This document shows positions 1 through 64,000 of a stretch of DNA of 64,000 bases, piece by piece; within the stretch, counting starts at the first letter, position 1; every line of letters begins with the position of its first letter. The DNA is taken from positions 1-64,000 of the forward strand of contig NZ_LQPT01000104.1 of the NCBI RefSeq assembly GCF_002102355.1, written 5' to 3'. The translations under genes and the position numbers were made by a program. The stretch comes from Mycobacterium sherrisii (GTDB lineage: Bacteria; Actinomycetota; Actinomycetes; Mycobacteriales; Mycobacteriaceae). The notes under the pieces are model-generated. The model worked only from the letters and a program-made list of their open reading frames with translations, searched no databases and had not been told where the DNA came from.

Positions 1-1
1 C

Positions 2-70
2 GAAGACGTCGACGCCCGCCGCAGCTTCATCACCCGCAACGCCAAAGACGTCCGCTTCCTCGATGTCTAA
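2..70 (+). CDS. gyrB: DNA gyrase subunit B, C-terminal end (partial)
   Basis: Only the last 22 codons are inside the window. Reading from base 2 gives a tail ending TRNAKDVRFLDV and then TAA, the expected end of mycobacterial GyrB, the ATPase subunit of gyrase. gyrA follows 50 bp later on the same strand, the usual gyrB-gyrA order. The rest of the gene lies to the left of the window. Confidence 0.9.
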   Translation, partial: EDVDARRSFITRNAKDVRFLDV

Positions 71-120
71 AAACGTCTAAGACGTGTAACCCGTTGTGCG
101 ACTTCTAAAAAGAGGACTAC

Positions 121-2637
<2,517 letters not shown>

Positions 2638-2771
2638 CGCGTTAGGCGTCCGCACCCAGCAGACGCCTACCAGCGGAGTGCCACCGGGCGTGGGGATTAG
2701 ACTCAGCGCGACCAGGACTATGCGAGTGCCACCGACCGGGCGGCCTGGGCAGCAAAGGTAAGGAGTCTCCG

Positions 2772-3635
2772 GTGACCTCACCGAGCGAGCCGGGCGCCCC
2801 CAAGAAGGGCGACAGCCCGAACGGCGATGTTGCGGCCGAGCGGGCCGGGGTGCATCAGCGCGGCGCGCCTCCCCAAGGCCGCCGCGGGCCCGACGGCTCC
2901 GATACGCCGCCGTGGCAGCGGGGCGCCGCCCGAGCCGCCAACCCGGCCAACCGGCCGGGGGAACCGTCGTCCGAGGCCCGACCGCAAGGGCCGCCGTCGG
3001 GTGTGGACGCCCGGCTGAACCGGTTCGTTTCGGGCGGCAACGCGCCCGGGGCGGGCCAGTCGAAGAATCCCGACGCGCCGCGCGGTGAGGGACCCCCGCA
3101 CGAGGCCTACGCCAGCGAGTTGCCGGACCTTTCCGGTGGATTGCCGCGCGGGACGCAGCGCAAGTCCGCCCCCGACCGCGGGACGGAGGCGCCGCAGTCC
3201 GGCGGCCGGTCGACGACCGGGGAATCCCGGGAAGGCCGCGACAACCTGGTTCAGGTCTCGCGACGCCGTGGCGGCCCCGTCCGGGCCAGCATGCAGGTGC
3301 GCCGGATCGACCCGTGGAGCACGCTGAAGGTGTCGTTGATGCTCTCGGTGGCGCTGTTCTTCGTCTGGATGATCGCCGTGGCATTCCTCTACCTGGTGTT
3401 GGGCGGCATGGGGGTGTGGGCCAAACTCAACAGCAACGTCGGCGACCTGCTGAACAACACCAGCGGTAGCAGCGGCGAACTGGTCTCCAGCGGCACGATC
3501 TTCGGCGGTGCCGTGCTGATCGGATTGGTCAACATCGTCCTACTCACGGCGATGGCAACCATCGGCGCGTTTGTCTACAACCTGACGACTGACCTGATCG
3601 GGGGCATCGAAGTGACGCTGGCGGATCGGGATTAG
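2772..3635 (+). CDS. DUF3566 membrane protein (Rv0007 homologue)
   Basis: This 287-aa protein has a long, probably disordered N-terminal half rich in Pro, Gly, Arg and Ser (residues 1-180). A conserved membrane domain follows, with one hydrophobic segment at about 190-212 and a second at about 251-277, separated by a Gly/Asn/Ser-rich loop. This is the layout of the DUF3566 family, conserved directly downstream of gyrA in mycobacteria. Its function is not established; a role near the division or wall machinery is only a guess. The GTG start at 2772 is preceded by AAGGAG, and the 134-bp gap after gyrA could allow readthrough from the gyrase operon. The N-terminal half is poorly conserved compared with my memory of Rv0007, while the C-terminal half is nearly identical. 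Confidence 0.9.
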
Positions 3636-3697
3636 TCAGGGGTTTTGGGGCGGGGCGGCCAGTGCGGTAATCTCGTCGCTCGGCCGTACGCGTGTAC

Positions 3698-3771
3698 GGG
3701 CCTATAGCTCAGGCGGTTAGAGCGCTTCGCTGATAACGAAGAGGTCGGAGGTTCGAGTCCTCCTAGGCCCA
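3698..3771 (+). tRNA. ileT: tRNA-Ile (GAT anticodon)
   Basis: A 74-nt cloverleaf. Acceptor stem GGGCCTA pairs with TAGGCCC, with discriminator A at 3771. The anticodon arm is CTTCG-CTGATAA-CGAAG with anticodon GAT, and the T-arm is GGAGGTTCGAGTCCTCC. CCA is not encoded. It lies upstream of the disrupted tRNA-Ala, the usual ileT-alaT pair. Confidence 0.97.
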
Positions 3772-3931
3772 CAACCATGTGCCCGTCGAGACGTTGTGTG
3801 AGACTTGCATTGCCGTTGGCGCTGATTGCGTTGGCGGCGATCGTCTGGTCACGCCGCGGGGTTGAGATCTGGCACGTGGCAACAGTTGATCCCGCACCCA
3901 TTGATCCGCCCGGCACATCCGGCGGTCAACA

Positions 3932-3988
3932 GGGGCCTTAGCTCAGTTGGTAGAGCACCGCCTTTGCAAGGCGGGTGTCAGGGGTTCG
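3932..3988 (+). pseudogene. alaT: Disrupted resident tRNA-Ala (TGC), 5' part only
   Basis: The first 57 nt of a normal tRNA-Ala are intact: acceptor 5' strand GGGGCCT, D-arm, anticodon arm CCGCC-TTTGCAA-GGCGG with anticodon TGC, and T-stem 5' strand AGGGG followed by TTCG. After 3988 the sequence changes to CGCCTTATCTGG, which supplies neither the T-stem 3' strand CCCCT nor the acceptor 3' strand AGGCTCC, so no cloverleaf can form. The exact missing part (ATTCCCCTAGGCTCCA) is found at 15204-15219. Joining 3988 to 15204 rebuilds a perfect tRNA-Ala, so this is the left junction of the integrated island. Confidence 0.9.
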
Positions 3989-4041
3989 CGCCTTATCTGG
4001 AGGAGAGGGAGAGAGAGTAGGGCCTGACCTGCAGCTATGCT

Positions 4042-4061
4042 GTCGTGGTCATGTCCACGAC
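4042..4061. repeat. Inverted repeat abutting the island tRNA-Ala
   Basis: GTCGTGG-TCATGT-CCACGAC forms a perfect 7-bp stem with a 6-nt loop. It ends one base before the first base of the tRNA at 4062. It could be a leader hairpin, a processing signal or part of an element end; the sequence does not decide. A TATGCT hexamer at 4036-4041 could be a -10 element, but no convincing -35 is visible. Confidence 0.55.
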
Positions 4062-4132
4062 GGGGTCATAGTTCAACGGTAGAACGGGGCCTTTGCAAGG
4101 CTCAGATCGGGGTTCGATTCCCCGTGACTCCA
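4062..4132 (+). tRNA. Island-borne complete tRNA-Ala (TGC anticodon)
   Basis: A 71-nt cloverleaf. The acceptor stem GGGGTCA pairs with TGACTCC and contains the G3-U70 wobble, the main alanine identity element. The D-arm is GTTC-AACGGTA-GAAC, the anticodon arm GGGCC-TTTGCAA-GGCTC has anticodon TGC, and the T-arm is CGGGG-TTCGATT-CCCCG. The discriminator is A4132 and CCA is not encoded. It differs from the resident alaT in nearly all stems and has a shorter D-loop, so it is not a duplication of it. It probably supplies the tRNA-Ala(UGC) function lost by the insertion. Confidence 0.93.
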
Positions 4133-4190
4133 CTCGTTTGGGAACGCAGAGGCTCGGGGCCATCGGAGGCGACTGGCTTCCAGGGGTCGC

Positions 4191-4793
4191 TTAGCCGTCG
4201 GCATCTGATCCCTCGCCACCAGGCTCAAGTGGTATCTGCCCTGCGCTCCGATGGCTGGTTGTACGCCGCGGAGTGCGCCGGCTTTCTTGACGTAGGCGCG
4301 TTGGTAGTTCTGTCTCGACGGAGCTAGCGACGCGCAGCACATTGGGAAGCATTGCGCGGAGCGCAGTTTGACCGGTCAGAGGATCGAACAGTGTTCCGCT
4401 GAGGTTCGCAAAAATCCGGTCACCTTGCCGTTCGAGCTGGACATCCAGGAGCGGGTTCTCGATGCCCTGTTCTCGCAGTGCCGTGCACGCTTTCGCAACG
4501 CAGTCGATACGGAGTCGGCGGCCAGGTTGGAGCGCCTCTGGTCCGCCGCAAAGTTCGATCACAACCTTGACTGCCGCGATATCCGTCAGCGTGTAGCGCG
4601 ACCAACCGGAGTTGAGCCCCGTTCCAGACTGCTCTCTCACCAAGCGAAACAGGCGCCGGAGCTGGTGGTAGTCGATGTCTTCAATGCCGAGGAGGTGTGC
4701 CACCTCGCGAGGGAAGAAGTAGCCGTCATTGTCGCGGTCTCGGAGGCGTTTTGCTGGTCGGCGTGGCTTGTGCTGCCGGAGTCGGTGCGGCAT
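4191..4793 (-). CDS. MerR-like DNA-binding regulator of the restriction operon
   Basis: A 200-aa protein with a MerR-like winged helix at about residues 22-85, containing YFFPREVAHLLGI and a second arginine-rich helix HQLRRLFRLVREQ. A mixed C-terminal region follows, and the last 40 residues are Arg/Ser/Thr-rich and probably disordered. It is transcribed divergently from the methyltransferase operon. The shared AT-rich intergenic region carries a perfect inverted repeat at 4859-4878, so it probably controls the operon and its own promoter. Restriction systems often have such controllers to let methylation build up first. The family match comes from the helix pattern only. The final segment over 4191-4340 has weak coding character and the true stop could mark a degraded tail. 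Confidence 0.6.
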   Translation of the reverse strand: MPHRLRQHKPRRPAKRLRDRDNDGYFFPREVAHLLGIEDIDYHQLRRLFRLVREQSGTGLNSGWSRYTLTDIAAVKVVIELCGGPEALQPGRRLRIDCVAKACTALREQGIENPLLDVQLERQGDRIFANLSGTLFDPLTGQTALRAMLPNVLRVASSVETELPTRLRQESRRTPRRTTSHRSAGQIPLEPGGEGSDADG

Positions 4794-4820
4794 CGGATCT
4801 TCCCATCGAAGATCCTAAAT

Positions 4821-4878
4821 TTACCGTTAGAACACTTACTAATGGTATATTCATCATCGAATTTCATCCATGAAATTC
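4821..4878 (+). promoter_or_regulatory. Putative promoter and operator of the methyltransferase operon
   Basis: This stretch is strikingly AT-rich for the genome. A possible -10 TATATT lies at 4846-4851, with a weak -35 (TTACCG, 4821-4826) at a 19-bp spacing. Just downstream is a perfect inverted repeat, GAATTTCAT-CC-ATGAAATTC, at 4859-4878, placed where transcription would begin. It could be the operator of the divergent regulator or a 5'-leader hairpin. A start near 4858 would leave no ribosome binding site for an ATG at 4870, which favours the methyltransferase start at 4978. Confidence 0.5.
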
Positions 4879-4977
4879 GCTGGTCAGGGGCACGATCCCA
4901 AGCTGGTCCGCAGGAGGTTCCCTGAATGCGTGAGTGGGTCGCCAGCGATGCTGGCATGTCGCCGCCCAAGGCTGGCC

Positions 4978-6213
4978 ATGCCGACGTTTCGTAGCATCGA
5001 TCTGTTTGCTGGTTGTGGTGGGCTCTCCCTCGGCCTGCACAAGGCTGGGTGGGATGGGGTGCTCGCCATGGAGCGCGACCCGATGGCGTTTGAGACGTTC
5101 TATACCAACCTGGTCGCGGATGGCAGCCCCTATCGCGCATACAGCAAATGGCCAGACTGGTTGCCAAAGCAGCCGTCGGACATTGTCGCCGCGCTAGCGG
5201 ACCGCACAGTTCGTGAGGGCCTAACGGCGCTGCGAGGTTCGATCCAGCTTGTGGCGGGCGGACCGCCGTGCCAAGGGTTCTCGGTCGGTGGGGCCCGCAA
5301 TGGGCGTGACGAACGAAACCAGTTGGTCCATCACCAACTTGACGTTATCGACATGGTCAGGCCGGACGTGGCACTCGTCGAGAATGTCGAGGGCATCACC
5401 CGCGCATTCCGGGCCCGCCCTGGAGCCGACGCCACCGAACCATCAGTCGCTGATCAAGTCGTAGAAGCACTGAGCCAGCTCGGTTACGCGGCAGACTACG
5501 GCGTCGTTGATGCGCGCAACTTCGCTGTGCCGCAAGCTCGCCGCCGAACAATCATCATCGGCATTCGTAATGACCTCGGGGTGGCACCAGGCGCGTTCTT
5601 TGATGCCCTTGCTGAATCGCCAGACGAGTTGTACACAATTCTGGGACTACCGAAACGCACCGTCACGGCCCGCGAAGCGATCGATGACCTTTCGAATCCC
5701 GGGGTGCGAGTCACGTGCCCAGACTCCGTGAAATTCGAATCCACCCGTTACCGCAAGGCAACGAGCTCCTACGCGCGGCTGATGAGGGTAGGCGCGAGAG
5801 CAGGCTCGATTCCCGACTCGCACCGATTCTCCGAGCACGGAGAACGCATCCAGGCGCTCTACGCGCTTGCGCATGCTACCCAGCCCAAGGGCCGCCTGCG
5901 TAAGGAGTTCCTCCTCGCCAACGGCACCAAGAAGGACAAGAAGGTCCTGATAGCCCCCGATACGCCGGTGTCAACAATCACCACGCACCCGGATGAGTTC
6001 ATCCACTATGCAGAGCCGCGGAACGTGACTGTGCGCGAGATGGCGCGTTTGCAGTCGTTTCCTGACAACTTCCACTTCAAGGGCCGATACACTATCAACG
6101 GCCCGCGCCGCAGGTTCGATGTCGCGCGTTGCTCGCAGGTCGGAAACGCGGTGCCACCGCATTTCGCACAGGCAATCGGGATGGCGATCAAGCAAGTACT
6201 CAATGGCAAGTGA
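4978..6213 (+). CDS. DNA (cytosine-5)-methyltransferase
   Basis: A 411-aa C5-cytosine methyltransferase. Counting from the chosen start, motif I is DLFAGCGGLSLG (residues 8-19), motif IV GGPPCQGFS has the catalytic Cys at 98, motif VI is ENVEG (135-139), motif VIII is QARRR (186-190), and motif X GNAVPPHFAQAIG is at the C-terminus. The target-recognition region between VIII and IX cannot be read for specificity. The frame is open from an ATG at 4870, but that ATG sits inside the inverted repeat, and family members begin just before motif I, so 4978 is preferred. It is the first gene of a five-gene operon with a nuclease and a Vsr protein, so it probably protects host DNA from the partner nuclease. 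Third-position GC is lower than in flanking housekeeping genes, in line with transfer. Confidence 0.92.
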   Translation: MPTFRSIDLFAGCGGLSLGLHKAGWDGVLAMERDPMAFETFYTNLVADGSPYRAYSKWPDWLPKQPSDIVAALADRTVREGLTALRGSIQLVAGGPPCQGFSVGGARNGRDERNQLVHHQLDVIDMVRPDVALVENVEGITRAFRARPGADATEPSVADQVVEALSQLGYAADYGVVDARNFAVPQARRRTIIIGIRNDLGVAPGAFFDALAESPDELYTILGLPKRTVTAREAIDDLSNPGVRVTCPDSVKFESTRYRKATSSYARLMRVGARAGSIPDSHRFSEHGERIQALYALAHATQPKGRLRKEFLLANGTKKDKKVLIAPDTPVSTITTHPDEFIHYAEPRNVTVREMARLQSFPDNFHFKGRYTINGPRRRFDVARCSQVGNAVPPHFAQAIGMAIKQVLNGK

Positions 6214-7027
6214 GACCACACAAACAGAGATGCCGGAGACGGCAGCAGCACCACTACTGGCCACGCTCAGCGAGTCTGGCCTGGACCAGATCGCAGCGTT
6301 CCTCTTAGCCGGGACCAAGGAAGAGGCTGACGACCTCGCGCCCACAGCGCTGCAGCTGCTTGCCGCGGAGTTTCCCGCGGGTGATTGGGGGATGGATCAC
6401 GACAGCAACTTGTTCGGCCACGGAGCGCTGCGCAATCTCTACGAGCGTGAGATACCGAGCGATTTCCGTGCCTGGCTGACTGCCCAGGGAATTGACGGTG
6501 ACCAGTACGCGGCGGCTATTCGGCCGATTCAATTCAACTTCATCAACATCTGGCCGGCCAAGCTCTTCCCGGCTGCCGCACGGGCGAATCGAGGTTGGCG
6601 CATTCGGTTCGTGGGCTTCCCCAACCTGAACACCATTGCTGCCGGACTCGCAAGTCACTACCAAGGCAACCAAAGTCAGAATGAAATCGGCAGGGCTTCG
6701 GCGCTAATCCACCACGCGGCGTTCCACGTTCTCAAGGGATCGCCGGAGCAACAACGGCTCGAAGCTTATCCAGCGGCTACCGTAGAGCACTGGGACGGGC
6801 GCGGCCTGATGCCACAGCCGATCCATCAGGTAGGAGGCCTCGACATTTCCTCCTTCCGTCCGGAGGGGGCTCAGCTTAAGGTCGCGCGCAACACGACTGT
6901 AAAGAAAGACCTTGCGAGCTTCTTCGCCGTCATCGGCCTGCCGCGGGAAACATTTGTCGCCGAGGGCAACCAGCACATCACCGCGCTACGTGCAATGGCA
7001 GCGGCCCTTGGCGAGGTCGAGTCGTGA
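6203..7027 (+). CDS. Unknown protein of the methyltransferase-McrB-like operon
   Basis: I do not recognise this 274-aa protein. It starts at ATG 6203, inside the last codons of the methyltransferase (11-nt overlap), and ends in a GTGA overlap with the ATPase gene, so the three are translationally coupled. There is no signal peptide or membrane segment. The N-terminal 60 residues look helical. The middle (about 75-170) is aromatic-rich, with FNFINIWPAK, RIRFVGFPNLN and a HHAAFHVLKG segment. The C-terminal 60 residues are mixed alpha/beta with several Lys/Arg. No nuclease or nucleotide-binding motif is visible. In this position it could be a DNA-recognition or assembly subunit, as in multi-gene McrBC-like restriction systems, but that is inference. 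Confidence 0.7.
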   Translation: MASETTQTEMPETAAAPLLATLSESGLDQIAAFLLAGTKEEADDLAPTALQLLAAEFPAGDWGMDHDSNLFGHGALRNLYEREIPSDFRAWLTAQGIDGDQYAAAIRPIQFNFINIWPAKLFPAAARANRGWRIRFVGFPNLNTIAAGLASHYQGNQSQNEIGRASALIHHAAFHVLKGSPEQQRLEAYPAATVEHWDGRGLMPQPIHQVGGLDISSFRPEGAQLKVARNTTVKKDLASFFAVIGLPRETFVAEGNQHITALRAMAAALGEVES

Positions 7028-8226
7028 ACTCGAATCCATTTGCCGATTTGCAGACCTTCGAGAGCATGCGAGCCGCCGCGTTCAGAGGTCAGGCCGAGTT
7101 CGACCGGTACTTCATGGCTCGAGCCACTGCGCAACGCCGCCTCAGGCAGCCCGCCGCGGTGCAGTTGTCTCCGCGCGTGGAACGCATGGTGCGACTTGCC
7201 ATCGCCACGTCCCGGGCTGTGCTGCTCGTCGGCCCTCCCGGCACCGGCAAGACCGAGATTCTCCGCCAGGTTATTGAGGAATTCGATCGCGAGCCGACGC
7301 GCTATGGATTCAGTATTGACCGCATCGTCGCGAGTTGGGTGACGCCGGAGGAAGAATGGGCTTTTGACACCCTAGTACTCGGCGAGACCATCGATGCCGG
7401 GGAAATCCAGAGCGTCGAAGGCTTCTTGTTGCAAGCGATCAGGAACGATTTTTGGCTCGTGCTCGACGAAGCCAACCGCGCTGACATGGACCGCGTCCTC
7501 GGCGGGGCGCTCACATGGCTGTCCGGTCAGCGGGTAAGGATCGGCACTTGGAAGGAGGCCGGCAGCGCGGCGCGACCGGCGTATCTCGAGTGGGGCGACG
7601 GCCCAAACTCGGCTGTTGCTGACGGCAGTGTGCCCCCGGAGCGGGAATACCGTACAGGGCTGGACTGGCGGTTGCTGGGGACCTACAACGCGGTCGATGC
7701 CCAGCGAGTGTTCAGGATGGGGCAAGCTCTCAGCCGACGATTCAAGCACGTGCCGATACCGCCGGCGTCACGCGAGGACTTCGGGAAGTTGATCTCAAGT
7801 TATGTCCAGGGTGAAGGCGGCCCACTCGAACTGGCTGGTCGAGTGACGGGACTGTATGCCGCGCACCTGGACGTTGTCGGTGCAGCACTCGGCCCAGGCA
7901 TGTTCATCGATATCCCCGCGTACGTGGAGCGCGGGCTGTGGATGGCGGAGTTGGAAGCATCCATTTCTGCGGGAGAAGCCGGGGCGGATTCTGCGGGAGA
8001 CTCCGGGACGGACTCTGACGATTCGGGCAGCCAACAAGCGGGAGTGCAGGCCGAGTTGCTGGAGGAGCTCTTGGCCGAGGCCTACATCGCGTCAGTCGGC
8101 AGCATCATCGCGAAGTTCGAGCCCGAACTGCTCGATGAACTTGGTGACCGGATGGTGGGCAGCAAGGCACTAGCGCCAGGCTCGTGGTCCTGGATTGTCG
8201 AGCACCTGGCGACGATGCGGGCCTAG
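7024..8226 (+). CDS. McrB/MoxR-type AAA+ ATPase
   Basis: A 400-aa AAA_5-type ATPase. Walker A is GPPGTGKT (residues 70-77), Walker B is WLVLDE (144-149) followed by NRADMDRVLGGAL, close to the McrB pattern DExNRA. Sensor 1 is the Asn of GTYNAVD (about 222), and a RRF arginine pair lies near 238-240. The C-terminal third has an acidic Ser/Gly/Asp linker (about 315-345) and then a helical bundle. McrB-family ATPases power translocation or nuclease activation in McrBC and LlaJI-like restriction systems; whether this one uses GTP or ATP cannot be read. The GTG start at 7024 overlaps the preceding stop, and the nuclease gene begins 1 nt after its own stop. Confidence 0.88.
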   Translation: MNSNPFADLQTFESMRAAAFRGQAEFDRYFMARATAQRRLRQPAAVQLSPRVERMVRLAIATSRAVLLVGPPGTGKTEILRQVIEEFDREPTRYGFSIDRIVASWVTPEEEWAFDTLVLGETIDAGEIQSVEGFLLQAIRNDFWLVLDEANRADMDRVLGGALTWLSGQRVRIGTWKEAGSAARPAYLEWGDGPNSAVADGSVPPEREYRTGLDWRLLGTYNAVDAQRVFRMGQALSRRFKHVPIPPASREDFGKLISSYVQGEGGPLELAGRVTGLYAAHLDVVGAALGPGMFIDIPAYVERGLWMAELEASISAGEAGADSAGDSGTDSDDSGSQQAGVQAELLEELLAEAYIASVGSIIAKFEPELLDELGDRMVGSKALAPGSWSWIVEHLATMRA

Positions 8227-8227
8227 C

Positions 8228-9460
8228 ATGACTGCGCTCGCCGTACCGGAGGCTGGATTGGACCGCATCCTGGCCGACTGGGCGGGCATCGGTAGCCTCT
8301 TTCAAGCCCTCGCGGCCCTCGGCGATCCCATCGAAAGGCGTTGGACGCCACGAGATATCGAAAGGCGCGCGATGCGCATCCTCTTGCTTGAGTGCGCTCC
8401 GCTGCTATCGAGATGGCCTCAGTCAGAACGCGCATGGCAGGATCAGCTGCCTATCCTAAGTACCCGACAGCGGTACTGGTCCCCTCGCCCGGAGCCGCGC
8501 ATCGATTGGAAGCGCACGAGAACCGACAGTTGGCCGCCGAGGCGATTCTCCATCAAGCGTCGCCACCGGGCATCCGACCAGATGCCGCTAGAAGTCTTGG
8601 GCTGGACTATGTCAGCATTGCACGATGCCGTTGAGGAAGCACGCCAGCTGCTCACGCCGAACGCGCCCCTTACCGAGCTCGTAGGCACCGCGGGGGCCGA
8701 AAGGTTCCAGGCCGCAATGCCGCTCGCGGAGTTCATTCAAGGCGAATCCGCCAACATTCCCGGACGAGACGAACTCGCCGCAGTTCGCGGGATGGGCTGG
8801 CCATGGAACGTTGTCGCAGACACCGCAACGGTGCTGGCATCCATCCATCGCCGTGATGGAGTTTCGCAGTTGGCTCGCCGGTTACTGCGGCCAGATGGGT
8901 TCCCAGACAGGTTGTTTCAGCTCGCCGTGGTCGGCGCCGTCATCGCTGCCGCTGAATCAGCCGGCGGCAAAGTCACGAGCACGCGGCCAATCGGCCACAT
9001 GTCAGAGGGCCCCTCCTATGAAATCCGCGACACCCGCGGCGGGACCTGGGATCTCTGGTGCGAGGCAGAACGCTGCTGGCAGCGATACCAGGCCCACGAT
9101 CACCACCGCCAGCTGGCGGAATCGCTCACTCGCCTATCTGGAGACAAGTTCGCTGCCCGCCACCTCCGACCGGACATTCTCCTCACCCGGCCGTTCGATC
9201 GAGCACTCATCATCGAGTGTAAGTTTCCTGCCGAGAGTGCAGACCCCGGCTACGTGGCCAGCGGCATGAGCCAGGCGTACTTCTATGCAATGCAATTGTC
9301 GACGCGATTCGCGCGCACGGAGGCCGTCGTGGTCGGCCCGTCCGAACTAGTACCCGTGCGAAGCAGCACCCAGGTGGGCGGGCTCAACCTCAGCTTGATG
9401 GCTGTACCGCCACTTGCTCAGAAGGTCGAGCGGCTAATGAGAGGCGACGATGATGCCTGA
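8228..9460 (+). CDS. PD-(D/E)XK nuclease subunit
   Basis: A 410-aa protein with a PD-(D/E)XK nuclease core near its C-terminus: RPDILLT with D316, then IIECKF with E330 and K332, then a helix SQAYFYAMQL that fits the usual post-core helix. The N-terminal 300 residues are mostly helical, with no motif I can name. This architecture (long helical N-terminus, C-terminal nuclease, gene right after a McrB-like ATPase) resembles the McrC or LlaJI R2 role, so I infer it is the DNA-cutting subunit working with the ATPase. ATG 8228 is 1 nt after the ATPase stop. Its 3' end overlaps the vsr gene by 11 nt. Sequence identity with McrC is not evident by eye. Confidence 0.8.
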   Translation: MTALAVPEAGLDRILADWAGIGSLFQALAALGDPIERRWTPRDIERRAMRILLLECAPLLSRWPQSERAWQDQLPILSTRQRYWSPRPEPRIDWKRTRTDSWPPRRFSIKRRHRASDQMPLEVLGWTMSALHDAVEEARQLLTPNAPLTELVGTAGAERFQAAMPLAEFIQGESANIPGRDELAAVRGMGWPWNVVADTATVLASIHRRDGVSQLARRLLRPDGFPDRLFQLAVVGAVIAAAESAGGKVTSTRPIGHMSEGPSYEIRDTRGGTWDLWCEAERCWQRYQAHDHHRQLAESLTRLSGDKFAARHLRPDILLTRPFDRALIIECKFPAESADPGYVASGMSQAYFYAMQLSTRFARTEAVVVGPSELVPVRSSTQVGGLNLSLMAVPPLAQKVERLMRGDDDA

Positions 9461-9896
9461 GGCTGCGCCGGCATATCCAAGGGCGTCGTCTTTGGCTCGT
9501 AGCGCATCAATGAAAGGGAGCAAACGGGCGGACACGATGCCTGAAAGGCGGCTCAGGTCGTTACTCCATCAACGTGGCCTACGCTTCCGCAAGGACTTAC
9601 GGCTGGACCTTCCCGGCGGCAAGGTCCGCCCCGACGTCGTCTTCACTCGCGCGAAGATCGCGGTGTTCGTCGACGGATGCTTTTGGCACGCATGCCCCGA
9701 TCACTCCGCACCACCTCGGGTAAACCAGTGGTATTGGGGGCCAAAGCTCGACCGAACCCGCCAGCGAGACGCGCATAACGACGAGATCTTGGCGGCCGCG
9801 GGATGGATCAGCATCCGCGTCTGGGAGCACGAGCCTCCGGAGCTAGTCGCGTCGCGCGTCGAGGCCACATACCGAGCTCGCGCCTCAACGGATTGA
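9450..9896 (+). CDS. vsr: Very-short-patch (Vsr-type) mismatch endonuclease
   Basis: A 148-aa Vsr-family nuclease. It shows TMPERRLRSLL in the first helix, then RPDVVF with the metal-binding D62, and VDGCFWHACPDH with H80 and nearby C77, C82 and H85, then the family C-terminal segment with NDEILAAAGW. Vsr nicks next to T-G mismatches made when 5-methylcytosine deaminates, so it limits mutation at sites methylated by the operon's C5-methyltransferase. That supports true cytosine-5 methylation by the first gene. Two ATGs (9450, 9453) lie within the end of the nuclease gene. The first 25 residues precede the conserved core, so a later start is possible. Confidence 0.93.
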   Translation: MMPEAAPAYPRASSLARSASMKGSKRADTMPERRLRSLLHQRGLRFRKDLRLDLPGGKVRPDVVFTRAKIAVFVDGCFWHACPDHSAPPRVNQWYWGPKLDRTRQRDAHNDEILAAAGWISIRVWEHEPPELVASRVEATYRARASTD

Positions 9897-9958
9897 CAAT
9901 ACGCCGGGGAGTGGCCGGACGAGCCGCTACTGCCGCACCGAACACGTACGATCCCCGA

Positions 9959-10705
9959 ATGGAGCACATCGCGGAATTCGGCGACGAACGGCAGAAGGCC
10001 TGGTGCGTGCACTGCGGTGAATTGCTGGATTCTGGCAGCACGCGAGACCATATACCAACGCGCGCGTTCCTCGACAAGCCATATCCGGCGCATCTCCCGG
10101 TTGTGGAAGTGTGCCTGGCGTGCAACAAAGGATTATCCAAGGACGAGCAGTACTTCGTCGCGCTGCTTGGCTGCATTATGAGTGGGACAGCCGAAGTGGA
10201 CGATCAGCCGGACCGGAGGATCGCCCAGATGCTTGCGGAAAGCCCCGGACTTCGCGAGCGCATTGCGTCGGCGCGGCGCGTCAACCCCGCGCCATCCGGT
10301 CGCGCGCTCGTGTCTTGGGAATATGAGGCACCCCGGCTTGAGCGAGTGATCGTGAAGAATGCCCGCGGACATTTTCTTTTTGAATGCAACGAGCCGATGG
10401 CTTCTGAGCCGAAGCGCGTGTGGTTCGCCGCATTGGAGTCCCTGAGCGATGCCCAGCGACGCGAATTCGAAGGCGTCGCAGATCCGTTCACCGACCGGTT
10501 CGAACCCGACGCTCGCATCGTGCTGCCTGAGCTCGGGAGCCGCGCGATGACGCGAGTACTCACCGGTGCGGACACCGTCGCTGGCTGGATAGAGGTTCAA
10601 GACGGCGTGTACCGATACGCCGTCGAGCAGATTGGCGAGGCCACGAGGGTCCGTTCGGTGCTTCGGGAGCATATGGCAACGGAGGTCGTTTGGGAGGACA
10701 GGTAA
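9959..10705 (+). CDS. HNH-type nuclease domain protein
   Basis: A 248-aa protein beginning with a zinc-stabilised HNH-like module: CVHCG at about residues 17-21, RDHIPTRAF containing the HNH-type Asp-His, and CLACNKGLSKDE with the second Cys pair and the Asn. The remaining 180 residues are mixed alpha/beta and unrecognised. It lies 62 bp after vsr on the same strand and could be a loosely attached operon member or a separate defence gene. ATG 9959 is chosen because the HNH module starts soon after it and the upstream in-frame sequence overlaps vsr. Substrate and partners are unknown. Confidence 0.75.
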   Translation: MEHIAEFGDERQKAWCVHCGELLDSGSTRDHIPTRAFLDKPYPAHLPVVEVCLACNKGLSKDEQYFVALLGCIMSGTAEVDDQPDRRIAQMLAESPGLRERIASARRVNPAPSGRALVSWEYEAPRLERVIVKNARGHFLFECNEPMASEPKRVWFAALESLSDAQRREFEGVADPFTDRFEPDARIVLPELGSRAMTRVLTGADTVAGWIEVQDGVYRYAVEQIGEATRVRSVLREHMATEVVWEDR

Positions 10706-10794
10706 CGGATTTGGGTCCAGAACGGTGCCACATCTCCGCGAGCAGGAACAACCCGCGAAACAGTGACCGAGCTGGCGTGACGCTGGCACGGGCC

Positions 10795-11121
10795 CTATGT
10801 GCGCGGGCTGATTAGCGCGCTTCGCAGCGTTTCGTTCTCGGCGCGCAGCTCGGCGACCTCAGCCGTGAGGGCAGCGCAGCGGTCCATCGCGATGCGCAGC
10901 TTGGTGCGCAGCGAATCCGCCGACGCCTTCTCGGGGGCGGGCCGGGGCGCGCGTCGTGAATGGCCGCGACGGCGCGCGATCTCTTCACGAAGCTTGGGGT
11001 GCTGGTAAAGAAAGCTCGTGGAGACGCGCCCGGTCCGCGCAACGCTGACGAAAGATACTGGCTGGCCGGCGAGTTCGACGTTGTCCCATCTGTCGAACCT
11101 GTCGTGCTGGCCCGCCACCAT
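10795..11121 (-). CDS. DUF6262-like accessory protein of a transposon recombinase
   Basis: A 108-aa protein. An N-terminal helix-turn-helix-like segment (SFVSVARTGRVSTSFLYQHP) is followed by a basic linker and a C-terminal coiled coil (about residues 70-105, heptads with LTAEVAELRAENETLRS). This is the layout of TnpC/DUF6262 proteins found beside Tn554-type tyrosine recombinases, where they assist transposition. The ATG at 11121 overlaps the recombinase stop (ATGA), so the two are co-translated. Position and architecture support the call better than any single motif. Confidence 0.75.
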   Translation of the reverse strand: MVAGQHDRFDRWDNVELAGQPVSFVSVARTGRVSTSFLYQHPKLREEIARRRGHSRRAPRPAPEKASADSLRTKLRIAMDRCAALTAEVAELRAENETLRSALISPRT

Positions 11122-12266
11122 CAGCGAGACGCATTCTCTGCGGGACGCCAGACTAGGTGTTCGGTGGCGCGGAGCCGGTCCCCGAGGTGATCGGCGGCCA
11201 AATGAATGTAGACATCGGCGCTGCTGGCGTGGGATTGGCCCAGCCGCGCGGCGATCTCCGGCGCTGTCCAGCCCGCGCGTGCGAGCGCCGTAGCGTGGGT
11301 ATGCCGAAGAACGTGGGGATGCAGGTCGTCGATGCCGGCAGCAGAACCGAGGCGAGCCACCAACTGGTGGGCGTTGCTATACGACAAGGGTTTTCCAACG
11401 GGTTGGCGGGAGAGGTTGACGAACACGTAGTCGGTGTCGAGCTCACGCAGTTCGCCTAGCAGATAGTGCGCGTAGAGGTCGAAGAACCGCTGCGGCGCGT
11501 CCACCGAGAATTCACGGCGCTGCTTGGACAGGACGCCATTCGCGTTGTCGGTGCGACGTCGCACCCGCACGAGGCGCCGCATCGGGTCGAGGTCCGCGTG
11601 GCGCAGCCCCAGCGCCTGACCGACGCGAAGGCCGACGTCGTAAAGGGCGGACAGTAACAACCGATCCCGAGCCGATGTGGCGACGTTTTGAAGCTTGGCG
11701 AAATCCGTCTCGAAATCGATAACCGACACCGTCTCTTCCGACGGTTTACCCCGGCGTGCCAGCCGTGACTGTTTCTGTGGGCGCTTCTTCTCTACGTGTG
11801 CCAAGAAGCTACGCGACGACTGTGGCGCACGAGCCGGGTTACGTGTGAGAACCAGCTCCTTCGGTCCGCGTCCCTCAATGCGATGGAACTCGTAGAACTC
11901 GCGCACCGCAGCGTTTACCGCCTTGACGGTCCCGGTAGAACGGGATCCCCCACCCCGCACGGGCAACGGTGGAAGACCGGCAGACAGCGCGCCGACGAAG
12001 TCGCAGAGGTTATCGAAAGTTACGCACTCCCATCCGATTCCGCGTGCGCGCAACCATCTGTAGAACAACGCCAAGTGCAGTGCGTAGGAGCGGACCGTAT
12101 TGCTGGACCGATCGACCGCGCGCAACCAGTTGAGAAACTGCTCCACTTCGAGGAGCGGTAGGCCGCGCTCATCAACGAGCGTCCACGACCGCGACCCGTG
12201 TACCGTCACGGGCCGCACGCGCGCTGTGAGCGTCACCCGGCGCGCGCCTGGAGATAAATCGGTCAT
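11121..12266 (-). CDS. Tyrosine recombinase / integrase of the island
   Basis: A 381-aa phage-integrase-family recombinase. Residues 38-130 form the N-terminal core-binding (SAM-like) domain. The catalytic domain holds R214 (DVGLRVGQALGL), a basic beta-hairpin region near K248, H318-x-x-R321 (HPHVLRHTHA), H346 (GQSH) and the nucleophile Y353 (VYIHL). The full R-K-HxxR-H-Y set is present, so it is probably active. It is the likely enzyme for island insertion and excision at tRNA-Ala. Together with the overlapping DUF6262 gene it resembles Tn554-like transposition modules more than classic phage integrases, which fits the very short shared sequence at the junctions. It is 56 bp downstream of the Rad50-like gene on the same strand. 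Confidence 0.92.
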   Translation of the reverse strand: MTDLSPGARRVTLTARVRPVTVHGSRSWTLVDERGLPLLEVEQFLNWLRAVDRSSNTVRSYALHLALFYRWLRARGIGWECVTFDNLCDFVGALSAGLPPLPVRGGGSRSTGTVKAVNAAVREFYEFHRIEGRGPKELVLTRNPARAPQSSRSFLAHVEKKRPQKQSRLARRGKPSEETVSVIDFETDFAKLQNVATSARDRLLLSALYDVGLRVGQALGLRHADLDPMRRLVRVRRRTDNANGVLSKQRREFSVDAPQRFFDLYAHYLLGELRELDTDYVFVNLSRQPVGKPLSYSNAHQLVARLGSAAGIDDLHPHVLRHTHATALARAGWTAPEIAARLGQSHASSADVYIHLAADHLGDRLRATEHLVWRPAENASR

Positions 12267-12322
12267 GACTGAAACGTAGAGACGACCACCGACACCTTGG
12301 GGAGCGGCGTCGGCGGGCCGAC

Positions 12323-14896
12323 TTACCGCACGAGGCCGCCGGGCCAGTGTCTATGGTGATCCTTCGAGATCTTAAGGAGATTGCCGCGCACCACTTTAAG
12401 GTCGGTGGTGGAAGGGACGTCGTCGTCGTGGCTGCCCGGATTGAGTACCTTGGGGAAGGTCTTCCATTGGCCCTTCTCCGCATTGCCATCGACGACAAAC
12501 GGGAACACCAGCGGAATCAGATCGCCGAGCGTGGATGCTTTCGCCTCGACGTCATCGATTGTGGTCGGCGTCCCGGAATCGGTGAGGCCTGTGGCCACGA
12601 TTTGCTTGGCGAGCCGCTCAGCGGCCGACCGCATTGTGTTACATGCGGCTCGTCGGCCCTTCGCCGTAGGGGCATACAGGCTCTCTTCGGCCTCGAGCAT
12701 CAGCTGTCCGAAGACGTCCGAAGTCTGTGTCGGTTCAGTACCCGCGATGATGTCGATCAGATCCAGGTTGTACGCGATGTAGTCGCTTCCGCCATGGTTG
12801 GTCTGTGCCCACTCGGCAAGCTTGCTGTCGAACGTGGTCATGATGACCTGGGTGTCCGCGTTGAGCAACTGGCCCAGAGTGTTTTGAACGAAGGTGAGGC
12901 GATGGTCGGCGTCGCTGCCGGGTATGGGGTCGTCGAGCACGACGACCGGCGCGCCCAACAGTTCTGTGCGGGCCAGAAAGATTGACAGGCCCAAAGCGTT
13001 GAGCTGTGAGTCGCTGTAGACGCCGAGGGCTTCCCGCTCGACGGGCTCGCTGACGGGATCGGCGCGTAGCGCGGCGATGAGGTTAACGAACAGCGCGCCG
13101 CCGGCGCGACGTTTGATGCCGCCGAATCCGACAAGTTCCTCAGGTCGGATCGTGCCCCACCACTTGGTGATCGTGTCGCTCATCTGGGCGAAGCGCGCGT
13201 CTAACACCGTTCCAGCGGCTTCGCGCAACGCCTTCTCGGCAGCGTTGAGACGTTTGATCGTGCGCCGTCGCACCGCCTCTGCGACGACGTCGGTGACCAA
13301 GTCGGCGCGCCGTGAAAGCAATTCGGCGATCTCGCTGAGCCCACTGATAGTGATGCGGTCCCGCGCCGCGGCCTCGACTGCGATCCGCAGTGCCTCAGCG
13401 TGGCGGCTGTACTCCTCGGCGGTTGCTATGAGGTTCTGGGCAGCGGTGTTGATCTCGCGATAGTGAGCGTCTAGTCCGCTCGGCACGGCCTGGCGGCTGG
13501 CGACAGCGTCGCCGGCCTGTTCGACGCCGCGGCGCGCGAGGGTGATCGCCGAAGTGAGGCTGCTGGCGGTCGCTGCGACACGGCTGGCTTGAGCTCGCGC
13601 GTTGGTGACAAGGATGGTCTCGACGCGGAGGTCACGGAGAGCGTCGGTGGCCCGAACCAGTTGATCGTCGGTCCAATTGGCGGCAGGGGGCACGGTTTGG
13701 GCTGCGGCAGTTGCGAACTGGTCGAGGCTGTGGCGTGCGTCGTTCAAGGTGCGGGTGACGGCTCTAGCCGCGTCACCGAGGACCTCGGTGCGGCGCACAT
13801 GGTCGCGCAGCAGGGCGACCCGTTCGGGCGTCAGTGCGTCGTCGGTGCCGCAGACGGGGCACTGCGTCGGATGCTCGAGCGTCGCGTACTCATCGACGCC
13901 GAGCACGGCTTCCAGCACGGGTGTGAGTCGGGCCGCGTGCTGGTCGGATTCGGCCAGGGCCCGGCCGTAGGCGACGAGGTCGGGAGTGGTCGCAGTGGCA
14001 GCGGGTGGTGTCCCGGTTGTGAACGCCGAGAGTGGGAATGCTTGTTCGCGTTGGGCGTTCAGGGCGGCGGTGATTGCGGTGTGGAGGTCGTCGACCGTGT
14101 CAAAGGTAGGGGTTGCGCCGTCGCCGTCGCGGTCGGCGAGGATCGCCGCGCCGGCCTCGAGCAACGCCTCGTCGACCGCCGTGCGGACGGCGTCTGCACC
14201 GAGGGGCTTCTTCGTGAGTGCAGTGATCGCTACGCCGGCCGAGGTGGCGGGCGTAGCAGAAAGCGCCTCCACCAGCTTCAGCGCGGCGCCTGGCTGCTCG
14301 GACTCCACGCGTCCACGCGCTGCTCTGACCCGCTCACGAAATTGGTCGAGGTCGGTTAGCGACAACAAGGCTTTGAAATAGCCGACGCGTTGCTTGGGCT
14401 CGGTGGACAGCACGTGGCGCAAGGTGTGTTGCAGAAGCACGGGCGCGCGCACCGGCGGATCAGCTAGGGTCAGGCCGACCTGCTCGAGATCGGTGACCTC
14501 GACGCCGTCGAGCAGCAGACGGCTCTCGCATTCGGTGCCTTGTCCGAAGTCGCACAGCAGTTCACGGCGGATTTGGTGGGCGACGCCGTCGTGGCCGCGC
14601 AGCACCGCTTCGACGTAGACATCAGTATCTGTCGGCGGTAAGTGCGCGTTGCGCAGGCTGTCGTTGTACTCGGCCTTGGCGCCGCCGAGCAGATCCCGGC
14701 GGCTGCTGCGGCCGCTGAGTAGGAACTCGATCCCCTCCGCGAGACTGGTCTTACCCTGACTGTTCCCAGCGTGCACCACAACCAGCGGCGCGTCGAGTTG
14801 GAGGACACGCGCTTCGTTACCGAACGCTCGGAAGCCGCGGATTTCCAACGACATCAACCGCGGACGGTTCACAGTGGTCACGACGACTGCCGCCAT
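12323..14896 (-). CDS. Rad50/SMC-like ATPase with zinc hook
   Basis: An 857-aa ABC-type ATPase of the AAA_15/Rad50 kind. Walker A is GNSQGKTS (residues 44-51). Long helical arms flank a zinc-hook CPVCG (C346, C349). A signature-like YSDSQLNALGLSIFLAR precedes Walker B VVVLDDP at about 650-656. The last 130 residues, after the head, form a helical domain with LNPGSHDDD and a trailing basic HHRHW. Relatives occur in defence islands (RloC-like, Lamassu and ABC-three-component ATPases), but I cannot assign it to one. The C-terminal domain could be an effector. An alternative start at M15 (14854) lies just before the conserved SLEIRGFRAFG; 14896 is used because it overlaps the upstream gene. Confidence 0.82.
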   Translation of the reverse strand: MAAVVVTTVNRPRLMSLEIRGFRAFGNEARVLQLDAPLVVVHAGNSQGKTSLAEGIEFLLSGRSSRRDLLGGAKAEYNDSLRNAHLPPTDTDVYVEAVLRGHDGVAHQIRRELLCDFGQGTECESRLLLDGVEVTDLEQVGLTLADPPVRAPVLLQHTLRHVLSTEPKQRVGYFKALLSLTDLDQFRERVRAARGRVESEQPGAALKLVEALSATPATSAGVAITALTKKPLGADAVRTAVDEALLEAGAAILADRDGDGATPTFDTVDDLHTAITAALNAQREQAFPLSAFTTGTPPAATATTPDLVAYGRALAESDQHAARLTPVLEAVLGVDEYATLEHPTQCPVCGTDDALTPERVALLRDHVRRTEVLGDAARAVTRTLNDARHSLDQFATAAAQTVPPAANWTDDQLVRATDALRDLRVETILVTNARAQASRVAATASSLTSAITLARRGVEQAGDAVASRQAVPSGLDAHYREINTAAQNLIATAEEYSRHAEALRIAVEAAARDRITISGLSEIAELLSRRADLVTDVVAEAVRRRTIKRLNAAEKALREAAGTVLDARFAQMSDTITKWWGTIRPEELVGFGGIKRRAGGALFVNLIAALRADPVSEPVEREALGVYSDSQLNALGLSIFLARTELLGAPVVVLDDPIPGSDADHRLTFVQNTLGQLLNADTQVIMTTFDSKLAEWAQTNHGGSDYIAYNLDLIDIIAGTEPTQTSDVFGQLMLEAEESLYAPTAKGRRAACNTMRSAAERLAKQIVATGLTDSGTPTTIDDVEAKASTLGDLIPLVFPFVVDGNAEKGQWKTFPKVLNPGSHDDDVPSTTDLKVVRGNLLKISKDHHRHWPGGLVR

Positions 14897-15180
14897 TTGG
14901 CGATAACGGCGTCGAGCGCTGTGTCGACGTCCTCTTCGCTCCCGGCCTGAGCGACGGCCTCAGCGAGCGCGCGGGCGTCGCGCTGTCCGGCGGCATCGCC
15001 GGATAGCTGCTTTAGCAGCGCATCGAGGTTAGGAAGCAGATCGCTCACCGGAGCGAGCGTACCGGTCACCACGTGAGATTCGACGCATGCTTTGGCACCC
15101 GTCAAAGAAGTCCTATAGATAACCCGAACGTGACGGCCGCGCTCGCAGATTGTCAGGCCCGTCGCGGACGTCGAACTCAT
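14878..15180 (-). CDS. Small partner protein of the Rad50-like ATPase
   Basis: A 100-aa protein of unknown function whose 3' end overlaps the ATPase start by 19 nt, so the two are co-translated. The N-terminal 45 residues look like a small beta domain (CERGRHVRVIYRTS). The C-terminal half is helical and Ala/Asp-rich, with a possible dimerisation helix. The ATG at 15180 is preferred over the ORF's upstream end because upstream of it lies the island right end with the tRNA 3' fragment at 15204. Two-gene small-protein plus SMC-like ATPase pairs are common in defence loci, but no family could be named. Confidence 0.65.
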   Translation of the reverse strand: MSSTSATGLTICERGRHVRVIYRTSLTGAKACVESHVVTGTLAPVSDLLPNLDALLKQLSGDAAGQRDARALAEAVAQAGSEEDVDTALDAVIAKWRQSS

Positions 15181-15203
15181 CGGTCGATCAGCTGCAGATA
15201 ACG

Positions 15204-15221
15204 ATTCCCCTAGGCTCCACA
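15204..15221 (+). repeat. Island right junction: missing 3' half of tRNA-Ala
   Basis: ATTCCCCTAGGCTCCA (15204-15219) is the exact T-loop end, T-stem 3' strand and acceptor 3' strand that the 5' fragment at 3932-3988 lacks. CCCCT pairs with AGGGG, and AGGCTCC pairs with GGGGCCT including G3-U70. The two ends share only CG at the exchange point (3987-3988 and 15202-15203). This fixes the island at about 3989-15203, 11.2 kb. Confidence 0.88.
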
Positions 15222-15403
15222 GCTCATTAGCGCAGTTCAAACGGTGTTGTTCTTCAGCAGGTCTGTTACCAAAGCGGCCTTGGTGACCACATTTCGACCA
15301 CAATTACGAGTTAATAGCGCATTGATGGCAACCCCGACCGCCTCGACGTCCGACCCGATAGCTTGCGGTCGGTGTTACATCCCAGTGTGTGCTGTTGACC
15401 GCA

Positions 15404-15833
15404 TCAAGGCAGGCATTTGTCCGCGGCGTCCAGGCCGTCAGCGACCGCTACCGTACCGGCAGCGATTTGACCGAGCGCGACGGGAATCCCCGCGAGGGTC
15501 AGATTCTCAGGAACTGCGGTCAAGATCCCGACCATGCCGACCAGGGGTTCCAGGATGGCTTTCGTCGCGTGGTATGGGCGGCATGGAGGTTTGGCGGGCG
15601 CAAGCGGCGACCGGACCAACTGCCGCTGGGTTCGGCAGCGGAGTTGTCGGGGGGCTCGGCAGCGGCGATGCGGGCGGACCAGGCTTAGGCGCCGGGGGCG
15701 CGGTCATGCTCTGTTCTAGCTGGGGAATGACTCCGGGCTGGGTCGGTGGGGGCGGCGCCCCATCGGGGGTATCCCACGGCGCAAAAGGCGGCGGGTTGGG
15801 CCCGGAGGCGTTGTCTTGAGTGAAGTCAACCAA
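15404..15833 (-). pseudogene. Frameshifted proline-rich gene remnant
   Basis: On the minus strand one frame (15507-15833) encodes a mycobacterial-looking Pro-rich stretch (PPPFAPWDTPDGAPPPP, then repeated PSPP/PLPN). It runs into Arg-rich nonsense near 15600, where another frame (15404-15619) continues with an ordered, Ala/Gly/Val-rich sequence (GIPVALGQIAAGTVAVADG). Neither frame has a good start, and the Pro-rich frame stays open upstream without one. One frameshift would join them. I read this as a decayed gene between the two tRNA 3'-end repeats. Family unknown. Confidence 0.35.
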
Positions 15834-15974
15834 TCGGACGCCGTTCTGGTTGGTAGTTGGGGGTCGTGGCTGCCCCCGTTATGGCCGGACTCTGGCCGAC
15901 CCGCGTTGTGGCCTACGAACGACTACGCCAGAAAACCCAGACCCCGGCCGTAATTGATGACCGTCAGTCGCACA

Positions 15975-15988
15975 CCCTAGGCTCCACA
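15975..15988 (+). repeat. Second copy of the tRNA-Ala 3' end (older attachment site)
   Basis: CCCTAGGCTCCACA repeats 14 bp of the island right junction (15208-15221) in direct orientation, 767 bp further right. It is a 3' tRNA end without a tRNA body. Together with 15204-15221 it brackets a remnant segment, as expected if an earlier element had integrated at the same tRNA and later decayed. Host-like genes resume just beyond it. Confidence 0.75.
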
Positions 15989-16086
15989 AGCCGACAATCG
16001 ACTTCGGGTGATGCTCGGGCGGCGCGCAGCAAATTCGCGAGTCACATACCGCGCGCTGCGACATCGGGGGTTGTATCCTGCGGGAC

Positions 16087-16389
16087 ATGATGAAACTGGC
16101 GTGGGTCGCCGCCGCCGCTTCGTTAGGGGCAGCATTGACGATCGGCGGGTTGGAAACAGCACCGAAAGCCTCGGCGGGCTGCCAGGCCGCCCTGCTACCG
16201 GGCGAGTGGTACTGCGACAAACCGATTGGGCCGGACGGGACCTGGGAGCGGTGTCACCAAAGTCCCAGCTACCCGGTCTACGGCGGCAAGGGAGTGATCG
16301 AAGACATCACCCCGCCGCCCGATTGCTACCCGATTGATCCGGCGCAGCCAGTGCCGCTTGGCCAGCCGCCGAACCACATCGACGACTAA
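16087..16389 (+). CDS. Small secreted CDGP-type protein
   Basis: A 100-aa exported protein. Residues 1-31 are a Sec signal peptide (short Lys N-terminus, Ala/Leu core, APKASA before the likely cleavage). The mature part has four Cys, in GCQAALLPGEWYCDKP, RCHQS and DCYP, as in the small secreted mycobacterial CDGP-domain proteins, probably forming two disulfides. The C-terminus is Pro-rich. Function unknown. ATGs at 16087 and 16090 are both possible. It lies just outside the older attachment repeat, so it may belong to the host or to accessory DNA. Confidence 0.75.
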   Translation: MMKLAWVAAAASLGAALTIGGLETAPKASAGCQAALLPGEWYCDKPIGPDGTWERCHQSPSYPVYGGKGVIEDITPPPDCYPIDPAQPVPLGQPPNHIDD

Positions 16390-16401
16390 ACCCGGAGTCG
16401 C

Positions 16402-16614
16402 TCAGTGCGATTCGCAGGCGATGCCGTCGTTATCGCGATCTAGCTTCTGCTGATAGGCGGGATCACCACGCGGGATGTTGTAGCGCCCGTCTTGCGCGGC
16501 CGCCTTGCAATCGCCGTATGCCGGGTCCGCGTGTGCCGCGGGCGCGCCCGTCAGACCGATTCCGAGCACGGCGCCGATCGCGGCCAGCACAACCACCACG
16601 TGGCGAATCTTCAT
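16402..16614 (-). CDS. Secreted excalibur calcium-binding domain protein
   Basis: A 70-aa exported protein. A 30-residue signal peptide ends APAAHA-DP, followed by a small excalibur domain with YGDCKAAAQ and the calcium-loop-like DRDNDGIACE, where the two Cys can pair. Excalibur domains are EF-hand-like modules found on extracellular bacterial proteins; the role here is unknown. ATG 16614 is preceded by AAAGG at a fair distance. It converges with the CDGP-type gene, with stops 12 bp apart. Confidence 0.85.
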   Translation of the reverse strand: MKIRHVVVVLAAIGAVLGIGLTGAPAAHADPAYGDCKAAAQDGRYNIPRGDPAYQQKLDRDNDGIACESH

Positions 16615-16735
16615 GTGTCACACAACCTTTCCTTGCGGGTTGTGAGATTACGGCCTGCGCGGGATCCGCGGGCGAAAATCGACTAGACCGTTGGGTGGCG
16701 CGGGTAGCCAACGGGCACAAGGACAATCGGCTGGC

Positions 16736-17173
16736 TCAAGGACGTGGCTGCACGTCCACGCTGGGCGGCCGAGGCGACGGTTCGGGCGTGCCTCGATTGA
16801 CCGAGCGCCGGACGATGCTGAACGCGGCGGCACCACCGGCCAGCACCACCACGGCGGCGCCCACGATCAGCAGGGGCCGCTTGCCTCGGCGGCGCCGGGA
16901 TTTACGCGCGCTCTGCAGCGCCTGCGGGAGGTTCGCGACGACGTCCTGCGCAGCGGCGAGTTCCTGAGCGAGCGTTTCCTGAGCCGCGGCGATATCCCGG
17001 GCGAGCCGACCCTGCCGGTAGCGGCGGCGCAACTGCGACGCGGTTGATTGCGCGGAGTCGACGCCGAGCCCGACGAGGCCGCGGGTGACGTCCACGGGAC
17101 CCAGCGCCGAGTAAGTCAGGCCCCGAGATAGTCGCTGCCTCGGGGTGAGCCGGGATTGCGCAGTCGCGTTCAT
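16736..17173 (-). CDS. Single-pass membrane protein (Rv0008c homologue)
   Basis: 145 aa, the same length as Rv0008c as I remember it. The N-terminus is Arg/Ser-rich, a helical coiled region (about residues 45-85, with [22 protein letters not shown]) comes next, then a basic [10 protein letters not shown] stop-transfer, one membrane helix (about 99-122) and a Pro-rich tail. Function unknown. The start at 17173 is chosen over the longer open frame because it gives the family length and leaves a normal gap to ppiA. In M. tuberculosis this gene directly follows alaT, so here the island separates the two. Confidence 0.88.
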
Positions 17174-17310
17174 CTGCCGCCTTTCTGTGCCGCTCGTGGA
17201 ACCTACAGACTGCCACCAACGCCGGGCTCGCGGGCCTATTGCGGTTCGACACCGGCAATTTCGGCGCCGAGCCCATCGGGTGGCACCGGGTGCGGGCGCG
17301 CGGGCGGCTA

Positions 17311-17859
17311 ATGGCAGACTCTGGTGTCGTGACCAACAGCCCGCATCAGACTGCCACTGCCACACTGCACACCAACCGCGGCGACATCAAGATCGCCCTG
17401 TTCGGAAACCACGCGCCCAAGACGGTCGCCAACTTCGTCGGCCTGGCACAGGGCACCAAGGAGTACTCGACGCAGAACGCATCGGGCGGCCCGTCCGGGC
17501 CGTTCTACGATGGCGCGGTTTTCCACCGCGTCATCCAGGGCTTCATGATCCAGGGCGGCGACCCGACCGGTACGGGCCGCGGCGGCCCGGGGTACCAGTT
17601 CGCCGACGAGTTCCATCCCGAGCTGCAATTCGACAAGCCCTACCTGTTGGCGATGGCCAACGCCGGCCCGGGCACCAACGGCTCGCAGTTCTTCATCACG
17701 GTCGGCAAGACCCCGCACCTGAACCGTCGGCACACGATCTTCGGCGAGGTCACCGATCCGGAGTCGCAGAAGGTCGTCGAGGCGATCTCCACGACGGCCA
17801 CCGACGGCAACGACCGCCCGACCGAGCCGGTCGTCATCGAGTCGATCACCATCTCCTAG
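17311..17859 (+). CDS. ppiA: Peptidyl-prolyl cis-trans isomerase A (cyclophilin)
   Basis: A cytoplasmic cyclophilin of 182 aa that isomerises X-Pro bonds. The single domain starts at about residue 12 ([18 protein letters not shown]) and shows [14 protein letters not shown] with the catalytic Arg, [10 protein letters not shown] and [11 protein letters not shown]. The His of PHLNRRH replaces the Trp that gives strong cyclosporin binding in eukaryotic cyclophilins, as in other actinobacterial forms. The ATG at 17311 (MADSG) gives the length known for M. tuberculosis PpiA; upstream in-frame sequence is not conserved. Its stop overlaps the convergent Rv0010c-type stop (CTAG). Confidence 0.96.
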
Positions 17860-18290
17860 GCCGGTTCGGCGCCGTTGCGGCCTGCGTATCCGGCCGCGGT
17901 GAGGGCGTCGAGCACGTCCAGCGGGTCGGTGCCGAGGTCCCAGCGAGAGAACAGCGAAAGCCCGTCGTCGGCCGTTTCGATTTCGAGGAAACGGACCTTT
18001 CGGCCGAACCGACGAAACTCCGTGATCCGGATGATCTCGATGGCGGATTGCTGCAAAACCTGCGTCCGGAACCACCCGCGGATCGTCAAGCCGGCCGGGG
18101 TAATTGCCAGCTTCGGCCGGGCGCGCCATGTGCCGCCCGCAAACACGAGCAGGCCCACCCCGGCAACCCCCGCGAGAACGCGCCCGGGCGGGTCTGTGAC
18201 TGCGGTCACACTAGCGATAGCCATGAGAATCCCGGCGAGGCCACAACCAGCGATTCCTGCGGCGCGCGGCTCCCAACTTGTTTGCTGCAT
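17856..18290 (-). CDS. PH-domain-like membrane protein (Rv0010c homologue)
   Basis: 144 aa. Two closely spaced hydrophobic segments (about residues 12-30 and 36-55) are followed by a bacterial PH-like domain ([58 protein letters not shown]). Such proteins sit at the membrane with the beta domain in the cytosol; no biochemical role is known. The internal ATG (MQQTSW) is used because it matches the family N-terminus; the longer frame adds nine residues. It converges with ppiA, sharing CTAG at the stops. A DnaA-box-like and palindromic region lies 36-84 bp upstream of its start. Confidence 0.88.
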
Positions 18291-18325
18291 GCCCTCGTTA
18301 ACCCCTCTAACCACCACCGATGCGG

Positions 18326-18374
18326 TTATCCACAGCAGCTATCAACAGTGGGGATAAATCACACGCGTGTGATT
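18326..18374. promoter_or_regulatory. DnaA-box-like pair and 18-bp palindrome
   Basis: TTATCCACA at 18326-18334 is a perfect DnaA-box consensus, and an inverted near-copy (GGGGATAA, one mismatch as TTATCCCCA) lies at 18349-18357. Immediately right is the perfect palindrome AATCACACGCGTGTGATT at 18357-18374. They sit between the Rv0010c homologue and crgA, both on the minus strand, so they could act on the promoter of the Rv0010c homologue. Binding factors are unknown. Confidence 0.45.
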
Positions 18375-18445
18375 GGGTACTCACAAGGTTGCTGGCTCAG
18401 GCGCCGATGCACCCCTAAATAAATTCATTCCATGGCCGATCTTGA

Positions 18446-18727
18446 TCAGTGCCAGCGCATCGTGAGCAACAAACCGGTGATCATGAAAGCGAACGCGATT
18501 GCGTAGTTCCAGGGACCAAGTTCGGCCATCCAATGCAGGGCGGTCGGTGCCTGACTGCCGACCGCTGCTAACTGAAACACCATCAGCCAGACCAGTCCGA
18601 TCAGCATGAGACCGACGAACAGCGCAACGAACCACACGCTGGACGGTCCGACCTTCACCTTCACCGGGGTCCGGCTGACCGCGCTGACGGTGAAGTCGTT
18701 CTTCTTGCGGACCTTGGACTTCGGCAT
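18446..18727 (-). CDS. crgA: Cell division protein CrgA
   Basis: A 93-aa inner-membrane protein of the actinobacterial divisome, reported to bind FtsZ, FtsQ, FtsI and wall-synthesis proteins at the septum. The sequence starts [15 protein letters not shown], a basic cytosolic N-terminus, and has two membrane helices at about residues 32-52 and 68-88, ending in MRWH, identical in plan to mycobacterial CrgA. The internal ATG at 18727 gives the family length; the longer frame would add 21 unrelated residues. It is divergent from the DUF881 gene, with 118 bp between starts. Confidence 0.95.
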
Positions 18728-18845
18728 GACTACCTCGGGATCACGGTGAACGGGACGGGGTGCAACGATAGCGGTTGTAGCTACACGCAAGACTTGGCTA
18801 CGAGATTAACGCACCTGGCGGCCCGGCCAGGACATCGGAGACGCC

Positions 18846-19589
18846 ATGAAACAGATCCGCCGCTCCCCGTGGAGCTTCGGTGTGCCCCTGGTCTGCTTGC
18901 TGGCCGGCCTGCTCATCGCCGCCACCCATGGCGTGGCCGGCGGGGCCGAGATCCGGCGCAGCGACGCCCCCCGGCTGGTGGATTTGGTGCGCGAGACGCA
19001 GGCGTCGGTGGATCGGCTCAAGGCCGAACGCGATGAGCTGGCCGGCAAGATCGATTCGACGCATTTGAAGTCGTCCGACGCGGCGCTGGCGGCCATGTTG
19101 CGACGTTCCGCCGAACTGGCCGCCGAAGCTGACATGACCCCGGTCCACGGGCCGGGGCTGACGGTCACCCTCGATGACGCCCAGCGTGACGCCAACGGCC
19201 GCTTCCCGCGCGACGCCTCCCCCGACGACCTGGTCGTGCACCAGCAGGACATCGTGGCAGTGCTCAACGCCCTGTGGAGCGCCGGGGCCGAGGCAATCCA
19301 AATGCAGGACCAGCGGATCATCCCGACCTCGGTGCCGCGCTGCGTGGGCAACACGCTGCTGCTCAACGGCCGTACCTACAGCCCGCCCTACACCATCACC
19401 GCCATCGGCAACGCTGCGGCGATGCAGGCCGCGCTGGCCGCGGCGCCGCTGGTGATCCTCTACAAGCAGTACGTCGTGCGATTCGGGCTCGGCTACCACG
19501 AGGAGATCAAACCGGACGTGCAAATCGTCGGTCACACCGAGCCGGCGCGCACGCACTACGCCGAGCCGAACGCCCCGATCGGCTACTGA
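18846..19589 (+). CDS. DUF881 membrane-anchored protein (Rv0012 homologue)
   Basis: 247 aa. A short cytosolic N-terminus (KQIRRSPW) leads into one membrane helix (about 8-28). A coiled coil follows (about 40-95, with LVRETQASVDRLKAERDELAGKI), then the DUF881 domain (GPGLTVTLDDAQRD, QDIVAVLNALWSAGAEAIQMQDQRI, PPYTITAIG), which faces outside. DUF881 proteins are common next to division genes in Actinobacteria and Firmicutes, where the coiled coil suggests a link with septum assembly. ATG 18846 has GGAGAC upstream. Function is inferred from context only. Confidence 0.92.
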   Translation: MKQIRRSPWSFGVPLVCLLAGLLIAATHGVAGGAEIRRSDAPRLVDLVRETQASVDRLKAERDELAGKIDSTHLKSSDAALAAMLRRSAELAAEADMTPVHGPGLTVTLDDAQRDANGRFPRDASPDDLVVHQQDIVAVLNALWSAGAEAIQMQDQRIIPTSVPRCVGNTLLLNGRTYSPPYTITAIGNAAAMQAALAAAPLVILYKQYVVRFGLGYHEEIKPDVQIVGHTEPARTHYAEPNAPIGY

Positions 19590-19637
19590 CGGCCACTGGA
19601 AAGTAGCCGGCCCGCGGCCGAACGGTAACCTGACACG

Positions 19638-20333
19638 ATGCGGATCCTCGTTGTCGACAACTACGACAGCTTCGTGTTCAACCTCGTGCAATACCTGGGG
19701 CAACTCGGAGTCGAGGCCGACGTGTGGCGCAACGACGACACCCGGCTGGCGGCACCGCCGGACGGTCACGTCGCGATCGCCACGGAATTCGACGGCGTGC
19801 TACTGAGCCCCGGACCCGGCACCCCGGAGCGTGCCGGCGCATCCATCGACCTGGTTCGCGCGTGCGCCACGGCGGCCACCCCGCTGCTCGGAGTCTGCCT
19901 CGGCCACCAGGCCATCGGCGTGGCGTTCGGCGCCACCGTCGACCGCGCGCCCGAGCTGTTACACGGCAAGACCAGCAGCGTGCAACACTCCAACACTGGT
20001 GTGCTGCAAGGACTTCCGGATCCTTTCACGGCGACGAGGTACCACTCGCTGACCATCCTGCCCGAGTCGTTGCCCGCGGAATTGCAGGTGACCGCCCAGA
20101 CCCGCAGTGGGGTCATCATGGCCGTGCAGCACACCGAGTTGCCGATCCACGGCGTTCAGTTCCATCCCGAATCGATCCTCACCGAGGGTGGGCACCGGAT
20201 GCTGGCCAACTGGCTCACTTATTGCGGATGGTCGCGCGACGACACCCTGATCCGCCGGCTGGAGAACGAGGTCCGCTCCGCGGTGCGGCCGTATTTCCCC
20301 GAGCCGGGCGCTACTGACCGAACTTCAGCGTGA
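19638..20333 (+). CDS. trpG: Anthranilate/aminodeoxychorismate synthase glutaminase subunit
   Basis: A class I glutamine amidotransferase of 231 aa that releases ammonia for the TrpE or PabB partner. The catalytic triad is clear: C87 in GVCLGHQ, and H176 and E178 in FHPES. The oxyanion loop SPGPGTPE is at 57-64. Actinobacteria often use a single amphibolic subunit for tryptophan and folate synthesis, so trpG/pabA is the fair name. No trpE or pabB lies nearby. It converges with pknB and the coding ends overlap by 23 bp. Confidence 0.95.
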   Translation: MRILVVDNYDSFVFNLVQYLGQLGVEADVWRNDDTRLAAPPDGHVAIATEFDGVLLSPGPGTPERAGASIDLVRACATAATPLLGVCLGHQAIGVAFGATVDRAPELLHGKTSSVQHSNTGVLQGLPDPFTATRYHSLTILPESLPAELQVTAQTRSGVIMAVQHTELPIHGVQFHPESILTEGGHRMLANWLTYCGWSRDDTLIRRLENEVRSAVRPYFPEPGATDRTSA

Positions 20334-22178
20334 TGATGCCGTCCCGGTTCACCCCGGAACCGGCCGGCGGGTTCTGGTAGACGACTCGGTGCGATTGGGA
20401 ACCGCCGGCGTCTACGTCGGGGCCCTTGTCGAGCACACCCGTCCAACCCAGCGCGCGTAGCCGCGGCTCGGCGTCGGTCCAGAACATGCCCGTCAGATCC
20501 GGCATGGTGAACTGGTTGCCCTTGGACACCTGCAGCTCGATGATCGAGTCCACCGGAACGGTCTGCCCCTTGGGCGGATTGGTGCCGACGATCTCGCCGG
20601 CGGGACGGGTGCTGTCCACCTGCGCCTGGGTGATCTTGGTGAAACCGTAAACCGTGAGGTTCTTCTGGGCGACGTCGACGGTCTGCCCGGCGACGTCGGG
20701 AACCTGCTTGGTCTCAGGCCCGGAACCGACGATGACCGTGACGACGTTGGTGATGGCCGACGTCTGATTGGCCGGTGGGTTGGTGCCGATCACCTTGCCC
20801 AGCAGCTCCGGCGTGGACGGCGAATTCGCCTGCTTGAATTTGCTGAACCCGGCGGCTTTGAGCTTGCTCACCGCGTCGGAGTAGGTCAGCGAGGACACGT
20901 CGGGTACTTCGCGTTGCTCGGGTCCGGTGGAGACGTTGATCGTGATCTCGTCGCCCGCGGCTACCGACGCGTTGGCGCCGGGGTCGGTGCTGATCACATG
21001 GTCAGGGGGGATCGACGAATCGGGCTTCTGCAACGTGCGGGTCTTGAAGCCCCGATTCTGCAGCGCCGCAATGGCATCGGCGGACACCTGGCCTCGCACG
21101 TCGGGCACCGCGACGTCGCGTGTCGAGCCGCCAAATGTGTTGAACGCGATGACGACGACGATCGTCAGCACCGCCAGCACCGCGACCGCGACGACCCAGC
21201 GACCGACGGGACCACCCATGCGGTCGGGGTCCACGTCGGTCAGCCGCTGCCGCGGCAGCGGGTCGGTGCGTGGGCCGTGCGTGCTCGAGGCCAGCAGTGA
21301 GGTGCGCTCGGCGTCGGTGAGAACCTTGGGCGCCTCGGGGGGTTCGCCGTTGTGCACCCGGACCAGATCGGCGCGCATCTCCGCGGCGGTCTGATAACGG
21401 TTGTCCGGGTTTTTGGCCAGTGCCTTGAGTACGACGGCGTCGAGGTCGGCGGAGATGCCGGCGTGCCGTTTCGATGGCGGCACCGGATCTTCCCGAACAT
21501 GTTGGTAGGCAACCGAAACCGGCGAGTCGCCGGTGAAAGGTGGCTCACCCGTCAGGATTTCGTAAAGCACGCAACCAAGCGAGTAGACGTCGGAGCGGGC
21601 GTCCACGGAGTCGCCGCGAGCCTGCTCCGGCGAAAGGTATTGAGCCGTACCGATTACCGCCGCGGTCTGGGTGACGCTGTTGCCGCTGTCGGCGATCGCG
21701 CGCGCGATACCGAAGTCCATCACCTTGACCGCATTCGTGGTGCTGATCATGATGTTCGCCGGCTTGACGTCGCGGTGGATGATGCCGTTCTGGTGACTGA
21801 AGTTCAGGGCCTGGCAGGCGTCGGCGATGATCTCGATCGCGCGCCGCGGCGGCAGCGGACCGTCGTTGTGCACGATGTCGCGCAGCGTCACCCCGTCGAC
21901 GTATTCCATGACGATGTAGGGCAGCGGCCCCGCCGGGGTTTCGGCCTCCCCGGTGTCGTACACCGCGACGATCGCCGGGTGGTTCAGCGCCGCGGCGTTC
22001 TGCGCCTCGCGGCGGAACCGCAAGTAGAAGCTGGGGTCGCGAGCCAGATCGGCGCGCAGCACCTTGACCGCGACGTCACGATGCAGACGGACGTCACGGG
22101 CCAAGTGAACCTCGGACATTCCGCCGAAACCGAGGATGTCCCCTAATTCGTAACGGTCGGACAGGTGCTGCGGGGTCG

Positions 22179-22182
<4 letters not shown>
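20311..22182 (-). CDS. pknB: Transmembrane Ser/Thr protein kinase PknB
   Basis: 623 aa. The kinase domain covers about residues 11-275, with glycine loop GFGGMSEV, catalytic K40 (AVKVL), HRDVKPAN with the catalytic Asp, DFG and an activation loop with T171 and T173 ([13 protein letters not shown]). A basic juxtamembrane segment leads to one membrane helix (about 331-352), then four extracellular PASTA repeats that sense peptidoglycan fragments. PknB is essential in M. tuberculosis and controls wall growth and division through targets such as FhaA, MviN, CwlM and GlmU. The ATG overlaps the pknA stop (ATGA). Last gene of the seven-gene operon starting at fhaA. Confidence 0.97.
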
Positions 22183-23513
<1,331 letters not shown>

Positions 23514-23586
23514 GGCTTGCCTCCCGCACGCTGCGGTCCTCGCGCGTTCCGCGCTGCGATCCTCACGCGCGTTCGCCTGCGCGGGC

Positions 23587-25065
23587 TCATGGGCCCCCCT
23601 GCAATGCGGCCTGGATGACGGCACGTCCAATCGGAGCGGCCAAGGCGCCGCCGGTGGCCGACAGGCGGTCGGCACCGTTCTCCACGAGCACGGCCACCGC
23701 AACCTTCGGCGCCTGCGCGGGCGCAAACGCGATGTACCACGCGTGCGGCGGAGTGTTGCGCGGGTCGGTGCCATGCTCTGCGGTACCGGTCTTGGATGCA
23801 ATCTGCACGCCGGGAATGGCCCCTTTCTGCTGTGCGTCCTTCTCGGCTCCGACCATGAGCTCTGTCAGCTTAGCGGCGATCTGCGGCGTTACCGCGCGAC
23901 GCTGCTGATATGGCGCCGTCGTGCTGATGTTGGCCAAGTCCGGTCCCTTGAGGCTCTCGACCAGGTACGGCTGCATCGTCACGCCGTTGTTCGCGATGGT
24001 CGCGGCGATCTGCGCGTTCTGCAGCGGGGTGAGCGCCACGTCCTTCTGCCCGATGCTAGACATCCCGAGGGCCGCCGCATCGGCGATGATCCCAACCGTC
24101 GACTCCGAGACCTGCAGCGGAATCACGCTCGGCGTGCTGTCCAGGCCGAACGAGTGCGCCATACTGCGCAGCGCCTCGGCCCCGGTGAGGATGCCCAGCT
24201 GCACGAAGGCGGTGTTGCAGGACCTGGCGAAGGCCTCGCTGAGCGTCACCGTCGGCTGGTCGCCGCACGGGGTGCCGCCGTAGTTCTCCAGGGTGGCGGT
24301 GCTGTTGGGCAGCGGGATCGTCGGTGCCGCCGTCAGCTGCTCGTTCTCGGTGGCCCCGCTCTGCAGCGCCGCGGCGGTCGTGATCACCTTGAACGTGGAA
24401 CCGGGCGGGTAAGTCTCCGAGATCGCCCGGTTGACCAGCGGGTTGTCCGGATCGTCGCGCAACCGCTGCCATGCCTGCGCCTGCACCTCGGGATCGTGGG
24501 ACGCCAGCAGGTTGGGGTCATAGGACGGCGACGACACCATGGCAAGGATTTTGCCGGTGGACGGTTCCAGGGCGACGACGGCTCCCTTGCACGGCGGCCC
24601 GCCGCACCCCTGCTGCATCGCGTCCCAGCCGGCCTGCTGCACGCGGGGGTTGATGGTGGTGTCGACGTTGCCGCCGCGAGGATCGCGGCCAGTGAAGAAG
24701 TCGGCCAGCCGGCGGCCGAACAGCCGCACGTCGGAACCGTTGAGCAGCGAGTCCTCGGCCCGCTCCAGTCCGGAGCTGGAATACCGCAGCGAGTAGAAGC
24801 CGGTCACCGGGGCGTACACCGCCGGGTTCGGGTACACCCGCAGGAAGCGGAAGTGGCTATCGGTGGCGACGGAGTAGGCCAGCAGCTGGCCACCCGCAAT
24901 GATCTGACCGCGTTGACGCGAGTACTCGTCGAGCAGCACCCGCTGATTGCGCGGGTCGGCGCGCAGACCGTCGGCCGCAAAGACCTGCGTCATCGTGGCG
25001 TTGAGGAGTAGCAACACGATCAACGCCATCACGGTTACCGAGATTCGTCGCAGGGAGGCGTTCAT
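23587..25065 (-). CDS. pbpA: Class B penicillin-binding protein PbpA
   Basis: A 492-aa D,D-transpeptidase that cross-links septal peptidoglycan. One N-terminal membrane anchor (about 9-30) is followed by a dimerisation domain and a transpeptidase domain with S223-T-F-K (active serine), SCN ([10 protein letters not shown]) and KTGTAEHG. It is paired with RodA, the SEDS glycosyltransferase, and both are coupled by an ATGA overlap, as expected for a SEDS-bPBP pair. It is a beta-lactam target and a PknB substrate in M. tuberculosis. ATG 25065 gives the known length within one residue. Confidence 0.97.
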
Positions 25066-26467
25066 ACCCGCTCGATTACCTCGGTGCCGGCGGCCGCGAT
25101 CGGGGCGGTGTCCCGTTTGGGGGTGCGCAACGGCCGGCGCGCGCTGTGCGAGATGCGCGCCAGAATGCCCAGCAGCACATAGTTGGCCAGCAGCGACGAT
25201 CCGCCGTAGGACATCCACGGGGTGGTAAGGCCCGTCAGCGGAATGAGTTGAGTGACACCGCCGACCACGATGAACAGTTGGATGGCCAGCGTCGAGGCGA
25301 GCCCGGCGGCCAGTAGCTTACCGAAGCTGTCGCGGGTAGCGATCGCGGTGCGCAGGCCGCGGACGATGACGATGGTGTAGAGCATCAAGATGCTTGCCAG
25401 CCCGACCAGGCCGAGCTCCTCGCCGAACGCCGCGATGATGAAGTCGGTGGCCGCCGCCGGCACCGTGTCGGGCTGGCCGTTGCCCAGCCCGGTGCCGAAA
25501 ATGCCACCCGTGGCGAAGCTGAACAGCGACTGCACGCTTTGGTAGCCGTTGCCGTCGGGGTCGGAGAACGGGTCCCACCACATCTGCACCCGAACTCGCA
25601 CGTGCACGAAAATGAAATACGCGACAACGCTTCCCGCGGCGAACAGGGTGAGACCGATGACCACCCAGCTGAAGCGTTGGGTGGCAAGGTACACCACGAC
25701 GAGGAACGACGCGTACAGCAATAGCGAAGTGCCCAAATCCTTTTCGAAGACCATGACGCCGATCGAGATCACCCAGGCCGCCAACAGGGGCGCGAGATCG
25801 CGTGGGCGCGGCAGCGTCATCCCCATCAGATGCTTGCCCACACTGGTGAAAAGACCGCGCTTGGCGACCAGGACCGCAGAGAAGAAGATCAGCAGCAGAA
25901 TCTTGGAAAACTCGGCGGGCTGAATAGAGAAGCCCGGCAACCGAATCCAGATCTTGGCGCCGTTCTGCTCGGACAGCGACGCCGGCAGGATCGCCGGGAT
26001 GGCCAGGAACACCAGACCGGTGAGTCCGAAGATGTAGCCGTAGCGGGCCAGCTGCCGGTGGTCTTTGAGGAACGTGACCACGCATGTGAACGCGGCGACG
26101 CTGACCAACGTCCACAGCAGCTGCTGGGTCGCACTGGGGTGATGACGTCCGCTGAGCTCGCTGCCGACGAGGTCGAGCCGGTGGATCATGACCAGGCCAA
26201 GTCCGTTGAGCAGCGCCACAATTGGCAGCAGTAGCGGATCGGTGTAGGGCGCGAAGCGCCGCACGGCCAGGTGTGCGCTACCGAATACTGCCAAGAAGAT
26301 CAACCCGTAGCCGACCAGATCCAGGCGCAGCCCCCGTCCCTGGTTGGCCTCGACGATGAGCAGCGCGGCCACGGTGATCAGTGCGGCGAAGCACAACAAC
26401 ATCAGTTCGGAGTTGCGGCGAGTAGGCAGCGGCGGGGTCACCGCGACCGGCGGTTGGACCTGTGTGG

Positions 26468-26471
<4 letters not shown>
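25062..26471 (-). CDS. rodA: SEDS peptidoglycan glycosyltransferase RodA
   Basis: A 469-aa polytopic membrane protein with about 10-12 hydrophobic helices. It is a SEDS-family lipid II polymerase, as shown by GFSIQPAEFSKI, the conserved Asp loop in VFEKDLGTSLL, and the C-terminal GLTTPWMSYGGSS signature. It works with PbpA, whose gene overlaps its stop. The pstP stop overlaps its ATG at 26471 as well, so pstP, rodA and pbpA are translationally coupled. Length equals that of M. tuberculosis RodA. Confidence 0.97.
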
Positions 26472-27952
<1,481 letters not shown>

Positions 27953-28007
27953 GGGCGCAACTCCTCGACCCCGGGTGCCGAGCCGGTCTGGTTGTCGTGT
28001 GCGCGGG

Positions 28008-28475
28008 TCACGGGCGCAACTCAATCGCCGTCTTGCCGATTCGGATCGGCGTTCCGATGGGAACTCGTGCCGCAGTCGTCACCTTCGCCCTGTCAAGGTA
28101 AGTGCCGTTGGTCGATCCTAGATCCTCGACGTACCACTCCGAGCCGCGCTGCGACAGCCGGGCGTGCCGCGTCGAGGCGTAATCATCGGTCAACACCAGC
28201 GTCGAGTCGTCGGCGCGACCAATCAACACCGGTTGCCCGCTGAGCGTGATGCGCGCACCTGCCAACGCTCCCTCGGTCACCACCAAATAGCGGGCGGCAT
28301 GGCGGCGTTGGCGAGACGGCAGCAGGCTGCCGCGCAATGCCAAGCCACGACGAACCATGACCGCACCCGTTGGTGCGTAGATATCAGTCTTCAAAATCCG
28401 AAGAACGGACCAAATAAATACCCACAACAGCATTAAAAATCCGGCACGCGTCAGCTGCAGTACTAGTCCCTGCAT
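28008..28475 (-). CDS. fhaB: FHA domain protein FhaB (FipA)
   Basis: 155 aa, the family length. An N-terminal membrane helix (about 5-28, LTRAGFLMLLWVFIWSVL) anchors a C-terminal FHA domain (about 75-155) with GRADDSTLVL, STRHARLS and GSTNGTYLD, which binds phosphothreonine. In mycobacteria it is a PknA/PknB substrate linked to FtsZ and FtsQ under stress. The ATG at 28475 (MQGLVLQLTRAG) is used; the longer frame adds 14 residues. A 55-bp gap separates it from pstP, and CACGGGCGCAACTC is repeated at 27951 and 28009, at the two gene boundaries. Confidence 0.96.
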   Translation of the reverse strand: MQGLVLQLTRAGFLMLLWVFIWSVLRILKTDIYAPTGAVMVRRGLALRGSLLPSRQRRHAARYLVVTEGALAGARITLSGQPVLIGRADDSTLVLTDDYASTRHARLSQRGSEWYVEDLGSTNGTYLDRAKVTTAARVPIGTPIRIGKTAIELRP

Positions 28476-28583
28476 CTGGCGTCCTTTCCGTCCTGGCGCC
28501 GCACCTCGTGAAACCAAGCAACGTCACGATACTTGGAGGGCGTTCGACGCGGGGAGAAGCACGGCAGCTTGAGCGCGGTGCGT

Positions 28584-30206
28584 TCAGTGGATCCGGACGA
28601 TGATCTCCGAGTGGCCCAACCGGATCACGTCACCGTCGGCCAGCTGCCACTCCTGTACCGGCGCGTTGTTGACGGTCGTTCCGTTGGTGGAGTTGAGATC
28701 GGACAGCAGCGCGACCTGCCCATCCCACCGGATCTCCAGGTGCCGGCGCGACACACCGGTGTCGGGCAGCCGGAACTGGGCGTCCTGGCCGCGACCGACG
28801 ATGTTCGAACCTTCGCGCAGCTGGTAGGTGCGGCCGCTGCCGTCGTCGAGTTGCAGCGTCACCGCCGCCCCGGCCCCTCCGTAACCGCCTTGACCGTAAC
28901 CGCCATACCCTCCGGCCTGCTGGCCGTAATCGGCGGGCTGGCCGTACTCGGGTGCCTGGCCGTATTCGTAATCACGGTGGGCCGTCTCCGGATAGCCCCC
29001 GCCCTGCGGACCGTAACCGCCGGCCGGAATGTTCTCCGCGTACTGGGTGTAATCGCCGCCGGCGTACTCCTGCTGGCCGTAACTCGGGGCACCTTGTTGG
29101 TAGCCCTGGTCGTAGCCGCCCTGCTCCGGATAGGACGGGCGCTGCTCGGGCGGGGGCGGGGCCGCGTAACCGGTTTCCTCGGGACGGGCCGGGCCGCGCC
29201 CGTAGTCGCCGCCGTAGCCGCCGTAGCCCGGCTGCCCGGCGGGAGGCGGGGGATAGCCGCCGCCGGGCCGGTAGCTCTGGTCGTATGCCTGCCCGCCCTG
29301 GTCGTAACCCTGGGCGCCTTGGTCATAGCCGGGTCCGCCATACCCACCGGCGGGAGGCCGCTGCTCATACGACGGTTCGTAGGGGGGCGGGTAACCGCCC
29401 TGTCCCTGGTCCGGGTAGCCCCGCCCTTGGTCCGGGTAGCCGGCCGGGCCCGGGTAGCCGCCCTGCGGGGGGTAGCCGCCCCGCTGCTCTTGGTATCCGC
29501 CCTGCTCGGGATAGCCACCGCGCTGGTCCTGATAGCCGCCCTGGCCCTGGTCGGGGTAGCGCGGAGGCTGGTAGCCGCCCGGGGGTGGGTAGCCGCCCTG
29601 CTCCTGCGGGTACCCGCCGCGCTGGTCGGGTCCGGCCTGCGGGTCTTGGCCGCCGCGTTGGTCGTCTTGCGGACGCGCGTAGTACTCGTCGCCGGGACGC
29701 CCCTGCCCCTGACCGCCGCGGTAGCTCGAGTTGTCAGTCATCGGTGGTACTCCTGGTTCTGCGCTGAACGCCTGATTTGATTGTGGCCGGACGGGGTCGT
29801 TGCCCGTCGGGCGGGGCTCGACGTCGGGGTTGACAGCACCGCGGGCGCGGAACTGGCCGGTATGCAGGTTCGGTAGCTGCTCGAACCGAACGACGACATC
29901 ACCATACGTTTCCCACCCCTGTTCATGGAGATAGTCGGCCAGGCATCTAGCGAAAGCGCCCGACGTGAGATCCGGGTCGGCGGCCATCCGCTCGAAGTCG
30001 TGCACACCGAGGGTAATGACGTATTCGTTGGGCGCCAAAAGGCGGTTTCCGTGCAGCGGCCGGACACCGTCTTCGGCTTCCCGGCGCAGTAGGGCCTCAA
30101 TCTCCTGAGGGACGATCGATCCCCCGAGCATCCGGGCGAATGCATCGCCGACCGTTGACTCGAGCTTGCGTTCGATCCGCGCGGCGAGCCCCTTTTGGCT
30201 ACCCAT
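28584..30206 (-). CDS. fhaA: FHA domain protein FhaA
   Basis: 540 aa. The N-terminal DUF3662 domain (about 1-130) includes a conserved [10 protein letters not shown] helix. The central 280 residues are low-complexity repeats of Gly, Tyr, Pro and Gln (variants of GGYPPQGGY and DQGQGGY). The C-terminal FHA domain (about 460-540) has [22 protein letters not shown] and [10 protein letters not shown]. FhaA binds phosphorylated pseudokinase MviN/MurJ and recruits regulators that restrain peptidoglycan synthesis. First gene of the seven-gene minus-strand operon; the promoter should lie in 30207-30457. The repeat tract makes this the most length-variable gene of the block. Confidence 0.96.
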
Positions 30207-30457
30207 CCTTCAGCGCTCGCCCGCACTTGTCGCGGTGTCTCGCCGGCGGGAGGCAAACGGCTTACCCGCGTATCGCATCACTCATGCATGGTATCGGGAC
30301 ACCGCCGCGCCGCGTCACCGTGAGAACTCTGAGAATCGCATCCCCGCACTGGTCTTGGGTCGCGTGCAGCTGGCAGGTCGGTGCAGATCGGGGCGGCCCG
30401 CGGGAGCGGTTAGGGCCAAGCACTATTACAGTGATATGGTCCTTCGGTTGTTTCCCC

Positions 30458-30543
30458 GGGCGAGTGGCGGAATGGCAGACGCGCTGGCTTCAGGTGCCAG
30501 TGTCCTTCGGGACGTGGGGGTTCAAGTCCCCCTTCGCCCACCA
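30458..30543 (+). tRNA. leuT: tRNA-Leu (CAG anticodon) with encoded CCA
   Basis: A class II tRNA. Acceptor GGGCGAG pairs with TTCGCCC, discriminator A30540, then an encoded CCA. The anticodon arm CTGGC-TTCAGGT-GCCAG gives CAG. The long variable arm is TGTCCTTCGGGACG, and the T-arm is GGGGGTTCAAGTCCCCC. Its 3' end is repeated 295 bp downstream. Confidence 0.96.
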
Positions 30544-30544
30544 T
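30529..30544 (+). repeat. 16-bp direct repeat, left copy (tRNA-Leu 3' end)
   Basis: CCCCTTCGCCCACCAT covers the T-stem, acceptor 3' strand and CCA of the tRNA-Leu gene. An identical copy lies at 30824-30839. Such a pair is the usual trace of site-specific integration at a tRNA gene. Confidence 0.8.
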
Positions 30545-30558
30545 TGTGATGAGTCGGT

Positions 30559-30780
30559 TCATGGGTGACAGATCCCCTGGCCACCGGCCAGTGTCCAGTG
30601 TGCCAACTTTGGGTTGGGTTGTTCGGCGGCGAAGCGGTGATAGGAGCTGCGCGGTGGTTTGCGTGGCTGCCGGGTGACCAGGCCGTGGTGGCCCAGGTGT
30701 CCTTGCAGGGTGACCGGGCCGGCGTCAAGGCCGTCGGCGACGAGCTGTGTGCCTGTGAGCACGACAGTGGCGGGTGTAAC
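30559..30780 (-). pseudogene. IS481-type transposase fragment
   Basis: The minus-strand frame reads VVLTGTQLVADGLDAG, then HLGHHGLVTRQP, then PPRSSYHRFAAEQPN and HWTLAGGQ. These follow the order of an IS481-family transposase (N-terminal helix-turn-helix region into the start of the DDE core) with internal pieces missing. No catalytic DDE core remains, and it is cut off at both ends within the interval between the two tRNA-Leu repeats. The family assignment is from memory of the conserved phrase pattern. Confidence 0.6.
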
Positions 30781-30823
30781 CCATGACGCGACTCATCTGC
30801 CACTTGTGTCGTGAGCTCACACA

Positions 30824-30839
30824 CCCCTTCGCCCACCAT
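30824..30839 (+). repeat. 16-bp direct repeat, right copy (orphan tRNA-Leu 3' end)
   Basis: A second CCCCTTCGCCCACCAT without a tRNA body. With 30529-30544 it brackets about 280 bp that contain only a transposase fragment. It is probably the right attachment site of a mostly deleted element. Confidence 0.78.
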
Positions 30840-30888
30840 GAGCGGTGGTTCGAACTGCGACCACGGGCCGCGCCCAGCTCGGTCAGAT

Positions 30889-31098
30889 TCACGGCTGCCT
30901 CGACTCCAACACTGGGTTGTTCACGGGTGCGGCGAGGTATCGGTATGCCGTCGCTCGGCTGATGCCGAACGCTTTGGCGAGTTCGTGAACGGGTTCTCCG
31001 GTCTCGGCCAGACGACGGAGTTCTTGCTGTTGTTCGAGGGTGAGTTTGGCGGGTTTGGTACCCGTCAGTGCGAGGTCGCGTTCAGGTGGCGGCCGCAA
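30889..31098 (-). pseudogene. Resolvase-type helix-turn-helix fragment
   Basis: 69 codons from a TTG, with KLTLEQQQELRRLAETGE and HELAKAFGISRATAYRYL, the Hin-type C-terminal DNA-binding domain of serine recombinases. The catalytic N-terminal domain is absent upstream, where the frame continues without a credible start. A remnant of a mobile element next to the tRNA-Leu repeats. Confidence 0.65.
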
Positions 31099-31211
31099 GT
31101 TCGAGGTCTTTAGTCGAGAGCCCGTCTGATGCCTTCGCGCAAGTTAGAGACGGCGCGGTAGTACAAAGGCGTCAGCCGAAGTTAAAGGCAGCAGCCGACG
31201 TTCTACTGAGA

Positions 31212-32039
31212 ATGACCACAACGGAGTACGACAGTGATCAGCCCGGATTCGAAACCGTTGACGATTGCGAGCGGTGCCTGCTGTTACTCGACGCGTGCAC
31301 CGGCGCGATTGTCTCAGCCCTTGGAGACGATCTCGGGTCGCAGCCGAACGTCGTCGACCTAGGCTGTGGTGTCGGTGAACCTGGACTGAGCCTGGTCAAG
31401 ACCCATCACGACTGGCATCTAACCGGAATCGACTTATCGCGAGCCCTCATCGCGGCAGCCCGACAACACGCCCAAGAGCAAGACCTCACCGACAGAACGA
31501 CATTCGTCACCGGATCGATGGATCGTCTCCCAATTGACGACGGTACCGTCGACGCGGTCATCTCTCGGATGGGCGCGCTGCTGCTCGGCAACCCGGCGAC
31601 GACCGCGCGCGAGATGGCCCGCATCCTCGAGCCGGGAGGCCGATTCGCCCTCGCCGTCTGGGCGCGGGCCGAGGACCATCCCTTGCTGACACTTTCGCAT
31701 CGCGCCATCACCACGCACGTTGCGGCTGATCTGCTACCTGATCTATTCACGTGGTTCCAGCAGATGGCGGCACCGGGCGTCCGCGAGGGTTGGCTGCGCG
31801 CCGCGGGTATGAGCGACGTCGTTGTGGACACCTTTGACTGGGTCGTCCACTACCCTGACTTCGACTCCAGCTGGGAACTGGCCTGGTCGATATGGAGCGG
31901 CAGTCTCGCCGACCTCGACGAACTGACTGTGACCCGCATCCGGTCGACCCTGCACGAACTACTGGGGCAGTACGAATCCAGGTTCGGTGACGGACATAAC
32001 ATCCCGGCGACATGCCAGATGATCTACGGGACCAGATAG
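31212..32039 (+). CDS. SAM-dependent class I methyltransferase
   Basis: 275 aa. Motif I VVDLGCGVGEPGLSL lies at about 45-59, the acidic end of beta 2 is in TGIDLSRALI, motif post-I follows, then SMDRLPIDDGTVDAVISRMGALLL and an EPGGRFALAVWA segment typical of ubiquinone/menaquinone-like small-molecule methyltransferases (Methyltransf_11/25). The substrate is unknown. No ribosome binding site is obvious before ATG 31212; an open frame extends 48 codons further up but overlaps the recombinase remnant. Isolated accessory gene downstream of tRNA-Leu, not present at this place in M. tuberculosis as I remember it. Confidence 0.88.
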   Translation: MTTTEYDSDQPGFETVDDCERCLLLLDACTGAIVSALGDDLGSQPNVVDLGCGVGEPGLSLVKTHHDWHLTGIDLSRALIAAARQHAQEQDLTDRTTFVTGSMDRLPIDDGTVDAVISRMGALLLGNPATTAREMARILEPGGRFALAVWARAEDHPLLTLSHRAITTHVAADLLPDLFTWFQQMAAPGVREGWLRAAGMSDVVVDTFDWVVHYPDFDSSWELAWSIWSGSLADLDELTVTRIRSTLHELLGQYESRFGDGHNIPATCQMIYGTR

Positions 32040-32167
32040 TCAGCTCGTCCTGTGTTCTGCGCGCTCACGGATTTGCTCCAGGCAAGTCGTGAGACGTCCG
32101 AATTCTCTAGAAACGAGACACAGCCCTCGGGATGGGCCGCGCAGGTCCGCAATGCTTAACTGCAAGC

Positions 32168-33055
32168 GTGCGCAGACAACCGGAACTGGCGCGACGCTTC
32201 TTCGATCGATTCGAGCCGGTGCATGCCGTGACGTATTTCGCGCCGGAGGCCCGCGCGGCATTCGACGCGCTGGGTTACCGGGGCTTCTGGATGGGCTACT
32301 TCGCCGCCCGTTCCGCCCCGCTGGGCCAGGTCGCCCCCGAAGTCGTCACCGCCGTCTTCTACAACTTCGCTCCCCAGCGGGTGGCCAAGGCGCTGCCGGC
32401 GGCATGGCAGATCGCCGGTCCGCAGGACGCGCTGCGCGCCCGCCTGGATTCGGCCGTTGCCGCGTTGCGCCGGTATGGCCTCACAGAGGACGAAAACGTA
32501 TGCATCGCAGCGGAATTAGCGACGAAAACCGCGCGCTGGGCCCCCGCCGACGGGCGCCCGCTGTTCGCCGCCAACCGCGCGCTGCCGTGGCCGGACGGTC
32601 CACTCGCGGCGCTTTGGCATGCCACCACGCTGCTACGTGAGCAACGCGGCGACGCCCACGTGGCGGTTCTGACCGCGGCCGGCATCTCCGGCCGGGAGTG
32701 CAACGTGTTGCACGCCGCAGCGAATCGCGTTCCACGCGAATATATCGCTCGCACACGGGATTACGATGACGAGGAATGGAGCAACCACGAGCGCCGGCTG
32801 GGGAAGCGGGGTGTGCTCGACGAAGACGGATCGCTCACCGCGGCGGGCCGGCAGCTGAAACAACAGGTCGAATTGAGCACCGATGCGCTGGCCCTGTCGG
32901 CGCTCGAGGCGCTCAGCGACGACGAGGTGGAGGTCCTGTTCCAGGCGTTGACGCCGATCACCCGGGCGGTGATCGAGGGCGGTGATCTCCCAGCCGTCAC
33001 CCCGATGTCGTTGCGTCACGACGAATTGCAGGACGCCAGCGCACATTTGGTCTAG
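32168..33055 (+). CDS. SCO6745-family protein
   Basis: A 295-aa, mostly helical protein matching the actinobacterial SCO6745-type family: ARRFFDRFEPVHAVTYFAPEARAAFDALGYRGFWMGYFAARSAPLG is its characteristic opening (only partly quoted motifs such as FDRFEPVHA and GFWMGYFAARS are decisive). The C-terminal 150 residues look like a degenerate winged-helix module with RLGKRGVLDEDGSLTAAGR. Function unknown. The GTG at 32168 fits the family N-terminus better than the ATG/GTG at 32132. It converges on the PPE gene, with 7 bp between stops. Confidence 0.8.
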   Translation: MRRQPELARRFFDRFEPVHAVTYFAPEARAAFDALGYRGFWMGYFAARSAPLGQVAPEVVTAVFYNFAPQRVAKALPAAWQIAGPQDALRARLDSAVAALRRYGLTEDENVCIAAELATKTARWAPADGRPLFAANRALPWPDGPLAALWHATTLLREQRGDAHVAVLTAAGISGRECNVLHAAANRVPREYIARTRDYDDEEWSNHERRLGKRGVLDEDGSLTAAGRQLKQQVELSTDALALSALEALSDDEVEVLFQALTPITRAVIEGGDLPAVTPMSLRHDELQDASAHLV

Positions 33056-33062
33056 CGCAGGC

Positions 33063-34430
33063 CTACGGATCGCGTGGCAGCAGGCGCTGCTTCTGCTCGA
33101 CGAACTCGTCTTGGGTGAGAATGCCCGCATCCCGCAGCGAGGCCAACTCCCGAAGCTCGGCGGCAATGCTGGTGATCGGCCCGCCGAGCGGAGCCGGCAG
33201 CACCTCGCTTACCTCCGGTGATTTCGCGTCTTTGGGTTTACGGCCGGGCACCCCGATGCGCTCCTTGGCTCCCGCGCCGCCGCTCCCGGTGGCGCCGGCC
33301 ATCGCCCGTCCGGCCATGCCCGCCAACGCCAGCTGGCTGAACAGGCTGCCCGCGCTGGAGCCGGTGGCTTGCGCGGCGGCCCCCACGGTGGCGGCCGGCA
33401 GCGCGGTCGTCAGCGCACGCAACTCCGGTGCCGCGGCCGCCCATCCCGGCGGCACCGACAACCGGCCGACTGAGCTCGCTTGATTGAAGCCACCGGTAAC
33501 CGTTTCGGTTGGGTTGGTGAGCACCGGAAATGATGTCGGCGGGACCGACGCGTTGCCCGGCCACGCCTGCACGCCGGCCCAGCCGCTGACGATGTCATCG
33601 GTGTGCACACCGGTGTAGTAACCGCCGACGTCGTAGGGCAGAGCCGTAGTCCCCAACGAGGTGTCGGCGGCCAGGCTTGCCGCCCCGAATTCGGGGTCGA
33701 GGAACACCGCGCTCAGGTCCGCCGCTAGGCCGAGCGCATCCCGCCCGCCCAACCCCGGGAAGGCCAGGTCGGTTGCGCCCAAGTCGGCCACTTCCTGGCC
33801 TGCGACGAAGGTCTGGGGCGTCGACCCCACGACGCCCCGGGCATCACCGGCCGCGGTGTTGACGGCGGCGCGGACCGCCGAAGCTTGGCCGGCGGCCCCG
33901 TCGCTGCTGGTGTTCGACGGCGGGGATTGGAAGGGTTGCAACCGGCTGGCCGACGCCGCGGTTGCCGCATAGGTCTGCATGGCACCGGTGTCCTGGGCCC
34001 ACATCTCGCCGTACTGCGCCTCGGTCGCCGCGATCGCCGCGGTGTTCTGGCCGAAAAAGTTGGTCGCCACCAGCGTGGCCAGCAGCGCGCGGTTGGCCGC
34101 GACGACCGGCGGCGGCACGGTTTCGGCGAATGCGGCCTCGTAGGCGGCGGCTGCCAGCATCGCTTGGCTGGCGGTCTGCTCGGCCTGCGCGGCCGCGGCC
34201 GTCACCCAGGACATGTATTGGGCGGCCGCGGCGGCCATGGTGGTCGCGGCGGGGCCGAGCCAGGGACCGGAGGTCAGCTCGTTGATGGCTGATTGATAGG
34301 CGATCGCCGTCGAGTGCAGCTCGGCCGCCACGGCTTCCCATGCCGACGCGGCGGCCAGCATCGGCGCGGAACCAGGCCCGGCATAGATGCGCGCGGAATT
34401 TATCTCCGGCGGCAATGAGGCGAAGTCCAT
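33063..34430 (-). CDS. PPE family protein, SVP subgroup, with SHOCT-like tail
   Basis: 455 aa. The PPE domain (1-175) starts [18 protein letters not shown], with PPE at residues 8-10 and the WxG-type [11 protein letters not shown] turn. A Gly/Ala-rich middle follows, then the SVP motif GRLSVPPGW at about 335-343. The last 35 residues ([22 protein letters not shown]...KQRLLP) form a SHOCT-like helical pair, unusual for PPE proteins. PPE proteins are exported by ESX systems, usually with a PE partner; none is adjacent. GGAGGG lies 6 nt before the second ATG (34430), which also gives the canonical N-terminus, so it is preferred to 34433. Confidence 0.92.
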
Positions 34431-34770
34431 CATGTTCCCTCCGACAAAAGTCGCCGCCCCGCCGACGGCTAGGTGTACGGCAAACGAACGAAAGTACCGC
34501 CCGCGCTGAGTACCCCGTGCCCCCGGTTTTGCTTATGAAAATCTTTAGTCGTCGCATTGCGACAACAACCTCCGCCCGGAAGCCCGGGAACCGTGTTGCC
34601 GTCAGCACCCAGTTACCCAGCTGTCCTGGTAGGACAGGTTAAGCCATGCGGCGCAACTCTCCGTGCGGAACACTTCAACGTTGGCGCGCCGGGCGGGCCT
34701 GAAAGTTCGCGGTGCGGCGGCGCCGCGGACCCGACTTGCACCGCCCGGCGAACGCGGTCTATCGGCCCCG
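34431..34770. other. Intergenic region between PPE and GNAT genes
   Basis: 340 bp without a convincing gene. It must hold the PPE promoter near its left end; GGAGGG just before the start belongs to that gene's ribosome binding site, and an AT-rich patch lies at 34530-34555. A perfect hairpin CTGTCCT-GGT-AGGACAG is at 34621-34637, not followed by a T run on either strand, so it is a poor intrinsic terminator. Nothing else seen. Confidence 0.5.
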
Positions 34771-35112
34771 CTAGTTGCTGGGTTGGGTCTGCACCCAGCC
34801 CTGTACCTCGGCGGTCACCGGGTCGGTGAGCTCGTCAAACTCCGGATGCTTCTTCAGGACCGTGCCCACCATCGAGCACACCGGCACGATCCGCTTGCCG
34901 GCGTCGCGGGCGCCGTTGAGCGCCGCCTCGACGAGGATGGTCGCCAGGCCTCGCCCGCCGTACTCGGGGTCGACCACCGTGTGATAGAAAACACGCTGGT
35001 TATCGCGGTCCGCGTAGTCGGCGCGGCCGACCGTCTTGCCGTCGACGGCGATGGTGTACGTCCGGTGTCCCTCGGTGACCGTGGTTTCTGCGCCGGTCTT
35101 ATCGGTTGTAAT
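34771..35112 (-). CDS. NATD1/YjdJ-type GNAT N-acetyltransferase
   Basis: A small GNAT-fold protein of 113 aa. The acetyl-CoA loop is in VVDPEYGGRGLATILVEAAL, followed by RIVPVCSMVGTVLKKHPEF, the signature of the small NATD1/YjdJ (Acetyltransf_CG) family. No ATG, GTG or TTG exists in frame between the pirin body and the core strands. An ATT at 35112 (ATT ACA ACC GAT) has GAGAGAGGG six bases upstream and yields an N-terminus MTTDKTG of normal length, so initiation at ATT is likely. It overlaps the pirin stop by 14 nt, so the genes are coupled. Confidence 0.8.
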   Translation of the reverse strand: MTTDKTGAETTVTEGHRTYTIAVDGKTVGRADYADRDNQRVFYHTVVDPEYGGRGLATILVEAALNGARDAGKRIVPVCSMVGTVLKKHPEFDELTDPVTAEVQGWVQTQPSN

Positions 35113-36088
35113 TTGTGTCCCTCTCTCTCGTTGCGCGCGGTAATGGCCGGGGCCGCAGCCGGGTGGTCGGCAGCGGCGGGGCGGGCAGCCTCGCGACCGA
35201 ACCCCGATAACCCGCGACGGCACCGAAGCGTGCGTCGGCGTCCTCCCACAGTCGGCGATAGCGAACGATCTCTTCGTGATCGCGCCCGACGAAGTTCCAC
35301 CACACCAGTAGCTCTTCGACGGACGGGGCGCCACCCAACAGCACTACCCGCGCCGGCTGCTCCCCAAAATTACGCAGCCGCAGGACGGGGCTGCCGGGCG
35401 CCTGGTAGCCAAGCTCACCGGCGGCCAGGTGGACGGCGCTCATCTGCACACTGCCGACGTCGCACAGGACGCCGTGCTCGAACGTGGGGTCGAGGTCCAG
35501 CTGCAGTTCGGCCTTGCCGTCGAGATCGAGCTGGGCGCCCAGCAGCGGGCTGAAGGTGGGCACCGGGGAACGGCTGCCGGCCAGCTCGCCGAGAAACACC
35601 CGCGCCACCGCCCCCGGCAGCGCAACCGGGTCGGGCACATGGTGCGCGAAGTCCCGTCCGGTGTCGCGGTCGGCGTCGGGCAGCGCGACCCACAGTTGCA
35701 CTCCGTGTAGCAGGGCATCCGATTCGACCGACACCTCGGAATGGCAGATGCCGGCGCCGGCGGTCATCAAGTTCAGTTCGCCGGGCCGGACGAAAGCGCG
35801 CACTCCTGCACTGTCTCGGTGCTCCACTTCCCCACTGAACAGCCAACTGACCGTTTGTAGTCCCGTGTGCGGGTGGGGCGGAACGTCCATGCGCGCGCTG
35901 GTCGGCCCGTAGTGGTCGATGAAGCACCACGCCCCGATGAGCGATCGCTGTCGCTGCGGCAAGGTGCGCTGCACTCGGATCGCCCGCGGCCCGCCCAGCG
36001 GCACCTCTCGCGGGCGCAGCACCTCCGTGTCCGTCGTGCGGGAGGTGCCGCACGCGACTTCGGGCGGGGCGGTTTCGAGATTGCTCAC
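35099..36088 (-). CDS. Pirin-family cupin protein
   Basis: 329 aa, bicupin pirin family. The N-terminal cupin carries the metal ligands in PHPHTGLQTVSWLFSGEVEHRDS and GICHSEVS (three His and one Glu). The C-terminal cupin is the pirin_C type, with APSVEELLVWWNFVGRDHEEI. Bacterial pirins act as quercetinase-like dioxygenases or redox-linked regulators; which applies here is not readable. The GTG at 36088 starts SNLETAPPE. The Arg/Pro-rich C-terminus runs through the GNAT start. The acyl-CoA dehydrogenase ends 49 bp before it on the same strand, so all three may be co-transcribed. Confidence 0.93.
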   Translation of the reverse strand: MSNLETAPPEVACGTSRTTDTEVLRPREVPLGGPRAIRVQRTLPQRQRSLIGAWCFIDHYGPTSARMDVPPHPHTGLQTVSWLFSGEVEHRDSAGVRAFVRPGELNLMTAGAGICHSEVSVESDALLHGVQLWVALPDADRDTGRDFAHHVPDPVALPGAVARVFLGELAGSRSPVPTFSPLLGAQLDLDGKAELQLDLDPTFEHGVLCDVGSVQMSAVHLAAGELGYQAPGSPVLRLRNFGEQPARVVLLGGAPSVEELLVWWNFVGRDHEEIVRYRRLWEDADARFGAVAGYRGSVARLPAPPLPTTRLRPRPLPRATRERDTNYNR

Positions 36089-36137
36089 CGTGCACCCTTC
36101 GTTGCGGGCGTGATACGGCGACCGTACCCGGGCCGGG

Positions 36138-37520
36138 CTACCTGCCGGGCGGCCGCAGCACCTTCATCGCGGCCCGCATGATCGGTTCGGGCAGCCGATC
36201 CTTCATCGACAACGCGGTATCGGCGGCGCGTGAACGCAGGGGCGTGCCCCGCCCGAAGATCCGGTTCAGCGGCCCGCCGGAAGGCTCGAGCACGACGTGC
36301 AACGGCGGGGTGCCCACCGATGCGCCCAACGCATTGGCGATGACCATCCGCTGGATTTCGCTGGTGCCCTCAAAAATGGTGTACAGCTTGGCATCTCGAT
36401 ACCACTTCTCGACCGGATGATCGGTGATGTAGCCCCAGCCGCCCATCGTCTGGACGGCCCGTTCGGTGGCTTTGATCGCCACCTCACTAGCGGCGAGCTT
36501 GGCCATCGAGCCTTCGCCGCGTTCGAACGCGACGTTGTTGGCGGCCATCCACGACGCGCGCCAGGTCAACAGCCGGGCCGCGTCGATCTGCGTTGCCAGA
36601 TCGGCCAGCGGGAACGCGATGCCCTGGTTGTCGATGATGGGCCCGCCGAATGCCTCACGCTCGGTCGCGTACGCCGTTGCGTATTCCAGCGCGGCGCGGG
36701 CGATGCCGATCGCCTGGGCAGCCACCATCGGGCGGGTCTGCTCGAAGGTGCCCAGCGTTGCCGAGCCCGAGCGCTGTCCGCCCGCGACGAGCTCGCGTGC
36801 CTTGGCCAGTTTGTGCTCGAGTTTTTCTTGTCCGCCAAGCAGGTTGGCTCCGGAAACTCGAACGCCGTCGAAACGCAGCTCGGCGGTATGGGATGCGCGA
36901 CAGCCCAGCTTGTCCAGTTTGCGCACCAGCTCCAGCCCGGGGGTGCCACCCGGAACCACGAACAGCGCTTGTCCACGGTGGCCGAGTTCCTCGTCGACGA
37001 CGGCATTGACCACGTGCACGTTGGCGATGCCCCCGTTGCCGATCCACATCTTGTGGCCGTCGATGATCCAGTCGTCACCGTCGCGACGCGCCCGGGTGCG
37101 CAGATTGCGGACGTCGCTGCCGCCTTCCGGTTCGGAGATGGCCAGCGCGGCGAGCTTGAGATCTCCTGGGGTACCGAAACATTCGGGAGCCCACTGCAGC
37201 ATCTGCTCCGGGGAGGCGGCTTGGCCGATCGCCGAGAGCGCCAGCGCCGGCATCACGATCGCCAAACCGATACCGGCGCACCCCCAGAACAACTCCTCCA
37301 TGAAGATCGGCAACGACAGGCCGGACGGATCGCCGATCAGATCGCGGTAGAACAGCGGACTGTAGAAGCCGCGTTGAGCCGCCTCCTCGAGCACCGGCCA
37401 GGGAAATTCCTGTCGTTGGTCGTAGTCGAGTGCGACCGGACGGATGACCGATTCGGCGAACTCGTGGGTCCGCCGGGAAAGGTCGTGCTGTGCTGCGGTG
37501 GGGGTGAGGCTGAACGTCAT
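36138..37520 (-). CDS. Acyl-CoA dehydrogenase (FadE type)
   Basis: 460 aa, FAD-dependent flavoprotein for alpha,beta-dehydrogenation of an acyl-CoA. The N-terminal helical domain (1-125) is followed by the beta domain with LAISEPEGGSDVRNLRTRA and WIIDGHKMWIGNGG, then the C-terminal helical domain with YATEREAFGGPIIDNQGIAF and QTMGGWGYITDHPVEKWYRDAK. The catalytic base is probably the Glu of YTIFEGTSEIQRMVIANALG. The chain extends about 60 residues beyond the usual end, with a basic tail. ATG 37520 is chosen because homologues start just before TPTAAQHDL. Substrate unknown. Confidence 0.94.
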   Translation of the reverse strand: MTFSLTPTAAQHDLSRRTHEFAESVIRPVALDYDQRQEFPWPVLEEAAQRGFYSPLFYRDLIGDPSGLSLPIFMEELFWGCAGIGLAIVMPALALSAIGQAASPEQMLQWAPECFGTPGDLKLAALAISEPEGGSDVRNLRTRARRDGDDWIIDGHKMWIGNGGIANVHVVNAVVDEELGHRGQALFVVPGGTPGLELVRKLDKLGCRASHTAELRFDGVRVSGANLLGGQEKLEHKLAKARELVAGGQRSGSATLGTFEQTRPMVAAQAIGIARAALEYATAYATEREAFGGPIIDNQGIAFPLADLATQIDAARLLTWRASWMAANNVAFERGEGSMAKLAASEVAIKATERAVQTMGGWGYITDHPVEKWYRDAKLYTIFEGTSEIQRMVIANALGASVGTPPLHVVLEPSGGPLNRIFGRGTPLRSRAADTALSMKDRLPEPIMRAAMKVLRPPGR

Positions 37521-37607
37521 GGCTGGGCCTTCGGGTCGACGGTCTGGTGTCCCGCCGCGTTCGACTACCCGGTCCATTGGGTGAACAAACGTTCACGCCT
37601 GTCTCCT

Positions 37608-38024
37608 CTAGGCTGCCGTGCGCGGGCCCACCTGCGCGGTCGGCAGATGCAACACGACCGCGGGCCGCGGGATGGGCTGGTGCTCGCTACGTGCGAGCAA
37701 GGCGGCGTTTTCGGGCAGCTGCCGCGGGCTGATCTCGCCGGCGGCGATGCGGCGCAAGACCTCGTGCGCCCGGGCCAGCTGGTCCCGCTTGCGGTACTGC
37801 CCGCCGGGCAGCTTGACGCCGGCCCACACGCCGTATTCCTCGCGATGCGCGATCGCGTATTGCGCGCACCGGCGCTGCTGGGCCAGCGGGCAACGGCGCA
37901 GACACTGCAGCCGCGCCTCGGTGGCCGATCGTTCGTACGCACGGGCCTTGGCCGCGCCGTCCCCACTGTCGTCATCGGGATAGCCGAACCACAATTCCGG
38001 ATCGGCTGCGCAGGGATGTCCCAT
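37608..38024 (-). CDS. whiB5: WhiB-like regulator WhiB5
   Basis: A 138-aa iron-sulfur regulator of the Wbl family. The four cluster Cys are C5, C41, C45 and C53, with the C-x3-C-x7-C spacing that sets WhiB5 apart from other WhiB proteins (usually C-x2-C-x5-C). The GVWAG turn (residues 65-69) and the basic KLPGGQYRKRDQ follow. The start at 38024 has AAGGAGA upstream and gives the known MGHPC N-terminus. In M. tuberculosis WhiB5 is linked to virulence and to type VII secretion genes, notable beside the ESX-like cluster here. It is divergent from the XRE regulator, with a 143-bp shared upstream region. Confidence 0.95.
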   Translation of the reverse strand: MGHPCAADPELWFGYPDDDSGDGAAKARAYERSATEARLQCLRRCPLAQQRRCAQYAIAHREEYGVWAGVKLPGGQYRKRDQLARAHEVLRRIAAGEISPRQLPENAALLARSEHQPIPRPAVVLHLPTAQVGPRTAA

Positions 38025-38167
38025 GGCGATCTCCTTGTCTGGAATGAAACGTAGGCGAAAGCGTATACACACAAGCCGCGGCTGTGCAAGCGAAACGAGA
38101 TAAAAACGTATATCCATAGCGATAGGCCCCGGCCTGTGTAATATCCGGCCTATGGGCGGAGCCCGCG

Positions 38168-38953
38168 GTGAGCCGTGAGTCGGCAGGCGCGGCGATCCGT
38201 GCATTGCGGGAGTCCCGCGATTGGTCCCTGGCCGACCTCGCCGCCGCCACCGGCGTCAGCATCATGGGCCTGAGCTACCTCGAGCGCGGTGCCCGCAAGC
38301 CCCACAAAAGCACAGTTCAAAAGGTCGAAAACGGACTAGGCCTGCCGCCGGGCACGTATTCTCGACTGCTGGTGGCCGCCGATCCGGACGCCGAGCTGGC
38401 CCGATTGCTGGCCGCGCAGCCGCCGCAGCAGACGGCCCCGGCCCGCGCCGGGGCGGTCGTCGTCGACCGTCACAGCGACACCGAAGTGCTGGAAGGCTAC
38501 GCCGAAGCGCAGCTCGATGCTCTCAAATCCGTCATCGAACGACTGCCGGCGACGACATCAAACGAATATGAGACGTATATTCTCTCTGTGATCGCGCAGT
38601 GCGTGAAGGCCGAGATGCTCGCCGCCAGCTCCTGGCGGGTAGCGGTCAACGCGGGCGCGGACTCCACGGATCGGCTCATGCAACACCTGCGCGCTCTCGA
38701 GGACACGCGCGGCGCACTGCTGAAACGGATGCCGGACAGCGTCAGCGCCCGATTCGACCGGGCGTGCGCGCAGTCGTCGTTGCCAGAAACGATCATCGCC
38801 GCGCTGCTCGGGGTCAGCAACGACGACATGTGGGACATCCGGAACCGGGGCGTGATCCCCGCGGGGGTCCTCCCCCGCGTGCGTGCGTTCACAAAAGCGG
38901 TGGAGTCGAACCACGGCACCACCGATCAGGTCAGCGGCGAGGGGGACGAATGA
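38168..38953 (+). CDS. XRE-family regulator (Rv0023 homologue)
   Basis: 261 aa. An N-terminal helix-turn-helix of the Cro/CI type (about 7-62) reads AIRALRESRDWSLADLAAATGVSIMGLSYLERGARKP, with the recognition helix in VSIMGLSYLE. The rest is a helical domain typical of this mycobacterial regulator, with YETYILSVIAQCVKAEMLAASSW. Rv0023 is reported to affect redox balance and drug tolerance in mycobacteria. GTG 38168 is used because it matches the SRESAGAAIRALRES opening. It overlaps the following NlpC gene by ATGA and is divergent from whiB5, so it may regulate both. Confidence 0.92.
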   Translation: MSRESAGAAIRALRESRDWSLADLAAATGVSIMGLSYLERGARKPHKSTVQKVENGLGLPPGTYSRLLVAADPDAELARLLAAQPPQQTAPARAGAVVVDRHSDTEVLEGYAEAQLDALKSVIERLPATTSNEYETYILSVIAQCVKAEMLAASSWRVAVNAGADSTDRLMQHLRALEDTRGALLKRMPDSVSARFDRACAQSSLPETIIAALLGVSNDDMWDIRNRGVIPAGVLPRVRAFTKAVESNHGTTDQVSGEGDE

Positions 38954-39765
38954 CCGAGACCGATGTCGAGGCGCTGCGGCGCGCTCATGCGCTGTTCACC
39001 GGCGACAGCCGACCGGCACCGATGGGCGTCGCCCCCGGCCCCGCCGCCACACCGAATCCCATGGTGGGACAACGTGCTTACCAGGTGCGGGCAAGGCGAA
39101 GCCACGAGGCGCTGCTCGCGGCGGCCCGCACGGATGACACGGCCGCGGCCGTCATCGCGGCCGCCCACCGCGATCGGGCGCACGCCCGTGAGCTGACCAG
39201 GACCGTCCTCGACGAGGCACGCGCCGACGCCGCGGTGACCCCGGACGCGCCGATGGCCCAGCGCGAGGCGATGCGTCGCCGGGTCGCGCGGCTGCGCGCG
39301 CAACGAGCCCACGTGTTGACGGCCCGCCTGCGCGCGCGACGGCGGGCGGCCGCGTTGCGGGCACTGCGCTACCGAATGCGGCACCCCCGCGGTACGGTGC
39401 CGGCCGGGCTGCGGCTGCCATCGCCTAGTTCACGCGCCGGCATCGCGGTGCGCGCGGCGTTGTCGCGGCTCGGCCGCCCCTACGTCTGGGGTGCCACCGG
39501 TCCGGACCGCTTCGACTGCTCCGGCCTGGTGCAGTGGGCGTATGCGCAGGCCGGCATTCACTTGGACCGCACCACCTATCAGCAGATCAACGACGGGCTG
39601 CCGGTGCCCCGGTCGCACGTCAGACCCGGCGATCTGGTCTTTCCCCACGCGGGCCACGTGCAGCTGGCGATCGGCAACAATCTTGTTGTCGAGGCGCCCT
39701 ATCCGGGTGCGTCGGTGCGAATCAGCCAGCTGGGCAGCAACATCGCGATACGCCGGCCGATATGA
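38950..39765 (+). CDS. NlpC/P60 peptidase-like protein (Rv0024 homologue)
   Basis: 271 aa. The N-terminal 160 residues are helical and Arg/Ala-rich. The C-terminal NlpC/P60 domain (about 165-271) shows GRPYVWGATGPDRFDCSGLVQWAYAQAG with the catalytic Cys in DCSG, and GHVQLAIGNN with the catalytic His. NlpC/P60 enzymes cut D-Glu-mDAP links in peptidoglycan. There is no classical signal peptide, so export through the nearby type VII secretion components is a possibility. ATG 38950 overlaps the upstream stop. Confidence 0.9.
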   Translation: MTETDVEALRRAHALFTGDSRPAPMGVAPGPAATPNPMVGQRAYQVRARRSHEALLAAARTDDTAAAVIAAAHRDRAHARELTRTVLDEARADAAVTPDAPMAQREAMRRRVARLRAQRAHVLTARLRARRRAAALRALRYRMRHPRGTVPAGLRLPSPSSRAGIAVRAALSRLGRPYVWGATGPDRFDCSGLVQWAYAQAGIHLDRTTYQQINDGLPVPRSHVRPGDLVFPHAGHVQLAIGNNLVVEAPYPGASVRISQLGSNIAIRRPI

Positions 39766-39793
39766 GTAGTCGCTACGAAGTTAGGTTGAACGC

Positions 39794-40156
39794 ATGGCCG
39801 AACAAGCCGGACCTTCACTAGCGGCCATCCGGGCGCAGCAGTCGGCCCTGGCGACTCGGCACGATTCGCTCGCCGATGCCGACCGAACGCTGCTGGACGT
39901 GCTGGCCGCCGCGCACGCCGCGAGCCGGGAAAACATCGAGCGCTTGGATGCGATCGCCGAGGAAATCGAGCATGCCGTGCCGATTTACGCCGGCTTGGCC
40001 GTGGACACTCCGCTGGGCGCGCGGGAGTTTCAGAGGTTCCTGGTGGCCAAACAACGCGAGATCGCCGCGGTGGTGGCGGACGCGCGCGAGCTGGACCGGG
40101 CGAAAGCTGCTGTGCTGGAACGCCTGCGGGGAACCTACGACACCCCCGCGGGGTAG
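39794..40156 (+). CDS. DUF4226 protein (Rv0025 homologue)
   Basis: 120 aa, all-helical, conserved in mycobacteria next to Rv0026. The key block is [29 protein letters not shown], shared with the next gene's LDTPAGARDFQRFLIGKLRDIRAVV, so the two are paralogues in the DUF4226 family. No membrane segment or signal. ATG 39794 lies 28 bp after the NlpC gene. Function unknown; position among esp-like and ESX genes suggests a role tied to type VII secretion. Confidence 0.88.
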
Positions 40157-40282
40157 CCGTGGCCATTCCTCCACAGCCGCGCCGCGGTGAATTGTCGAGG
40201 CCAACGGCTCTCACTACTGTCACCCGGCATGGAGGGGTCGCGACACCGCCCGCGCTGGGGCGCAGCGCAGTTGGCCTAGCCG

Positions 40283-41737
40283 ATGTCCACCTATGACGAG
40301 ATGCTGGCCACGGTGCGCGCGGTGCGTGACCGCACCGGCGATCCCAATGCGTGGCAAGCCGGCCTGACACCGGCGGAGCTGGCGGCGGTGATCACGCCGG
40401 CCACCCGGCCGGACCAGCTCGAGACGATCATGACCAAAATCCGTCAGCAACATCCCGAGGTCTTCAATCCTGGCTCTGCGCCCGTCGGCGCACCACGGCC
40501 CGAGCCGGCCCAGGGCCCCACGGATCGTTCTCAGGGCGCCGCCGCAGAGGCCATCGCGAACGCCGAAGCCGCTCTGGCACACCAGAATTCGGCCAGCGCA
40601 CAGTTGGATCTGCAAGTCATCTCGGCCATCATGAACGCGCACTTGAAAACTATCGACGGGGCAGACGCCCTAGCCGCGCTGCAACGCGAGACCGAACTCG
40701 CGGTGCGGATGCGTTCGGACCTGGATACGCCGGCAGGGGCGCGAGACTTTCAGCGCTTCCTCATCGGCAAGCTGCGAGACATCCGTGCGGTGGTCATGAA
40801 CGCCAGCCTGGATGACACGTCGAAGTCGGCGCTGATGGCCGCGTGGACATCGCTGTACGGCGTATCGACCGGGGACGGGGGCGCCTCCGGGGCGTCCGGG
40901 GCGGCACCGGCCCCCGCGACGGCCGCACCGACACCGAACCCTGGTCAACCGTCGCCCGGCCCAAACGCCGGGACCGACTGGGATCCGCTGCTGGATTCGC
41001 TGCTTCTCGACGATCCAGGGGTGCCCGCCGGCGGTCCGGTTGCCGGTCCGGCCGAGGCTGCCCCGGCGGCCGCGCCGCCCCCGGCGTTGCCGAGCATCCC
41101 CAACGTCGGGCTGGGGCCGGCACCGGGATCGATGGGCGGCTGGGGCGCGCCGAGCGGGTTCACCCCGTCGGAGCGCCAGGAAGGCACCGCGGCCGATCCG
41201 GCTCTCGAGGACCTGGCCGAGGACAGCCTGGGCGAGGATCCGCTCGACCCCGACTCGGATCGTCCCGACGAACGCGACGACGAACACGGACAGGACGTGT
41301 CGGACGACGCGTCGGGCGCCGAATCTTCGTCGTCGGGCCCCACCTCGGTGACGCTGCCCAATGGCGAGACCGTGACGGCGGCCAGCCCGCAATTGGCGGC
41401 CGTCATTCAGGCTGCGGTCGGGGGCGCATCCATTCCGGATGCGTTTCACCAGCAGGGCATCACCATTCCGGCGCCGGGCACCGCGGTCGCCGATCCGATC
41501 GAACCGCTACAGGTCGTGCCCGGTGACATCGGCATCTTCACCGACCGCCATGCCCTGGGCCTCGGCCATAGCAAGGCACTGCTCGACGGCCAGATTCAGC
41601 ACATTGCCACCGTAAGTGGGCCCAGCTTTCTAGGCTGGGAGCATCCGCCGGTGCCGTCCACCGCCACCGCCCCGGCCACAACCGAGGCACCGACACCAAC
41701 CAGGCCGGCGGCGACGCCGACCCCGCGAGAAAAGTGA
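40283..41737 (+). CDS. DUF4226 protein with acidic repeat region (Rv0026 homologue)
   Basis: 484 aa, a little longer than Rv0026. The helical N-terminus (about 1-190) contains the DUF4226 block LDTPAGARDFQRFLIGK. A Pro/Ala-rich stretch (200-300) and an acidic Asp/Glu/Ser stretch (about 300-350) follow. The C-terminal 110 residues form an ordered beta-rich domain with PLQVVPGDIGIFTDRHALGLGHSKALLDGQIQHI, like a second NlpC-style or lysozyme-like fold without a clear catalytic Cys. It ends in a Thr/Pro tail. The arrangement with an EspC-like and an EspD-like gene immediately downstream recalls the espA-espC-espD operon. Confidence 0.85.
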   Translation: MSTYDEMLATVRAVRDRTGDPNAWQAGLTPAELAAVITPATRPDQLETIMTKIRQQHPEVFNPGSAPVGAPRPEPAQGPTDRSQGAAAEAIANAEAALAHQNSASAQLDLQVISAIMNAHLKTIDGADALAALQRETELAVRMRSDLDTPAGARDFQRFLIGKLRDIRAVVMNASLDDTSKSALMAAWTSLYGVSTGDGGASGASGAAPAPATAAPTPNPGQPSPGPNAGTDWDPLLDSLLLDDPGVPAGGPVAGPAEAAPAAAPPPALPSIPNVGLGPAPGSMGGWGAPSGFTPSERQEGTAADPALEDLAEDSLGEDPLDPDSDRPDERDDEHGQDVSDDASGAESSSSGPTSVTLPNGETVTAASPQLAAVIQAAVGGASIPDAFHQQGITIPAPGTAVADPIEPLQVVPGDIGIFTDRHALGLGHSKALLDGQIQHIATVSGPSFLGWEHPPVPSTATAPATTEAPTPTRPAATPTPREK

Positions 41738-41779
41738 ACTCGCCGGCCCGGCCGGCGGCGCAGGAACAGGAGACACCCG

Positions 41780-42097
41780 ATGGCAGATCGAATCCAGGTG
41801 GCGCCGGCCCAGTTACGCGAAGCCGCGACCCATCACCAGGAGACCTCGGAGTACTTGCGGACTATTCCGTCCACGCACGCGGCGATCCAGGAGAGCCTCG
41901 ATTCGCTCGGCCCGATTTTCGGTGAACTCCGCGAGGCGGGGCGCGAACTGCTCGAGCTGCGCCGCCAGTGCTACGAGCAGCAGGCCGACGAACACGCTGA
42001 CATGGCGCACAAACTGACCGTGTCGGCCACGACGTGGGATCAGCACGAGCAAGATGCGGCCGGCGCGCTCGGCCGGGTCGTCGACGGCGGTCGATGA
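41780..42097 (+). CDS. EspC-like type VII secretion target (Rv0027 homologue)
   Basis: A 105-aa helical protein of the DUF2580/EspC-like family: IQVAPAQLREAATHHQETSEYL at the start and a second long helix with ATTWDQHEQDAAGALGRVV. EspC-family proteins are co-secreted by ESX-1 and needed for EsxA export in M. tuberculosis. Same length as Rv0027. GGAGA lies before ATG 41780. Overlap with the next gene is 4 nt (ATGA). Actual secretion here is inference. Confidence 0.87.
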   Translation: MADRIQVAPAQLREAATHHQETSEYLRTIPSTHAAIQESLDSLGPIFGELREAGRELLELRRQCYEQQADEHADMAHKLTVSATTWDQHEQDAAGALGRVVDGGR

Positions 42098-42405
42098 CAG
42101 ACGCCAATCCCGCCTTCGACACCGTTCACCCGAGTGGCCACATCCTGGTCCGCTCCTGCCGCGGCGGGTACATGCACAGCGTCGCGCTGAGCGAGGAGGC
42201 GATGGATACCGACGCCGCGACCCTCGCCCGGGCCATCCTGTTGACCGCGGACGTGTCGTGGCTCAAGGCGCTGCTGGAAGTTCGTCAGGAGATCGTCGCG
42301 GCCGGACACACACCGTCGGCGGAGGTCCCGACACCGCACGATCTCGATGCGGCCATCGAGAAACTGCTGGCGCACAAGTTGCGCCGCCGCGACAGTACGG
42401 ACTAG
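42094..42405 (+). CDS. DUF2694 (EspD-like) protein (Rv0028 homologue)
   Basis: 103 aa with a YbaB-like fold predicted from the pattern HPSGHILVRSCRGGYMHSVALSEEAM followed by long helices (LARAILLTADVSWLKALLEVRQEIV). DUF2694 contains EspD, which stabilises EspA and EspC, so this may be a chaperone-like partner of the two preceding genes. ATG 42094 overlaps the upstream stop. The stop at 42403-42405 overlaps the stop of a small convergent ORF. Confidence 0.85.
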   Translation: MTDANPAFDTVHPSGHILVRSCRGGYMHSVALSEEAMDTDAATLARAILLTADVSWLKALLEVRQEIVAAGHTPSAEVPTPHDLDAAIEKLLAHKLRRRDSTD

Positions 42406-42545
42406 ATCAGCCAGGGCTTGGCGGCATCGGGATCCGGCGCGATGTCGCTTGGTGGCTCGATCGGGTTGGCGCCGAACAACTCTCGGGCCCGGCCGAGCAG
42501 GGCGCGCACTTCGTCGAGTTGTTGCTGTAGCGCGGAGTCGGCCAT
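42402..42545 (-). CDS. Candidate 47-aa small protein, convergent to the EspD-like gene
   Basis: Starting at ATG 42545 the minus strand encodes MADSALQQQLDEVRAL, then LGRARELFG, ANPIEPPSDI, APDPDAAKPWLI and TAG. About 40 of 47 codons end in G or C, like neighbouring real genes. The N-terminal half is a clear amphipathic helix and the C-terminal half is Pro/Asp-rich. It fills most of the 222-bp gap between the EspD-like gene and the next gene, and its stop overlaps the EspD-like stop. No ribosome binding site is obvious. Function unknown. Confidence 0.6.
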   Translation of the reverse strand: MADSALQQQLDEVRALLGRARELFGANPIEPPSDIAPDPDAAKPWLI

Positions 42546-42627
42546 GAGCTCACGCTACCCAGCGCATCGGTGCCGCACAATTCACCTTCGCTCAAGCAGT
42601 TTGCCGAACGGTCGGTAGTCTGGCCGG

Positions 42628-44127
42628 GTGGCGATCTTCGGTCGAATGACGGCGCGCCAGCGCCTCCGGAGAGCTACCCGGGAATCATTGTCGATTCCGG
42701 CCTTCAGCTCTCCTACCGATTGCACTCCGTGGGTGATCGGCGGGCTCTGGCCGGCCGAGTTGGCGATGGTGACCGACGAAACCGCCCCGCTCGCAGAGTA
42801 TCTCGAAAAGGATCTGCAGCGAATCGTCAGCAGCGCGAACAAGCAGCTGGGGATGGTCAAGCGCGCCGGACTCAGCGAGCAGGGCCGCAAGGCGGCCGAG
42901 GCCCGCATCGTCGAGGACGCGCGTGCCCGCGCCGTCCGCCGAGTCGAATCGACGATGCGCCAGCTGGACCTGATGAAGACACAGCTGCGCGCGCGCCGTC
43001 ACAGCGTGCCGGTCGAGAGCCGGGCGGGCGCAGCGGATCTGGACAAAACGCAGATCATCCCCGTGGTTCCTCCCGCCCACCGTTCGGTCCCCGACCGGGC
43101 GCTCGACACGACGCAGGTCATCCCGGCGACGACGCAGCCCGAAGTCGCCGAGCCGGCCGATGATCAAACCGAGGTGATCGGCACCGCGCAACCCGCGCCC
43201 GACGAGTCGACGACCGTCGAAAAATCGGTCACCGCAACGTCCGGCGGCGATGACAAGCACGACTCCGCGGCGGGAAGGCATCGCGCCCCGTCGCTGGCCG
43301 AAACCAAGGCGGTCAGCAGCCCGGCCGAGCCGCCGCCGGAACCCGAGCCGGTGACCGCCGTTGAGCCGGTGGTCGACGTGCCCGCCGAGGTACCGGCCGT
43401 CAGCGAACCGCAGCCCGAGCCCGAACCCGAGGCGGACCAGGAACCCGAACCGCAACCCGAGGCCGCGCCCACCCAGGCGGACACCGAAACCGAAACCGAG
43501 CGGCTGCAGCGCCTGCTGGCATTCCTGGTTCGCCAAGAACCGCAACTGAACTGGGCCGTCGGAGACCTCGCGGACGGCACCACACTGGTGGTCACCGACG
43601 TGGCGCACGGCTGGATCCCGCCGGGCGTCGAGCTACCGGAGGGCGTGCGGCTATTAGCGCCCGGCCGGCGCGCGGGCAGGGCGCACGCGCTACTCGGGGC
43701 TGCCCGCCTGGCCGCGACGTATACCCCCGGCGACCCGGTCGGCCGGCCGGGCGACTTCGGCCCGACACCCCGGTCGGGGGCGGCCCGCGAACTTCCCGCA
43801 GTGCAAGATCTGGGCTGGGAGCTGAGCCGACTCACGCACTGGCGCGACGGACTACCGCGGTTGGTCCACACCTTGGCCAAGGCGGCCAGCGCGGGAACCG
43901 GCGTCGTCGAAGAGGAAGCCGAGCTGTTGCGGGTCCACCTCGACACCGCCCGCTACCAGCTGTTCAGCCAGTACCCGGATGTCGACTCGGCACTCTTGCT
44001 GAATTGCCTACTGCTGGCGGTCACCGATGCCAGCGTCTCCGGTGACGCGGTATCGGCGAACTATCACTTGGCGTGGTTCCAGAAACTCGACGAGCCGCCA
44101 GCCAGCCGTTGGACCGCCGGCAGCTGA
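42628..44127 (+). CDS. DUF5632/DUF5631-type protein (Rv0029 homologue)
   Basis: 499 aa against 365 in M. tuberculosis as I recall it; the extra length is in the middle. The N-terminal domain has RRATRESLSIPAFSSPTDCTPWVIGGLWP, then a helical region (55-125). A disordered Pro/Glu/Thr-rich insert spans about 130-290 (many PEPEPE-type runs), and the C-terminal domain shows LNWAVGDLADGTTLVVTDVAHGWIPPGV, ELPAVQDLGWELSRLTHWRDGLPRLVHTLAKAASAGTG and ANYHLAWFQ. M. tuberculosis has paralogues in the ESX-2 region (Rv3899c), linking the cluster to ESX-2. GTG 42628 starts the conserved part. Function unknown. Confidence 0.88.
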   Translation: MAIFGRMTARQRLRRATRESLSIPAFSSPTDCTPWVIGGLWPAELAMVTDETAPLAEYLEKDLQRIVSSANKQLGMVKRAGLSEQGRKAAEARIVEDARARAVRRVESTMRQLDLMKTQLRARRHSVPVESRAGAADLDKTQIIPVVPPAHRSVPDRALDTTQVIPATTQPEVAEPADDQTEVIGTAQPAPDESTTVEKSVTATSGGDDKHDSAAGRHRAPSLAETKAVSSPAEPPPEPEPVTAVEPVVDVPAEVPAVSEPQPEPEPEADQEPEPQPEAAPTQADTETETERLQRLLAFLVRQEPQLNWAVGDLADGTTLVVTDVAHGWIPPGVELPEGVRLLAPGRRAGRAHALLGAARLAATYTPGDPVGRPGDFGPTPRSGAARELPAVQDLGWELSRLTHWRDGLPRLVHTLAKAASAGTGVVEEEAELLRVHLDTARYQLFSQYPDVDSALLLNCLLLAVTDASVSGDAVSANYHLAWFQKLDEPPASRWTAGS

Positions 44128-44182
44128 CGCCTCGGCGGCAAACTGTGAATTGACGCTGGTTGGAGGGGTCGATGATACTGAC

Positions 44183-44512
44183 ATGGTGTCGGGGTCGGGC
44201 GGTCGCAGCGAACGGAGCGGCCTGAAAGACCGAGACCTCGTCGAGGCGGTATTACGTGAACTGAGCGAGGCGGCCGACAAGTGGGAAGCCCTGGTCGCCC
44301 AGGCCGAGACGGTCACCTACAGCGTGGACTTGGGGGATATTCGCGCCGTGGCAAACTCCGACGGCAAGCTGGTCGAGCTGACGCTGCATCCCGGCGTGAT
44401 GACGGGCTACGCCCATTCGGAGCTGGCCGACCGACTGAACCTGGCCATCGCCGCACTGCGCGAAGAGGCAGAAGCCGACAATCGGGCGAGGTACGGCGGC
44501 GAGCTGCACTGA
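44183..44512 (+). CDS. DUF2710 (YbaB-like) protein (Rv0030 homologue)
   Basis: 109 aa, the same length as Rv0030 as I remember it. GLKDRDLVEAVLRELSEAADKWEALVAQAETV is a long helix; VDLGDIRAVANSDGKLVELTLHPGVMTGYAHSELADRLNLAIAALREE is a YbaB/EbfC-like beta-hairpin plus helix. In ESX loci such small YbaB-like proteins (EspL, EspD) act as chaperones or stabilisers. ATG 44183 or GTG 44186 can serve as start. eccB follows after 51 bp. Confidence 0.87.
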   Translation: MVSGSGGRSERSGLKDRDLVEAVLRELSEAADKWEALVAQAETVTYSVDLGDIRAVANSDGKLVELTLHPGVMTGYAHSELADRLNLAIAALREEAEADNRARYGGELH

Positions 44513-44563
44513 CGCCGGCGTCGATGCAGCAACATTGGGGCGACCGCCGAAAGGAGAAGAACC

Positions 44564-46060
44564 GTGCCGCTCAATCTGTCCAATCGGGATCAGAATTCGG
44601 GGCACCTGTTCTACAACCGGCGATTGCGGGCCGCGATCACTCGGTTCTCGGTGCGGATGAAGCACGACGACCGCAAACAGCAAGCGGCGGTGGCGCTGTC
44701 GATTGTGCTCGTGGTCATCGGCGTCGGGTGGATGGCCCTGCTGCATATCATGAAGCCCTCCGGGCTGATCGGCCAGTCATCGATCATTGGTGACCGCGAT
44801 ACCGGTGCGATCTACGCGATGCTCAACGGTCGGCTCTACCCCGCGCTCAACCTGACCTCGGCACGCCTGGCGGTCGGCAGTGCGGGCAGCCCTACCTGGG
44901 TGCGGGCCGGCGAAATTGCGAAATATCCGACCGGTCCGACGATCGGCATTCCCGGCGCCCCGGACAGCCTGCCCGTCACCGCAAGTGCCGAGTCGGCATG
45001 GTCGGTGTGCGACACCGCCGCCACCCGGGGCAGCGGGACCGCGCCGGTGGTCACGGCGATCGCCGGCCAACTCGCCCCGCTCGGTCGTTCGCAGCCGATG
45101 AGCCCAAGGCAGGCAATCCTGACCACCCACAAGGGCGCGACCTATGTGGTCTGGCACAACCAACGGTCCCGCATCGATCCTGCGGACCGGTCGGTGACGT
45201 TCAACCTGGGGCTCGATCCCGGAGCGACGTACCCGATCGAAATCTCCAACGCGCTTTTCGATGCGATGCCCTCGACGGAACCCCTTGTGCTGCCGACCAT
45301 TCCGGGCCGTGGAACACCGTCGCGATGGCTGCCCGGCTCGATCGTGGGCAGGGTCCTGGAAACTCGGGACGCCAACGGCACCGTCAACGGGTTCTACGTT
45401 CTGTTGCCCGACGGCGTGCAAAAGATCACCAGCTTCGTCGCCGACCTACTGCGGACCGCCGATTCCGAAGGCGCGGCGACACCCACCCTCGTCGCCCCCG
45501 ACAAGCTGATCCAGATCCCGGTAGTCGACGTCCTCGACGTCGACTACTACCCGTCGGAAAAGCTGGAATTCGTTGACACCAACGCGAATCCGGTGACCTG
45601 CGTGGGATGGGCGAAGCAGAGCGGCGACCCGCAGGCCCGGATCGCCGTCCTGACCGGACGCGGACTGCCGGTTGCGATCGGGATGGATCCGCGGGTGGTG
45701 CATCTGGTTCGCGACGACCGCGACGCCAATTCCGTTGAAGCGCAACAGGCATTGATACTGCCCGGCGCCGCGAACTTCGTCACGACGACCAGCGGTGTCG
45801 CCACCGCGGACAGCCGGGAAAGCTTGTACTGGATCTCACCGCAAGGTGTGCGGTATGGAATCCAATCCGATCACGCGACCTTGCAGGCGCTGGGGCTGGA
45901 CCCCAAGCTTGCCGTGCAAGCACCCTGGCCGATCGTGCGCACCTTCGCGCCTGGCCCGGCGATCGGCCGCGATGCGGCCCTGGTGTCACGCGACGCCGTC
46001 GTCGCAGGCGGCGCCGTGGCACCGATTCCCGATCTCAACGAATTGACAGGCGGGGGCTAA
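44564..46060 (+). CDS. eccB: ESX-2-like type VII secretion core protein EccB
   Basis: 498 aa. A cytosolic N-terminus (PLNLSNRDQNSGHLFYNRRLRAAITRFSVRM) precedes one membrane helix (about 42-64) and a large periplasmic domain with LYPALNLTSARLAVGS, IGIPGAPDSLPV, FYVLLPDGVQKI and LVRDDRDANSVEAQQALILPGAANFV. EccB is part of the ESX membrane complex with EccC, EccD and EccE. The N-terminus matches EccB2 (Rv3895c) far better than EccB1 or EccB3, so this is an ESX-2-type protein. GTG 44564 has AAGGAGAAG upstream. eccC starts 6 bp after its stop. Confidence 0.94.
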   Translation: MPLNLSNRDQNSGHLFYNRRLRAAITRFSVRMKHDDRKQQAAVALSIVLVVIGVGWMALLHIMKPSGLIGQSSIIGDRDTGAIYAMLNGRLYPALNLTSARLAVGSAGSPTWVRAGEIAKYPTGPTIGIPGAPDSLPVTASAESAWSVCDTAATRGSGTAPVVTAIAGQLAPLGRSQPMSPRQAILTTHKGATYVVWHNQRSRIDPADRSVTFNLGLDPGATYPIEISNALFDAMPSTEPLVLPTIPGRGTPSRWLPGSIVGRVLETRDANGTVNGFYVLLPDGVQKITSFVADLLRTADSEGAATPTLVAPDKLIQIPVVDVLDVDYYPSEKLEFVDTNANPVTCVGWAKQSGDPQARIAVLTGRGLPVAIGMDPRVVHLVRDDRDANSVEAQQALILPGAANFVTTTSGVATADSRESLYWISPQGVRYGIQSDHATLQALGLDPKLAVQAPWPIVRTFAPGPAIGRDAALVSRDAVVAGGAVAPIPDLNELTGGG

Positions 46061-46066
46061 ACACCG

Positions 46067-49000
46067 ATGTCCAAACGAGGTTTCGTCCGAGGCGCCCGCC
46101 AGCCGGCGCCCAATGTACCGCCGGTGCGAATCGCCGTCGCCGCACCGTTGGCGTTGCCCGAGCGCGAACCCCGCAACATCCTGCTGATGATCGCGGTACC
46201 GGCGCTGCTTGTCGGCATCATCGGCACCCTGGTCGTGATGTACGCCTCGGGGATCCGGTCCATGCAGTCGGGGTTCTTCCCGATGATCGGCTTGGTCGGA
46301 TTCGGCACGCTGATGTTCAGCGGACGGCTCGGCCGCGGCCGCCGGATCAGCTGGGGCGAGCAGGAAAAGCAGCGGCGCAGTTATCTGCGCCAGCTCGACG
46401 AGGACCGCGACGAAGTTCAACGGGCCGCTCAGCGTCAGCGCCACAGCCAGCTGTTCGTGCATGGTGATCCGCAGCAGCTGGACACCGTCATCGGCGGTCC
46501 GCGGATGTGGGAGCGCCGACCCGCCGATCCCGATTTCCTGGAGGTGCGCCTGGGAATCGGGATCCAGCAGGCCAGCGAATCGGCCGTGTCCCTGCAGTGG
46601 CCCGACGTCCCGATAGGCGAGGAGCTCGAACCCGTAACCGGCGGTGCGCTAAGGGATTTCATCCTCGAACAGAGCAAGATCCGCGGAATCGGCAAGGTCT
46701 TGAGCCTGAGGTCGGAGCCCGGGTTCAGCTTCATCGGCGACGATCCCGCCGAACTGCACAGCCTGGCCCGATCGATCCTGTGCTCGCTGGCGGTTTACCA
46801 CAGCCCCAGCGACGTCAAAGTCATGGTGGTCACTCGCCATCCGGAGCTGTGGTCGTGGCTGGTCTGGTTGCCGCACAACCAGCACGACGAGATGTTCGAC
46901 GCCTGCGGGCTACGCCGGTTGGTGTTCACCTCGCCCACCGAACTGGAGGAGGCGCTCGACGCCGAGCTGCACCGCAAGGGCCGTGGCCCGTGGACACCGC
47001 CGGTGGGAATGAGCCCCACGTCGATGCCGTCGCCGATCGAATCGAGCACCGGCACGGCGTTGGGCCCGCATTGGGTGATCGTGGACGACAACGTCGGCAC
47101 CCCCGAGCAGTGGGAGGGAGTGACCGGGCAGAAGGGAATGGCCGGAATCACCGTGCTGCGGTTGGCGACCCGCGCGGGGTTGGGCATCGGATTCAGCGAC
47201 GACGCGGAGCGTTTCCAGTTGCGCGAGGGTCGGCTGAACCACCGCGGTGCGTTCTATGCCGTCGCGGACATGCTCGCCGAGAGCACGGCCAATCGCTACG
47301 CGCGAGCATTGGCCCGCTGGTCGCCGATGAGCGCCGGTGAGCTCTCGGAGACCGACAGTCAGGGCGGTGAACTGTTGCGCGCGTTGGGCATCAGCGATCC
47401 GCGTGAACTGGACGTGGACAGGCTCTGGGGCGAGAGCCGCGGCCGTGGCGACCATAAATGGGCGATGGTGCCCGTGGGCGTCAAGCAGGGTGGCGATTTA
47501 CAACATATTATCCTGCGCGCCAAGGACTTTGGTGGGTTCGGATTTCACTCGGTGGTGATCGGGACGTCTGGGTCCGGAAAGTCCGAATACTTCCTGTCGC
47601 TGTGCACCGGGATCGCGTTGACCCATTCCCCCGAGACGTTCATCGTGATCTTCGTCGACATGAAGTTCGAATCGGCAGCCCAAGACCTGCAGGGGTTCCC
47701 GCACGTCGCGGGTTCGCTGTCCAACCTGGGCAAGGACGATCGGCACCTCGCCGAGCGCATGCGCAAGGCCGTCAACGGCGAGATCGCCCGGCGCTACCGA
47801 CTTTTCAACGAAGCCGGCGCGCGCGACGCCAACGAGTACGAGGAGATGCGGCTTGCCGGGCGGGATTTGGAGCCCGTGCCGATCCTGCTGGTGATCATCG
47901 ACGAATACCTCGAACTGTTCATCCACCACCCGGAGTGGATCGACCTGGTCATCCACATCGGTCAGGAAGGCCGCGGCTGCAACGTCTTCTTTACCCTCGG
48001 CGGACAGCGCCTCGATCTGTCTTCGCTCAGTAAGGTCAAGAGCAACATCGCATTTCGGGTCGCCCTGCGTGCCGAGACGGCCGAGGACTCCCGCGACGTG
48101 ATCGGCAGCGACGCGGCGCTGCATCTGCCGTCGAAGGAAAACGGCTACGCGCTGCTCAAGGTGGGGCCGCGCGACCTCGAGCAGTTCCGCTGCTTCTACG
48201 TGTCCGCCCCGTTCGTGGTGCCCAAGCGGGTCGTCAACGTGAACAAGACCGTCGACGTCAGCTTTTCCCAACCCCGGGCGCTGACCTGGGCCTACCAGCC
48301 GCTCAGCGAGGCCGACAGCCAGGCGCTGTCCGTCGCCGACGAACCCGATGAACCCGACGAGTTCCTGTTCCACGCCGACGGGTTCCGCAAGAAGAAGCTG
48401 GTCGACGTCATCCGCGAGTCGCTGATCACCCACAGCGCGCGCCCCCCGCACCAAATCTGGCTTCCGCCTTTGGAAGACAGCGAGCCGATCGATGTATTGG
48501 TGGCGAGTTGGCGGGGCAAGCCGTGGTACGTCGACTACGGACAGAACCCCGGCCTGGTGTTGCCGGTCGGCGTCGTCGACATCCCCGAAGAGCACGCGCA
48601 GCGCGTGCATGCCATCGACGCGGAGATGGACAACATCATGGTGGTGGCCACCGCCCAGCGCGGCAAGTCCACCACGCTGATGTCGTTGATCACCTCGGCG
48701 GCATTGATGTACCGGCCGGAGCGGGTGACGTTCTTTTGCATCGGCGCCTCGCTGTACCCGGTCGAAGACCTGCCGCATGTGGCGTCGGTGGTCAGCCAGA
48801 CCGACAACGAGGGCGTCTCGCGGACCGTCGCGTCGATCGAGGGCTTGATCCTGGCCCGGGAGGCCGCGTTTAAGCAGTACCAGATCGACATCTCCGAATT
48901 CCGGGAACGGCGGTTCGGAACCGAGCGGGAAGGCGGCACCGACCCGGCCGACAAGTTCGGCGACGTCTTCCTCGTCGTCGACAACTTCAGCGACCTGTAC

Positions 49001-50146
49001 GACAAGGACGCCGCGATGGGCGATCGGTTGGTCTCGATTGCCCGCCAGGGCCTGTCCTACGGGGTGCACGTCGCGACAACTGCGACCGCGTGGCTGGTCG
49101 GGCAGAAACAGGCCCTGGTCAACGTGTCCAACGCCCGCATCCAACTGCGGCTGAGCAATCCGGACGAAACGCAGATGGGCGAAGGGCTGGAGCGCCGGAA
49201 GGCGGCGCGCAACACGCTGGATCGCCCCGGGTTCGGCGTGACCCGGGACGGTCACGAGCTGCTCATCGGCGTTCCGGAGATCACGGCGGCCACCGGCGAG
49301 CGGATCCCGACGCGTCAGCTCGGCGCCGTCATTGCCGAGCTGACCGGCGTCGGCCGGCTGGAGAAGCTGGCTCGGCTGCCCGAACGCATTCAGCTCACCC
49401 AGATCATCGAGGCCTTCGCGCAGACCGAGGTGGCCGCCGATCCGTTCAACATCCCCTTCGCCATCGGCGAAAGCGCGCTGCAGCCAACGTATTTGCCAAG
49501 CCGAACGGTGTCGAGCATGTTGGTCCTGGGCCGGCAGTTGTGCGGCAAAACCACGACACTGGCCGCGTTTGGGCAGGCGGTGATGAGCCGGTTCAGTCCA
49601 GAGCAGGCACAGATCACCATCATCGACCCCAAGACATCGCTGATCGGAAAGGTCAGGGGGCCGCATGTGCGGGCATACGCCTACACCGCCGACGACATCG
49701 ACGCGGTGATCGAAGAGCTCGCCGCCACGATGCGCGACCGTCTTCCCCCCTCCGGGCTCAGTCAGGAGGAGTTGCTCAGCCGTAGCACCTGGGAGGGCCC
49801 GCACCATTTCCTGCTGATCGACGACGAGCAGGAGCTGCGGCCGCACGGCGCGATCGGCAAGAACGCGGCGAGCGCACCATTGTGGGGATTGATCGAACGC
49901 AGCCGCGAAATCGGGCTGCACGTGATCGCGTCCCGGCTACCCGGAAACTGGGCGGGCGTCTCGGTGACCAATCCATTCCTGCAGAAAATGACGAGTTCGC
50001 GCGCACCCACCCTATTCATGGACAACGACCCGGCGATGGTGAAAGTGTTCGGCCGGGTGAGCGCCCAGCAACTGCCACCCGGTCGCGGTTTGCTCGTCAC
50101 CAGCGACGGGGCGATCGAGGGAGTGCTGGTAGGAGTACCGGAATAG
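46067..50146 (+). CDS. eccC: ESX-2-like type VII secretion ATPase EccC (fused form)
   Basis: 1359 aa, an FtsK/SpoIIIE-type motor that drives ESX secretion. Two membrane helices (about 40-82) are followed by the stalk and three ATPase domains: Walker A GTSGSGKS (499-506), TAQRGKST (862-869) and GRQLCGKTT (from about 1155). The first domain's VIIDEYLELF and the second's VFLVVDNFSDLY are Walker B strands. It is a single chain, as in ESX-2 EccC2 (Rv3894c), not split into EccCa and EccCb as in ESX-1. Long stretches agree with EccC2 from memory. No frameshift is seen, so it should be functional if the other core parts are provided elsewhere. Confidence 0.95.
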   Translation: MSKRGFVRGARQPAPNVPPVRIAVAAPLALPEREPRNILLMIAVPALLVGIIGTLVVMYASGIRSMQSGFFPMIGLVGFGTLMFSGRLGRGRRISWGEQEKQRRSYLRQLDEDRDEVQRAAQRQRHSQLFVHGDPQQLDTVIGGPRMWERRPADPDFLEVRLGIGIQQASESAVSLQWPDVPIGEELEPVTGGALRDFILEQSKIRGIGKVLSLRSEPGFSFIGDDPAELHSLARSILCSLAVYHSPSDVKVMVVTRHPELWSWLVWLPHNQHDEMFDACGLRRLVFTSPTELEEALDAELHRKGRGPWTPPVGMSPTSMPSPIESSTGTALGPHWVIVDDNVGTPEQWEGVTGQKGMAGITVLRLATRAGLGIGFSDDAERFQLREGRLNHRGAFYAVADMLAESTANRYARALARWSPMSAGELSETDSQGGELLRALGISDPRELDVDRLWGESRGRGDHKWAMVPVGVKQGGDLQHIILRAKDFGGFGFHSVVIGTSGSGKSEYFLSLCTGIALTHSPETFIVIFVDMKFESAAQDLQGFPHVAGSLSNLGKDDRHLAERMRKAVNGEIARRYRLFNEAGARDANEYEEMRLAGRDLEPVPILLVIIDEYLELFIHHPEWIDLVIHIGQEGRGCNVFFTLGGQRLDLSSLSKVKSNIAFRVALRAETAEDSRDVIGSDAALHLPSKENGYALLKVGPRDLEQFRCFYVSAPFVVPKRVVNVNKTVDVSFSQPRALTWAYQPLSEADSQALSVADEPDEPDEFLFHADGFRKKKLVDVIRESLITHSARPPHQIWLPPLEDSEPIDVLVASWRGKPWYVDYGQNPGLVLPVGVVDIPEEHAQRVHAIDAEMDNIMVVATAQRGKSTTLMSLITSAALMYRPERVTFFCIGASLYPVEDLPHVASVVSQTDNEGVSRTVASIEGLILAREAAFKQYQIDISEFRERRFGTEREGGTDPADKFGDVFLVVDNFSDLYDKDAAMGDRLVSIARQGLSYGVHVATTATAWLVGQKQALVNVSNARIQLRLSNPDETQMGEGLERRKAARNTLDRPGFGVTRDGHELLIGVPEITAATGERIPTRQLGAVIAELTGVGRLEKLARLPERIQLTQIIEAFAQTEVAADPFNIPFAIGESALQPTYLPSRTVSSMLVLGRQLCGKTTTLAAFGQAVMSRFSPEQAQITIIDPKTSLIGKVRGPHVRAYAYTADDIDAVIEELAATMRDRLPPSGLSQEELLSRSTWEGPHHFLLIDDEQELRPHGAIGKNAASAPLWGLIERSREIGLHVIASRLPGNWAGVSVTNPFLQKMTSSRAPTLFMDNDPAMVKVFGRVSAQQLPPGRGLLVTSDGAIEGVLVGVPE

Positions 50147-50323
50147 GTCGGGCAGCCGGTGTCGGCGGGTTTGTCAGAAAAGGTGAATCGACACCCGCGA
50201 CCGGTCACCATAGAATCGGGCCATTCCGCGGCGCTTCGCGGACCGAACTGGCCTGGTGGGGAGTCAGCCGAGGGGGTATTCCCCGACGGATGAAGCCGGG
50301 CTTTTAGAAATACGGAGGACGAA

Positions 50324-50629
50324 ATGACTGGGCTGTTCGAAATGGTGCCGGGCGCCGTTGACTTGTCGTCGGTGACCGAGGGCGCGATCAGTGAGGAGAT
50401 GGCGGCCACCACCGCGGCCGGCTCGGCGGCGCTCACCGGCGTGCTGCCGATGGCGCCGGACGCCGATTCCGCCGAATTCGCCGCCGCGCTCAACGCCACG
50501 GGCGCCGCCTATCTGGCGACCGCCTCCGAGCACGCCGGGCAGCGGTCCGCGTTCGCGGGCGCTCAGGGCCTCGCGTCGGCCACCAACGTCGCCGCCGACG
50601 CGGCGAGCGCGGCCGCGAGCGCGCTCTAA
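50324..50629 (+). CDS. PE family protein of the ESX locus
   Basis: 101 aa, PE domain only: VPGAVDLSSVTEGAISEEM, then two helices with Ala/Ser-rich faces and FAAALNATGAAYLATASEHAGQRSAF. Position and size match the PE36-type protein that precedes a PPE gene in ESX-2. A strict YxxxD/E export signal is not present; the only fit is Y-x5-E in AAYLATASEH. ACGGAGG before ATG 50324 is a strong ribosome binding site. It is 6 bp from the PPE gene, as expected for a PE/PPE pair. Confidence 0.9.
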   Translation: MTGLFEMVPGAVDLSSVTEGAISEEMAATTAAGSAALTGVLPMAPDADSAEFAAALNATGAAYLATASEHAGQRSAFAGAQGLASATNVAADAASAAASAL

Positions 50630-50635
50630 CCGCCG

Positions 50636-51844
50636 ATGCCCGATCCCCGGTGGGCTGGCCCGCCCGAGATCGTCGCGGCGATCTTCGAGGCGGGTAGCCC
50701 GGCGTCGGTGCTGGCCAACAACGCGGTCTGGGTCACCGAGACCGCGAACAAGGAAGTCGCGACCGGCATGTCGGCGGTCAACACGTTGATGACGGCGGCG
50801 CAGTGGCAGGGTGTGGGTGCGGTCGCCTCCGTGGTGACCTCGACCGGGCTGAACGCCGGATTGCAGACGTTGGTGGGTTGGACCGCGGAAAAGATCGGCA
50901 TTACAACGGCCGCCGTGGAAGCTTTTATGATCGCGCGGTCGTCGGTCATCCCGTCGCTGGTGTCGCAGACCAACCGGGATGAGTGGACGGTTCTGAACGC
51001 CACCAACTTCTTCGGACAGAACACCCCCGGCATCGTCGAGCGGGACACCGAGTATTTCGGCGAGCACTGGCCGCACAATTCCAGCATCGGCTGGACCTAC
51101 TCCGGCGCGCTGGCCGCGCTGGTCGCCGCATTGGCCGTACCGCCACCCGTTGCGCCGATGGGCGCCTCCCCCGCCGCACCGGCGGCCGCTGCGGCGACCG
51201 TCGCCCAGGCCGCCGCGCAAAGCGGCATGAACGGCGCCGCGCAGGTGTCCGGCCAAGCGACGCAGGGCGCGGGCCAGGCCGCCGCGGCGCCCGCCGAGGG
51301 CGGCGGCCAGCTCAGCTCGCTGATGCAGCAACCGCTGCAGATGATCTCCGGGGTGACCGAACCGCTGCAGCAGGCAGTCAAGGCGCCGATGGACGCGCTG
51401 CAGGGGCTGGGCAGCATGCCGCAAGGGTTGCTGTCGTCGATGACGGGCGCCTTCTCGTCGGCCGGTGGTGCCAATGCGGCGGCCGGCGCCGCCGAGCCCA
51501 TCCTGGCGGGGGCGACCGGGCCGCTGGGCGGCGGCGGTGCCTCCGGGGCCGGCGGTCTCGGAGGAGGCGGCTTCCCGGGCGCCGGCCTGACCAGCTACAC
51601 CCGCCCGACAAGCAGTTTCGAGCCCGAGACGGGTGGCCGTCCGACCAGCCTGCGCGCTGGGGTGCTCAACGCCGCCGAGTTGCGCGGCCCCGCCTCCCCG
51701 ACCACTACGGGCATGGGCGGCTCGCCCATGCCGATGTCGCCGGCGGGCATGCTGGGCCACGGCAAGGAGGGCCAAGCCAACGACAAGGACGTCGCGAAAG
51801 CCCGCGTGGTCGTGGGTGGCGAGCCGAACGACCAGCAGGTCTAG
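50636..51844 (+). CDS. PPE family protein of the ESX locus (PPE69-like)
   Basis: 402 aa. The N-terminal PPE domain begins [20 protein letters not shown], with PPE at residues 9-11, and has [28 protein letters not shown]. After residue 180 the chain is Ala/Gly/Met/Gln-rich with glycine runs, then an ordered [18 protein letters not shown] block and a basic C-terminus. The opening MPDP, the EYFG-W-N segment and the tail resemble PPE69 of ESX-2. It should pair with the preceding PE. The WXG100 genes that normally follow are absent. Its stop overlaps the stop of the convergent TIGR03084 gene. Confidence 0.9.
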
Positions 51845-52614
51845 CGGCCGGGGCCGGGTGGACCGGCGAAGGCCTGGGCGATTTCCAGCCAACGCTGCGC
51901 GTCCGGTCCCGCCGCGGTGACGTCAAGGGATCGCCGCGGACGGCGTTGGGTGATCAGAAAACAGAAGTCCTCCGCCGCCCCGGTGACACGCTGGGCCGCA
52001 TCCGGCGGTCCCCAGCACCAGGTGTCACCGCCCGGGGCGCGTAGTTCCACCCGAAACGGTTCGGCCGGCGGCGTCAGCTCGTTGATCACGAATGCGTAAT
52101 CACGGGTGCGGACCCCGAGGTGAGCAATCGATTGCAACCGGTCCGTGGCCGGCCGCGGCACGCCCAGGGCGTCGGCGACGTCCAACCCGTGCGCCCAGGT
52201 CTCCATCAGCCGCGCTGTCGCCATGGACGGCGCACTCATCGGCGGCCCGAACCACGGCAACTTCCGGCCGGCCGGCACGGTGAGCAGCGCGTCGTGCAGC
52301 CGCGCCCGGGTGGTCCGCCACTCGCGCAGCACCTCGGCCGGCGGTGTGGCCGCCAACTCCTCGGCGCCCGCGTCGACGAATCCCAGCGGATCCTGCGTGG
52401 CGTCCGCCAGCACCTCGCCGAAGGCCGCTTCGTCGGTCACCGAGAGCAGGGCAACCCGGTCGGTCCACCACAGGTGCGCGATCTGATGTGCGATCGTCCA
52501 GCCCGGCGCCGGCGTCGGCTCCGCCCAGCGCCCGGTGTCCAGCGGCGCGACCAAGGCGTCTAGCTCGTCGCTCTCGGCACGCAGGTCAGCCACTATCGGC
52601 CCGGGATCCGCCAC
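51841..52614 (-). CDS. TIGR03084 family protein (Rv0036c homologue)
   Basis: 257 aa, exactly the length of Rv0036c as I recall it. The N-terminal DinB/maleylpyruvate-isomerase-like four-helix bundle has [23 protein letters not shown], with the metal-site His residues, and [24 protein letters not shown]. The C-terminal domain contains [37 protein letters not shown]. Such proteins may be mycothiol-dependent enzymes; the reaction is unknown. The GTG at 52614 follows GAGGAGG. The MFS gene ends 11 bp upstream on the same strand, so they form an operon. Confidence 0.92.
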
Positions 52615-52625
52615 GATGACCTCCT

Positions 52626-53936
52626 CTACCCCGTCGGCTGACCTCGTCGGCCGACGACCACGTGCACGACCAGACCCGCCAAGTACACCGCCGCGCCGAA
52701 CATGACGAACGTCGGCGCCCGGCCGTCGGGCGGGATCAACAGCGCCGCCACCGTAATCGAGACGATGAACGACACCCAGAACAGCGCGTCCTGCACCGCG
52801 AACACGTGGCCGCGCAGCGCGTCGTCGACGTCGATCTGCATTGCCGAGTCGGCGCACAGCTTGATCATCTGGCCGGTGATGCCGAGGAAGAAGCTGCACG
52901 CCACCATGATCGGCAGGACCAACCCCGCCCCCGACACCTCGATCAGCGCGGCCGCGACCAGGGCGCCGTTCGCCGCGGCGTAACGGCCCCAGCGGCGCAC
53001 CGTCGGCGGTGTCAGCAGGGTGGCCACAAAGGACCCGAGCCCGGAGGCGGCGAAGAACACCAGCGCAATCCCCAGGCCGCCGACCGCCGGGTTCTGCGTG
53101 TGATGGGCCAGCAACAGGATCACCAGCGAATTGATGCCCACCACCATCCGGTGCGACGCCAGCGCGGACAGCGCGGCGGCGACCGTCGGCGTCGACGCCA
53201 CCGTACGGGCGCCGTGCACCCATCCGGTGACTACCGCGTAGACGACGGACCCGTGGATCGCCCGCAGGGTGTCGTCCGGCCCGAGGACTCGCGGCACAAA
53301 GCGCAGCGACAGCAGCAACGCGACGGACACCGGAAGGAGGGTCATGAAGATGATCACCGACGCACCCCGGTCGCTGGCGCCGACCAACCAGCGTGGGATC
53401 AGCATGAAGTTCGCCCCGAAGAACGCCGCGATCGCCCCGGCGGCGGTGGCCAGCGAGTTCATCGTCACGACCTGGTCGCGAGGCACCACGTGCGGCAGCG
53501 AGGCCGACAGGCCCGAGGCGACGAATCGCGAAAATCCGTTGGCCAGCAACGCGCCCAGGAGCAGCGCCATTTCGCCGGCGTGGACCGCCAGGATCGTCCC
53601 GATCGCCACGATCACCACCAGCCGGCACACGTTCGCACCGACCAGCACCAGCCGACGGTCCCAGCGGTCCATTAATGCGCCGGCGAACGGCCCTAGCAGC
53701 GAATAGGGCAAAAACAGCACCGCGAAGGCAAACGCGATTGACAACGGGTCGGCCGCCCGGTCCGGATTGAACAACAGCGCACCGGCGACCGTTGCCTGGA
53801 AGAGCCCGTCGCCGAACTGGCTCGCCATGCGCACCGCAATGACCCGGCGCAAGTCCGGCAGAGCGCGCACGGATTGCCACAGTTCGGCGGGTGCGCGCGC
53901 GGGCATCCGGGTTTGGAACACAGGACCGACTTCCAC
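52626..53936 (-). CDS. MFS transporter (Rv0037c homologue)
   Basis: 436 aa, about 12 membrane helices in two halves, typical of a major facilitator exporter. The motif-A-like loop between helices 2 and 3 reads [20 protein letters not shown]. Conserved [21 protein letters not shown] and [21 protein letters not shown] identify the Rv0037c orthologue group. The substrate is unknown. The start at GTG 53936 ([16 protein letters not shown]) is chosen by the remembered N-terminus; no clear ribosome binding site supports any start, and a TTG at 53978 would add 14 residues. Confidence 0.88.
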
Positions 53937-54049
53937 GTGGGGGCAGGGCAAGGACCGTCGCGCTCGAGGGCGCTGCAATAACAGTACAAATCTTTAAGGG
54001 CTGCGATTGTTTGTGCCGAACGATGCTACGGGAGTGCGATGATGGACGG

Positions 54050-54655
54050 ATGGCTCAGCCGGAGGATCCCGAAGACTTCATCGCACCCGCTGCCCAGCGG
54101 GTGCGTGCGGGTACGTTGCTGCTTGCCAATACCGATCTGCTTGAACCGACGTTCCGGCGCAGCGTCATCTACATCGTCGAGCACAACGATGGCGGCACCC
54201 TAGGCGTGGTGCTCAACCGGTCCAGCGAGACCGCGGTCTACAACGTCTTGCCGCAGTGGGCGAAGCTGGCCGCCAAGCCGAAGACGATGTTCATCGGCGG
54301 GCCGGTCAAGCGGGACGCGGCGCTGTGTCTGGCGGCGTTGCGGATCGGCGCCGACCCGCAGGGGGTACCGGGGTTGCGGCACGTGGCCGGCCGGATCGTG
54401 ATGGTCGATCTCGACGCCGACCCCGACGTGATCGCACCGCTGGTCGAAGGCGTGCGAATTTACGCGGGGTACTCGGGCTGGACCATCGGCCAACTCGAGG
54501 GCGAAATCGAACGCGACGACTGGATTGTGTTGTCCGCGTTGCCATCTGACGTTCTCGTCGGAACCAAAGAGGATCTGTGGGGACAGGTACTGCGTCGGCA
54601 GCCGCTGCCGCTGTCGCTGCTGGCCACCCATCCGATCGACGTCAGCCGGAACTAG
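54050..54655 (+). CDS. YqgE/AlgH family protein (Rv0038 homologue)
   Basis: 201 aa, DUF179 fold. Diagnostic segments are [57 protein letters not shown] and [19 protein letters not shown]. The function of the YqgE family is unsettled. ATG 54050 gives [14 protein letters not shown]. It is divergent from the MFS gene (113 bp between starts) and converges with the bile-acid-symporter-like gene (14-bp overlap). Confidence 0.93.
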
Positions 54656-55658
54656 CCTTCTCTCCCATCGCCGCCTGTTCGTCGGCCTTGCGGCCCAGCC
54701 TGCTGGCGATCACCGCGCACACCACCAGCTGGACCTGGTGATAGATCATCAGCGGCAACATGATCAGGCCGACGGTTGCAGCGGGAAAGAACACCAGCGC
54801 GATCGGCAGCCCGGAGGCCAGGCTCTTCTTCGATCCGCAGAACAGCAGTACGACCGCATCGGCGCGGTTCAGTCGGGTCAGCCGGCCGAGCGCCGCGGTG
54901 GCGCCCAGCACCGCCGCCAGCAGCACCAGCGTGACGACGCAGACCGACACCAACTGCCACGCATTGACACTGCTCCACACACCCTCCACCACACCCATCG
55001 AGAACGCTGCGTACACGACGAGCAGGATCGACGCCCGGTCGGCGACTTTGACCGCCGCGCCGTAGCGGACAAGCACTCCCCCGACCCACGGTCGCGCCAA
55101 TTGGCCGGCGGCGAAGGGCACCAGCAGTTGGCACACGATGTCGCGGAGCGCGCCACCGTCCACCCGGATCGCGCCATTGGTGTTCATCACCAGCACCACC
55201 AGCACTGGCGTCAGGACGATGCCGAGCAGGTTGGACAACGAAGCGCTGACGATGGCGGCCGACACGTGGCCGCGCGCGATCGACGTGAACGCCACCGACG
55301 ACTGCAAGGTCGACGGAACCAGGCACAGAAACAACACGCCGCGGTAGAGGTCAGCGGTCAGCACCGACGGGACCAATGCCCGGGCCACCAGCCCCAGCAG
55401 CGGAAACAGCGCGAAGGTGGCGGCCAGCACCAGCAAGTGCAGTCGCCATTGCCGGACGCCGTGCCAGGCCTGTTGCGGCGACAACCGGAGCCCGTAGAGG
55501 AAGAACAACAGCGCGATCGCGACGTCCGCGGCGATCGACGCGGCATGCCCGGCGGCCCCGCGCGCGGGCAGGAAGGCGGCGAGCACCACGGTGACCGCGA
55601 GACCGATCAGCAGGGGATCCAGGAGTGGTGCCAGCAGGGGCGACAGGCGAGCGCGCAT
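54642..55658 (-). CDS. Bile acid:sodium symporter-like transporter (BASS, YfeH type)
   Basis: A 338-aa membrane protein with about 9-10 helices. The pattern GLRLSPQQAWHGVRQWRLHLLVLAATFALFPLLG, FLCLVPSTLQSSVAFTSIARG and FCGSKKSLASGLPIALVFFPAATVGLIMLP is that of SBF-like (PF13593) transporters, where GSKKSLASG and LVPST-SSVAFT form the crossing sodium-site helices. The substrate cannot be predicted. Start ATG 55658. In M. tuberculosis, as I recall, Rv0038 and Rv0039c are neighbours, so this gene is an insertion or was lost there. Confidence 0.9.
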   Translation of the reverse strand: MRARLSPLLAPLLDPLLIGLAVTVVLAAFLPARGAAGHAASIAADVAIALLFFLYGLRLSPQQAWHGVRQWRLHLLVLAATFALFPLLGLVARALVPSVLTADLYRGVLFLCLVPSTLQSSVAFTSIARGHVSAAIVSASLSNLLGIVLTPVLVVLVMNTNGAIRVDGGALRDIVCQLLVPFAAGQLARPWVGGVLVRYGAAVKVADRASILLVVYAAFSMGVVEGVWSSVNAWQLVSVCVVTLVLLAAVLGATAALGRLTRLNRADAVVLLFCGSKKSLASGLPIALVFFPAATVGLIMLPLMIYHQVQLVVCAVIASRLGRKADEQAAMGEKASSG

Positions 55659-55690
55659 CAGCGGGGTTGCCGCACGTCGGCGGGCCGCGG

Positions 55691-56053
55691 TTAGTGGCAG
55701 GACTGCGCGCAGACGCCGCACGCGCCGGCACAGCTGGGTGGCGAGGCGGCTTCCCGGCGCAGCGCAAATCGCGCGCTCTGCCAGGAGCCGGCGGCCAGGG
55801 TGCCCAGCGCCCCGGTGACGCAGACGATCAGCACCACCAGGGCGGTGTGCGGGGACGCGGCCAGCACCACCACACCGCCGGCGGCCAGCATTACCGCGAC
55901 GGCCAATTGCGTCGGGGCCATCGCCCTCAGCGCCAGTTGCGTGGCGTCCGCTCCGGCGGAGTGTTCGACGGGGTGAGGGTGAGACAACGACCACGTCCCG
56001 AAGCCCGCCGAGACCACCGCCGCACACATGCACACCACCCCAGCGATCAACAT
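55691..56053 (-). CDS. Two-helix membrane protein with Cys tail (Rv0039c homologue)
   Basis: 120 aa. Hydrophobic segments at about 2-20, 48-66 and 68-92 enclose the conserved LRAMAPTQLAVAVMLAAGGVVVL and GTLAAGSWQSARFALRREA. The C-terminal tail has four Cys (PSCAGACGVCAQSC), which could bind metal or form disulfides. Function unknown. It lies 32 bp upstream of the BASS gene on the same strand, so the two are probably co-transcribed. Confidence 0.8.
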   Translation of the reverse strand: MLIAGVVCMCAAVVSAGFGTWSLSHPHPVEHSAGADATQLALRAMAPTQLAVAVMLAAGGVVVLAASPHTALVVLIVCVTGALGTLAAGSWQSARFALRREAASPPSCAGACGVCAQSCH

Positions 56054-56131
56054 GGCCTCACAATACGATCCCGACCGTCGGTTCGCGCGCCGGGTTCCAC
56101 AGCGCCTGGGGCGCCTGCGATCAGGCGCGAA

Positions 56132-57241
56132 TCAGCGGGCGCCGAGATTACTGAAGTTCGGCAACGGCGGCAGGCCGGGCACCAGGGACAGCAGGTTGGG
56201 CATGGGGTGCGGGGCCTGGTTGGGTATCGCCGCCGGTGCGGGAAGTCGGGCGGGCGCCCCGACGGGTGCGACGGGTACCTGCGCCGCAGCCACCGGGGCC
56301 GGTGTCTGGCCAACCGGGGTGGCGGCCGGTGCCTGCGCAACCGGGGCCGTCGCGGGCGGTTGCGCAGCCGGTGCCGGGGCCTGGCCAACGGGGGTGGTGC
56401 CCGGCGCGCTCACCCGGAACCCGTTGATGATGGCGTCGGTGGCCGGGGCGTCACCGATCGCCACCGCACGGTCGGTCGTCACCGACAGTGACACCAGGTA
56501 GTTCTCGTTACCCGATTTCGCGATGATGTGCCGCCGCGAGGTGTTCAACGTCATGTCGCCTTCGCGGTAGGTGCCTTCGATCACCGACGACGGGAACCCG
56601 TCGAAGTCGGCCATCGAGGCGTTGGTGGACTGCCAGGCCAGCAGTTTCTGGCTGTCGACGTAGCCGTGCGAAATCGCTTCCCGGGGGTCGAAGTTGCCGA
56701 CGAGCTTGTACACCACTACCTGCGCGTTGGAGCTGTACACGCTGCTGCCCTGGCGGTCGGCTATCACCGCGAAAGCGTCCGGCACGTTGGGATCGGGCAC
56801 CGTGGTCCAGCGCGGGGGCACCGGCAGCGTGATGTCGAGGGCCTTGAACCCCTGCGGCTTCTGTGGTTCGAGCTTGACGCCCTTGGACTGGAAGTATTCG
56901 CGCAGGGTCCCGGTGGCGGCGGGAGTCACCGTCTGCACCGGCGCCACCGGGGCGGCGTTAGGCGTGGCGGCGGGCGCGGTGTTCGGTGCGGCCGGCGCGG
57001 AGGCCAGGCTCGGCGGCGCGAACGGATTCGCCGACGGCGGGGTGGGGACGAACCGGTTGCTGCTGGCCGCCCCGGGGGCGGCCGGGATGTACTGATTCGC
57101 CGGCACCGGGACGATGGGGCCCGGCGGTACGGGAGCCACAGGATCGGCCGAAGCCGTACCGCCCGAGAAGAGGGCGAACCCGATCACACCGGCGGCGAAC
57201 CCGCCTGCGATAACGCCCCACGGGGCGGCGATCTGAGGCAT
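56132..57241 (-). CDS. mtc28: Secreted proline-rich antigen Mtc28-like (Rv0040c homologue)
   Basis: 369 aa. Signal peptide (1-33, core [21 protein letters not shown], cleavage near TASA-DP), a Pro/Ala/Asn-rich region (34-115), an ordered LpqN-like lipid-binding-type domain (about 118-280, with [63 protein letters not shown]) and a second Pro/Ala tail built on [14 protein letters not shown]-like repeats. Mtc28 is a secreted T-cell antigen in M. tuberculosis. ATG 57241 follows GAAGGA. It is divergent from leuS, with 181 bp between starts. Confidence 0.92.
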
Positions 57242-57422
57242 CTCTGTCGGTCCTTCTGAATGGCTGGTCGCCCAGCATCCGTCATCTAGAGGCCGACTGT
57301 AACCAGGGGTCAAAGGCCCTGGACAGGGCCGAAACACAGCTGGGATGAACCTCTGACCGGCATGCAATGCAACCTTTACCAACCTGTGGCCGGCGGGGCC
57401 GCCGCGGCGGCCCTTATACGCT

Positions 57423-60347
57423 GTGCACGTGACTCAATCGCCGACCGACTCGTCTAGGAGCGGCCCCGCGGGTGCTCCGGCGGAGACCGACGCGCCGCCA
57501 TTCCGGTACACCGCGTCGTTGGCCGGCCGTATTGAGCAGACGTGGCAGCACAACTGGGCAAGGTTGGGCATCTTCAACGTGCCCAACCCCGTCGGCACGC
57601 TGGCGCCGACGGACGGTTCCCCGATCCCCGACGACAAACTGTTCGTGCAGGACATGTTCCCGTACCCGTCGGGCGACGGGCTGCACGTCGGGCATCCGCT
57701 GGGCTACATCGCCACCGATGTCTACGCGCGCTATTACCGGATGTCTGGCCGTAACGTGCTGCACGCCCTGGGGTTCGACGCGTTCGGCCTGCCGGCCGAG
57801 CAGTACGCCGTCCAAACGGGTACCCACCCGCGCACCCGCACCGAAGCCAACATCGTCAATTTCCGGCGACAACTGGGCCGACTGGGTCTTGGACATGACA
57901 CCCGACGCAGCTTTTCGACCACCGACGTCGACTTCTACAAGTGGACGCAATGGATCTTCCTGCAGATCTACAACGCGTGGTTTGACACCGCGGCCAATAA
58001 GGCCCGCCCTATCGCGGACTTGATCAGCGAATTCGATTCCGGTGCACGCACTCTGGACGACGGGCGGTCGTGGCAGGAGCTGACGGCGGGGGAGCGGGCC
58101 GACATCATTGACAGCCACCGGCTGGTCTACCGGGCCGACTCGATGGTGAACTGGTGCCCCGGGCTGGGTACGGTGCTGGCCAACGAGGAGGTCACCTCCG
58201 ACGGGCGCAGCGACCGCGGCAACTTCCCGGTGTTCCGAAAACGGTTGCGGCAGTGGATGATGCGCATCACCGCCTATGCCGATCGGCTGCTCGACGACAT
58301 CGAGGTGCTGGACTGGCCCGAGAAGATCAAGACGATGCAGCGCAACTGGATCGGTCGTTCCACCGGTGCCGCGGCGCTGTTTTCGGCGACCCCGTCGAAC
58401 GGCGAGCGGGCCGGCTCCGCCGTTGACATCGAGGTGTTCACCACGCGCCCGGACACCTTGTTCGGGGCCACTTATCTGGTGCTGGCCCCCGAGCATGACT
58501 TGGTCGACGAACTGGTCACCGCCGCGTGGCCGGACGGTGCCGACCCCCGCTGGACGTACGGCGCCGCCACGCCGGGGGAGGCCGTCGCGGCGTACCGGCG
58601 CGCGATCGTGGCCAAGTCCGATCTGGAACGCCAGGAGAACAAGGAGAAGACCGGCGTATTCCTCGGCAGCTACGCCGTCAACCCGGCTAACGGCAAACCA
58701 GTACCAATTTTCATTGCCGACTACGTGCTGGTGGGGTACGGCACCGGGGCCATCATGGCGGTGCCCGGCCACGACCAGCGCGACTGGGACTTCGCCACCG
58801 CGCTGCACTTGCCGATCGTGGAAGTGATTGCCGGCGGCGACATTTCGGAAGCGGCCTATGCCGGTGACGGTGTGTTGGTCAACTCCGGCTACCTCGACGG
58901 CCTGGACGTGGCGACGGCCAAACAGACGATCACTGCGCGGCTGGAGTCCGAGGGCCGTGGCTGGGCTCGCATCGAATACCGGCTGCGGGACTGGCTTTTC
59001 GCGCGGCAGCGCTATTGGGGCGAGCCGTTTCCGATTGTGTACGACAGCGACGGACGCCCGCACGCGTTGGACGAGTCGGCGTTGCCGGTCGAGTTGCCCG
59101 ACGTGGCCGACTATTCGCCGGTGTTGTTCGATCCGGACGACGCCGACAGCGAGCCGTCACCGCCGCTGGCCAAAGCGACCGAGTGGGTGCATGTCGAGTT
59201 GGATCTGGGTGACGGCCTGCAGCCCTACAGCCGCGACACCAACGTGATGCCGCAGTGGGCAGCCAGCTCCTGGTACGAGCTGCGCTACACCGACCCGCAC
59301 AACTCGGAACGCTTCTGCGCCAAGGAAAACGAGGCCTACTGGATGGGCCCGCGACCGGCCGAGTACGGGCCGCAGGACCCCGGCGGAGTCGACCTGTACG
59401 TCGGCGGCGCCGAACACGCGGTGCTGCACCTGCTCTACGTGCGGTTCTGGCACAAGGTTCTGTACGACTTGGGGCACGTCAGCTCCCGGGAACCGTTCCG
59501 GCGGCTGGTCAACCAGGGCTACATCCAGGCGTTCGCCTACACCGACGCACGCGGGTCCTACGTTCCGGCCGCCGAGGTGATCGAGCGCGACGGCGGCTTC
59601 GTCTACCCCGGACCCGACGGCGAGATCGAGGTCTTCCAGGAATTCGGCAAAATCGGTAAGAGCCTGAAGAATTCGATCTCCCCCGACGAGATCTGTGACG
59701 CCTACGGCGCCGACACGCTGCGCGTGTACGAGATGTCCATGGGACCCCTGGAAGCGTCGCGCCCGTGGGCCACCAAGGATGTGGTTGGCGCGCACCGCTT
59801 CCTACAGCGGGTGTGGCGGCTCGTCATCGACGAGAGCACCGGCGACACCCGGGTTGTCGACACGCATGAGCCGCTCGACACCGATACCCTGCGCATGCTG
59901 CACCGCACCGTCGCAGGGGTCACGGAAGACTACGCGGCCCTTAGAAATAACACCGCGGCGGCAAAGCTGATCGAATACACCAACCACTTGACCAAGACGC
60001 ATCGCGACGCGGTGCCCCGAGCGGCCGTCGAACCGCTGGTGCTGATGCTGGCCCCGCTGGCGCCGCACCTCGCCGAGGAGCTGTGGGCGCGGCTGGGGCA
60101 CGCGACTTCGCTGGCGCACGGACCCTTCCCGCAAGCGGATCCCAGCTACCTCGTCGAGGACACCGTAGAGTACCCGGTGCAGGTCAACGGCAAAGTGCGC
60201 GGACGCGTGGTGGTCCCCGCCGATGCCGACGAGGACGCGCTCAAAGGCGCGGCGCTGGCCGACGGGAAGGTGCAGGCGTTCTTGGCCGGTGCCACGCCGC
60301 GCAAGGTGATCGTGGTCGCCGGCCGACTGGTCAACCTGGTGGTCTAG
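57423..60347 (+). CDS. leuS: Leucyl-tRNA synthetase
   Basis: 974 aa. Class I synthetase that charges tRNA-Leu. The HIGH-type motif is HVGH (from residue 88, in [16 protein letters not shown]) and the KMSKS-type motif is KIGKS (743-747). Between them lies the CP1 editing domain with [21 protein letters not shown] and [19 protein letters not shown], whose Asp checks mischarged products. The C-terminal anticodon and tail domains are complete, ending [11 protein letters not shown] 57423 or GTG 57429 can be the start; neither has a strong ribosome binding site. The SDR gene converges, with a 4-bp stop overlap. Confidence 0.98.
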
Positions 60348-61012
60348 CCGCCTTGGCGCAGCACGACCTCGTGCAGGTGCCCGTCGCGCGGGGTGGCCAC
60401 CGCGTGCGCGACTGCCGCGGCGACGGTTTCGGGCCGCAGGAACTTGCTGGCGTCGTACTCCCGGCCCTCGTAGGCGATCAGGCCGCGCTGCATGTCGGTG
60501 TCGGTGCGACCGGGAAATATGGTGGTCACCCGCAGGTCCGGTTCGTCGGCGCGCAGCGAATCGGCGAACGCGCGCAGCGCGAACTTGCTGGCCGAGTAGG
60601 ACGCCATACCCGACAGCACGGCCCGCCCCGCCCCGGAGTTGATGAACACCACCCGCCCCCGGGCGTTGCGCAGGGCCGGCAGTAACTGCAGCGTAAGTTC
60701 CACTACTCCAAACACATTCACCTCGAACGTGGCCCGCCACTGGTCGATGTCCGACTCGGCAACCCTAGCCGGGATCGAGGTTCCCGCGTTATGCACCAGG
60801 ACGTCGAGTTCGTCCACCACCTCGCATGCCGACTCGATCTCGGCGACATCGGTCAGATCCAACGGGAACGTGGTGGCGCCGAGTCGCTGGGCGACGGCAT
60901 CGAGCCGTTCGGAGGGCCGGCCGGCCAGCAGCAGCGTATGGGTGGGCGCCAGCGCGGTAGCGATCGCGGAACCGATGCCGCCCCCGGCGCCGGTGATGAG
61001 TGCGGTTGGCAT
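60344..61012 (-). CDS. Short-chain dehydrogenase/reductase
   Basis: 222 aa, classical [13 protein letters not shown] (7-16) binds NAD(P), HNAG is the stabilising loop, INSG holds the catalytic Ser region, and YSASK has the catalytic Tyr and Lys. An Arg in [10 protein letters not shown] after beta 2 hints at NADP. The substrate is unknown. ATG 61012. It sits between leuS and a MarR regulator, 57 bp from the latter on the same strand. Confidence 0.93.
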
Positions 61013-61069
61013 GCGGCCAGTTTACGGCCGGCCGCCACGTCCCTGAAAACTACTGTGGAGCAGGTACTT

Positions 61070-61576
61070 TCACGCCTGTCTGCGCGCCGGGGATTCCCCT
61101 CCGGCGGGACCCGATGTCGGTTCGCCGGAGGCCAGGCGTTCCAGCGGTGCCAGCGCGGCGGTCAAAGTGTTCAGCTCGTCCTCGGTGAGTTGGCTCAGCA
61201 AGGCGGCCAGCGCGGCGTGCCGGTTGGCCAGCGATTCGGCGTGCACCGCCCGGCCCCGCGGGGTGATGTCGACCAATACCGCACGCAGGTCGGACGGATC
61301 GCGCGAACGTTTCACCAAACCGATCTTTTCCAGCCGCCGGATCGCCACGGTGGTGGTGGGGGTGCGCACCCGTTCGTGGGCCGCCAGGTCCGTCATCCGG
61401 ATGGGACCCTGATCGAGCAGAGTGACGAGAATCGACAGCTGCGCCAACGTCAATTCGCCCGCCACGACGCCGCTCGGGTCGCCCCGCCGCAGTATCGAAA
61501 ACAGTTTGGACAGCGCGCGGTGTAATCCCTCCGCAAGCTCCGTCACTTCGGCAGTGGTGGCTTCGCTGTCCGCCAT
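61070..61576 (-). CDS. MarR-family transcriptional regulator (Rv0042c homologue)
   Basis: 168 aa. Winged helix-turn-helix core (about 35-110) with TLAQLSILVTLLDQGPIRMTDLAAHERVRTPTTTVAIRRLEKIGLVKRSRDPSDLRAVLVDITPRG; the wing DPSDLRA is diagnostic of MarR proteins. Flanking helices give the dimer. The ligand is unknown. It could regulate the SDR gene 57 bp downstream or the ABC operon. Confidence 0.94.
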   Translation of the reverse strand: MADSEATTAEVTELAEGLHRALSKLFSILRRGDPSGVVAGELTLAQLSILVTLLDQGPIRMTDLAAHERVRTPTTTVAIRRLEKIGLVKRSRDPSDLRAVLVDITPRGRAVHAESLANRHAALAALLSQLTEDELNTLTAALAPLERLASGEPTSGPAGGESPARRQA

Positions 61577-61640
61577 AAGTCGGCAGTCTAACCCGATATG
61601 GGTGCCGGACGAGATAGCTACGACAACTATTTTTAGCTCA

Positions 61641-62381
61641 TCAAAGCACTTGCGAGAGGAAGCGCTGTAACCGCTCGGTTTCCGCGGCCTCGAAGATCTG
61701 CTCCGGCGGCCCGGATTCCACGACTTTGCCGTGATCCATGAACACCACGGTGTCGGATGCAGACCTGGCGAAGCCCATTTCGTGGGTCACCACGATCATC
61801 GTCATTCCGGCGGCGCCGAGATCGGCGATGAGTTGCAAGGCCCCCTTGACCATCTCCGGGTCCAAGGCCGAAGTGGCCTCGTCGAAGAACATCACCTGGG
61901 GCGCCATGGCCAGCGCACGGGCGATGGCAACGCGTTGTTGTTGTCCGCCGGACAACATACTGGGGCGGGCACTAGCCTTGTGCTTCAGGCCAACTCGGTC
62001 CAGCTGCATCAGCGCGAGGTCACGGGCGGCGTCAGCGGACAAGCCGCGCAACTTCCGTGGCGCCAGCGCAACGTTTTTCAGGATGCTCAGATGGGGGAAC
62101 AGGTAATAGTTCTGGAAGACCATCCCGATGCGCTGCCGCAGCTCGTCGGGATCGTCACGCAGCACGGATCTGCCATCGAGCAGGACGTCGCCACTGTCGG
62201 GTTCGTGCAAACGATTCAGCGCCCGCAGCAATGTCGATTTCCCGGAACCGGACGGACCGATGACGGCCACCGTGGTCCCCGCGGGCGCCTCGAAACTCAC
62301 GCCTCGCAACACCTGTGCGCCGCCGAGCTTCTTGTGAACATCCTTGGCTTCCAAGGAAACCGATGTGCTCGCGACGGTCAT
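61641..62381 (-). CDS. Polar amino acid ABC transporter, ATPase subunit
   Basis: 246 aa, PAAT-type (GlnQ-like) ATPase. Walker A GPSGSGKST, Q-loop in VFQNYYLFPHLSILKN, signature LSGGQQQRVA, Walker B VMFFDEATSALDPE and H-loop VVTHEMGF are all intact. It energises uptake by the fused binding-protein/permease encoded just upstream, whose stop overlaps this ATG at 62381 (ATGA). The substrate is probably a polar amino acid such as glutamine or glutamate, from family only. Confidence 0.96.
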   Translation of the reverse strand: MTVASTSVSLEAKDVHKKLGGAQVLRGVSFEAPAGTTVAVIGPSGSGKSTLLRALNRLHEPDSGDVLLDGRSVLRDDPDELRQRIGMVFQNYYLFPHLSILKNVALAPRKLRGLSADAARDLALMQLDRVGLKHKASARPSMLSGGQQQRVAIARALAMAPQVMFFDEATSALDPEMVKGALQLIADLGAAGMTMIVVTHEMGFARSASDTVVFMDHGKVVESGPPEQIFEAAETERLQRFLSQVL

Positions 62382-64000
62382 GCCATCGCCTGTCCGAGTG
62401 TCGAGGTGACCATGGTGGCGGGGTCCTCGGCATCCTTGGCGGGACTGCCGCGGCGCAACCGGGTGTCGATGTAGTTCACCAAATGCGTCAACGGGATCGT
62501 CAGCAACAGATAACACAGACCCGCGGCCACCAACGGTGAGAGGTTGCCGGTCTGCGCGTTGAGGTCGCGCCCCACCTGGAACAGCTCCCGCTGCCGGGCA
62601 ACCAGACCTAGGAAGTACACCAGCGCGGAACCTTTCAGCAACGCGATGAATTGATTTACCAGCGCCGGCAGGACCCGGCGGATGCCTTGCGGCACCACCA
62701 CCAAACGCATCGCGGCCGGGTAGCTGAAGCCCAACGCGCGAGATGCTTCCAGTTGGCCGGCATCGATACTTTGGATCCCCGATCGCAGAATCTCGCCGAT
62801 GTAGGCGGCGGCCATCAATCCCAGCGCGGCGATGCCCAGCGGGTAGGGATTGTTGCCGGTCAAGCCACCCACCAGCGGGCCGACGCCCATCCCGATGATC
62901 AGGATGATCACCACCTCGGGCAGCCCACGAAAGATGTCGGTGTAGATCCGCGCGGGCCAGCGTATCCAGCGCGAGTGCGACAACCCGGCCATCGCCAGCA
63001 CCATGCCCAAGACCAGACCGATAACGCTGGCGCTGACGGTCAGGGTCAAGGTGTTGGGCAGGCCGGTGGTGAGTAGCGCCGGGATGGCCTCCTTGTAGAG
63101 CTCCCAATCCAAGAATTGGGAACGCAATTGTGCCAGCGCCGATTTCGGCGCGACCGGGCCGCTCTGCTGGTGATGCTTGTTGGCCGCGATCGCGGCGAAG
63201 TCCGGCAGGTGCGGAGTGGGTGCGGTCTTTGATCCGGGTTTCCACCCGGGTGGCAGCGGGCGGGGTACCCACTGGGAGTACAGCTGCGACCAGGTGCCGT
63301 CCGCGATCACCGCGTCCAGCGCGGAGTTCAGGGCGGCGATCAGTGCCGGGTTGTCGTTGGCGACGGCATACGCGACGAAGTCGCCGGGGGTGAACGCGTT
63401 TGCGACCACCATGGCGGGGTCACCCGGCCGCATCAGGTTGGCGGCCAGTGCCGCCGGGGCCACCCAGGCGTCGAGCTGGTGCATCTTGAGGCTGGCGTAC
63501 ACGGTGGCGAATCCCGGATACTTCACCGGCTGCAGGTGCAGGGTGTCGACGACGTAGGCCTCCTCGACGGTGCCCTGTACGACACCGATCCGCTGCCCGG
63601 CGGTCAGATCGTCGAAGTCGTCGATCGGCGATCCGGGCGGCACGATCAGCGCGTAGTAGCCGAAGTCGTAGCCGTTGGTGAACCCGACGGTGTGACGCCG
63701 AGCGGCGGTGGCTTTGACCGACGCCGAACCGACGTCGAAGCGGTGCGACGCCACCTCGGCCAGCAGCGCGGAAAAATCGGTGCTGGCGAAACGGATCTGC
63801 AGGCCTAGCTTTTTCGCCATCGCACGCAGCAACTGATTATCGAAGCCGCTGTAGGTGCCGGTGGCGTCGACGCAGATGGACGGCGGCGCATCCGACAGGG
63901 TGCCGACACTGAGCACGCCGGGGGTGCCCAGACCCAATGCGTCGACGTTGACCGCACTGAGCGGCTCGGTGGTCAAGGTGGTGTGATCGTCGTCGCGACC
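62378..64000 (-). CDS. Fused substrate-binding protein and permease of amino acid ABC transporter (partial)
   Basis: At least 540 codons; the frame is open to the window edge with no good start inside (only a TTG at 63976), so the true start and signal peptide lie outside. The visible N-terminal domain is an SBP_bac_3 binding protein (GVLSVGTLSDAPPSICVDATGTYSGFD, QRIGVVQGTVEEAYV, YSQWVPRPLPPGW). After a linker (about 255-290) comes the PAAT permease with five or so helices, GLPNTLTLTVSASVIGLVLG, IFRGLPEVVIILI and the EAA-type loop ASRALGFSYPAAMRLVVVPQG. Fusion of binding protein and permease in one chain occurs in part of this family. Confidence 0.92.
   Translation of the reverse strand, partial: GRDDDHTTLTTEPLSAVNVDALGLGTPGVLSVGTLSDAPPSICVDATGTYSGFDNQLLRAMAKKLGLQIRFASTDFSALLAEVASHRFDVGSASVKATAARRHTVGFTNGYDFGYYALIVPPGSPIDDFDDLTAGQRIGVVQGTVEEAYVVDTLHLQPVKYPGFATVYASLKMHQLDAWVAPAALAANLMRPGDPAMVVANAFTPGDFVAYAVANDNPALIAALNSALDAVIADGTWSQLYSQWVPRPLPPGWKPGSKTAPTPHLPDFAAIAANKHHQQSGPVAPKSALAQLRSQFLDWELYKEAIPALLTTGLPNTLTLTVSASVIGLVLGMVLAMAGLSHSRWIRWPARIYTDIFRGLPEVVIILIIGMGVGPLVGGLTGNNPYPLGIAALGLMAAAYIGEILRSGIQSIDAGQLEASRALGFSYPAAMRLVVVPQGIRRVLPALVNQFIALLKGSALVYFLGLVARQRELFQVGRDLNAQTGNLSPLVAAGLCYLLLTIPLTHLVNYIDTRLRRGSPAKDAEDPATMVTSTLGQAMA

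Follow-up and report, generated by a model that had tools for sequence, protein, structure and literature searches.

A five-gene operon of Mycobacterium sherrisii resembling NTP-driven restriction-modification systems, with a candidate DNA-reading subunit encoded by a separate gene

Introduction

What would a cytosine methyltransferase do at the head of a tightly packed operon that also encodes an NTPase, a nuclease and a mismatch endonuclease, and which of the products would choose the DNA to be cut? These questions are raised by a locus in the window, i.e. the whole 64,000-nucleotide stretch of Mycobacterium sherrisii DNA that was analysed. A preliminary description had read the operon as an NTP-driven restriction-modification system of the LlaJI/BsuMI type; this gains support from a McrB-type NTPase with an NxxD motif, the nuclease family paired with it, the C5 methyltransferase and a related cassette in Acidithiobacillus phage AcaML1. 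We consider it likely that the operon belongs with the LlaJI/BsuMI/PcaI kind of NTP-driven restriction-modification system, its sequence-reading subunit being a separate gene; judged from its sequence, it is probably a defence system that marks the DNA of its own cell and cuts unmarked foreign DNA.

Results

Five genes on an integrative element

The features of the locus are as follows.

3989..15203, no strand: integrative element carrying the operon, 11.2 kb (empty site in relative G006, locus L052)
4978..6213, + strand: C5-cytosine DNA methyltransferase (P0001), 411 aa (PF00145, TIGR00675, motifs, AcaML1 Gp65)
6203..7027, + strand: U274 (P0002), 274 aa, predicted DNA-reading (specificity) subunit (match to AcaML1 Gp66)
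7024..8226, + strand: McrB-type AAA+ NTPase (P0003), 400 aa (AAA_5, invariant residues, hhalign to AcaML1 McrB)
8228..9460, + strand: PD-(D/E)xK-type nuclease (P0004), 410 aa (motif D316-E330-x-K332, adjoins the AAA gene)
9450..9896, + strand: Vsr mismatch endonuclease, 148 aa (TIGR00632, PF03852, 1cw0)
11121..12266, - strand: tyrosine recombinase (PF00589, 1.3e-25; phrog_1 integrase, 5.8e-26)

Positions 4978-9896 hold five intact open reading frames, all on the + strand and each overlapping or abutting the next: by 11 nt for methyltransferase/U274, 4 nt for U274/AAA and 11 nt for nuclease/Vsr, with a gap of 1 nt between AAA and nuclease. U274 starts with ATG and the AAA protein with GTG. The coordinates bear out the tight five-gene operon, with overlaps or gaps of at most 1 nt, and the frames are more than chance occurrences, as the methyltransferase, AAA protein and Vsr match family models and U274 and the nuclease have homologues.

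The operon had been placed in a mobile island, which is confirmed and can now be bounded by the empty site in G006: homology with that relative stops at window position 3988, the 3' end of a tRNA reappears at 15204 and synteny is back at about 16740. The element sits within the T-arm of a tRNA-Ala gene of the host; it broke this gene and brings a complete copy; the tyrosine recombinase is likely to be its integrase. The label of divergent regulator given to a minus-strand ORF at 4191-4793 is unproven: searches of Pfam, NCBIfam, PHROGs and PADLOC gave this ORF no match.

Methyltransferase and Vsr

The operon contains a single cognate C5 methyltransferase gene. Its product matches PF00145 at 2.2e-49 and TIGR00675 (NCBIfam) above the cut-off, with landmarks at residue 8, PPCQ (96), ENV (135), 186 and 389, which we take to be motifs I, IV, VI, VIII and X respectively. 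It is 63% identical to AcaML1 Gp65 over 405 aligned positions. A methyltransferase of 63% identity was also found at L057, where the contig stops; U274 was not found in that record, whose contig ends at the methyltransferase. Matches to P0001 occurred in 23 plasmid records (31-42% identity), five of which were examined, two being without annotation; the three annotated stretches have different gene neighbourhoods (in two, hypothetical proteins beside large ATP-binding ones; in the third, a DUF87 protein) and, because their gene sets differ, they are not counted as relatives of the system.

Vsr matches TIGR00632 at 1.1e-35 (122.5 bits against a cut-off of 97.85), PF03852 and the solved Vsr structure 1cw0 (2.6e-12). 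It accompanies C5 methyltransferases in the window, at L008 and L009 and, as a Vsr-like ORF, in AcaML1; L007, L010 and L016 gave neither a Vsr nor a C5 methyltransferase match.

The preliminary description could not match the full gene set to a named system, and PADLOC returned no complete system for the operon. Its matches were to methyltransferase models (the best being MTase_II, 2.5e-75, besides DruM and DrmMII) and Vsr, with weak P-loop matches for the AAA protein (best mad8, 1e-5) and none for U274 or the nuclease.

A recurrent NTPase-nuclease pair

The AAA protein matches AAA_5 (Pfam) above the cut-off at 1.6e-10, and carries a Walker A motif at residues 70-77, Walker B at D148-E149, NxxD at N222-A-V-D225 and RRF at 238-240. 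AAA_5 is a broad family. The NxxD motif was found in all 12 AAA proteins listed, with a pattern composed after the sequences had been inspected. Alignment with AcaML1 McrB gave an hhalign probability of 97.4, and among solved structures the AAA profile matched Midasin best (1.7e-27) and gave 1.6e-6 for 6ut3, the GTPase subunit of a restriction endonuclease.

The nuclease, P0004, matched none of the models in Pfam, NCBIfam, PADLOC and PHROG. Homologues were found in four other genomes of the 298 searched (E=7e-39 to 3e-51), and D316, E330 and K332 are invariant in 6/6 aligned sequences; these residues and K76 of the AAA protein, singled out earlier, are each invariant in six-sequence alignments. 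The nuclease also has a long conserved non-catalytic region. The McrC (PF10117) and DUF2357 models matched none of the six members of the family, and a canonical McrC identity for P0004 was rejected as the PF10117 search gave no match. Alignment of P0004 with AcaML1 McrC, which is canonical (PF10117 at 5e-41), has an hhalign probability of only 0.8%, yet the catalytic positions align; a distant relative at L037 gave sub-threshold values for PF10117 (0.022) and PF09823 (0.053). By sequence, we place the NTPase/nuclease pair of the window (hereafter the engine) in an unnamed family distinct from that of AcaML1.

The AAA gene has the nuclease gene as its neighbour in the window, and likewise in five other genomes examined (L007-L010 and L016). 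The AAA protein had 25 plasmid matches, among them a DUF3578/MrcB_N protein, and an ORF of 415-448 aa comes after the AAA gene in all five loci examined; two of these five nucleases were found directly by the P0004-family profile (L034, 1.2e-14; L037, 7.8e-4) and the remaining three were assigned by position, alignment at 20-23% identity and motif. The AAA alignment gave only two short generic AAA matches in genome contigs, its patterns being too general, and viral contigs scanned with nuclease and AAA yielded six short P-loop matches and no relative.

The partners of the engine vary: L008 and L009 have two C5 methyltransferases and Vsr, L016 has an N4/N6 methyltransferase, L007 and L010 have no match in a search that covered the C5 type, and at L037 the AAA protein carries the methylcytosine reader MrcB_N. 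The NTPase-nuclease pair recurs with other readers.

These variants bear on whether the nuclease could instead be modification-dependent (type IV, McrBC-like) and a chance neighbour of an unrelated C5 methyltransferase and Vsr. The MrcB_N reader of L037 and the engines of L007 and L010 would fit such an enzyme. However, the pairing of methyltransferase with U274 occurs twice, once here and once in an Acidithiobacillus phage, the genes overlap in the window, and an enzyme cutting the product of its own methyltransferase would kill the host; we regard this explanation as quite improbable.

Sixty-nine to 73 residues precede Walker A in the window, L008 and L009, in each of which an extra ORF overlaps the start of the AAA gene; by comparison, 181-905 residues precede it in eight other AAA proteins with a located P-loop, and about 240 in L016. 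At L037 and L038 hypothetical genes lie upstream of a long AAA protein without overlap, and therefore the contrast between split and fused forms is not absolute. No similarity could be detected between the extra ORF of L008/L009 (129 aa) and either U274 or the fused N-termini; homology of the L008 ORF with the latter seemed plausible by eye and was rejected when comparison gave no support.

U274 as a candidate reader

The 274-aa protein had been described as an unknown subunit. It still has no family in Pfam, NCBIfam, PADLOC or PHROG at the limits used (Histone_HNS sub-threshold, 0.087), but it can now be tied to the N-terminal module of McrB: residues 33-269 align with residues 6-236 of AcaML1 Gp66 (30% identity, E=1e-22), where in phage AcaML1 (JX507079) the U274-like domain is fused N-terminally to a McrB NTPase. 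The gene order there (methyltransferase, U274-like-McrB fusion, McrC, Vsr-like ORF) is that of the window, and the closest relatives found of both the methyltransferase and U274 sit in this one cassette. A homologue joined to the N-terminal end of McrB makes it most likely that U274, encoded separately here, is the part of a McrB-like enzyme that reads DNA, and U274 is predicted to bind DNA. The available sections of a paper on the AcaML1 host (PMC3826726) name the prophage and none of the Gp65-Gp67 cassette genes.

Neither U274 nor the nuclease had a significant match among solved structures, and no MrcB_N/DUF3578 match (Pfam) was found in U274 or the AAA protein. Beyond the window, relatives of U274 were absent from 60 relatives, plasmids, 397 genomes of the order, 296 of the class, genome contigs (by pattern search), viral contigs and six viral records; the U274-like domain of AcaML1, used as query, likewise found none in plasmids. 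The argument from fusion rests on one case, as AcaML1 holds the single distinct relative of U274 in all that was searched.

An alternative role for U274 would be as an assembly, regulatory or immunity subunit, with the N-terminal 300 residues of the nuclease or the short N-terminus of the AAA protein acting as reader. The libraries recognise no DNA-binding domain in U274 save the sub-threshold H-NS match, and the conserved non-catalytic region of the nuclease could accommodate such a function. Against this, the U274-like domain of AcaML1 sits N-terminally, the position of the DNA readers in McrB and R1.LlaJI (PMC1459862, in the part available), and U274 travels with a close methyltransferase while the engine differs. 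Moreover, the nuclease is unlikely to set the sequence because its family is common to systems with different readers. We consider this alternative unlikely, and favour U274 as the reader.

Its occurrence in 1/61, 1/397 and 1/296 genomes, own genome included, would also suit a cassette that has decayed or fallen silent, leaving only the methyltransferase (and Vsr) at work as an orphan Dcm-like pair; with U274 in this genome only among the samples searched, there is no within-species conservation by which to judge selection. The five frames are intact and tightly overlapping, however, and the catalytic residues looked at are retained in methyltransferase, AAA protein and nuclease, which makes decay highly improbable.

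Discussion

Proposed mechanism

For an active restriction-modification system with U274 as reader, we infer the use of NTP, translocation, cleavage, a target sequence and the role of Vsr as follows. The C5 methyltransferase would methylate a cytosine of its recognition sequence across the host genome. U274 would recognise the same sequence, unmethylated, on incoming DNA and recruit the McrB-like AAA+ ring (P0003). The ring would hydrolyse NTP, GTP being the probable substrate from the analogy to McrB. It would travel on the DNA together with P0004, and this nuclease would make the cut. Vsr would repair T:G mismatches arising from deamination of the methylated cytosines.

More tentatively, and with slightly less than even confidence, we propose that U274 represents a new family of sequence-reading module which, with its methyltransferase, forms a transferable specificity cassette that plugs, fused or free, into two NTPase-nuclease engines (canonical McrBC in AcaML1 and the unnamed nuclease family here), like a type I S subunit. 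The locus provides an unnamed nuclease family and a candidate free-standing reader; related methyltransferase and reader are naturally paired with two different engines, and therefore the separability of target choice and DNA destruction becomes testable. The parts would be interchangeable, and relatives of them occur in other microbes and a phage.

Comparison with known systems

DISARM and Druantia were rejected, as only the methyltransferase resembles DrmMII/DruM and the other four proteins matched no model of either system up to E 0.1. McrBC (type IV) shares the NxxD AAA+ NTPase and partner nuclease; it has no cognate methyltransferase and reads methylcytosine via DUF3578/MrcB_N (PMC11090510, PMC8989522, in the parts available), whereas the operon has a methyltransferase. 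A plain type IV McrBC was rejected on the presence of this cognate methyltransferase and the lack of MrcB_N/DUF3578 in P0002 or P0003. McrB branches tied to DNA methyltransferases are described as prevalent, with their treatment deferred to a later publication, in the accessible text of PMC11090510.

As described in the accessible sections of PMC8989522, in PcaI a methyltransferase that modifies CCNGG is found together with an AAA subunit and a nuclease of the DUF2357 type, and DNA without this methylation is restricted. PcaI shares with the operon one C5 methyltransferase and an AAA protein with a partner nuclease, McrC-like in PcaI, and differs in a two-gene restriction enzyme without a separate reader gene and in a nuclease annotated as DUF2357.

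LlaJI, of Lactococcus plasmid pNP40, restricts unmethylated DNA and shares a C5 methyltransferase, a McrB-like NTPase (in LlaJI a specificity/NTPase subunit) and a PD-(D/E)xK nuclease (PMC1459862). The same source, in the part available, gives it two methyltransferases for an asymmetric site, in contrast to one in the operon, and a reader fused in R1 (585 aa), and describes no Vsr. Binding of R1.LlaJI to its target site was seen in vitro, and restriction requires both R1 and R2; NTP-driven cutting is unproven even for LlaJI, because neither GTPase nor cleavage activity was seen in vitro (PMC1459862).

Three-gene restriction cassettes are already known: in BsuMI and LlaI three ORFs make up the restriction part, and the AAA subunit is short, at 343 and 337 aa (PMC1459862, section 5, as far as available), the same split layout as the window, a likeness by description and not by sequence. 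The AcaML1 cassette (Gp65-Gp67) shares the methyltransferase (63%), a U274-like putative reader, AAA protein, nuclease, Vsr-like ORF and gene order; in the phage the reader is fused to McrB and the nuclease is a canonical McrC (PF10117), whereas the window has a free U274 and, in P0004, a nuclease unlike McrC in sequence.

Operon organization and predicted function

The five ORFs at 4978-9896 (+ strand), with overlaps of 11, 4 and 11 nt and one gap of 1 nt, are predicted from their sequences to encode a McrBC-like restriction-modification system with a putative free-standing reader (a subunit predicted to read DNA), a Vsr protein and a nuclease of an unnamed family. The genes are as follows:

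P0001, operon gene 1, + strand: C5 methyltransferase (MTase)
P0002, operon gene 2, + strand: U274
P0003, operon gene 3, + strand: AAA_5 ATPase
P0004, operon gene 4, + strand: conserved D316-E330-x-K332, without any family match
P0005, operon gene 5, + strand: Vsr

The AAA gene contains a 24-nt tandem duplication (window 7965-8012) within the region coding for an acidic Ser/Asp/Gly-rich linker. A 248-aa ORF lies 3' of the Vsr gene (window 9959-10705); HNH-like CxxC and DH residues were seen in it by eye, and searches of Pfam, NCBIfam, PHROGs and PADLOC returned nothing for it.

The AAA-nuclease pair

Besides this genome, relatives of P0004 were found in 4 among 298 of the order and in 1 among 396 of the phylum; the 3 found among 112 of the family of genome G190 were all known already; a P0003-type AAA gene adjoins the relative in all five of those genomes. 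P0003 also matched 25 plasmid records, five of which were read (H1, H5, H7, H15 and H19), and in each of the five an ORF of 415-448 aa lies directly downstream of the AAA gene, the annotated length of the Paenarthrobacter ORF being shorter. The P0004 profile directly matched two of these five ORFs (loci L034 and L037); L034 and L035 share 22% identity by BLAST (E=1e-11). Profiles of the two nuclease sets (P0004 and plasmid) aligned over 330 columns at 98% probability, with D, E and K invariant in both. The AAA protein of L037 contains MrcB_N (E=6e-31), the methylcytosine reader of McrBC, and the L037 nuclease gave sub-threshold matches to McrC models, the only hint in sequence that the nuclease family may descend from McrC. 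An NxxD motif, described in passages of PMC11090510 as the McrB signature, was present in 12 of the 12 AAA proteins listed. In genome G322 a further AAA gene of this family, diverged from the first and ~13 kb away from it, lies at L054 8349-10337 (E=1.2e-36). A nuclease match next to this gene was weak, at 24.8 bits, and was not recovered by our own profile among ORFs of at least 100 aa.

U274 and the AcaML1 cassette

At the limits used, neither the plasmid records nor the sampled genomes contained a relative of U274, and the family libraries yielded none beyond a single Pfam match below threshold. The sole relative found was in Acidithiobacillus phage AcaML1, in three records of the same phage, where residues 6-236 of a protein annotated as McrB match U274 residues 33-269 (30% identity, E=1e-22). 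Upstream of this gene is a C5 MTase gene whose product is 63% identical to P0001, compared with 42% for the next phage MTase and 42% for the best plasmid MTase; a second MTase at 63% was found on an IMG/VR contig that stops there. Downstream are a PF10117 McrC gene and an ORF unannotated in the record (L023 9288-9836) that matches Vsr (PF03852, 2.6e-23) over its first ~70 residues, the remainder being without match. The AAA parts of the window and AcaML1 share 26% aligned identity, and no relationship was recognisable between P0004 and the AcaML1 McrC, apart from catalytic positions aligning at 0.8% probability. The window and AcaML1 therefore have in common the proposed target-setting parts, MTase and U274, but not the engine, that is, the AAA-nuclease pair.

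Readers and methyltransferases in related loci

In genome loci L007 and L010 an N-terminal domain is fused to the AAA protein, and neither a C5 MTase nor Vsr was matched within the stretches examined. L016 has a different N-terminal domain on its AAA protein, and its AAA-nuclease pair, again of this kind, faces a convergent N4/N6 DNA methylase gene (PF01555, 9858-11210). The chemistry of methylation may be exchangeable too. L008 and L009 encode two C5 MTases, a 129-aa ORF, an AAA protein with a short N-terminus, a nuclease and Vsr. Between these two loci 15 codons of the 129-aa ORF differ synonymously and 7 non-synonymously, indicating that it is evolving as a coding gene; no similarity to U274 was detectable. 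The short-N-terminus AAA proteins (window, L008 and L009) have 69-73 aa before Walker A and each is overlapped by an extra upstream ORF; the other AAA proteins with a located P-loop (n=8) have 181-905 aa ahead of it. The hypothetical genes upstream of the AAA gene in L037 and L038 are non-overlapping.

Vsr occurs with C5 MTases in the window, L008, L009 and AcaML1, with no Vsr match in L007, L010 or L016. Upstream of the L035 pair are a C5 MTase, an NgoFVII-type REase and Vsr, which may be a separate system. Divergent from the L010 pair is a 391-aa ORF (6808-7983) with no Pfam match which, by eye, resembles a ScoMcrA-type, modification-dependent HNH nuclease.

An integrative element in tRNA-Ala

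Among eight same-genus relatives, five (G001, G003, G004, G006 and G007) match the window to 3988, within a tRNA-Ala gene, and then end; G005 and G008 have partial matches, and the match in G002 runs across the junction. Synteny returns at ~16740 in G006; this return was not seen in the other two relatives fetched, G007 (contig ends) and G001 (next 7 kb differs). Since the matches end at 3988 and the tRNA-Ala 3' end is found again at 15204-15219 (common core CG), the operon is carried by an 11.2-kb element that encodes a tyrosine recombinase. The 3' end occurs once more at 15975-15986, ~770 bp past the right junction, which we read as left by an earlier or a tandem insertion.

The element interrupts the host tRNA-Ala(UGC) gene in the T-arm (broken and element tRNA genes within window 3932-4133, and 15202-15219), and the sole tRNA-Ala(TGC) reported by ARAGORN is the element's own complete one (4062-4133), which differs from the host's and by eye has a G3:U70 pair. 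The D-arm-to-anticodon pattern of tRNA-Ala(UGC) occurs in only two places in the draft genome, the broken host gene and the element copy, so an essential tRNA may be supplied by the element. In G002, which is another species of this genus, L060 1120-1323 shows the tRNA broken in the same way and, behind it, a complete one of the element's kind (85% over 204 bases). The 19.9 kb that were read there matched none of 11 window-element proteins, and synteny with the host returns at ~7.4 kb. The left end and tRNA thus occur with different cargo. Another defence system may lie in the same element at 12323-15203, where a small ORF precedes and overlaps the gene for an 857-aa RecF/SMC-like ATPase (PADLOC LmuB of Lamassu, E=2.2e-13).

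Proposed mechanism and comparison with known systems

By analogy with R1/R2.LlaJI and PcaI, U274 would read the MTase's sequence when unmethylated and load the AAA ring, which would drive the nuclease; Vsr would repair deaminated 5mC. The single MTase suggests a symmetric target. In LlaJI, according to passages of PMC1459862, R1 binds the site and both R1 and R2 are required in vivo; however, the same passages report neither GTPase activity nor cleavage by the LlaJI subunits in vitro, which counts against the analogy. For PcaI, passages of PMC8989522 describe an MTase that methylates CCNGG and a two-subunit REase that restricts DNA without that methylation. No paper describing the five-gene set was found by title or abstract start, in a literature collection without most subscription journals; three-ORF cassettes are known in print already, with LlaI and BsuMI named in passages of PMC1459862. 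Recognition domains differ among McrBC relatives, LlaJI using a B3 domain to read its unmodified site, as set out in parts of a review (PMC12707154).
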